This document shows positions 1-35,931 of a stretch of DNA of 35,931 nucleotides, piece by piece. Positions within the stretch are counted from its first letter, which is position 1. Each line of letters starts with the position of its first letter. Position numbers and translations under genes: made by a program. Where the stretch lies: the NCBI GenBank assembly GCA_945787445.1, contig CALZHT010000026.1, forward strand, positions 1 through 35,931, written 5' to 3'. This stretch comes from an uncultured Desulfobulbaceae bacterium (GTDB lineage Bacteria; Desulfobacterota; Desulfobulbia; Desulfobulbales; CALZHT01). The notes beneath the pieces were generated by a model. It made no database searches. It saw only the letters and a program-made list of their open reading frames with translations, and was not told where the DNA came from.

Positions 1-471
1 ATGTTCAGCCCGAAAGAGATTCTAGATATCGCTATCCGCATAGAAGAAAACGGCTATGCTTTTTATCAGCAGGCTGCCCGGAAGTGCGGCAGCCAGGAAG
101 TGGAATTGTTTTTTACGTATCTGGCGGATGAAGAAGCCAATCACAAGGAGGTTTTTTCAGACCTCTTGTCGGAATTTGACGAAGCCGCTACAAGTTGGGA
201 AAATCATCCGGGGGAACATCTGGAGTATCTCAATGCCTTTGCCGATCATCTTGTATTTGGCAAAGATGCTAAAAATTTTGATTTTTCTGATGAGCATGGG
301 ACGGAGCAGGTCTTGCAATTTGCTATGCGGCGTGAAACGGAATCCATTCTCTTTTATCAGGAAATAAAAGCATATCTTCCCCAGACCAAACATCCGATAG
401 TTGATGCAATTATTGCCGAGGAACGCAGGCATTTCACCAAACTTGCCAATCTGAAAAAAAGTATTGCGTGA
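1..471 (+). CDS. Ferritin-like/rubrerythrin-type diiron protein
   Basis: This 156-residue all-helical protein has the two paired-helix metal motifs of the ferritin-like superfamily: EENGYAFY at residues 15-22 with DEEANH at 43-48, and RETESILFYQE at 111-121 with EERRH at 140-144. These supply the Glu and His ligands of a diiron site. Such proteins usually act in the cytoplasm in iron handling or peroxide/oxygen defence of anaerobes. No C-terminal rubredoxin domain (CxxC pairs) follows, so it is a short rubrerythrin-like form and not a full rubrerythrin. The ATG sits at base 1, so its ribosome binding site, or a more upstream start, lies outside the window. The next gene starts 55 nt downstream on the same strand. 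The family call is firm; the physiological substrate is not shown. Confidence 0.85.
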   Translation: MFSPKEILDIAIRIEENGYAFYQQAARKCGSQEVELFFTYLADEEANHKEVFSDLLSEFDEAATSWENHPGEHLEYLNAFADHLVFGKDAKNFDFSDEHGTEQVLQFAMRRETESILFYQEIKAYLPQTKHPIVDAIIAEERRHFTKLANLKKSIA

Positions 472-525
472 AGATATCTCGGCCTTCTTTCCATATTTCC
501 CCTTCAAAGTGTATAGATCAACGTA

Positions 526-1641
526 GTGGCTAGTAATCATCTCAAGGCGGTTGCCGAACAATTTATTTGTGAAGGAAGAATTGTTAATGTCCGGGAGCAT
601 GGCAGTGGTAATGTCAACGATACTTTCCTGGTAACTACTAGCAACAGCGACAGGCAACATTTTGTCCTGCAGCGCATCAATAGCCATGTTTTTGCGACGC
701 CGGAAAAGGTTGTTGCCAATCTTCGCAACGTTTCAGTACATATCCGCGAGAACCAAGGGCTAAACGAAAAAAATATAGACCGTCAATGGCAAATGCCATT
801 TTTGATTCCGACAAGAAGGGGAGAGGATTACTATATAGACGACACCGGGGACTTCTGGCGAGCAGTGAACTTCATAGAAAAAGCAAAACCTTTAAACATT
901 GAGGAGGCTACAGCCAAGGCCATTGAAGCAGGTTGGGCGCTGGGCAGGTTCCACCGCCTGATGCAGGGCCTTGATCCTGGAATACTGCACGATACCCTAC
1001 CCGGATTTCATAATACGCCGCTCTATCTCAAGCAGTATGACAAAACAAGGCGGGAAAACAACTTTCGCCCTGTTTCCGAGGAGGAAAGGTTCTGCGTCGC
1101 ATTTATCGAGGAGAGGAGAGATTTTGCCAACGTCCTCGAGGAAGCGAAAGAAACAAAGAAAATTGTCATCCGTATCATTCATGGCGATCCAAAGGCGGAT
1201 AATATAATGATCAATGACGCTACGGGAAGGGCAGTCGGCATGATCGATCTTGATACCGTTGGACCGGGCCTTATCCATTATGATGTGGGTGATTGCTTGC
1301 GGTCCTGCTGCAACTTGGCGGGAGAGGAGGTGGATTCATTAAACCAGGTCCGGTTTGATACGGATCGGTGTGTTGCTCTCCTGCAGGGCTATGTTTCTCA
1401 GGCAAAAAGTATTTTGACGGATACCGATTTCAGCTATTTTTATGCTGCCATTCGTCTCCTGCCGTTTGAACTGGGGCTTCGCTTCTTTACTGATTATTTT
1501 GCCGGAAACATATATTTTAAGGCAAGAGATCCACAACACAATCTCAGGCGTGCCCTTGTGCAGTTCAGACTAGCGGAAAGCATTGAATCCCAAAAGGCAG
1601 AGATAGAAGCAGTGATTACCAGTCTGCAGAGTGAAATGTAG
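526..1641 (+). CDS. Phosphotransferase (APH/choline kinase fold), NahK-like sugar kinase
   Basis: A 371-residue cytoplasmic kinase of the aminoglycoside phosphotransferase superfamily. The nucleotide loop is GSGNVNDTFLV near residues 26-36, the catalytic loop is HGDPKADN near 219-226, and the metal-binding IDLDT is near 240. The order GNVNDTFLV, FVLQRIN and IDLDTVGPG resembles N-acetylhexosamine 1-kinase (NahK)-like enzymes, which phosphorylate sugars at the anomeric carbon, more than antibiotic resistance enzymes. The substrate is inferred and could be another amino sugar. The start is a GTG with no clear Shine-Dalgarno sequence; no better ATG matches the conserved N terminus. No nucleotidyltransferase partner is present next to it. 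Confidence 0.75.
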   Translation: MASNHLKAVAEQFICEGRIVNVREHGSGNVNDTFLVTTSNSDRQHFVLQRINSHVFATPEKVVANLRNVSVHIRENQGLNEKNIDRQWQMPFLIPTRRGEDYYIDDTGDFWRAVNFIEKAKPLNIEEATAKAIEAGWALGRFHRLMQGLDPGILHDTLPGFHNTPLYLKQYDKTRRENNFRPVSEEERFCVAFIEERRDFANVLEEAKETKKIVIRIIHGDPKADNIMINDATGRAVGMIDLDTVGPGLIHYDVGDCLRSCCNLAGEEVDSLNQVRFDTDRCVALLQGYVSQAKSILTDTDFSYFYAAIRLLPFELGLRFFTDYFAGNIYFKARDPQHNLRRALVQFRLAESIESQKAEIEAVITSLQSEM

Positions 1642-1693
1642 CCTCGTTCAAGCCCCAAGATCCCAATACTCTGAGCAGGTATTCAGGCACAAA

Positions 1694-1749
1694 GGCAGAA
1701 GACAGAAGAAAGAAGGCAGAAGGCAGAAGGCAGAAGGCAGAAGGCAGAT
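1694..1749. repeat. Eight-copy GGCAGAA heptamer tandem repeat
   Basis: Eight consecutive 7-nt units fill exactly 56 nt. Units 1 and 4-7 are GGCAGAA; units 2 and 3 are GACAGAA and GAAAGAA; the last is GGCAGAT. It lies 53 nt after the phosphotransferase stop codon in non-coding DNA. A looser relative (AAGGCAGCAGGCAGAGG) occurs downstream of gspB near 5160. Such heptamer arrays expand by replication slippage. Confidence 0.9.
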
Positions 1750-1926
1750 AGACGCTTCATCTCCTTACCCGCAACCCCGCCGGCACAGTTTTTTTAGTGA
1801 AAGTGTACTTTTGAAATGGTAATAATAAACCTGTTAAGCTCCGTGCAGAGAACTGTCTGGATCAGTGTGGTTGCCATGCGGTACTTTTATTCTCTTTTAG
1901 GGTAAATATCCTGCGGCTTGCAGTGT

Positions 1927-2028
1927 TCGTCATACCCGCCCCCGATTTCTCGAGGATAAACTTCAGCGGGTATCCAGAGAAAAAATGACGAGTGTTTTCT
2001 GGATTCCCGATCAAGTCGGGAATGACGG
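1927..2028. repeat. REP-like inverted repeat cluster
   Basis: Two palindromic units are adjacent. The first has an outer arm pair TCGTCAT (1927-1933)/ATGACGA (1985-1991) and an overlapping inner pair ATACCCGC (1932-1939)/GCGGGTAT (1966-1973). The second is a perfect hairpin ATTCCCGA (2003-2010), loop TCAAG, TCGGGAAT (2016-2023), followed by GACGG. From general knowledge, ATTCCCGA-type palindromes are dispersed in many copies in proteobacterial genomes; only one copy occurs in this window, so copy number is not shown here. There is no T-tract, so it is not a classical terminator. Confidence 0.7.
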
Positions 2029-2172
2029 TTGTTGATTCCCCGTTGCTTGTCGGAGTAAAACGGAGATCCTGTTTTAGCGGGGCTGTGGGGTAGTTCATTT
2101 ATTAAGGTAATGAAATGACCACGGCTCTGATTGATTAGACAATAGGTTGCCGATTGGAATAGAATAATACGT

Positions 2173-3990
2173 ATGACAATGTATCAGGAATATTTTGGGT
2201 TCAAAGCCCCTCCTTTTTCCATCGCACCGGACCCCCGCTATCTCTACATGAGCGAACGGCACCGGGAGGCCTTGGCACATTTGCTCTATGGCATAAAAGG
2301 TGATGGGGGCTTTGTGCTTCTCACCGGAGAGGTGGGTACGGGCAAAACTACCGTGTGCCGCTGCCTCCTTGAACAAGTACCTGAAAATACAGACGTTGCC
2401 TTTATTCTTAATCCCAAAGTCACGGTGAATGAATTGTTGGCAACCATCTGTGATGAATTCCATATCAATTATCCGGAAGGCAATTACAGCATCAAAGTGT
2501 TTATTGATCATCTCAACAAGTTTTTACTTGATGCCCATGCCAAGGATCGTCATTCCGTGCTCATTTTAGATGAGGCCCAGAATCTGAGCGGGCCGGTTCT
2601 CGAACAACTGCGGCTGTTGACCAACCTCGAAACCAATGAGCGTAAGTTGCTGCAGATAATTCTTCTTGGGCAGCCTGAACTGAAAGATATATTAGCACGT
2701 CCTGAGATACGGCAGATCGGGCAAAGGGTAACGGCCCGTTATCACCTCGAGCCCTTATCGGCAAGAGAAGTTAAGGCATATGTCTCTCATCGTTTGATGG
2801 TGGCCGGAGTAGCCAGAACCCTTTTCCCTCCCTCTGTGATCCGCAAGCTTTATCGGCATACCGGCGGCGTTCCGCGGCTTATCAATGTTATCTGCGATCG
2901 GGCCCTGCTTGGCACCTTTGTCCAGGGTTTAGACAGGGTAACCAAAAAAACCTTGTCAAAAGCCGTTAAAGAGGTGTTTGGCGAAGATAAAGAGAGAGCC
3001 AGGACTTTGCGGCGTTACAGGTGGGCAATGGCAGGGTTGGCAATATTTATCAGTGGGGCGGTTCTTGCCGCCTATTATCACCAGCAACCGGAACCGGATC
3101 TGGTGATCACCGCTGCCATTGTTGGCGACAAAGAAAAGAAAGTCGCCTTTGCTTTGCAGGAAAGCCCGTTAGAATCAAATGCAATGTATCACCAAGATGA
3201 AGAAGCGGAAGAAATGGTTCAGGAAACAAAATCGACAGGACAATTGGTCTTGACCAATGAAGCCATTTCCCAGGAGATTCCATCATCAATTCCTCAGGGA
3301 ATAAAGAGTAAGCCATTGCCTGATAATTCCCAGGCTGAGACAGGTGGTCAGCAGGTATTGCAGACCTTGGAGTGGACACTGGGTATCCCCATTGCTGAGA
3401 GTTGGGCAAAGTCATATCAGGCTCTTTTTAAACGCTGGGGTATTTTATATGATCCTGATTCAGGGGGTGCGGTCTGCCAATTTGCCTTGGCCCAAGGTTT
3501 ACGCTGTCTTGGATTACAAGGGAGTCTCGCCAGTCTGCTTCATTACAACCGTCCGGCAGTATTGACTCTTTATACTGAAGAAGGGCAACATTATTATGCT
3601 GCCATGACCGATTACATTGGTGAAACGGCGATGTTCGCTCTCGGCGGCGAAACCAGGGAAGTCCCCTTAACAGATGTTGTTAAGCGGTGGAAGGGAGAGT
3701 TCGCCCTTTTATGGTCTGTGCCATCCGGCTATTCCGATTCGCTTGATCCTGGCGGTAAAGGTCGTGTGGTTAAGTGGCTAGATCAAAAACTCGCCCTTTT
3801 GGAGGGGCGTCCATACAAAGAGGGGAAAAATGTAGTATTTACCGAGGACATGGTGAATCAGGTGAAGAAATTTCAATTCGCAAAAAACCTTGTTCCGGAC
3901 GGTATTGTGGGTCCCCAGACCATAATTCACCTGAATACGGAAGTTGGCACCGGCGTGCCGTTGTTAACTCAGAAGCAGAAGGAAGATTAG
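2173..3990 (+). CDS. gspA: GspA/ExeA-type AAA+ ATPase with peptidoglycan-binding domain
   Basis: A 605-residue inner-membrane protein. Residues 1-270 form an ExeA-like AAA+ ATPase, with N-terminal signature YFGFKAPPFSIAPDPRYLY, Walker A GEVGTGKTT at 52-60 and Walker B VLILDEAQ at 129-136. One transmembrane helix lies near 284-302. A periplasmic part follows with a C39-like non-catalytic segment (about 395-515) and a peptidoglycan-binding domain near the C terminus (DGIVGPQT motif). In Aeromonas the ExeA-ExeB complex binds peptidoglycan and helps assemble the type II secretin; the same role is inferred here. gspB starts 2 nt after the stop, so the two are co-translated. No other gsp genes are in the window. 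Confidence 0.9.
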   Translation: MTMYQEYFGFKAPPFSIAPDPRYLYMSERHREALAHLLYGIKGDGGFVLLTGEVGTGKTTVCRCLLEQVPENTDVAFILNPKVTVNELLATICDEFHINYPEGNYSIKVFIDHLNKFLLDAHAKDRHSVLILDEAQNLSGPVLEQLRLLTNLETNERKLLQIILLGQPELKDILARPEIRQIGQRVTARYHLEPLSAREVKAYVSHRLMVAGVARTLFPPSVIRKLYRHTGGVPRLINVICDRALLGTFVQGLDRVTKKTLSKAVKEVFGEDKERARTLRRYRWAMAGLAIFISGAVLAAYYHQQPEPDLVITAAIVGDKEKKVAFALQESPLESNAMYHQDEEAEEMVQETKSTGQLVLTNEAISQEIPSSIPQGIKSKPLPDNSQAETGGQQVLQTLEWTLGIPIAESWAKSYQALFKRWGILYDPDSGGAVCQFALAQGLRCLGLQGSLASLLHYNRPAVLTLYTEEGQHYYAAMTDYIGETAMFALGGETREVPLTDVVKRWKGEFALLWSVPSGYSDSLDPGGKGRVVKWLDQKLALLEGRPYKEGKNVVFTEDMVNQVKKFQFAKNLVPDGIVGPQTIIHLNTEVGTGVPLLTQKQKED

Positions 3991-3992
3991 GT

Positions 3993-5153
3993 ATGTCCTA
4001 TATCCTTGAAGCTTTAAAAAAATCAGACAAGCAGCGTAGCAAGGGGAAAGTGCCTGATCTTCAGACTGTCCAGCCCGGACATGTCATTGAACCGGAAAAA
4101 CCGCAGCGCTGGCCTTATTTTCTTATGGCCGCCCTGCTTCTCAATGCCCTTATTTTTGCCGCTTATTTCGGGATAGGAAAGGAAGAAAAGGAGCAGGTTG
4201 TTGATCAGCAGTCCGCACCGCCACAACCATTAATGCCTGCAGGGCAGGCCATGAAGAAATCCGGGTCGCCACAAATGGCAGAAAGGGTGCCGCAGCCTCC
4301 TGCCCTGGAGAAAATAGGCACTCCAAAGGTCGGTACTATAGAGCGGCATAACACATCCCAATTTGAACAACCTGCCCCACCTCTTGCTCAGGAGCAGAAA
4401 ATAGTTGTTGGGCAGAGCCGGATTAAAGATTCCTTTTCACAATCAGCGCAAGATCAGAACATAGTTGTGAGTAAGGCCCAACCAGTGGAGACAGCGGCAC
4501 AACCCCAGATTAAGCCGGATCTCCCTGACCAAGTGGTGGAACATCAGGTGCCAACAGAGGTAAAGGAGGCATCCGTCATAAACCCGGGACAGCCCTCCTT
4601 TGTCCAAGAGACAGCTAAAAACCTTGAAGTTGCCGTCAAAAAGATGCCGGAGAGAGCAGCCCCACCTGTGCAACCTCCACCCACTCAGACAGAAGTACAA
4701 CAACCTGGGTCGGAGAATCAATCTGTTTCGACGGCAATCCCATCCGGGCAGACACAAAAAGCAACCCGTCCATTGCCAAGAACAATCAACAGAGCTGCTC
4801 CCGTTGTAAGGGATAACAACCAATCAATAGATTCCATCCCTGTTCCGGTGAGAAAAGCAAGGCGGCCTTTGCCACGATCTTCTGGCGGGGCAGCCCCAGC
4901 TGTAAAGGATAGTTCCAAGAAGAAAGTCGTGGACATGCGTCAGCTTCCGGTTCGTATCCGGCAGGCTTTGCCTGACATTCGGATTTCGGTTCATGCCTAT
5001 TCTAAAAGGCCTGAAAACCGGATCGTAAGCATCAATGGCAAGGTGACAAAAGAAGGGCAGAGAATAGACTCCGACCTCCGGCTTGAAGAGATTACCCTGG
5101 ACGGTGTTATTCTGAGTTATGAGAAGTATCATTTCAAAGTAAAGGTTTTTTGA
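3993..5153 (+). CDS. gspB: GspB-type general secretion pathway protein
   Basis: A 386-residue protein that starts at an ATG 2 nt after gspA. It begins with the family hallmark MSYILEALKKSDKQR, has one transmembrane helix near 41-60, a long Pro/Gln-rich linker of about 240 residues with repeated RPLPR-like blocks, and a C-terminal T2SSB domain (from about 315, RQLPVRIRQALPDIRISVHAY onward). GspB proteins pair with GspA in the inner membrane and reach across the periplasm to the secretin. An open frame extends upstream to 3774 inside gspA, but the conserved N terminus fixes the start here. The linker is of low complexity and probably evolves fast. Confidence 0.9.
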   Translation: MSYILEALKKSDKQRSKGKVPDLQTVQPGHVIEPEKPQRWPYFLMAALLLNALIFAAYFGIGKEEKEQVVDQQSAPPQPLMPAGQAMKKSGSPQMAERVPQPPALEKIGTPKVGTIERHNTSQFEQPAPPLAQEQKIVVGQSRIKDSFSQSAQDQNIVVSKAQPVETAAQPQIKPDLPDQVVEHQVPTEVKEASVINPGQPSFVQETAKNLEVAVKKMPERAAPPVQPPPTQTEVQQPGSENQSVSTAIPSGQTQKATRPLPRTINRAAPVVRDNNQSIDSIPVPVRKARRPLPRSSGGAAPAVKDSSKKKVVDMRQLPVRIRQALPDIRISVHAYSKRPENRIVSINGKVTKEGQRIDSDLRLEEITLDGVILSYEKYHFKVKVF

Positions 5154-5271
5154 GAATAAAAGGCAGCAGGCAGAGGTAGAGGGCACTGAAGCGCAAAGGC
5201 ACAAAGTTTGGTGGGCAAGGGCCAGCCAATTTCATGATGGATACTACCTGTCAATCCTGTCAGCTTTATAT

Positions 5272-5778
5272 ATGAATCCTGCAAATGAACTGGTAACCAT
5301 TGTCGATGAATACAATAGAGTCATCGGCAGCGCCACCCGGGCGGAGATGCGCCGAAAGGGACTGATCCACCGGGCCACATACATCCTTGTCTTCAACAGC
5401 GCGGATGAGCTTTTTATTCAGAAACGCACAAAAACAAAAGATATCTATCCCGGTTTTTACGATGTAGCCGCCGGAGGCGTGGTGCTGACAGGTGAAAGTT
5501 ACGAAGAATCGGCCAAGCGCGAGCTTTTTGAAGAACTGGGCATTGCTCGGGACGATCTAGCAGTCCGGTTCGACTACTATCATACGGATGAAGACAACCG
5601 GGTTTGGGGCAGGATATTTACCTGTGTACATGACGGTCATATGGTTCTGCAGAAAGAAGAGATTGAAAGCGGCGAATTCCTGAAAATAAATGAAGTACTC
5701 GCCATGAGTGAACGCCAACCCTTCACGCCGGACGGCATAATTGTCCTCCGCAAATACCTCGAGATGCTAAATGAATAG
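5272..5778 (+). CDS. Nudix hydrolase, YfcD/IPP isomerase-like
   Basis: A 168-residue cytoplasmic hydrolase. Residues 69-91 match the Nudix box G-x5-E-x7-RE-U-x-EE-x-G-U exactly (G69, E75, R83-E84, E87-E88, G90). The N terminus (VDEYNRVIGSATR) and the RKGLIHRATYILVF segment are those of the YfcD branch, which is related in sequence to isopentenyl diphosphate isomerase type 1. The substrate of this branch is poorly defined, probably a nucleoside diphosphate derivative. The gene follows gspB by 118 nt containing a GGCAG-rich low-complexity stretch, so cotranscription is possible but not shown. Confidence 0.85.
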   Translation: MNPANELVTIVDEYNRVIGSATRAEMRRKGLIHRATYILVFNSADELFIQKRTKTKDIYPGFYDVAAGGVVLTGESYEESAKRELFEELGIARDDLAVRFDYYHTDEDNRVWGRIFTCVHDGHMVLQKEEIESGEFLKINEVLAMSERQPFTPDGIIVLRKYLEMLNE

Positions 5779-6325
5779 CATGATGTTGCTGCATTGGTGA
5801 TAGTTACCATATCTTTCCTAGGGATTTTTTAGGTAAAGAAGTTGCAGGGAAAGTAAACAGCAATCCAGCTAATTCCATTCCTCTCATAATATATTGTTGG
5901 CTCATGCCAAGCCAGCAGGCAAATTCTACACTTTTTTGGCTGCGCCGTCTGCAGCTCATCATGCCTGATGTAAGCCTTCGGTCCCTCCTTGCCAGTTCTG
6001 AATGTAACACCATATCAATAATCGATTCCCAGTTGAGGCTCGATATTATTTTGATAGGCATGTTTGATTTCCCGCACTTCTATGCATAAAAATATCGAGA
6101 CCTATGTCTTGCTTGAAAATAGAGGCGTGTATATTTTGAGTGTAATACATGTTGAGAATGAATATTGCCAAGGCGTAATAATAAGAATACGCTAATTTCA
6201 AAAGGGAAATGTGTTCCTTCCCAACTTGGGATAATTGCCGCAAGGACCGTTTACAGAAGGCGGTGCAAACGCTATACCTGGTTGCCTTGCCCCGTGATCA
6301 GTTACAATTTTTAAGGAGGCAAATC
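5779..6325. other. 547-nt spacer with a possible regulator relic
   Basis: No intact gene is seen. On the minus strand, 6061-5804 is open for 85 codons (IDMVLHSELARRD, VEFACWLGMSQQYI, MELAGLLFTFPA). This faintly resembles a winged-helix regulator of the Rrf2 kind with a scrambled middle; reading a neighbouring frame there gives RHDELQTAQ, which would fit such a domain better. It could be a degraded gene or chance. The rest (6062-6310) is AT-rich without a clear promoter or terminator. Confidence 0.3.
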
Positions 6326-7018
6326 ATGAAAAACAAAATTGTATTCTTGCCCATCATCTTTTTGCTACTTCTTCTTTCCGCTTGTGCCCAACTTTCCTCA
6401 GCTTTGTCAAATGCTGAGCAGGAATTCGACACCGGCCTTGGTCTTTTTAATCGGGGTCAATATGAGAAAGCTGTTCCCCATTTTATAAAAGCAACCGAAC
6501 TGGAGTCTGAGTATACACAAGCATACTTGTATCTAGGACGCTCCTATCTGAACCTGGGCCGTTTCGGCGAGGCGATTCAACCTTTGCGAACAGCATACCG
6601 GCTGGCCCCGGCAGAGACGCAAAAGGAAATGTCGTCGTTTCTCCTTGACGCCATTCTTTCATTCGGTATGGGAGAGTTGAAAAAAGGAAACTTCAAGGCC
6701 GGTATCGCGCATCTTAAGGAAGGGCTTGCCCTTGATCCGGATTCCACTAAAGTGCAAGGGGAACTGGTCAAAGGTCTTATTACTTATGGAACTACTCTGC
6801 TGGCGCAGGGAAAACCATCGGCGGCAATCTCTTCCTTTCAGGAGGCCATCTCCATTGCCCCTGCTAATTCTGATGCCTATATGGGCCTGGCGCGAGGATT
6901 TTTGCAAAATGGGAATTTTCTCCAGGCAAAAGACGCCGCCGAGAGCGCCATGAGGATTGATCCCCAGCAAAAAGGTCCCCAGCAGTTGCTCCAACAACTT
7001 TTTCTTCTGCCGCGTTAA
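6326..7018 (+). CDS. TPR-repeat lipoprotein
   Basis: A 230-residue lipoprotein. The signal peptide ends in the lipobox LSAC with the lipidated Cys at residue 20. About five tetratricopeptide repeats follow, recognised by patterns such as GLGLFNRGQYEKAVPHFIKA, YLGRSYLNLGRFGEAIQPL and GLARGFLQNGNFLQAKDA. TPR lipoproteins of this size serve as scaffolds in envelope complexes; the partner is unknown. The start was chosen at the ATG behind TTAAGGAGG (6311-6319), which also gives a proper signal peptide; a longer open frame to 6209 lacks these. The next gene follows after 33 nt with its own strong ribosome binding site, suggesting an operon. Confidence 0.85.
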   Translation: MKNKIVFLPIIFLLLLLSACAQLSSALSNAEQEFDTGLGLFNRGQYEKAVPHFIKATELESEYTQAYLYLGRSYLNLGRFGEAIQPLRTAYRLAPAETQKEMSSFLLDAILSFGMGELKKGNFKAGIAHLKEGLALDPDSTKVQGELVKGLITYGTTLLAQGKPSAAISSFQEAISIAPANSDAYMGLARGFLQNGNFLQAKDAAESAMRIDPQQKGPQQLLQQLFLLPR

Positions 7019-7051
7019 TGTTCCTAAATTCCAATACGAAGGAGGTTCACA

Positions 7052-7504
7052 ATGAAAAAATTAGCGATTTTCTTAATGATCACAGTTGCATTGCCCCTGG
7101 TGGCAACAGGATTTTCCGCAGCCGATAGTTCTGATAAAGAGCATCGGGAAGTGCAAAAGCGCGAAAGGGAAATGGAAAGCGAGCGGGTGAAAGAAGATAG
7201 AGAAGAAGCACGGGAAGAGAGAAGGCACATCGAAAAAGAAGCGCGAGAAAAACACAAAGCGGATAAAAAAAGGGAAAAAGAGGCGCGGAAATTCCAGGAG
7301 AAGCAGGAAAAGACTGAACGGAAATTACTGAAGAGGCAAGAAAAGGAAGAGCGGAAACATAGAAAGGAAATGGAAGGGAAGAAGCAAAACATCGCGAAGA
7401 GATGGAAAGAGAAGAGCGGAAGTTCAGGAAAGAAAGAGAGTGGGAGGAAGAGAAAGAGCACGAGAAAATGGAGAGAGAGAGCGAGAAAAGGATTAAAAAA
7501 ATAG
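7052..7504 (+). CDS. Secreted, highly charged coiled-coil protein (3' frameshift likely)
   Basis: A 150-residue protein of unknown function. It has a signal peptide (MKKLAIFLMITVALPLVATG, cleavage near FSA-AD), then an almost continuous Glu/Lys/Arg/Gln helix that would form a long charged coiled coil or single alpha helix. The ribosome binding site is AAGGAGG before the ATG. After about residue 107 (near 7375) the composition changes: acidic residues fall and Gly, Ser, Trp and Thr appear. The -1 frame from 7378 keeps the original pattern (EEAKHREEMEREERKF and onward) and ends at 7513-7515. A single missing base near 7375, for example an A before GGG, would restore it. This suggests a recent frameshift or sequence error. 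Confidence 0.7.
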   Translation: MKKLAIFLMITVALPLVATGFSAADSSDKEHREVQKREREMESERVKEDREEAREERRHIEKEAREKHKADKKREKEARKFQEKQEKTERKLLKRQEKEERKHRKEMEGKKQNIAKRWKEKSGSSGKKESGRKRKSTRKWRERARKGLKK

Positions 7505-7614
7505 AGAGGGCATAAAGCTGAGCTCCGAGTGATATACACATTTTTGCCCCTGCAAGAGGGGGCTTGTGCTCTGTATTTTAGGGTATTTGCGCTAGTGTTG
7601 CTGATAAAGGGTCT

Positions 7615-7664
7615 ACACAAAATTGCGAACTACAGCAATTTTGTGTTAAACGCGACTTCGTCGC
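7615..7664. repeat. Perfect 12-bp hairpin followed by a 5-bp hairpin
   Basis: Arms ACACAAAATTGC (7615-7626) and GCAATTTTGTGT (7635-7646) are perfectly complementary around an 8-nt loop. Five nt later GCGAC (7652-7656), TTC, GTCGC (7660-7664) forms a second small stem. No T-run follows on either strand at terminator distance. Confidence 0.9.
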
Positions 7665-7705
7665 TATTAAGTTTTAACCAGATCTACGTCTACCGTAACA
7701 AGCTG

Positions 7706-7766
7706 ATATGACAAAACAAACATTAACATCGACAAAGTTTTTGTCATATTTAGGCGCGGAGCGCCT
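7706..7766. repeat. 11-bp inverted repeat plus 6-bp GC hairpin
   Basis: Arms ATATGACAAAA (7706-7716) and TTTTGTCATAT (7739-7749) are perfect with a 22-nt loop. Inside, GACAAA (7731-7736) can instead pair with TTTGTC (7740-7745), giving two mutually exclusive structures. Directly after comes AGGCGC (7752-7757), GGA, GCGCCT (7761-7766). Confidence 0.9.
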
Positions 7767-7847
7767 TTGATCTCATGAAAGTAACAGGAAAAATGGATTT
7801 ACATAATTGCAATATAAATAAAAAAATGGCAAAAGCCGCTGTAGATT

Positions 7848-8339
7848 TTATTTATCCGGTTGCGGTTTTGGAACCAGGACCAGATCGAAAACAGCCCCTT
7901 TTGCTCCCATTTTCGGGTAATGCTGGGTAACCAGAGTCTCAAAGCCTGGAGCCGAGATCATCATGTGAATATGGGGTGGTCTTCCGGAATAACCGGGAGG
8001 AAAATTGCTTTCAAAAGCATACCGCCCATTGTTGCCTGAAAAGATTATGGCGCGGTGCGCATCATCATATTGGCCATCCGGCCCGGTTAGCCACAATTCT
8101 ATTTTTGCATTGTTAATGGGATTGCACTCCCTGTTGGACTTCACCATTCCTGTCAGATTATAGCCTTTTCCAACGCGTGCACGGACCGGCGCGTTTGGCC
8201 GGTAAAAAGGTCCGAGGACATCGGGCGGGGTCGGTCGGCAAGCTCCAGGTAATTTTTTTTCTGACTGGGCCGGACAGGCGGTGAGAAGGAACAGCAGGAG
8301 GAGAAAGCCTAAAATAAACGGTATACGTGGTGTCTTCAT
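7848..8339 (-). CDS. Intradiol ring-cleavage dioxygenase-like lipoprotein
   Basis: A 163-residue protein with a lipoprotein signal peptide (lipobox LTAC, Cys22) and a single domain of the intradiol dioxygenase/protocatechuate 3,4-dioxygenase beta fold. All four non-haem Fe(III) ligands appear present: Tyr91 in GQYDD, Tyr117 in PPGYSG, and His123/His125 in RPPHIH. Catalytic family members open catechol rings; envelope-anchored relatives are common and mostly uncharacterised, so the substrate is unknown. The start was taken at the second in-frame ATG, directly before the signal peptide (GTGGGA upstream); the ATG 18 nt upstream has no ribosome binding site. It lies 61 nt behind the spermidine-synthase-like gene and is probably last in that operon. 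Confidence 0.75.
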   Translation of the reverse strand: MKTPRIPFILGFLLLLFLLTACPAQSEKKLPGACRPTPPDVLGPFYRPNAPVRARVGKGYNLTGMVKSNRECNPINNAKIELWLTGPDGQYDDAHRAIIFSGNNGRYAFESNFPPGYSGRPPHIHMMISAPGFETLVTQHYPKMGAKGAVFDLVLVPKPQPDK

Positions 8340-8400
8340 ATTCCCACTGTATAGCAAAATCGAGACAGGAAAAAAGAGATATTTTTTATTTATTTACAAT

Positions 8401-10857
8401 TCAGTCCATGAAAAGAGAAGTCATGGCTGCCACACAATAAAGGGCCAGGGCCAGTAATACCACGGTGGTGAATCCGAATTGGATGGCAAGCATAGTGGCT
8501 AAGACGGCGCTGATCACTGAGGCGCAGCCATTCACTCCCCAGGCCCAGGGCACCAGCCAGGGTCTGGAATCGCCAACCCGTGTTAAAGCAGCCGGAAACG
8601 GCATGCCCATAAAAAAGGCCAGGGGGGCTATGAGCAGAATGGATACAATAATTTTCAGAACATCCGACAGGCCAAAGAGTTGGGCAAAAAGAGTGTTCAA
8701 GCTGAGAAGGTAGACGATCACCAGGATTGTCATGGCGGCAACCGGCAGGGTTATGCCTGACCATTTTCCCCCTTCCTTAATGATTTTTTTGGAAAAAGCG
8801 CTGCCAAAACCGGCAAAAATAAGAAATGAGGCAAGCACCACGGTTACAGCATAAAGCGGATGGCTCAGAAATAGGATGAACCTCTGGATAAAGGCAATTT
8901 CAAGGAAGAGGAAAGCTAGGCCGATGGCGGAAAAATATACAAAGATCTGCCATTTTCCTTGGGCTGTTGTCTCTTTCTCCGGCAGCCTGCGTTTAAGAAA
9001 GAGCAGTGGTAAAAGAATCAGAATGAGGCTGGCTGTCAAAGCCTGGACAAGAGTGGCAACCAGGACCAGATACCCTGATTCCACTAGAGCCATGCCTCCC
9101 TGGCCGCGCAGGGCAATGATCTCCGGCAGGAGTTGCCATTTAAAAAAATGAAAGAAATATGGGGTATTATCCGTTGCCGGCCTGATGTGAAACTTGTACT
9201 GGTCAAAGAAAGCATCACTGTGTCTATCATTTATTATGGTCTGAGCTCCCTCATAAAAAAATGGTTCTCTGAGGACATTGAACTGGTTGGCTTCACTGGT
9301 TGCCATGCCGGGATAATAGGCAACATCAAAGGATCTTTCGGAACAGAAGCGCTTGAGTGCTGCAATTTCCTGATCAGTAATCCGACTTTTTTTAATGAGC
9401 AGGGTGCTTGTCTGCCAGCCCCTGATGAGAACAAGGTGCTGTCCAGGATGAGGAATTCCCTCTTTTTCGAGAGCTTTCACCGCAGTAGCGAGGAGCTTAA
9501 ACGTGTCCCTGGGGGGCAGTTTAAGCCAGCGGCTGATGGAAAGAATACCGTCGGTTTGCAGACGATGAAAATATTTTTGGAACGCTTCAACAGTGTAAAG
9601 ATAGTTCTCACTAAGGGCATAGAGTCCAGCTGATGAGGCGCTGAAAGAGTCAAGCAAGGAAAGCTGGATAAGGTCATACCATGTAGCGGTTTTCTCCACG
9701 AATCCTCTGGCCTCTTTTGTGTAAAGGTTGACCCTTGGTCCCTTAAATAGATCACCGCTAAAGAAACCGTAGTTCTCTACAACCAGGTCGACCAGCTGAT
9801 GATTGAGTTCCACAGCATCAATTTTAGGGACCTGGTGATATTTGGCCAATAGAAGGTCTACTCCGCCTCCTGCGCCGAGAATAAGGATCTGTTCCGGCTT
9901 TTGGAGGTGATAGGGCAGTGCGGTGGTGGTTTGGTCCAGATATCCATATCCTGCTTGATTTTCAAGCTGTTTTGTAATGACTGTCAGTGAGTCGCCGTCA
10001 GTAAAAATACCCAGTTGTTCCGGCGGAATGACCGTTGCGTTAAGGCTCAAGCCCGGTGCGTAACGGAAGGGGACAACCTTGTTTTCTAACACGGTCAGCC
10101 AGCCCAGAGGGCTTGATCGTTCTGTAAGTATCTTGGAGCCTGAAAGGAGCATTTGCTGCGCAAGTCCTTTGTAGGGCGAGATTAAGGGAGTGGTCCAATT
10201 GTTGGGGGCGGCGAGGGGAAGAGTGGCAAGAACAAGAAAAAAGAAGATCCTGTTAAGCGGTTTCATGCCGGTCTCCCACCAGGCAATACCAGCTCCACAA
10301 AGGATGAGACTGGCGAGAAGACTCAAAGCCTTGTCAGGAAAAACCAGAAAGAGCAAAACTATAATGAAAATGCTTCCTAGACCGGCACCAATCAGATCAG
10401 CGGCGTAAATCCGGGATATGCTCTGGGGGAACCGAGCTAATGCCAGGGCAACAGCGGAGGCTGCGAAAAAAAACGGCAGAGCAAGGAGTAGAAAGACCAG
10501 AAGAATCTTGAGAAACGGGGCCGCGGTCCAGAGTATTTCCTCAGGATTGAACTGCAGAGTCTGGGCGGCAAGGAAGCAAAAGGGCACTGCAACACCGAAC
10601 AGCACAATGTTTGCTAGGAAAACAGCTTGAAAATTGGCTAAAAGTTTTTCCCTGGCAATGGAAAGGAAGGTGCCGCTTGCCCCAAAGCCCAGGAGAGCAA
10701 GGCTGATGACCATGTAGGCAAAATGGTGAAACTGGACAATGGAAAAAAGCCGCATCAAGAGGATTTCATAAGCCAGGGCGGTTCCAGAGATAATGGAAAT
10801 TGTCAGGCGGGGTGGCTGCAGAGGCAGGATTTTGTGTGAATCAAAATTCTTGCTCAT
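8401..10857 (-). CDS. Multi-pass membrane spermidine-synthase-like protein
   Basis: An 818-residue protein made of an N-terminal block of about six transmembrane helices (residues 15-215), a soluble spermidine-synthase/methyltransferase-like domain (about 240-560), and a C-terminal block of about six or seven helices (about 595-815). The nucleotide-type loop ILGAGGGVD is near 326-334, followed by the acidic DAVELN near 348-352 that binds the ribose of (decarboxylated) S-adenosylmethionine. Such membrane-embedded SpeE-like proteins are widespread, but few have a proven function, so true polyamine synthesis should not be assumed. The upstream isoaspartyl methyltransferase gene ends 26 nt before this start, indicating cotranscription. 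Confidence 0.8.
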   Translation of the reverse strand: MSKNFDSHKILPLQPPRLTISIISGTALAYEILLMRLFSIVQFHHFAYMVISLALLGFGASGTFLSIAREKLLANFQAVFLANIVLFGVAVPFCFLAAQTLQFNPEEILWTAAPFLKILLVFLLLALPFFFAASAVALALARFPQSISRIYAADLIGAGLGSIFIIVLLFLVFPDKALSLLASLILCGAGIAWWETGMKPLNRIFFFLVLATLPLAAPNNWTTPLISPYKGLAQQMLLSGSKILTERSSPLGWLTVLENKVVPFRYAPGLSLNATVIPPEQLGIFTDGDSLTVITKQLENQAGYGYLDQTTTALPYHLQKPEQILILGAGGGVDLLLAKYHQVPKIDAVELNHQLVDLVVENYGFFSGDLFKGPRVNLYTKEARGFVEKTATWYDLIQLSLLDSFSASSAGLYALSENYLYTVEAFQKYFHRLQTDGILSISRWLKLPPRDTFKLLATAVKALEKEGIPHPGQHLVLIRGWQTSTLLIKKSRITDQEIAALKRFCSERSFDVAYYPGMATSEANQFNVLREPFFYEGAQTIINDRHSDAFFDQYKFHIRPATDNTPYFFHFFKWQLLPEIIALRGQGGMALVESGYLVLVATLVQALTASLILILLPLLFLKRRLPEKETTAQGKWQIFVYFSAIGLAFLFLEIAFIQRFILFLSHPLYAVTVVLASFLIFAGFGSAFSKKIIKEGGKWSGITLPVAAMTILVIVYLLSLNTLFAQLFGLSDVLKIIVSILLIAPLAFFMGMPFPAALTRVGDSRPWLVPWAWGVNGCASVISAVLATMLAIQFGFTTVVLLALALYCVAAMTSLFMD

Positions 10858-10883
10858 TATGATGCTCAGGCAATGTACTCACA

Positions 10884-11639
10884 TTAATGTTTTCCTGTTA
10901 ACGGTACAAATCGAACCGGCAGAAGCTGCCTGGTCTGCACTTTGCCTTCTTCATTTTTCTCTACCAGCAGAAGATGTTGGACAAGAAACCTGGTACCGAC
11001 CGGTATGACCATACGGCCGCCTTTTTTAAGCTGCTGGATCAGGGGCGGCGGAATATGGCTTGCTGCTGCGGTAACAACGATGCCATCAAAAGGCCCTTTT
11101 TCTTGCCAGCCATAATACCCATCCCCGATTCGAACGGTTATATTGTTATAGCCAAGTGTTTTGAGCTTTTCTTTTGCCTTTTCCCCCAATGGTTCAATGA
11201 TCTCAATTGTAAAGACTTTTGCGGCAATTTCTGCTAGGACAGCTGCCTGATAGCCTGAACCGGTGCCGACCTCAAGGACAATGTCATCCTTATCCGCTTT
11301 CAGCAGATCGGTCATCAGGGCGACTATATAAGGCTGCGAAATGGTCTGGCCATAGCCGATGGGAAGAGGCCTATTTTCGTAGGCAACCGACTTGGAAAAA
11401 ACAGGCACGAACTCATGCCTGGGCACTTTTGCCATAACATCAAGGACTTTATGGTCAAGAGACTTCATGTCCGTGAGCAGGCCGATATCCTTGGCCTCCT
11501 TTGCAATGAGGCGGACCATTGCCATGCGGGCAGAGGCATAGTCCTCCACGGCCTTAGAATAACTTGCCCAGCAAATGGAGATAACGGCCAGGAGAAGGCA
11601 GGGCAACCTTTTATATTTACTGAACAGAGTGGAAAGCAT
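10884..11639 (-). CDS. pcm: Protein-L-isoaspartate O-methyltransferase, apparently exported
   Basis: A 251-residue isoaspartyl methyltransferase. PRHEFVP, PLPIGYGQTISQPYIVALMTD and the SAM loop LEVGTGSGYQAAVLAE are family hallmarks. It would methylate damaged L-isoaspartyl residues using SAM. Compared with the usual length of about 210 residues it has an N-terminal extension with basic residues, a hydrophobic core (CLLLAVISICWAS) and a plausible cleavage site near SKA-VED, so it looks like an exported form. How SAM would be available outside the cytoplasm is unclear; the segment could instead be a membrane anchor. The ATG was preferred over an adjacent upstream TTG because AGGTGA sits at proper spacing. 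First gene of a probable operon with the two genes that follow. Confidence 0.85.
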   Translation of the reverse strand: MLSTLFSKYKRLPCLLLAVISICWASYSKAVEDYASARMAMVRLIAKEAKDIGLLTDMKSLDHKVLDVMAKVPRHEFVPVFSKSVAYENRPLPIGYGQTISQPYIVALMTDLLKADKDDIVLEVGTGSGYQAAVLAEIAAKVFTIEIIEPLGEKAKEKLKTLGYNNITVRIGDGYYGWQEKGPFDGIVVTAAASHIPPPLIQQLKKGGRMVIPVGTRFLVQHLLLVEKNEEGKVQTRQLLPVRFVPLTGKH

Positions 11640-11864
11640 CAATCACCTATAAAGGATCCGAGTTCATCGTAACCAAGCTATGAAGATTGCACTCGCTTAA
11701 TGGTGTACGATTATCCCGTGGAGTGAAACCTGAGGAAAAGTATAAATTAATGGTTTCACAAGGATTGCTCAGGGTCAAGCGTTTGTAATGAAGTTTACGA
11801 GACAGACCTAAAAGTGGTTTCGAGATGGGATTGAATATGAGAGCGGTTTGCCGGTGCCTTTCCC

Positions 11865-13733
11865 TTACTGTAAAAGCCTGGAGAGATCAATATCTTGGTC
11901 AAGGTCTTCTTCAATCCTATTTTCTGGAAGATTTTGGTCAGACCTTCTTTCCTTCATGGCCGGCAAATAGATATTGAAAGTAGTGCCTTTGTCAGGAGGA
12001 CTGGTCACAGTGATATAGCCATTGTGCTCCTTAATAATACCGTAAACCATGGCTAGACCCAGGCCGGTGCCTTTGCCTTCCACCTTGGTGGTGAAGAAAG
12101 GGTCAAAAATCCGGGAAAGGTTTTCTTGGGGGATACCGCAGCCAGTGTCCGAAACGGTAATCAGGACATAATCGTCCGGCTTTACTTCTGTAGCAATATC
12201 AAGATTATTTTTGTTTAAGTATACAGTTTCCGTTTTGATCTTTAGCTTGCCCTCTCCCTGCATGGAATCTCTAGCATTGAGAATCATGTTCATCAATACC
12301 TGTTCAATCTGGGTGACATCTCCCTCGATTGCTGGAAGGGGCTCCTGTAATTGGCGGATGAGGCTGATTTCCTTAGGGACCAGTCGTGATAGCATGTCGC
12401 AGGTGCTTTCAATCACATTGTTGCAATTAAGAGGAAGGGCATCTGAAACACCGCGACGGGCAAAACTGAGGAGCTGGGAGACTATTTGCGTTCCTCTGCG
12501 GCCCGCTTGCTCAATCATCTTAATATTTGATGTGGCAAATTCGTTGAGATTATCCATTCGCAGAGTAACTTCTGCCATTGAGATAATGGAAGTGAGGATA
12601 TTTTTGAAATCGTGGGAGATACCGCCGGCAAGTTGACCGATGGAATCCATCTTCTGGGAATGGAGCAGTTGTTTCTGCATTTTTTTCTTATCTGTGATAT
12701 TGCGGTGTAAAGACTGGATATACGTTTTACCATCAATTTCGATGGCCTTGGAGCTTACTTCCACGGAAATCGCGCTTCCGTCTTTTTTGAGGTGCCGTGT
12801 TTCAAAGATAAACGATTCTCCGTTCAGGATCCGTTGATATCTTTGTTTGAACAGCTTATGGTCCTGTTCAGCTTCAATGAGCCTGATGTTTGCACCGATA
12901 AGGGCCTCTTTGGGGAACCCATGGATTTCGCAAGCCTTCCGGTTAATGTTGATAATTGTACCCTTTGAATCAGTTATGATTATACCGTCGTTGGCCTGTT
13001 CAAAAAGGGATCGGAGCATTTGCTCTGATTTGTTGAGTTCCTTTGTCCTTTCTTTAATTAAATGTTCAAGGTTGCCGGAATAAAGTTGCAGCGTCTCTTT
13101 GTCTTTCTGCAGTTCAAACTGAAGGGTAAAGGTCTTAATAAGGGTTTTTTGGACGCTGCCTCTCCAAAGCAGGGCAATGGCAAATGTCGCTATGAGAAAG
13201 AAATTGTTGCTGATAAATACAGGAAGCGCGGTAATTGTATCAAAAATAAAAATGGGAACAATATACATCAGGTGGACCAGGCCCACACAGATAGTTGAAA
13301 AAGTGAGATTCAAGGGGATGAAGGCAAGAGCGCTGATGACAATCAAGCTTAATCCTGCATAATAAAAGGACTTGTGGCCATCGAGATTAAGAATCATAAT
13401 TTCGATAGTCGCGGCTGAAACAAGGATGGCAGCGATAATAATTGGATAGATCCTGAGCACACTTAATGTGTTTTTGCCAAGGGCCCAGTTTAAAACTGAG
13501 AGAATAATGAGAATAGTCGAGCAAGAGACCCTGAGTAGAAAAAAGCGGCTGAAGTTTTCAGGAGTTACAAAAAAGTCAACAATTCCGAAAAGGAGAAAGA
13601 GAAATGCACCAACCAGCAGAACTGCACTAAGCCAATAATATGTTAGGTGGAGCAGCTGGTTGTAGATATATTCATTTTTTGATAAGCCGACTTTGGCTGG
13701 TAATTTTTTAGAATTTCCTAAAAAATCAAACAT
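11865..13733 (-). CDS. Six-helix membrane sensor histidine kinase with PAS domain
   Basis: A 622-residue kinase. Residues 30-190 hold about six transmembrane helices with very short loops, a coiled linker covers 195-240, a PAS domain about 240-350, a HisKA domain with phospho-acceptor His374 in [11 protein letters not shown], and a HATPase domain with the N box [10 protein letters not shown], the G1 box DTGCGI and GTGLGL. The short loops suggest it senses a membrane-soluble ligand or membrane state and not a periplasmic ligand. No receiver domain or response regulator gene is adjacent, so its partner lies elsewhere. It follows the PilZ-methyltransferase gene after 183 nt on the same strand and has a strong candidate promoter of its own. 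Confidence 0.9.
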
Positions 13734-13786
13734 AAATCAATAGGTTGTGCTATATAGTTACAGGTTTCTTTTTGCAAGATCTTCAT

Positions 13787-13816
13787 ATTATAGTGTAAAG
13801 TTCTGTTGCCTGTCCA
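13787..13816 (-). promoter_or_regulatory. Sigma-70-type promoter of the histidine kinase gene
   Basis: On the minus strand a -35 box TGGACA (13816-13811, five of six) is separated by 18 nt from a perfect -10 box TATAAT (13792-13787). The start codon of the kinase is 53 nt further downstream. It indicates the kinase can be expressed independently of the upstream PilZ gene. Confidence 0.5.
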
Positions 13817-13916
13817 GCCATGTCTTACAAAGATTATGACTAGGCTTTCAGGCAAGGTTGGAGATTTTAGCCCTGCTGCCGGTCAGGACCAGTTTTTAGG
13901 CACCGCGAATTCACAA

Positions 13917-15392
13917 TCAATCTTTTGTTACAATATAGAAGACAATGACACCTGAACGATCAGTTTTTACTTGAACTGCTCTGGAAGGAATGGAGGTTTT
14001 TTTGAAAAGAGCAGCGCTGTCATTTTTTGTCCGGTGGATGATGGGCCAGTCTACGATCCAGTTGAATTCCTCAATATTATATTTTTCGCTGTTTGGAAAA
14101 GCACATATAAATTTGCCCTGTGGATTCAAAAGATCGTAAAGTGAGTTCATTAATCGAACCAGGGTCTCGTCTCTTACATAATCGAAAAGGCCAAGAGTGT
14201 AGATGATGTCCTGTGGGCCGAATTCTCTCATATTTTTTTCATGGCTTAGCATACGTATGGCGTTATATTTGCGAAGAATAAGGTTGGATTTTAGGCCGGT
14301 ATGCGTAAAACGATCCGCGGCAAAATCAAGGGCCTCGGAATCAAGATCAATGCCTGTGATCATGGCTTGAGAAGATTCTAATTCTGATGCTATTTCAAAT
14401 AGATCCCGACAGGAACCGCAGGCAACACTGAGAATGTTGAGGGTTTTCCGGTTGGTAATTTCCTTAAGGAGAATTTTTTTTAGAAGTTCTTTCCGGCCCC
14501 TTACCCCATACGCTAAGGCATTATTCAGGAAGTTTTCGTCTAGCAGATAGCCGAGTCCGATAGATTTTGGTACGTTCCTGTAAATGTCTTCAATGATTTT
14601 AAAGTCGCCGGGATATCCTTGCGGCCAGGTTCGCGCCCATCTCACCAAATAGCTTTTGGTCATGAAACGGTTTGTTTTCTCGATAAACTCCTGGCGCATC
14701 TTGTGCAGTAGATCACAGTCGTTGACAAGCAGGGTTTCTATTGTCCGGCAGTAAGAGCAAATTTCCCTTACTGCGTAAAGCGTTTCTTTTAAAAGACTAT
14801 TTTTATTTATTCGCCCGGCAAGGTATTTTTTTTCGATGGTTTCCAGGGTATGATTGAAATATTCTGTTGCCCAGTTAATAGAATCAAAACAGTGGGTATG
14901 CACTTCCTTGCTGTAAATTGTAAAGGCCTGATCTTCAGTGAAGTCAAGGCTTCTGAAACATTTTTCGCATCTTTTGCTTTTCCGAGTTTTGATCATGCCA
15001 CAGAAAGGGCAATGGAGTGAATCCTTGAGATTATTGCTGATAATTTTCCAAAGATATTTACGGCTTGAATCGTTAATCGTCTCGAACTGGAGAGCAAATC
15101 CTTTTTTGTTTTTCCAGACCACTTTGCCATGAAAGCAGAAATTTGTTTCATTATAGAAAGTTGTGTTGAGTTTGAGGGTGGACCTCACCGGCACTGTAAT
15201 GTTTGTTTTAATAAAAGCTCCACCAAGGCTGATATTAGCAGTTCTTGCCCGGATGTTTTTGCTTTGCTCTCCCGCATTAAGCTGAAATTCGACTGGTAAT
15301 TCCACTTTACATCTCGCATCAATCCTTGCACCTTGGTGCGTCTTTCTTTTTGTGGTAGATTTTTTTAATTCAGTTGTAAGGGACAAATTCAT
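13917..15392 (-). CDS. PilZ - zinc ribbon - SAM methyltransferase fusion protein
   Basis: A 491-residue fusion. Residues 20-120 are a PilZ domain with the c-di-GMP signatures R23xxxR27 and N53-x-S55-x-x-G. Residues 128-145 form a CxxC-x10-CxxC zinc ribbon. A helical region follows, then a class I methyltransferase (about 250-490) with the SAM loop LSVACGSCRD (321-330), GIDLD (347-351) and the segments GYPGDF, LGLFDYV and DWPIIHR. From memory these segments match the family annotated as 'extracellular factor 3-hydroxypalmitic acid methyl ester' synthases. c-di-GMP binding and a lipid-like substrate are inferred. The start is the second ATG, behind GAGGT at 8 nt. The histidine kinase gene lies downstream. 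Confidence 0.8.
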   Translation of the reverse strand: MNLSLTTELKKSTTKRKTHQGARIDARCKVELPVEFQLNAGEQSKNIRARTANISLGGAFIKTNITVPVRSTLKLNTTFYNETNFCFHGKVVWKNKKGFALQFETINDSSRKYLWKIISNNLKDSLHCPFCGMIKTRKSKRCEKCFRSLDFTEDQAFTIYSKEVHTHCFDSINWATEYFNHTLETIEKKYLAGRINKNSLLKETLYAVREICSYCRTIETLLVNDCDLLHKMRQEFIEKTNRFMTKSYLVRWARTWPQGYPGDFKIIEDIYRNVPKSIGLGYLLDENFLNNALAYGVRGRKELLKKILLKEITNRKTLNILSVACGSCRDLFEIASELESSQAMITGIDLDSEALDFAADRFTHTGLKSNLILRKYNAIRMLSHEKNMREFGPQDIIYTLGLFDYVRDETLVRLMNSLYDLLNPQGKFICAFPNSEKYNIEEFNWIVDWPIIHRTKNDSAALFKKTSIPSRAVQVKTDRSGVIVFYIVTKD

Positions 15393-15985
15393 AAGAAAGT
15401 ACCTCAAAATTGCAGACATTTATCTGAAGTGCGGAGATTTCCCGCAGCTTGTTGCAGCGCAGCATTAATCCCGTTTCTAACGGGACCCTGCAGAAATTCA
15501 ATTTCCTGCGTTATTTTGAGCCGGAAATGGTTGTTGAATGAACAGGAAACATGCAAAAAAAGTTGACCATTGACCATAGCAATTGGAGTGCCAAAGAATA
15601 TTAATAGTTATGTGGCAAGGAAAAAATGATGACATCCCATCCTAATCTGTTGCCGGAATGTATATAAAACTATACATAAAAAATGTTAGGAAAATTCTTT
15701 ATTTCATTGATTGGTTGAGATAAATTGGTAGTCATGCTCTGATGCATTCTGCACGACAAGTTGACTGGATAAAAATGAAGTATTAAAAAGTTTGTTCAAT
15801 ACTATTTGTCCTGCAAATTAACAAGGCCTTGAAATCGACAGCTTTGATCTGTATCACATGCCAAGGAGAGTCAAAGAATAGATAACGGCGTCGGAATATT
15901 GACAGCACAACTGCCGCTTTATATAGGATCTGGAATATTTTTTGGTAATGACAGTTGGCACCCAATGTTTGTAAGGGAATGGGAT
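15393..15985. other. 593-nt divergent intergenic region
   Basis: This region separates the divergent PilZ fusion and DUF2452 genes. It is AT-rich and contains a perfect hairpin at 15469-15485 near the PilZ gene. On the plus strand TTGACT (15761-15766), 17 nt, TAAAAA (15784-15789) is a weak promoter candidate. The DUF2452 frame stays open upstream to a TTG at 15899, but the codons before 15986 have no family similarity that I recognise. No other gene is seen. Confidence 0.5.
15469..15485. repeat. Perfect 7-bp hairpin upstream of the PilZ fusion gene
   Basis: TCCCGTT (15469-15475), loop TCT, AACGGGA (15479-15485). It is 77 nt upstream of the chosen start codon, inside the probable leader or promoter of the PilZ fusion gene, so it may be a 5' leader structure or an operator. 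Confidence 0.7.
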
Positions 15986-16480
15986 ATGGGCGAAGAATAT
16001 AAGAAATACCAAGGAGAATGGGGCCTTGATGGACCTGACCGCTGCGTCCCTGTACCGATGAGTCGCCTTGCCCCACCCATTGAGCTGGTCGACTTGGAAA
16101 GAGAGATCGAGAAAGCGGATCTTCTTTTGAATACCAGATTGAGTGCCAAGCTAAGAGTATTAGCCGATCAGATCAAGGCATTACAGCAGGAAGCCCGCAA
16201 GGTGCTTGATGAGGCAAGACAGGACCGGGATTTACACCGGGTGCGCTGCACATTCAAACGTAGGCCCGGCCATTTGTACCATCTCTATCGCCATGAAGAC
16301 GGAAGCCTTTATTTTTCTCTACTTTCCCCGGAAGATTGGAATGGCAAGCCCCCGCACTCATTCGAAGGATCCTATCGCCTGGAAGCGGATATGTCATGGA
16401 CACCTGCGGAGCAGATTAATTCTCCGGACGATAGCAGCGAATTGATAAAACGGCTGCTCGAGGATTCACAATTGAAATAA
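15986..16480 (+). CDS. DUF2452 protein, bacterial homologue of human C1orf50
   Basis: A 164-residue soluble protein of unknown function. Its core, from ELVDLEREIEKAD through LADQIKALQQEARKVL, RVRCTFKRRPGHLYHLY, YFSLLSPEDW and SFEGSYRLEADMSWTP, follows the DUF2452 (C1orf50) pattern closely: a helical half, then a short aromatic-rich beta part. The eukaryotic member has no settled function that I know of. The start is uncertain: the ATG at 15986 has AAGGG upstream at usable spacing, while a TTG at 15899 or ATG at 15965 would add 29 or 7 residues. It is a lone gene, convergent with the DUF1566 gene. Confidence 0.75.
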   Translation: MGEEYKKYQGEWGLDGPDRCVPVPMSRLAPPIELVDLEREIEKADLLLNTRLSAKLRVLADQIKALQQEARKVLDEARQDRDLHRVRCTFKRRPGHLYHLYRHEDGSLYFSLLSPEDWNGKPPHSFEGSYRLEADMSWTPAEQINSPDDSSELIKRLLEDSQLK

Positions 16481-16552
16481 TAATAACAGGCAATTTTGTT
16501 GGTGATGGATCTGCTCTTCATACGAAATGGTCTAAAAACAGAACAGGTATGT

Positions 16553-17485
16553 TCATACAGTGCGGCAAAGCCTGCCAAAACCTCCCGAAAGGGTACCGCC
16601 CGCCCAGAACACTCTGGCGTGTCGGAAATCAACAAACCAGTAGCCGCCCGGCTTACGCCGATCTGCAGTATAGATAAATCCCTGGGTGGTAGCGAAGCAC
16701 CGATGAATGTGTAAGCCTTTTTTATTGACTTCTGCATTGAGCAGAGATAGTGCCTCCTCCACAGTAGGCAACCGCCAGTCATTGTATCCGGCAAAATGGT
16801 TCCCATTCAACCTTTTTTCCCAGACCGCCATTTTGCGGAATGAAGAATGGTCACTTCCAGCCCGCTGCCACATTAGGCCGGTCGCCATGTCAATTACCGT
16901 CAAGTTGTCCCCAGGGTCAACGAGGTAATTTGTGAACCGACCATTTGGGTTGGAGACGCTTTCAAAAAAGTCACCGTTTGCAACGATTTTTTCTATTTCA
17001 TGCTCACTGATAAAGGCTGGGATGTTGCGAAAATGTGAAGTTTTGTGGTGGGACAGGTGCTCTTTTGTTGCTGGTAGGCCGGATTCAGTAGGATCTTCAT
17101 CGGCATCATAATCAAGGACATGGACTTTTGAGAAGTCATTGTTGTCTATCACATGTTCAAACAACCATTCTTTGACCGGGCCGTCGACCGCGTAACTGTG
17201 TTCCTTCAAGGTTTTGCCTTGCCGGAAGATGCATTTTTCAAGCAAATCCAGCGGCGCGTCTATATGTGCCAGTACTTTAGCGTGTCTGATGCCGCGTTCC
17301 ATGAGACAGAGCCTGGCAGGCTTCTGCCAATTATCAATATAAAAATAGTAATATCTTTGGTCTTTACTCCGGACGATATCCATATCGCCCCGGCATTCGA
17401 ACATGCCGTAAGTTTTGGCAGGCGTTATATCCCAGTCAATGAGAGCGTCATGCGAAGTCACCCCCAGTTTTTTGAGAAATTGCAT
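16553..17485 (-). CDS. DUF1566 (Lcl C-terminal domain) protein
   Basis: A 310-residue protein without signal peptide or membrane helix. The C-terminal third (about 183-310) is a DUF1566 domain: TGLMWQRAG, AGYNDWRLPTVEEALSLL, and the end pattern GGYWFVDFRHARVFW with a final RLCRTV. DUF1566 domains have a C-type-lectin-like fold related to formylglycine-generating enzyme and are frequent in envelope or surface proteins. The N-terminal 180 residues are not recognised. The ribosome binding site GGGAG precedes the ATG by 8 nt. It starts 18 nt after the lipoprotein gene upstream, which makes it the third gene of an operon. Confidence 0.75.
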   Translation of the reverse strand: MQFLKKLGVTSHDALIDWDITPAKTYGMFECRGDMDIVRSKDQRYYYFYIDNWQKPARLCLMERGIRHAKVLAHIDAPLDLLEKCIFRQGKTLKEHSYAVDGPVKEWLFEHVIDNNDFSKVHVLDYDADEDPTESGLPATKEHLSHHKTSHFRNIPAFISEHEIEKIVANGDFFESVSNPNGRFTNYLVDPGDNLTVIDMATGLMWQRAGSDHSSFRKMAVWEKRLNGNHFAGYNDWRLPTVEEALSLLNAEVNKKGLHIHRCFATTQGFIYTADRRKPGGYWFVDFRHARVFWAGGTLSGGFGRLCRTV

Positions 17486-17503
17486 TGACTTTTCTCCCTG
17501 CTC

Positions 17504-18151
17504 TTATTTATTTTCCCCAACAGGGATTTTAAGTGTGTTGTTCTTTATAAATTTACCCAGCTCAGGGTGCTTCTTTATCAACCATTTTACGTCTTCTGAA
17601 AATGTATCCGCAATTTCCATGGTCTTATACGTATAGATGTACTTTGTGGACAAAAGCTCTTTTCTGGTGATCTGCAATTTTTCCTCCGGCAGATGGTTGC
17701 CAAGATAAAGCAACTTTCCCGACTGTACTGTGAATTCCCTTGTAAAAAGCGTTTCCCTGTTTGTGCGGTACTCCAGGATATAGGTTTTGGGTGATGTCTT
17801 GACAGCAAGATAACTGCAATCGTCTAGAATGAGTTTTTGTTGTTCCGGTTCATTATAAAATGGATTGATGATCATCTCCTTGGAGGGATAGAGAACAGGC
17901 TTAATCTTTTTTGAGCAGGTAAGAAAAAAACGGTTCCGGCTCTGTTTTGGCCGGATGCTCCAAACAGGTTTGATGGGATCCGGAGAAACATCAGAAAATT
18001 TTGCAAATAGAATTGCGTCAGAATTGCTATCAATTATTGCAGGATTAATCTGTTCAAAAAGAGGCGCAGCACAACCGAACTGCATGCCCAAGCAGATCAT
18101 GAGAAGCGATACAGCGACTAACCTATCCGTCCGAAAGTCCAAATTTACCAT
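17504..18151 (-). CDS. Putative lipoprotein of unknown function
   Basis: A 215-residue protein not recognised by family. It has an N-terminal hydrophobic segment ending in a Gly-Cys (QFGC, Cys27), which fits a weak lipobox; the residues before the Gly are not ideal. The body is mixed alpha/beta with basic patches and no obvious catalytic motif. Its ATG overlaps the stop of the CsgG-like gene by one base (TGATG), so translation is coupled and the two products are probably made in similar amounts. A TTG directly before the ATG is a possible alternative start. Confidence 0.65.
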   Translation of the reverse strand: MVNLDFRTDRLVAVSLLMICLGMQFGCAAPLFEQINPAIIDSNSDAILFAKFSDVSPDPIKPVWSIRPKQSRNRFFLTCSKKIKPVLYPSKEMIINPFYNEPEQQKLILDDCSYLAVKTSPKTYILEYRTNRETLFTREFTVQSGKLLYLGNHLPEEKLQITRKELLSTKYIYTYKTMEIADTFSEDVKWLIKKHPELGKFIKNNTLKIPVGENK

Positions 18152-19467
18152 CAATACAGGGAAACCTCATCAAGCCACAGTGTTGCCTTTGTGCCTCTTT
18201 TAGCAGTTTTTTCAGAGATGATCCAAAAGATCATTTCGATCCGATCGAGATCAAGGATATGATTGGTATGCAGCATTTCAGCCTTGCCTTTTTGGACCGC
18301 AAGGGAGTTAAAGGGTATGTTTATTTTCTGCCAATCCTGGGTAACGGTAAAGTTTTTCAGCCAATTTTCTCTGTTGGTTGAATTTTTTTCACCGTCGATA
18401 AGCATAAAAGTAACGGTTAGATCAAACGAACCTTTCATGGTAAAGGATATCCCAGAATAATTGCTTAGATCGCGTTTCACAGTATTTCTCATTGTCGCTT
18501 GAAGGGGTTTGTGCCTGTTTTTTTGAGTCCGCTGCTTTCCCAGTTTGAAATCCATGGCCAGGGATTTCTTTGTGCCCTCCGCACCTTGACCTGCATCAAC
18601 ATAAACGTTTTGAAAGCCGCCTTTCCCGGCGCGCTGGTTAATAATTTTTCCCATGAGCCATTCGGTTGCATCGTTTTCTCCATCAAAGCTGCCGCTAATA
18701 TTTTGTATTTCCCGGAATGGTTCTGTTTTCAGTTCATGGAGGGGTCCGGCCATGTTCAAGGCTGCAACAATAAGAGCCGTTTCCGTGTCAATAAGGCGAA
18801 GATTAACATTCCATTCTTCAGCGATTGCGGCAAGGGTGCCGGTGAGGATCAAATCAGCACCTAGAAGCCGGCCAACATCCTTGATATGGGTGCTGTGCAT
18901 TATTCCGGCCTGGGCCAGCTGCAGCTCGGTGAGCACTGTTTTTAACTTCGTGCGTTCCACCACACTAAAATGGCCTGAACTGGCCAGGATTGTGGTCACA
19001 TCTTCCTGGACATATTTACCTAAATCCTTACCTGTACCCCTAATGACTTCAAAATCTTTGATGGCGATAATCTTTTTTTGCAGATAAATGTCATGTGTTT
19101 CACCCATTACCAGGGCATGTTCTTTGTCTTTAATCCGAACCAGGAGCCTGTTGCCGGAGATCCTGACGATTTCAACGGTATGTGGTCCTAATGTCGTTGA
19201 TTTCCCCTCAAGAAAATAAGAACTCTCGATAATGCCCTGGGCGAGCTTTATGGCGAGCTTTGCATCTTCGGTTGACAGATGTGGTTTTTCCACTTCTAGA
19301 GTGAGCATTGGACCATCTACTTTAAGTATGGTGGCCGGCAGGGAAAAGCGGTTATCAAGGGGAAAGGTAGGGCCGGGACTTTTTGGCGGTTCAGAAGCGC
19401 AGCTGAATAGAAAAACCGCTGCGGCCGACAAGAGGAATGTCCAGGTTTTTCCGGTTTTTGATTTCAT
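18151..19467 (-). CDS. Lipoprotein with CsgG/FlgO-like and CIA30-like domains
   Basis: A 438-residue lipoprotein (lipobox LFSC, Cys23). The middle (about 130-255) resembles the CsgG/FlgO-type domain, with FSVVERTKLKTVLTELQLAQ, VGRLLGADLILTGTL and NVNLRLIDTETALIVAA. The C-terminal part (about 275-438) resembles a CIA30/CBM11-like beta-sandwich, with GISFTMKGSFDLTVTFML, DWQKINIPFNSL and LWLDEVSLY at the end. CsgG proteins form outer-membrane export pores; FlgO-like relatives are outer-membrane lipoproteins of other roles. A link to carbohydrate binding is inferred only from the fold. The start at 19467 was chosen because it gives a correct lipoprotein signal; longer starts at 19542 and 19488 would spoil it. 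First gene of a three-gene operon. Confidence 0.75.
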   Translation of the reverse strand: MKSKTGKTWTFLLSAAAVFLFSCASEPPKSPGPTFPLDNRFSLPATILKVDGPMLTLEVEKPHLSTEDAKLAIKLAQGIIESSYFLEGKSTTLGPHTVEIVRISGNRLLVRIKDKEHALVMGETHDIYLQKKIIAIKDFEVIRGTGKDLGKYVQEDVTTILASSGHFSVVERTKLKTVLTELQLAQAGIMHSTHIKDVGRLLGADLILTGTLAAIAEEWNVNLRLIDTETALIVAALNMAGPLHELKTEPFREIQNISGSFDGENDATEWLMGKIINQRAGKGGFQNVYVDAGQGAEGTKKSLAMDFKLGKQRTQKNRHKPLQATMRNTVKRDLSNYSGISFTMKGSFDLTVTFMLIDGEKNSTNRENWLKNFTVTQDWQKINIPFNSLAVQKGKAEMLHTNHILDLDRIEMIFWIISEKTAKRGTKATLWLDEVSLY

Positions 19468-19595
19468 GGCACATTTCCATATATTCATATTGCCAGTGAG
19501 GTTCCGATATGTTCTTTGTATCAATGTTCTCCTAGCTGTCAACCAAAAATTCTGATCTGCTATTCTTGTTTCTCGCTATGTGCGATGTACTTCCA

Positions 19596-20609
19596 TTAGG
19601 AATTTGCCTGTATCTCTTGTTTGAGGAGGCAGCAGGAGATGCGATGCGTTGGGTTGCCCTCTTCATCATATGCAAGATTGCCGGGTTGGAGTAACTTATT
19701 CATTACGCACCCTTCCTGGATATTGAGCGAGAAGAATTTTTCTTCAACCAGTCCCGGATTTTCTATGAGTTTGTGGTCTTTGATTGTGAACGTATTGATG
19801 GGAAAGTCTTCGCATAAAGGGCAGAGATAGACCCTGCCGTTCGGGAAAATAAAGTAGTTTTCAGCCACATTGCCGGCGCATTGAAATTCTTCATTCTCTG
19901 CAAGAAAAACCTTTGGATAGGTAACATGGATGCCCATTGCCGCAGCATTGACCGCCACATCAGGAATAATGGAGAGCCATTCATCGGGAGCGACCTGTAG
20001 ATTGTCCGTGCTGTCAACAGCTGATTTACCCCGTAAGCCGATAACCTGGATAAAAAAACGTTTTATGCCAAGTCTTGTCAGCAGCTCTGGCATCAGTTGA
20101 AGGGACTCTATATTTAATCTGCTGACTGTATAAATAAGGCTAACATGAAAACCTTTTTCCACGGCGCGTCTGATGTTTTCAGTGCATGTAGCATAAACAC
20201 CCTTGCCCCTGATGGGATCATTCACTTCCGCCGTGGGCCCGTCAAGACTGAAGCTGAGGTAGTCAATTTCATCCGGTCTGATCCTTTCCAAAAAGTCATG
20301 GAAAAGGAAACCGTTGCTGTCTACGGTAATTGAGTGGTAGCCCAGTTCCCGTGCGGTCCTAATGCCAAAGGGAAGGTCAGGATGAAGGGTCGGTTCACCA
20401 CCAAGGAAAATAACGTTTGATTCCTTTTGCGGATCCATGAAAAGGGAAAGCCACTCCTTCATGGTTTCCCGGGAAACCGTTTCCTTGCCATGCTGTTCCA
20501 CGTTGATGTAGCAATGCTCGCAAGAAAGGTTGCAGGCAGTAAGGATATGAAAAAAAATATTGCGCTCATTCGGTTTGAACGCCATTGTTTTTGCGGTGGT
20601 TGGCGCCAT
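19596..20609 (-). CDS. Radical SAM/SPASM-type enzyme
   Basis: A 337-residue radical SAM protein. The [4Fe-4S] motif is C26xxxC30xxC33 in TACNLSCEHC, followed by the SAM motif GGEPTLHPDL. The C-terminal part carries further cysteines (QCAGN, YLCPLC, EGCVMN, SCCLL) laid out like a SPASM or twitch domain holding an auxiliary cluster. Such enzymes modify peptides, cofactors or proteins; no precursor peptide gene is visible nearby, so the substrate is unknown. The ATG is 1 nt after the deaminase stop and has TTGAGGA at proper distance; a TTG 12 nt upstream is less likely. Confidence 0.85.
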   Translation of the reverse strand: MAPTTAKTMAFKPNERNIFFHILTACNLSCEHCYINVEQHGKETVSRETMKEWLSLFMDPQKESNVIFLGGEPTLHPDLPFGIRTARELGYHSITVDSNGFLFHDFLERIRPDEIDYLSFSLDGPTAEVNDPIRGKGVYATCTENIRRAVEKGFHVSLIYTVSRLNIESLQLMPELLTRLGIKRFFIQVIGLRGKSAVDSTDNLQVAPDEWLSIIPDVAVNAAAMGIHVTYPKVFLAENEEFQCAGNVAENYFIFPNGRVYLCPLCEDFPINTFTIKDHKLIENPGLVEEKFFSLNIQEGCVMNKLLQPGNLAYDEEGNPTHRISCCLLKQEIQANS

Positions 20610-20610
20610 T

Positions 20611-21174
20611 TTATTCCTCAAGGGATTGAGAGAGGGTGTATTCCGCTAGCATTGTATCCTGTAAATAATTGCAAGCTGGACTGGCAAAAAAGTTTTTAAA
20701 GAGACGCAGGCTTTCTTTGCGCATGATATGGGGAATTATGGTGATATTCATCTTCCGATAAAATGGCGCCAGTTTTTGTAGCGGTAGATTGGTGCCACCG
20801 CCCATGGCATCTTCATAGGCATAGACTATTGTACTGATATTGTTGATAATCAAAGCGGAGAAACACATAAGACAGGGTTCAAGGGTAGTATACACTATGA
20901 CTTTAGAAAGGTTGATATCAGGCCGGTTGTCTACCAGGTCACGGAGCGCCAAGATTTCAGCATGGTCAATCTCGTTTACTGGAAGTTTGAGCCCTCCGGA
21001 GGATTTTTTAGCGGATTTGCTGTGTACGCGGCGGCCGCTGGCCACCACAGTGCTGTCCGCCACAAGAACGCATCCCACTGGAAATTCACCTGCGGCACGA
21101 GCTTCCTCAGCCTCATCAAGCGCACGTCTCATAAAATGTTTGTGTGTATTATCTTCAGGATGTGACATTGTCAT
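20611..21174 (-). CDS. CDA-family nucleoside/base deaminase
   Basis: A 187-residue zinc deaminase of the cytidine/guanine/TadA superfamily. Zinc ligands are His71 in HAE (with catalytic Glu73) and Cys101/Cys104 in PCLMC. The order FPVGCVLVADSTVVASG, HAE and TTLEPCLMC is like TadA and guanine deaminases, but a residue stretch rich in Lys/Ser (51-67) before the HAE motif is not typical of TadA, so a role on free bases or nucleosides is equally possible. No Shine-Dalgarno sequence precedes the ATG. It is coupled to the radical SAM gene downstream. Confidence 0.8.
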   Translation of the reverse strand: MTMSHPEDNTHKHFMRRALDEAEEARAAGEFPVGCVLVADSTVVASGRRVHSKSAKKSSGGLKLPVNEIDHAEILALRDLVDNRPDINLSKVIVYTTLEPCLMCFSALIINNISTIVYAYEDAMGGGTNLPLQKLAPFYRKMNITIIPHIMRKESLRLFKNFFASPACNYLQDTMLAEYTLSQSLEE

Positions 21175-21221
21175 TATTTATAGTAAGCATTTGGTTCTTA
21201 TATTGCCAAAATCAGGTAGTT

Positions 21222-21251
21222 ATATTAGTAACAAGGGAACGTTTCCGTCAA
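21222..21251 (-). promoter_or_regulatory. Candidate promoter of the deaminase-radical SAM pair
   Basis: Minus strand: TTGACG (21251-21246), 18 nt, TAATAT (21227-21222), ending 47 nt upstream of the deaminase ATG. The -35 box matches five of six consensus bases, the -10 box four of six. Moderate support only. Confidence 0.3.
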
Positions 21252-21456
21252 GCGTGAAAGATTTATTAATGAAATGTGTCTTTGATTTCTCTGGAACGGG
21301 AAAAAAAATTCATGGGACAGCCTTATTGAAAGGAAAACAAAATGGATTGGCAAAATGGCTCTCTTGTCGGCCAATGACATGGAAAAGCACGATTTCCTGC
21401 AAACACCTTTTGTTGATCGAGGCAATTGAAAGTCATTCTCTTGGTTTTAACTAACA

Positions 21457-22494
21457 ATGTCGATTCGAGAAGAAATTGAAGAGCGTGAACAAGATTACCT
21501 TTCACTGTACGCCTTTTTAAGTGCTGAGAGCAAGGGCAGGGTCAGACCTGAGAAGGAATGTGACCTGCGCAGCGTGTTTCAAAGGGACAGGGACCGCATT
21601 GTCTATTCTAAAGCATTCAGGCGATTAAAACATAAAACCCAGGTTTTTCTGGCACCGTCCGGTGATCACTATCGTACCCGGCTTACCCATACTCTTGAAG
21701 TTTCTGAAATTGCCCGGACAATCGCCCGGGCCATGCGTTTGAATGAAGACCTTGTGGAGGCCATAGCCCTTGCTCATGACTTAGGCCATACCCCATTCGG
21801 GCATGCAGGTGAGACAGTTTTGAACGAGTTGACTCCCGGAGGATTTTCACATTACCGTCAGAGTCTCAGGGTGGTTGATGTTCTTGAGAACGAGGGATTA
21901 GGATTGAATTTGACTTATGAAGTTCGTGACGGCATTGCAAAACATTCCAAAGGATACGGTGAGGTTATCCCAAACAATATCAATGACCTGCCAAAAACAG
22001 CCGAAGGCTGTGTGGTGCGGTATGCAGACGTTATAGCATATCTGAACCATGATTTGGATGATGCAATCCGGAGTGGAGTTATATCGGAGGATGATGTACC
22101 TGAACAGTGCCATGAGATATTGGGAACAACCCATTCAGAACGCTTGGTTACCATGATAAAAGGGGTGCTGTCAGGAACTACCCCAACACAAAATCTGCTG
22201 GTATTCAATGTGAATCCTAAAGTTGGAGAAGCTATGCAGACGTTGCGAAATTTTTTGTTTCATAATGTTTACCGCGCCCCTCAGGTCCATAATGAGTTTG
22301 TCAAGGCATCAAAAATACTGCGGGAGCTTTTTCGATATTGCACAGAAAACAAGGACTTCCTTGAAACAGAGATAGGTTCTTTTGCCGAAAGTTTCTCCTT
22401 GGAAAGAAGAGTCTGTGATTTCATTGCCAGCATGACGGACAGGTTTGCCCAAAATCTGTATCAGAGGATTTATCTACCGGGTTCGCTTTTCTAA
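21457..22494 (+). CDS. dgt: dGTPase-like HD-domain triphosphohydrolase
   Basis: A 345-residue HD phosphohydrolase of the short deoxyguanosinetriphosphate triphosphohydrolase-like class. Metal ligands are His78 (RLTHTLEV), His107-Asp108 (ALAHDLGHTPFGHAGE) and a later Asp (YADVIAYLNHDLDD). The N-terminal RSVFQRDRDRIVYSKAFRRL and C-terminal ERRVCDFIASMTDRFA segments are diagnostic. These enzymes hydrolyse dNTPs to nucleosides and triphosphate in the cytoplasm, tuning nucleotide pools. The deaminase transcribed divergently 282 nt away may also act on nucleobases, but that link is inferred. No clear ribosome binding site precedes the ATG. Confidence 0.9.
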   Translation: MSIREEIEEREQDYLSLYAFLSAESKGRVRPEKECDLRSVFQRDRDRIVYSKAFRRLKHKTQVFLAPSGDHYRTRLTHTLEVSEIARTIARAMRLNEDLVEAIALAHDLGHTPFGHAGETVLNELTPGGFSHYRQSLRVVDVLENEGLGLNLTYEVRDGIAKHSKGYGEVIPNNINDLPKTAEGCVVRYADVIAYLNHDLDDAIRSGVISEDDVPEQCHEILGTTHSERLVTMIKGVLSGTTPTQNLLVFNVNPKVGEAMQTLRNFLFHNVYRAPQVHNEFVKASKILRELFRYCTENKDFLETEIGSFAESFSLERRVCDFIASMTDRFAQNLYQRIYLPGSLF

Positions 22495-22552
22495 AAAGCT
22501 GGGTTGCGAGTTAATTGTAAAGATTACGTCAATTTGATGGGAGGATACCACA

Positions 22553-22837
22553 ATGAGTGATGATGAAGTGAAATTTATTCCCTATGAACTGGCCCTTAAA
22601 GTGGTTGGTAATGTGGTGGAAGAAGAACACCTTCATGAAATGAATAGGCGGATACTGACCGTATATGACAAGCACGGTAAGGAAATATGCTGGTACGATG
22701 CTGAGGAGATACTGGCTGAAGTAACCGGGCCGGACGAAGAAAGCATTAAAAAAGCAGCTGTTGAACTGATTATGCACAAAATTCCGGAATGGGCTTTGGA
22801 CGATTTGCTTGATTCTTTCAAAAAAAATAAGGCATGA
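22553..22837 (+). CDS. Small acidic protein of unknown function
   Basis: A 94-residue soluble, acidic, mostly helical protein that I do not recognise. It has a mixed start (VKFIPYELALKVVGNVVE), a central short strand region (ILTVYDKHGKEICWYDAEEIL) and a helical tail (WALDDLLDSFKKNKA). A strong GGGAGG lies 8 nt before the ATG, which supports a real gene. It follows dgt by 58 nt and is convergent with the SDR gene, whose stop lies 7 nt away. No export signal or motif for a ligand is seen. Confidence 0.7.
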   Translation: MSDDEVKFIPYELALKVVGNVVEEEHLHEMNRRILTVYDKHGKEICWYDAEEILAEVTGPDEESIKKAAVELIMHKIPEWALDDLLDSFKKNKA

Positions 22838-22844
22838 TTAAAAG

Positions 22845-23660
22845 TTACAGAACTCCTTTCGGCATTGGCGGGACCGTGGCACCGCCCAATACATACCCGC
22901 CGTCCATTCGCATTACCGTACCGGTCATGTATGTTGCGTCCTGAATAAGAAAAAAAACTGCTTTGACCACTTCATCCAGCCTGCCGGTGCGTCGTAAAAG
23001 GATATTGTCATTAATGTCCTTTTTTTGTTGATCCGAGAGAAGCTCCCACCCCCTAGTAGTTTCAGCATGGCGGGTTTCAAAGAAGCCCAGCATGAGTTCA
23101 TTCACTCGAACGTTAGGGTATGCCTGCCGGGCCCAGGTTTCAGTAAACGATGAGACGGCCCGGTTGGCCGCGGCATATCCATCATTGAAAATTAGGCTGG
23201 CAGGGCCGCTTCGCCCCACATGACCTGCAATGGAGGATATATTGACGACTATGCCTTCATCACTTGACTTCAGAAGTGACAGAGCATGGTGAAAGACCCA
23301 CCATTTGGCCTTGAGGGTAGTTTCCATCTCCAGGTCCCATTGATCAGGCACATAGGGGCCGTGCACAATGGGCATGCCGCCCCGCTCAATATTGTTGATC
23401 AGGATATGCAACTTGCCGAATTTTCTCCGGATTTGGTTGATGAGCTCTTTTACCTGTTCAGGATCCCGTAGATCAACCTTTACGGCCAGATGGTCTTCAT
23501 CGAGCGCGTTAAATTCTTGGATAGTTTGTTGGGATTCTTCGGGCCAGTCATGATAGGGAAAAGCGACTTTAGCACCTTCCTTGGCAAGCGCGATACCGAT
23601 GGCCTTGCCGATTCCTTTGGTCGCCCCCAGCACCAAGGCCACCTTCCCCTTGATCTCCAT
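22845..23660 (-). CDS. SDR-family oxidoreductase with altered active site
   Basis: A 271-residue short-chain dehydrogenase/reductase. The cofactor loop GATKGIG is at 12-18, NN at 89-90 and the Ser motif NISS at 140-143; the C-terminal TGTVMRMDGGYVLGG is typical. The active-site YxxxK is changed: Tyr162 is present but position 166 is Asn (codon AAC in TAT-GCC-GCG-GCC-AAC). In addition the Ser-to-Tyr spacing is about 19-20 residues, some six more than usual. The protein may have altered or lost catalysis, or use another general base. The substrate is unknown. A GGGAG lies close before the ATG. It stands alone, facing the small acidic gene. Confidence 0.85.
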   Translation of the reverse strand: MEIKGKVALVLGATKGIGKAIGIALAKEGAKVAFPYHDWPEESQQTIQEFNALDEDHLAVKVDLRDPEQVKELINQIRRKFGKLHILINNIERGGMPIVHGPYVPDQWDLEMETTLKAKWWVFHHALSLLKSSDEGIVVNISSIAGHVGRSGPASLIFNDGYAAANRAVSSFTETWARQAYPNVRVNELMLGFFETRHAETTRGWELLSDQQKKDINDNILLRRTGRLDEVVKAVFFLIQDATYMTGTVMRMDGGYVLGGATVPPMPKGVL

Positions 23661-23725
23661 TGCTCCCTAACGTAGTACCCTAATCCGTAAATTCGATGAT
23701 GTAATTTTAATTATTGGTGTGGTAA

Positions 23726-23794
23726 ACCACGAACTCATGAAGAGCACGAAGGTTTTCCAGAGATAGTAATTCTATTCTTCAAGTACTTCGTGGT
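23726..23794. repeat. ACCACGAA inverted repeat, ACGAAG-type dispersed element
   Basis: ACCACGAA (23726-23733) and TTCGTGGT (23787-23794) are inverted arms, and the left half contains GAAGAGCACGAAGG. Similar ACCACGAAG...CACGAAGG strings occur as dispersed intergenic elements in many bacteria from general knowledge; only this copy is in the window. It sits between the mltD 3' end and the SDR 5' end. Confidence 0.6.
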
Positions 23795-23830
23795 GAAAAT
23801 ACACGTATCAATATTTTTTAATACATGTAC

Positions 23831-25693
23831 TTAGGCGTCAACATCTTTAGGAATTTTCAGCCGCAGTCGAAGTCCCGGCCTGATGAGGGAGCCTCTAATG
23901 GAATTCCATCGTTTGATTTCTTTCGTAGTGATATTGTACCGCTTTGCAATATCCCAAAGCGTATCACCGCCCCGGACCTTATAGTAGGTGAGTTCAGACT
24001 CTGGATCATTATCCGTTGAGTTTGATTCAAATTTGGGAGAATTTTTTGATTTTGTATTGAGTGTTACGGATGCCACCTTATCCATCGCGGCAATTTCCGG
24101 AGGTGTTGGCGATTTTGAAATGACGGAATCTTTGAGGTATAAGGCGAGTTGTTGACCTGCCCTGATGTGGTGGACGCTATCAAGGTCATTCCATGCAGCA
24201 ATCATCATGGGCGGGACTCCATACCTTTTTGATATCTCCGAGGTGGTTTCACCAGGTTTCACTTTATGTAAAAGGAGGTTTTCGGATGTAATTATCCCTG
24301 GACCAAGTTTGGTTGCTATTTGATTTTCAGCCAATAATTTGTAGCTTGTTGTTCTGAATGGAATCCTAAGCCGTTTCCCTTTGGCAAGCTTAGAAGAGCG
24401 AAGATCGTTGGCCTTGAGTATAGTTGTCTTGTTGAGGTTGTATTTTCTGCATACCTTGGTAAGTGTTTCGCCACGTTTAACCACATGGGTTTTGTATTCG
24501 GTGGACATGACGGGCACAACCCTTTTCAGGTTTTCAGCCACAAGCTCTTTTTTACCCACCGGAACTTTTATAGTATAATTGCGGCTATATGGCGGAGTAA
24601 TGGATCGCCGCAGTTCACGGTTTAAATTTCGCATCTCTTCGTAATCTTCATTAATGGCCACAGCCACTGCCTTTACGGTTGTCCAGCGCGGCACTTTCAC
24701 CGTTTCATAGGAAAGGGGCTCTTGGTAGTCGATATCATAAAAGCCGTATTTTTCCGGTTCCTTGGCAATGATTATGGCGGCCATGAGTTTAGGGACATAA
24801 CGCTTCGTCTCAGACTTTAAGTAGCGTCCTTGCGCCAATTCCCAAAAATTTGTTGTTTTGTATTTCTTGATGGCCCTTCTGATTTTTCCTTCGCCGGCAT
24901 TATAGCCAGCTACAGATAAAGGCCAGGAACCGAATTCATTATAAAGGTCTGATAAATAGGCCACTGCAGCCTTAGTCGACTTTATTGGATCGCGCCGCTC
25001 GTCAATATAATTATTGATGGTGAGGCCGTATTTCCGGCCGGTGCCCCTGATAAACTGCCAGGGTCCCACAGCCCGTGCCCTTGAATAGGCGGTAAGGCTA
25101 TAGCCACTTTCTATTAAGGGAAGATAGGCGAGATCTGTGGGGAGGCCGGCCGCCTTCAGTTCTTTTTTGACCAACGGTGTATAACGACCGGAGCGTTCGA
25201 GCCAGCGGGTAAATGTTTTCTTTTGCTTGTTTTGAAAAAAATCGAGATAAAATTCGACCTGCCGGTTGAGGGTAATAGGGAAATCAAAGACGCATTCTCC
25301 CTGTTCCGTCATTTTAATGGGAGTGCCTTCCTCCCATGTACCGAGGGCTTCAAGCTCTTTGACTTCCTGGGCCATTGTTTCCTCTGGTTCCGGAGAAGTC
25401 AGCTCTTCCGCTGCCGGTGCGGTAAGGTCGTCGGTCGCCGGTTGGGCAAGGGTCAGAGGAGAGCTTTCGGGTTCATTGGCTTTTCCTTCCTGTATTTCTT
25501 CAGGCAGTTTAGCCGTATCTACTTTGTCAGCACTGCTGTCATCTACAGCTAATTCTTGAGAAGCTTCATGTTGAGAATCCGGATTGAAGACCTTGCTGTG
25601 AGAATGGTTTTCAATTGGAGTACAGGAACTAAAGGCAAACAAAATCAGCACAGAGAAAAAGGTTTGCCTGGCGCATTTTTTTAGGGTAGACAT
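23831..25693 (-). CDS. mltD: MltD-type membrane-bound lytic transglycosylase with three LysM domains
   Basis: A 620-residue outer-membrane lipoprotein (lipobox FSSC, Cys24). An acidic Pro/Glu-rich linker (30-115) leads to an SLT domain (about 150-320) with catalytic Glu195 in PLIESGYS, then AVGPWQFIRGTGRKYG and GYNAGEGKI. Three LysM peptidoglycan-binding domains follow near 402-445, 475-519 and 570-615. It cleaves the glycan strand with formation of 1,6-anhydromuramic acid. The ribosome binding site AAGGA lies 7 nt before the ATG. The gene is divergent from the PBP1 gene, giving a degrade/synthesise cell-wall pair around one promoter region. Confidence 0.93.
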   Translation of the reverse strand: MSTLKKCARQTFFSVLILFAFSSCTPIENHSHSKVFNPDSQHEASQELAVDDSSADKVDTAKLPEEIQEGKANEPESSPLTLAQPATDDLTAPAAEELTSPEPEETMAQEVKELEALGTWEEGTPIKMTEQGECVFDFPITLNRQVEFYLDFFQNKQKKTFTRWLERSGRYTPLVKKELKAAGLPTDLAYLPLIESGYSLTAYSRARAVGPWQFIRGTGRKYGLTINNYIDERRDPIKSTKAAVAYLSDLYNEFGSWPLSVAGYNAGEGKIRRAIKKYKTTNFWELAQGRYLKSETKRYVPKLMAAIIIAKEPEKYGFYDIDYQEPLSYETVKVPRWTTVKAVAVAINEDYEEMRNLNRELRRSITPPYSRNYTIKVPVGKKELVAENLKRVVPVMSTEYKTHVVKRGETLTKVCRKYNLNKTTILKANDLRSSKLAKGKRLRIPFRTTSYKLLAENQIATKLGPGIITSENLLLHKVKPGETTSEISKRYGVPPMMIAAWNDLDSVHHIRAGQQLALYLKDSVISKSPTPPEIAAMDKVASVTLNTKSKNSPKFESNSTDNDPESELTYYKVRGGDTLWDIAKRYNITTKEIKRWNSIRGSLIRPGLRLRLKIPKDVDA

Positions 25694-26024
25694 GCGAAAT
25701 CCTTGGTTTTATTTCAGAAAGATGTAAGATCGCTGTTATTGCCCAAGAGGGGATTACAATAGTTAAAAAACGGTAAATGTTGTTAACTTATGTTATATTA
25801 AGTATTTTGACACAAACTTTCTTGGTGTGCAATTAAAATTGTGGTGCCTCATGAACTTGATAAGCCTTTATAGATCTATCTGTCCATTGACACTTCTAGA
25901 GATATATCAATATTTTTAATGATTGATTATGAGAAAAAAATTACCTCATACCTTGTAGAACGTATCCTTTCAGAATTCATATGAGCCACGCCAGTGAAAT
26001 GAATTTTTCACAAGAGATCAAAGT
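25694..26024. other. Divergent promoter region between mltD and PBP1
   Basis: An AT-rich 331-nt region without a gene. A plus-strand promoter candidate is listed separately. A second TTGACA at 25807-25812 lacks a -10 box at good spacing. No riboswitch or strong hairpin is seen. Confidence 0.6.
25887..25916 (+). promoter_or_regulatory. Candidate promoter of the PBP1 gene
   Basis: Perfect -35 box TTGACA (25887-25892), 18 nt, then TATTTT (25911-25916, four of six). It lies about 110 nt before the PBP1 start codon. The -10 box is weak. Confidence 0.35.
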
Positions 26025-29000
26025 ATGTTGAAAAGATTGTTAATTATTTTTGCTCTTTCATTGTTATTTTTGGGAATTCTCTGCGGGGCAGTCATCTGGT
26101 GGCTGGTGGCGATCGCCCCTGGTGAAAAAATCAGCCAGGCCAATATTGAGAGAATCCTCGCCATGGAGAGTCCTGTTTATTACTCCGACGGCCAGAGCAA
26201 ATTAGGCGTTTTCTTCCAGGATGCCCACCGACAATATATACCTTATGAGCAGATTCCCGAGGATTTTGTCAACGCTATTATCGCTGCAGAAGATAACACG
26301 TTCTTTCAGCATAATGGTGTTGATTATCACGGCATTCTCCGAGCCATTGTGCAAAACATTAAGGCCGGGAGAGTGGTACAGGGCGGCAGTACGATCACTC
26401 AGCAAACTGCCAAGAACCTTTTTAAACGAAAAAAACGATCCATTGTTGCCAAATTCAAAGAACTCATCTATGCCTGGCGATTGGAATACCATTATCCCAA
26501 AGAAAAAATTTTTGAGTTTTATGCTAACCAGTTTTATGTCAGTGGCAATGGCCATGGATTAGGTGTGGCGGCCCGATATTATTTTGACAAGTCGGTTTCT
26601 GAACTTAATACCCTGGAGTGTTCTTTTATTGCAGGAAGCGTAAAAAGGCCGAACTATTACAATCCTTTTGTCAGAAGAACGGAACAAGATATTGAGAACG
26701 CCATAAAACGTTCTAAAGAAAGAGTGGCCTATGTTCTTCGGCAGATGAGACGAGCTGGTAGTATAAGTTCCTATGACTACCAGGATTATTTGGATCAGGA
26801 AATTCCTTTTAAGCAGGGAAAGATGTACTATTCCTTGAATACCGTGATGGACCTTGTAAAAGAGGCCCTGGCGGAACCGGAAGTGGGGGAGGCGCTCATC
26901 CAAAACGGCATAGATAATATTGCCACTTCCGGCATCCGGGTAATAACGACAATTGACAAGGACCTTCAGGGAAAAGGGATTTACAGCCTGCGCAAGGAAC
27001 TGGCAAGGCTTGATGTGCGGCTGCAGGGTTTTGATAACCGGAAGCTCCAGGATTTATATGGTTCGCTTCCCTTTGCCAAGGGGGACGAACTCACAAAAGG
27101 CGGTTTTCTGGTTGGCAAAATAGAGGCGGTTGAAACGCTGCCGGATCCTGTTGTGCATGTGTCGTTCACCCAGACAGAGGGAGATACTGACATCGCCGGG
27201 CATGCGGGGTACATCGATGAAAGAGGTCTGTTGAATATTGCCGCACCTCTCGTCAAATACAGCAAGAACCGATGGTCTACAGCCGGTTCTGAAGATCTCC
27301 CCATGATTCTTGAACAGCTTATTCCCGGTAATCTCGTATTTGTAAGTGTGCGTGACATGGAAAAGCAAACCGGAGACCTTATCCTTGATCTTGAAAAATA
27401 TCCGGAACTCCAGGGAGCTTTACTGGTATTCAAGGAAGGCATGATTCAGACCATGGTTGGCGGTTTTGAAAATAAATTTTTTAATAGGGCCATTACGGCC
27501 AGGCGATCGATGGGTTCCGTCATGAAGCCGCTATTGTATGCCGCTGCTCTGCAGTTGGGCTGGAATACCATGGATATTCTCAACAACGAAAGAAACGTCT
27601 TCGAATACAATGGCGAGGCATATTTCCCCAGGCCCGATCATATCAGCCCGTATCGCGGCGTTGCCATGAGCTGGGCCGGGGTCCATTCCGAGAACGTCGC
27701 ATCGGTCTGGCTGCTGTATCATTTATGTGATCATCTCACTAAGGCCCAGTTTAAAGAATTGATTACGTATCTCGGTCTGGGGCAGGAGGCTGATGAATCC
27801 TACCGGCAGTATAAAAGAAAGGTCAGGGATGAGTACGGGATCGTTATTGACCAACAGGATCTGTATGAGATTGCCTTTAAAAGAGCGTTGAAAGAGATGG
27901 AGCCGGACCTTATTTTCGATGGAAAAATTGATGAATTTGAGGTGTTGCGCCGCTTACATTACGGTGCCGGATTTGAAAAATTTTACGATGAAATCGATAT
28001 TGAGCTTGATGAGAGTGAAGATGACGAAAACAGGGGAAGTTTTGTCAAAGAGGCGGAATTACGGGAAGATATACTCAATAAAAACTATCTTAGATTCCAT
28101 CGGTTCTGGCAGGAAATTTTAGCGCTTCGCGAAACCGTGGAGAGGGAAGATCTTGAATTTTTTTCAGAGGCCTCCTACCATACCAACCTATATCATGATG
28201 AAGATACGGGAGAGTTCATCTATACGGACCTTTTACCCAAGCAAGGTTGGGAAAGGATATCCCAGGATGATTTGAAACTTTTTTTGGAATCGATGGACAA
28301 TGAAGAAAGGGTCAGGTTCTGGAATTCCATAAAATTGGAAGAAATGCTTACTGCGGAAACAATGTGGGCTTTAAGTGAAGCGGTTGAAAGAAATTTTTCC
28401 CAGTTTTCCAAAATGCCGGCATATTCTGGTGAAGTGCTCTATAATGTGAATGATTTTAGAGTGCTGACCGCTCTTCTGTTTATGACGGAATTTGCAAAGA
28501 CATTAGGCATTGAAAGCCAACTGGATCCGGTATTATCCTTTCCTTTAGGGTCAAATGTCGTAAGTCTCATGGAAGTAGCAAGGGCTTATGAGGGTCTCGC
28601 AACTGGAAAGGTTTTTTTCAAGGGAAGGGATTATGAACCAGAGCCCCTTGCCGTCATTGATAGAATTGAAAATATAGATGGTGAAGTCATATACAGTCCC
28701 CAGTCCATAGCCCGAAATGTACTAGATCCCCAAAATACCCTGGCGGTGAGTGATATACTGAGAAAAGTTGTGCGTTTCGGTACCGGCAGGTTTGCATATA
28801 GAAATGTAAGATTACACAGTCAAGACCGCAAAAAGGAAAACTATTTAAGGGAGCTTGCTTTGCGAGTGCCGTTGTTTGGCAAAACCGGTACGGCTAACCG
28901 ATTTACCAATGCAACTTTTGCGGGAATTGTTCCTGGAGTAGGCAGTGAAAACAGCCTGGCATTGGAAAGGGGGCATGTGGTATGCTCTTATGTTGGTTTT

Positions 29001-29363
29001 GATGATAATAAGCCCATGGAGTATAATTCGTCGCGTATCACCGGGGCGGCAGGCGCATTGCCGGTTTGGTCCAGGATGGCTAATACCATTCTTCTCAAGT
29101 TGAATTACGCTGATCAACTTGATATAGTTGACCTTTCCTTTGTAGCGGTGAACGAGTTGCCATTGGATTATCCTGACCTGGGACAGATTGAAGTAGCTGT
29201 TAATGCGAGTAAAGATAGCGGTATAATGACGATTGAAGCACTGGGAGGTCCTTACAGCATGTCTTCCCAGGCCACAATCGTTACATACGGAGAATATTTA
29301 AAAGGCGGGAGAATAAAACCTACACGGTTTTTCCGACCTTTCTGGAAACTTAAGGAGTATTGA
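26025..29363 (+). CDS. Class A penicillin-binding protein (PBP1) with long transpeptidase insertion
   Basis: A 1112-residue bifunctional peptidoglycan synthase. One N-terminal membrane helix (4-30) is followed by a GT51 glycosyltransferase domain with EDNTFFQHNGVD (catalytic Glu89) and GGSTITQQTAKN (120-131). The transpeptidase has all three motifs: SxxK at S498-K501, SEN at 555-557 and KTG at 953-955. The distance from SEN to KTG is about 400 residues, over 200 more than in typical class A enzymes. The extra segment, about 590-810, is strongly acidic and helical. The protein acts in the periplasm, anchored in the inner membrane. The downstream TPR lipoprotein begins 2 nt after its stop and may be a LpoA-like partner by analogy. 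Confidence 0.9.
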   Translation: MLKRLLIIFALSLLFLGILCGAVIWWLVAIAPGEKISQANIERILAMESPVYYSDGQSKLGVFFQDAHRQYIPYEQIPEDFVNAIIAAEDNTFFQHNGVDYHGILRAIVQNIKAGRVVQGGSTITQQTAKNLFKRKKRSIVAKFKELIYAWRLEYHYPKEKIFEFYANQFYVSGNGHGLGVAARYYFDKSVSELNTLECSFIAGSVKRPNYYNPFVRRTEQDIENAIKRSKERVAYVLRQMRRAGSISSYDYQDYLDQEIPFKQGKMYYSLNTVMDLVKEALAEPEVGEALIQNGIDNIATSGIRVITTIDKDLQGKGIYSLRKELARLDVRLQGFDNRKLQDLYGSLPFAKGDELTKGGFLVGKIEAVETLPDPVVHVSFTQTEGDTDIAGHAGYIDERGLLNIAAPLVKYSKNRWSTAGSEDLPMILEQLIPGNLVFVSVRDMEKQTGDLILDLEKYPELQGALLVFKEGMIQTMVGGFENKFFNRAITARRSMGSVMKPLLYAAALQLGWNTMDILNNERNVFEYNGEAYFPRPDHISPYRGVAMSWAGVHSENVASVWLLYHLCDHLTKAQFKELITYLGLGQEADESYRQYKRKVRDEYGIVIDQQDLYEIAFKRALKEMEPDLIFDGKIDEFEVLRRLHYGAGFEKFYDEIDIELDESEDDENRGSFVKEAELREDILNKNYLRFHRFWQEILALRETVEREDLEFFSEASYHTNLYHDEDTGEFIYTDLLPKQGWERISQDDLKLFLESMDNEERVRFWNSIKLEEMLTAETMWALSEAVERNFSQFSKMPAYSGEVLYNVNDFRVLTALLFMTEFAKTLGIESQLDPVLSFPLGSNVVSLMEVARAYEGLATGKVFFKGRDYEPEPLAVIDRIENIDGEVIYSPQSIARNVLDPQNTLAVSDILRKVVRFGTGRFAYRNVRLHSQDRKKENYLRELALRVPLFGKTGTANRFTNATFAGIVPGVGSENSLALERGHVVCSYVGFDDNKPMEYNSSRITGAAGALPVWSRMANTILLKLNYADQLDIVDLSFVAVNELPLDYPDLGQIEVAVNASKDSGIMTIEALGGPYSMSSQATIVTYGEYLKGGRIKPTRFFRPFWKLKEY

Positions 29364-29365
29364 TA

Positions 29366-31273
29366 ATGAAGCTCCATTTTCTTAGAGTCCTTTTTTTAAT
29401 TTTTTTATTATACTTTTGTTTTTTTGCTGGATGCGCACCGAAAAAGATGCAGATTCAGGTTCCGGACCGGCCGGTCGCGACATCTGAAACAATAATGCCG
29501 GGTGATAAGGAGAAAGCAGGAACAATAGCATCGGCGTCCCCGGTCTACCACAAGGATCCTTTTTATCCCAGTGAGCCGGAGGGAGAGCAGGTTGCTGCCG
29601 AGGAAAAACAGCCTCTAGAGCCCGGTAGTCAAATGGCGGAATTTGAGGAAGTCGCTCCCCCTCAAGAATTTGTCGATGAATTTGAGCAATTTGAGGAAGA
29701 ATTTGGGGTACAAAAAGAGCCGCCAGTCGCTTATGAAAGAACCCAGATGCCCGACCTCAGTGACCTTGAAGCCAGAATAGGAGTGTATCAAAACAAGCTC
29801 TCCCGCTGGATCAGACTTGAGGAAAACCTGGTTTCCTTGGATATGGACGAGGCTTTGCTTGTCCGTCTGCAGGAATGCAAACTCTTTACGGAGCAGATTC
29901 TTTCAGACTACAAAACATTAAGAGAAATTATATTGGCGGAACATGAGGTAAATAGGGAACTTCTTGCATCCTGGGAATTTTTCAAACAGGATGTTGAATA
30001 TCTTGAGAGCGGCTGTGAAAAGGTTTATGCGGGATGCTCGGAAAACGTCAATAGTTGGCTCGATGAATTTAACGTAATTACGGCAGAGCAACTTGAAATG
30101 GCGATCAGCAATTTTGCAGCTTCAAAAAAATACAACGATATCCTTGCGGGTTTTGAGCAATTAACCAAATCTTTTCCAGAAAGGAAGCCAGGCGTGAAGA
30201 CACGAATAGAGTATACCAATGCCTTGGTGCAGACAGGGAAAATAAATGAGGCTGTCGATATATTGAAGGGAGTTGCAGCTGATTTGAAATTTACGGAAAC
30301 AGACATTCATGTCGTTAACCGCAAATTAGCAGACATGTTATTTGCTATAGGCAATATTGCGGATGCAAAAGTCTATTATCAAGAATTATCTCAATTCTAT
30401 TTGTCATTAGGAAAAGAAGAACGCTGGACTTCCGATCAACTGAACCTGCTGGAAAACGTTGATCCAAATACAAGTGAACTGCAGGCCTTTTTGACTTTTT
30501 TGGAAAAGTATATTGTTTTTGACGGCATGAATATGCCCCAGGACCTCCCGAAGCAGGTGGCACATCTTGAAAATACTTTTCCCTACAGCCTCTTTACTCA
30601 ACGGGCCAAACAGGTCCTGCAGATGGTAGAAGAACAGATAAATACATGGGCCTTGGGACAGATAAATTTGGCCACCGATCTTGCCGAAAGAAAAGAATTC
30701 CAAAAGGCAACCCAAATTCTTGTGGAACTTTTAGAGCAAAATATCCCACAAGAGCTGCATAATGATGCCCGTAAAAATCTTGTCCTGGTAAGAGAACTCG
30801 CTCAATTTGAAAAGGAAAATCAGCGATTCATTCTGGAGCAATCCTTGGCCATTCAGCGTGACGATGCTGTTAATCTCCTTGAATCACAGCGCTATGATGA
30901 GGCGATAGCCGCCTACTCGGCCTTGCTCGGCACACAATACAATGATGAAGCCCTAGAAAGCATAGTAAAGGCAGCAGATTCTGCGGCCAAGGACAAGAGG
31001 CGACAGGCTGCAGGTCTCTTTGTTAAGGCGCGGAAAACAAACGATCCTGAGCAAAAGCGTTACCTGCTGTACGAGTCACGAAGATTATTACAGGAAATTC
31101 TTGAAAAATATCCTGACGTTGAAATTATCAGTAAGGTCCAGCAGAATCTGGCTATCATCGAAGAAAATATACAAAATCTTTTCCCAGAGCTTCTTGAAGA
31201 AAGTGAAATTGGCATGCAAGATGAATATGCTGATCCGGTTACGGAAGAAGCTAATTATGATAGCGGCTATTAA
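29366..31273 (+). CDS. Large helical (TPR-like) lipoprotein, possible PBP1 partner
   Basis: A 635-residue lipoprotein with lipobox FAGC (Cys23). An acidic, Pro/Glu-rich region (25-130) contains EFVDEFEQFEEEFG, followed by a long alpha-helical array with TPR-like pairs such as YNDILAGFEQLTKSFPE, KINEAVDILKGVA, NIADAKVYYQEL and RYDEAIAAYSALLG. No enzymatic motif is seen. It starts 2 nt after the PBP1 stop, with GGAG 9 nt before the ATG; an upstream TTG overlapping the stop is an alternative. E. coli LpoA, which activates PBP1a, is also an outer-membrane TPR lipoprotein, so an activator or coordinator role is a reasonable inference, without direct sequence proof. Confidence 0.75.
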   Translation: MKLHFLRVLFLIFLLYFCFFAGCAPKKMQIQVPDRPVATSETIMPGDKEKAGTIASASPVYHKDPFYPSEPEGEQVAAEEKQPLEPGSQMAEFEEVAPPQEFVDEFEQFEEEFGVQKEPPVAYERTQMPDLSDLEARIGVYQNKLSRWIRLEENLVSLDMDEALLVRLQECKLFTEQILSDYKTLREIILAEHEVNRELLASWEFFKQDVEYLESGCEKVYAGCSENVNSWLDEFNVITAEQLEMAISNFAASKKYNDILAGFEQLTKSFPERKPGVKTRIEYTNALVQTGKINEAVDILKGVAADLKFTETDIHVVNRKLADMLFAIGNIADAKVYYQELSQFYLSLGKEERWTSDQLNLLENVDPNTSELQAFLTFLEKYIVFDGMNMPQDLPKQVAHLENTFPYSLFTQRAKQVLQMVEEQINTWALGQINLATDLAERKEFQKATQILVELLEQNIPQELHNDARKNLVLVRELAQFEKENQRFILEQSLAIQRDDAVNLLESQRYDEAIAAYSALLGTQYNDEALESIVKAADSAAKDKRRQAAGLFVKARKTNDPEQKRYLLYESRRLLQEILEKYPDVEIISKVQQNLAIIEENIQNLFPELLEESEIGMQDEYADPVTEEANYDSGY

Positions 31274-31286
31274 AAATTTACCTAAC

Positions 31287-31366
31287 AGATGGAGATCCTT
31301 CCACAGTAGGAATTTTCTCTACTAAGACCAAGAAAAATATCCCAAATTTCCATCTCCTATTTTTTA
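31287..31366 (+). terminator. Weak terminator-like structure after the lipoprotein gene
   Basis: AGATGGA (31287-31293) can pair with TCCATCT (31349-31355), enclosing a smaller stem AGTAG (31305-31309)/CTACT (31319-31323), and the outer arm is followed by TATTTTTT. The large loop makes it an unusual terminator, so confidence is low. Confidence 0.3.
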
Positions 31367-31629
31367 AAAAGACATGGGTACTCCTACCCTTATTTATGTC
31401 AGGCGGGTTTAGGAAAACTTTCGCTATTCCATTCCCCTTTTTTTCCTTAAATTTTTCGAGAAGTTCACAAAAAGTTTTTTAAGATACGTCCTTAAGGCGG
31501 AAACAGTTCATGAAAAGTCTTGCAAATTGATAGCTTATCTGTGCAAAATATTTATGATTTGTTATTTTTTTACGAATTACTATGCACTAAATTTTGCTCA
31601 ATTAATAATAGTAACAATTCATTGGTGTC

Positions 31630-31657
31630 TTGATTGCAATCCCTTGAAATTTACAAT
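31630..31657 (+). promoter_or_regulatory. Candidate promoter of the che cluster
   Basis: TTGATT (31630-31635, four of six), 16 nt, TACAAT (31652-31657, five of six), about 89 nt before the cheA start codon. Confidence 0.35.
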
Positions 31658-31745
31658 AAGCGAAGCCGCATTACCGTCCTTATAAGGGATCTCCAATCTA
31701 CAATAAAAGTATTTAGTTGATTTTTGTTTGAGAGAGGATTTTGTC

Positions 31746-33602
31746 ATGGCGCAAGATCAAAAAGCCAGCCCTCAACTGCTTGATGAAATGGCTGTGAAAA
31801 TAATGATGGTCGAGCCTGGAGACTTGTCAGTTGTTGGGGAGATACTTGAGATGAGCGAACAGCTTGTCGAATGCCATGACATATCTAAATATTCAGCTCT
31901 CAAACCTTTCGCCACATCATTTAAGGCGGTTCTTGAAAAAATCATCATGGCTGAACTCGATGATTCTGCTGATAATTTTGATCTTTTGGGAAAATGCATT
32001 ATCCAGATGCAGGCATGTACAAGAAAAGAGGGGACCACCAGCACTTCAATTGTTGAAGACTTCTGCCATAGCTTGGCAGAAACCGGTTACCAGATTGACC
32101 ACAATTCTTTTTTGGAAGAAGGTTCTGAAGGAGAAAAACAAGAGGACGGTGATACTTCCGATGGGCCAGACGAAAAAATTACCGAAGAGACACGAGCTGC
32201 AGGAGATGCAGAACCTGAAAAGCCAACTTCTGGCCCTGCGGTCCCTGATTTTCTCAAAGACAAGGACCTCTTGAGTGGCTTCATTGATGAAGCCTTGGAG
32301 CATCTTGAGGGGATTGAAGTCAATATCCTCGAACTGGAGCAGAACCCTGGTGATTTGGAGATTATCAATAACATTTTCCGGCCATTCCATACAATAAAGG
32401 GAGTTTCCGGATTCCTCAACCTCAAGACCATTAACAAACTCGCCCATACAACTGAGAATCTATTGGATGATGTGCGGAACGGCCGCTTGGCAATGGATTC
32501 CGATGTCATCGATATTGTATTGAGTGTGGGTGATTTTATTAAAAGCATGGTCCAGAATGTCAAAGAGGCCTTGGAAAAAGGTCCAGAGTTCTTTCAAGAA
32601 TTTGATATCAGCGAATTTGTTGAAAGAATTCATGGAATCCAAACCAAGACCTCCGGGCATTCATCTGCTCCTGCTGAAGAGGTGAGCGTGACTGATGAAG
32701 CTCCGGCCTCCGCGCGGCAAGAAAATCAAAAAACCACGTCTTCGAAGCTGTCCTCTACAGCCAAATCTGACACCCCAACTGAAAAAGCGGCTGAGGGGGA
32801 AGGGGCAGGCATTGCCAAGTTAAAAGAAGCTTCTGCAAGGGCTGACATCTCAAGAAAAGGCAAGATAGGCGCCTCCATCAAGGTTGATGTGGAAAAGCTG
32901 GATGGATTAGTCAATGCAGTGGGCGAGCTCGTCATAATGCAGGCCATGGTGCGGCAGAATCCATTGGTGGCAAGCATTGACGATCCCAAGTTAACCCGTG
33001 ATTTTTCACAACTTTCCCGCATAACCACCGAACTTCAAAGAACTGCCATGGCCATGCGGATGGTCCCCATTCGCCAAACTTTCCAAAAAATGATTCGCCT
33101 GGTCAGAGACTTATCCAAGAAATCGGGAAAAAAAGTTGATCTGATCATGAATGGAGAGGAAACGGAAATCGACCGTAATATGGTCGATACCATTTATGAT
33201 CCTCTTGTACACATGATCAGAAATTCTGTGGACCATGGCGTGCAGATCCCGGAAGAAAGAAAAAAAGTGGGTAAGCCTGAAACAGGCACGGTCAATCTTA
33301 GGGCCTACCAGAAAGGTGGGAATATTGTCATTGAAATTGAAGATGACGGACAAGGGCTGAACACCGAAAAGATAAGAAAAAAGGCCCTAGAAAGAAAGTT
33401 GATTAATGAAGAGGAAAGTTACTCCGAACATGAACTGAACAACCTGATATTCTTACCGGGCTTTTCCACGGCCGATAAAATTACGGATGTATCCGGTCGT
33501 GGTGTTGGCATGGACGTTGTAAAAAAAGGGATTGAAAAATTGCGCGGTAGTGTTGAGATCTTCAGTCAGTCGGGGAAAGGATCGGTTCTGAGCGCTATGT
33601 AA
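31746..33602 (+). CDS. cheA: CheA chemotaxis histidine kinase, truncated by internal deletion
   Basis: A 618-residue CheA that lacks its last domain. An unrecognised N-terminal region (1-125) and acidic linker lead to the HPt (P1) domain with His215 in FRPFHTIKGVSGFLNL. Then come the P3 dimerisation segment (about 375-445, LDGLVNAVGELV) and the HATPase (P4) with HMIRNSVDHG, IEDDGQGLN and GRGVGMDVV. After GKGSV (33573-33587) the frame runs into LSAM and a stop. The CheW-like P5 domain continues in another frame (33587-33997). The stretch that normally joins them, about 20 residues around LPLTLAIIDGM, is missing. The product should not couple to receptors. The ATG is preceded by GAGAGAGG at 8 nt; a TTG 18 nt upstream was not chosen. 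Confidence 0.9.
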   Translation: MAQDQKASPQLLDEMAVKIMMVEPGDLSVVGEILEMSEQLVECHDISKYSALKPFATSFKAVLEKIIMAELDDSADNFDLLGKCIIQMQACTRKEGTTSTSIVEDFCHSLAETGYQIDHNSFLEEGSEGEKQEDGDTSDGPDEKITEETRAAGDAEPEKPTSGPAVPDFLKDKDLLSGFIDEALEHLEGIEVNILELEQNPGDLEIINNIFRPFHTIKGVSGFLNLKTINKLAHTTENLLDDVRNGRLAMDSDVIDIVLSVGDFIKSMVQNVKEALEKGPEFFQEFDISEFVERIHGIQTKTSGHSSAPAEEVSVTDEAPASARQENQKTTSSKLSSTAKSDTPTEKAAEGEGAGIAKLKEASARADISRKGKIGASIKVDVEKLDGLVNAVGELVIMQAMVRQNPLVASIDDPKLTRDFSQLSRITTELQRTAMAMRMVPIRQTFQKMIRLVRDLSKKSGKKVDLIMNGEETEIDRNMVDTIYDPLVHMIRNSVDHGVQIPEERKKVGKPETGTVNLRAYQKGGNIVIEIEDDGQGLNTEKIRKKALERKLINEEESYSEHELNNLIFLPGFSTADKITDVSGRGVGMDVVKKGIEKLRGSVEIFSQSGKGSVLSAM

Positions 33603-33997
33603 TTCCGACCATTGCCATTCAGGAATCACTAAAGCCTGCAAAAGAAAATTACAATACCGTGCATGGCAAGGGAGAAGCCCTTTTTATACGAGACACATTG
33701 ATACCACTGACAAGGTTGTACAGCCTCTTTGGCGTTGAGCCTACCTATACTGATCCTTGTGAAGCCATTGTTGTTGTGGTTGAAAACGAAGGCCAGCAAA
33801 GAGCCTTTATGGTTGATGAACTCCTTGGCAAGCAAGAAGTAGTTATAAAAAGCCTGGGAGGATTAATGAAAGATATTCCCGGTCTTGCAGGCGGAACAAT
33901 ACTTGCCGATGGAAGGGTTGGACTGATCCTTGATATTGCAGGGATCATCTCTTCGAGTAGTGTGGCAGTTACTTATTCATCAGATGAAGAATTTTAA
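33587..33997 (+). pseudogene. cheA: Out-of-frame CheW-like (P5) domain of cheA
   Basis: This 136-codon stretch encodes an almost complete P5 domain: SERYVIPTIAIQESL, TVHGKGEALFIRDTLIPL, RLYSLFGVEP, VDELLGKQEVVIKSLG and GGTILADGRVGLILDIAGI. It normally binds CheW and receptors. It is in the +2 frame relative to cheA, and its first beta strands are missing. A GTG at 33659 is the only candidate start inside and has no good ribosome binding site, so separate translation is unlikely. Confidence 0.85.
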
Positions 33998-34028
33998 TAA
34001 CTATTGAAAAAAGTAATCTTACCAGGTG

Positions 34029-34050
34029 CTGATCTAGCCTGCCAGATCAG
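34029..34050. repeat. Perfect 7-bp hairpin between cheA and cheR
   Basis: CTGATCT (34029-34035), 8-nt loop, AGATCAG (34044-34050). No T-tract follows, so it is a possible mRNA processing or attenuation structure and not a normal terminator. Confidence 0.7.
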
Positions 34051-34124
34051 GTCCTAAAATGTAAATTAGCAGGATGAAATGTTAGATGTTGCCGGTAACT
34101 GCCTAAATAAGGGTTTTTTACTCC

Positions 34125-34982
34125 ATGATCGGAAAGATTAAAGAGATGGCAAATATTGATCCATCACTGGGAACATCAATATTTTTTTCAGTAAAAATAT
34201 CTGATTCGCTTTTTAAAAAATTCAGTGATCTTATCTATCAGAAAGCTGGAATCTATCTGAAACCAGAAAAGGGCAAACGGCTAAGAGCCTGCGGTTTTAC
34301 AAGTTTTGCAGAATATTACAATTATGTGACGCAGGACAAAAGCGGTATCGAAATTGTTAACCTCCTGGACTGCATTTCGACCAATTTTACCAGCTTTTTC
34401 CGGGAGCAAGCTCATTTTGATCTTCTCGATTCCCATGTTCTTCCTTCACTTATGGATAGAGGGAAAAGAAACAATGAAATACTCTTGTGGTCCGCTGCAT
34501 GCTCCTCCGGAGAAGAGCCATATTCGATGGCAATAATTCTTGAAGAGTTTGTCAATAAGAATCCGGGATTGCGCTACACCATAAAAGCCACGGATATCTC
34601 AACTAAGGTGTTGGCCCATGCTCAGCGGGGAGTATATTCAAAAGATAAGGTAACCAATATTCCAAAACAATTGCTTAAAAAATATTTTCAGAAAGGAGTA
34701 GGGAAATCTGAGGGTTTTGTTAGAATCAAGGGAAATGTGCGCAGCAAAATCATATTCAAGCGCTTTAACCTTATGGATGAATTTCCAGGGCACAATCCAT
34801 GCGATGTTGTTTTTTGCAGAAATGTAATGATCTATTTTAACCGCGCTACCCAGCAGAAATTGATAGATAAATTTTACCAGGTGTTATCTCCGGACGGTTA
34901 TTTGTTTATCGGGCATTCAGAAAGCCTGGCGAATCTAAAGCACAATTTCAAGCAGGTTGCGGCCACAGCGTATTGCAAATAA
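34125..34982 (+). CDS. cheR: CheR-type chemoreceptor methyltransferase with short N-terminal gap
   Basis: A 285-residue SAM-dependent glutamate methyltransferase for chemoreceptors. Motifs: LIYQKAGIYL in the N-terminal helical domain, STNFTSFFRE near 85-94, the SAM loop WSAACSSGEEPYSMA, and CDVVFCRNVMIYF. In typical CheR proteins about ten residues of a conserved helix lie between the Lys of GIxLxxxK and RLRALG (e.g. KRDMVYNRLVRRLR in Salmonella). Here GIYLKPEK is followed directly by GKRLRACGF, so about eight residues (24 nt near 34270) appear to be missing in frame. That basic helix belongs to the receptor-facing N-terminal domain, so activity may be impaired. A second in-frame ATG at 34146 is a possible start. 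Confidence 0.88.
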   Translation: MIGKIKEMANIDPSLGTSIFFSVKISDSLFKKFSDLIYQKAGIYLKPEKGKRLRACGFTSFAEYYNYVTQDKSGIEIVNLLDCISTNFTSFFREQAHFDLLDSHVLPSLMDRGKRNNEILLWSAACSSGEEPYSMAIILEEFVNKNPGLRYTIKATDISTKVLAHAQRGVYSKDKVTNIPKQLLKKYFQKGVGKSEGFVRIKGNVRSKIIFKRFNLMDEFPGHNPCDVVFCRNVMIYFNRATQQKLIDKFYQVLSPDGYLFIGHSESLANLKHNFKQVAATAYCK

Positions 34983-35041
34983 GATTTACTCGCCTTATGC
35001 GCCTCTGCTTTTAGAGAGGGAAAAATTAGGGAAAAAAGCGG

Positions 35042-35521
35042 ATGAAGGTAGTTGTTGGTATCTCGGATATGAAAGTGAGCAACAAACCCGGAGATGTATT
35101 GATCACCTATTCCCTTGGGTCTTGTATTGGTGTTGTGATTTGGGATCCTGTCGTCAAAGTAGGCGGCATGCTCCATTATATGTTGCCTGATTCAAATCTG
35201 GATAAAGAAAGATCTGAACAGCGCCCATTTATGTTTGCAGATTCAGGCATACCACTTCTTTTTAAGGAAACATACAAAATTGGCGCGGTGAAGAGCCGAT
35301 TGATTGTTAAAGCAGTTGGCGGTTCCCAAGTAATGGATGCCAATGGCGTATTCAATATTGGCAAACGAAACTACACAATGCTGCGGAAAATTTTTTGGAA
35401 GAACAAGGTGATGATATCTAAAGAAGATATAGGAGGGGCTGTAAACCGCACCGTCAGTCTGGAGATAGGTTCTGGTATTACGCGACTTAAGGTTTCTGGT
35501 CGCGGGGAGTTTGAATTATGA
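35042..35521 (+). CDS. cheD: CheD chemoreceptor glutamine deamidase
   Basis: A 159-residue CheD. The catalytic Cys28 is in SLGSCIGV and His45 in GGMLHYMLP, the expected spacing for the family; VKAVGGSQVMD and GKRNYTMLRKI are further conserved blocks. CheD deamidates specific glutamines of chemoreceptors, making methylation sites for CheR. The protein is full length with both catalytic residues, in contrast to the damaged cheA and cheR. It follows cheR by 59 nt and its TGA overlaps the ATG of the HDOD gene by four bases (ATGA), so the two are translationally coupled. Confidence 0.93.
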   Translation: MKVVVGISDMKVSNKPGDVLITYSLGSCIGVVIWDPVVKVGGMLHYMLPDSNLDKERSEQRPFMFADSGIPLLFKETYKIGAVKSRLIVKAVGGSQVMDANGVFNIGKRNYTMLRKIFWKNKVMISKEDIGGAVNRTVSLEIGSGITRLKVSGRGEFEL

Positions 35522-35931
35522 GCCGACTTGATGAAATACTGAATTTGGTCAAACATATTCCGCCATATCCAAAAGTGGCGGAACGAGTTATGGAGTTAAT
35601 ACAAGATCCTAAGGTGAATGCCGCTGAACTTGCTGCAGTAATCCAGTATGATCAATCAATTACGGCAAATGTGTTGAAGATTTGCAATTCAGCATACTTT
35701 GGACTTACCCGGAAAATCAATTCCCTTGACGAAGGCCTTGTCTATATCGGTCATGATACTTTAAAGGAGATGATTATTACCAGCTGTTCTGCAAAATTCT
35801 ACAGAGGGAAAGCGGGAGAAGGCTATTTTCTTGAAGAAGGTGAGCTTTGGAAGCATTCAGTAGCAGTAGGGATCATGGCCAAGCTTCTGGTAAAATATGT
35901 AAAGGATGTAGATCCTGCCACGGCCTTTACA
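35518..35931 (+). CDS. HDOD-domain protein (5' part, cut by window end)
   Basis: The first 138 codons of an HDOD protein. The pattern IPPYPKVAERVMELIQDP, LAAVIQYDQSITANVLKICN and SAYFGL is the HDOD hallmark, a degenerate HD hydrolase-like domain found in signalling proteins. The catalytic HD pair is not evident in this part, as usual for HDOD. The start overlaps the cheD stop. HDOD genes are frequent neighbours of che genes in this group, and a signalling or regulatory role is likely. The rest of the gene, including any C-terminal domain, lies outside the window. Confidence 0.85.
   Translation, partial: MSRLDEILNLVKHIPPYPKVAERVMELIQDPKVNAAELAAVIQYDQSITANVLKICNSAYFGLTRKINSLDEGLVYIGHDTLKEMIITSCSAKFYRGKAGEGYFLEEGELWKHSVAVGIMAKLLVKYVKDVDPATAFT

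Follow-up and report, generated by a model that had tools for sequence, protein, structure and literature searches.

A PilZ-methyltransferase gene and a membrane-sensor kinase gene related to the PhcB/PhcS quorum-sensing pair in an uncultured Desulfobulbaceae bacterium

Two neighboring genes in a stretch of DNA from an uncultured Desulfobulbaceae bacterium (35,931 nucleotides in full, here called the window) raise the question of whether a relative of the Ralstonia quorum-sensing pair PhcB and PhcS operates in a distant phylum. An initial annotation, made from the sequence alone, had proposed that a gene fusing a PilZ domain to a methyltransferase (MT) and the sensor kinase gene that follows it could encode a c-di-GMP-controlled synthase of a lipid-type signal and the receptor of that signal. 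In Ralstonia, a plant pathogen, PhcB synthesizes 3-hydroxy fatty acid methyl esters, and the kinase PhcS senses them. Here, we ask how this pair is related to PhcB and PhcS, how consistently its two members travel together, and how they might work.

The features of the two genes are collected in Table 1. The longest open reading frame (ORF) of the PilZ-MT gene spans 13917-15419 on the minus strand and encodes 500 amino acids from an upstream ATG at 15419, but position 15392, the end given in the initial annotation, is likely the better start because its in-frame ATG is preceded by GAGG. Both motifs that define a PilZ c-di-GMP receptor, RxxxR and D/NxSxxG, are intact in the protein: a motif scan found RIDAR at residues 32 to 36, running from just upstream of the PilZ Pfam span to inside it, and NISLGG at residues 62 to 67. 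The cysteine pairs of the zinc ribbon begin at residues 137 (CPFC) and 151 (CEKC), within a zinc-ribbon-like Pfam match (residues 136 to 164) that falls below its cut-off. The family motif PQGYPGD lies at residue 266, and Pfam MT domains match the protein at E values down to 6e-10 (residues 325 to 449). Pfam and the motifs thus bore out the initial reading of the gene as a PilZ domain with intact c-di-GMP residues, a zinc ribbon and an S-adenosylmethionine (SAM)-type MT. No solved structure matching the protein by sequence was found, and an AlphaFold model of the MT was poor (mean pLDDT 54) and was set aside.

Table 1. Positions of the two genes and their domains in the window.
Feature	Coordinates	Strand	Basis
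PilZ-zinc ribbon-MT gene	13917..15392	-	491 aa from likely start
PilZ domain	15042..15317	-	Pfam PF07238, E 4.7e-11, residues 35-126
Zinc ribbon CPFC-x10-CEKC	14928..15014	-	Pfam match below cut-off and motif positions
PhcB-family SAM MT domain (assigned by profile)	13920..14672	-	PhcB-MT profile, E 6.1e-18; PxGYxGD and GLFDYV motifs
Sensor histidine kinase gene	11865..13733	-	622-aa ORF
Six-helix membrane sensor, homologous to PhcS sensor (by profile)	13059..13733	-	PhcS sensor profile, E 2.8e-9
PAS domain	12690..13019	-	Pfam, residues 239-348
HisKA + HATPase_c transmitter	11958..12638	-	Pfam, HisKA 366-427, HATPase 471-592

The kinase gene is the next gene on the same strand, 183 bp away. 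Hydropathy indicated about six hydrophobic helices between residues 38 and 190, which, with the PAS domain, agrees with the kinase as first described, and the transmitter is intact, its phospho-acceptor box (H-box) SHDFKN starting at residue 373. When we compared the kinase with the curated MASE8 model, its match and that of a PhcS-like kinase both fell below the cut-off; on this basis, we place the sensor domain near the MASE8 family, of which it is not a recognized member. Because a strong promoter-like match precedes the kinase gene (13816-13787), a single transcript for the pair is not assured, although comparable matches are found in this region about as often as expected by chance. Among the window ORFs, we saw no response regulator adjoining the pair. 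As had been claimed for phcR, neither phcR nor phcQ was found beside it, the neighbors being a PCMT gene, a spermine-synthase-like gene and unrelated genes. The pair is therefore not a Phc operon proper, which includes PhcR and PhcQ. The product of the downstream gene at 10884-11642 is a protein-L-isoaspartate methyltransferase whose N terminus looks like a signal sequence, and a DVU0772-family gene near the pair is a hint of Desulfobacterota.

The reference sequences and profiles for PhcB and PhcS came from the Burkholderiales, with no Ralstonia solanacearum sequence among them; for the genome scan, a single PhcB homologue served as the query, since a seven-sequence alignment was too diverse. 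We took these loci to be Phc because they agree with the literature in protein length (PhcB, 464 to 468 amino acids; PhcR, 368 to 374; PhcQ, 336 to 337; PMC8578825), in retaining R22 in 79 of 79 PhcB sequences (R22 in Ralstonia; PMC6989110), and in the PhcS phospho-histidine at position 231 (H230 in Ralstonia; PMC11960443). The PhcS gene follows that of PhcB in 78 of the 79 loci. Cupriavidus necator JMP134, for its part, is reported to have a complete Phc system that is 56 to 75% identical to that of Ralstonia (PMC2842291).

The Burkholderiales PhcB profile matched the window MT with an E value of 6.1e-18, in keeping with the resemblance to the "extracellular factor"/PhcB family suggested at the outset. 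Among 1,219 ORFs, the matches to this profile at E<1 were solely MT genes of the family; the window's PCMT and spermine-synthase-like genes were not matched at that level. The PhcS sensor profile matched the window kinase at E 2.8e-9, and everything else that it matched in the same ORF set also carries this sensor. Nearly all of these proteins have an MT gene as neighbor; those that do not (e.g., L223 and L224, as well as second copies lying some kilobases off) came from genomes that also carry an MT. By alignment, the window kinase and PhcS sensors have in common D53, F64, R68, M113, G119, Y125, G127 and Y157 (window numbering), of which R68, G127 and Y157 are invariant. On these profile matches and alignments, we assign the window MT to the PhcB family and regard the membrane sensor of the kinase as homologous to that of PhcS, a relation that had not been claimed at the outset, so that the pair appears to be related to the Ralstonia quorum-sensing pair within a distant, widespread and modular family. 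Like phcB, the window MT gene lies directly upstream of a gene for a PhcS-type sensor, and its product shares the PhcB motifs. The differences are also clear: PhcB and the window MT domain are only ~24% identical, so the substrate may differ from that of PhcB; the window protein begins with an intact PilZ domain and a zinc ribbon; and the window kinase, which shares with PhcS a histidine kinase output, carries an HDFKN-type H-box and, separating its sensor from its transmitter, a PAS domain.

To ask how regularly the two genes occur together, we surveyed 258 genomes of the same order and scored a pair when a sensor match lay within 1.5 kb of an MT match. A sensor gene was within this distance of 59 of 72 MT matches, and in all 59 cases it was downstream on the same strand. 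For the remaining 13, the sensor was 1.5 to 1.9 kb off in three and absent from the contig in ten, several of which were near contig ends or were other types of MT (polyketide synthase ends). Sensors were present in 58 of 61 MT-carrying genomes of the order (Fisher test, 7e-46, ignoring shared descent) and, in a survey of 395 genomes of the phylum, in 33 of 37 such genomes from 14 families (1e-28, ignoring phylogeny). The two checks put forward with the initial annotation, a profile search with the MT and a look at gene neighborhoods, thus both came out in its favor: the MT falls in the PhcB family, and the two genes are neighbors in relatives across many families. In the family designated f46, the MT and sensor genes are unlinked, yet a sensor is encoded elsewhere in 7 of 8 genomes, and this retention of an unlinked sensor is evidence of a functional linkage that is not due to operon inheritance. 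The window genome itself holds exactly two MTs and two sensors, and both pairs are adjacent.

What varies is the company that each domain keeps. By Pfam, the MT is joined to PilZ (window, G488, f48 and f46), to a cyclic-nucleotide-binding (cNMP) domain in most cases, to HATPase_c_2 (L191) or to nothing, and the sensor to a histidine kinase (window, L041 and L168-L177), GGDEF (L189), SpoIIE (L191) or HD-GYP domain (L042, L043 and L048 by Pfam, further ones by similarity). In relatives of the order, the MT is mostly fused to a cNMP-binding domain and not to PilZ. The PilZ domain first noted in the window is present, as described, but it is not the sole regulatory domain to which this MT is joined; there are several. 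The window genome contains two versions, PilZ-MT with the kinase and cNMP-MT with an HD-GYP protein (L048); in the latter type, which also occurs in other genomes of the order, the MT and sensor families and the gene order are the same, with a cNMP-binding domain replacing PilZ and an HD-GYP c-di-GMP phosphodiesterase replacing the kinase. In our tree, which requires about one origin per N-terminal fusion, the window, G002 and G488 proteins formed a clade (support 100/99), and its sister was f48, another PilZ-MT group (98/90, with long branches meeting at this node). G488, from another family, encodes an orthologous PilZ-ribbon-MT protein (38% identity over its length) and an adjacent sensor (38%).

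Several further arrangements were seen in the surveys. At L191 (4111-6862), an MT with an RsbW-like HATPase precedes a sensor with a SpoIIE phosphatase. This is the pair in a partner-switching form, and it suggests a joint exchange of input and output modules. Tandem MT, sensor-HD-GYP, MT, sensor-HD-GYP arrays occur at L206, L207, L208, L212 and L217 and suggest that a pair of signal channels runs in parallel there. The PilZ and zinc ribbon N terminus is also fused to sigma-54 activators in other families of the phylum (L194, L195, L196, L197, L200 and L201; confirmed by Pfam for L194), which marks it as a mobile input module for c-di-GMP. Among relatives of the MT, the rhizobial and Roseateles plasmid ones (L014 and L015) are divergent from an adjacent EAL or GGDEF-EAL gene, with a GGDEF gene also downstream in Roseateles; these neighbors again link the MT family to c-di-GMP. 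Finally, an IncFII conjugative plasmid of Enterobacter ludwigii (L012, 5631-8768) encodes a polyketide synthase that ends in an acyl carrier protein (ACP) domain followed by a PhcB-family MT.

Taken together, we consider it probable, on balance, that the pair is a PhcBS-type module comprising a c-di-GMP-gated acyl methyl ester synthase and its receptor. By the PhcB precedent, the MT domain would make a methyl ester from an acyl substrate, probably of the 3-hydroxy fatty acid type; an acyl substrate fits because the Enterobacter relative ends a polyketide synthase directly after ACP. The ester would act as a diffusible signal, which the six-helix domain of the neighboring kinase would sense, setting autophosphorylation. 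The N-terminal PilZ domain would bind c-di-GMP and switch the synthase, making signal output dependent on c-di-GMP; we infer both this binding and the direction of control. The kinase could also answer to another input, since its PAS domain has no counterpart in PhcS. In the open-access literature, we found no measured product for family members outside the Ralstonia group.

One rival reading concerns gating: the PilZ domain could be a scaffold or have lost ligand binding, leaving a plain PhcBS-like system without second-messenger control. The nearest relative, G002, has an MT without PilZ, and the partly decayed PilZ domain of G488 reads DLGLYG where D/NxSxxG is expected; even within this clade, then, the pair need not be under c-di-GMP control. 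PhcB may tell a similar story. Its first ~90 to 95 residues (in the PhcB of L086, gene at 8001-9386) lie outside any named domain, contain six predicted strands (pLDDT ~60) and include R22, the residue altered in the adaptive R22C change (PMC6989110). Among the profiles tried against this region, that of the Pfam-recognized f46 PilZ domain was the best, if weak (E 0.0016, probability 16%), and a fold search of the PhcB model returned solely generic class I O-methyltransferases, nothing informative on the N terminus. We hypothesize that this region may be a degenerate PilZ domain whose c-di-GMP-binding site has been lost. Against a nonbinding PilZ in the window stand its intact motifs, also kept by the f48 and f46 MTs, and the cNMP and HATPase regulatory domains that occupy the same place on the MT, as expected of an input domain. 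We regard an ungated system as somewhat unlikely.

Less likely still is that the product is an internal modification of membrane lipids, sensed in the same cell rather than released. The sensor is almost entirely intramembrane with short loops, methyl esters partition into membranes, and no exporter gene was seen beside the pair; however, the only characterized relatives, PhcB and PhcS, use an extracellular volatile ester (PMC2842291, PMC11960443). That the MT instead modifies a protein, such as the sensor or a partner, in a CheR-like adaptation with the pair as enzyme and substrate would also fit the tight gene pairing and the weak CheR profile matches (E 0.0024), but it is very unlikely given that the CheR match is below its cut-off and the reading weak, long soluble loops are missing from the sensor, the ACP-linked relative points to acyl substrates, and PhcB sets the precedent.

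A PhcBS-type module of this kind would work much like the DSF system RpfF/RpfC/RpfG, in which a fatty-acid signal, a membrane kinase sensor and c-di-GMP are coupled; the DSF synthase is unrelated (crotonase family), and the window pair is not a DSF member. In the literature that we found, accounts of methyl-ester quorum sensing are limited to Ralstonia and its close relatives, and open-access sources yielded no description of a signal synthase of the PilZ-MT or cNMP-MT kind, an absence that counts as weak evidence. We tentatively entertain the possibility that PhcBS is the one visible part of a much larger and modular class of ester signaling, in which the synthase senses c-di-GMP, a cyclic nucleotide or a HATPase partner switch, the receptor (HD-GYP, GGDEF, SpoIIE or kinase) feeds back in a closed loop, and PhcB descends from a PilZ-gated ancestor. 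The second-messenger domains on the synthase and the c-di-GMP enzymes on the receptor are the features behind this view. If it is correct, an enzyme-sensor pair found in 14 or more families of a phylum other than that of Ralstonia would represent a broad signaling class, from which a type of receptor input new to c-di-GMP networks would be predicted.
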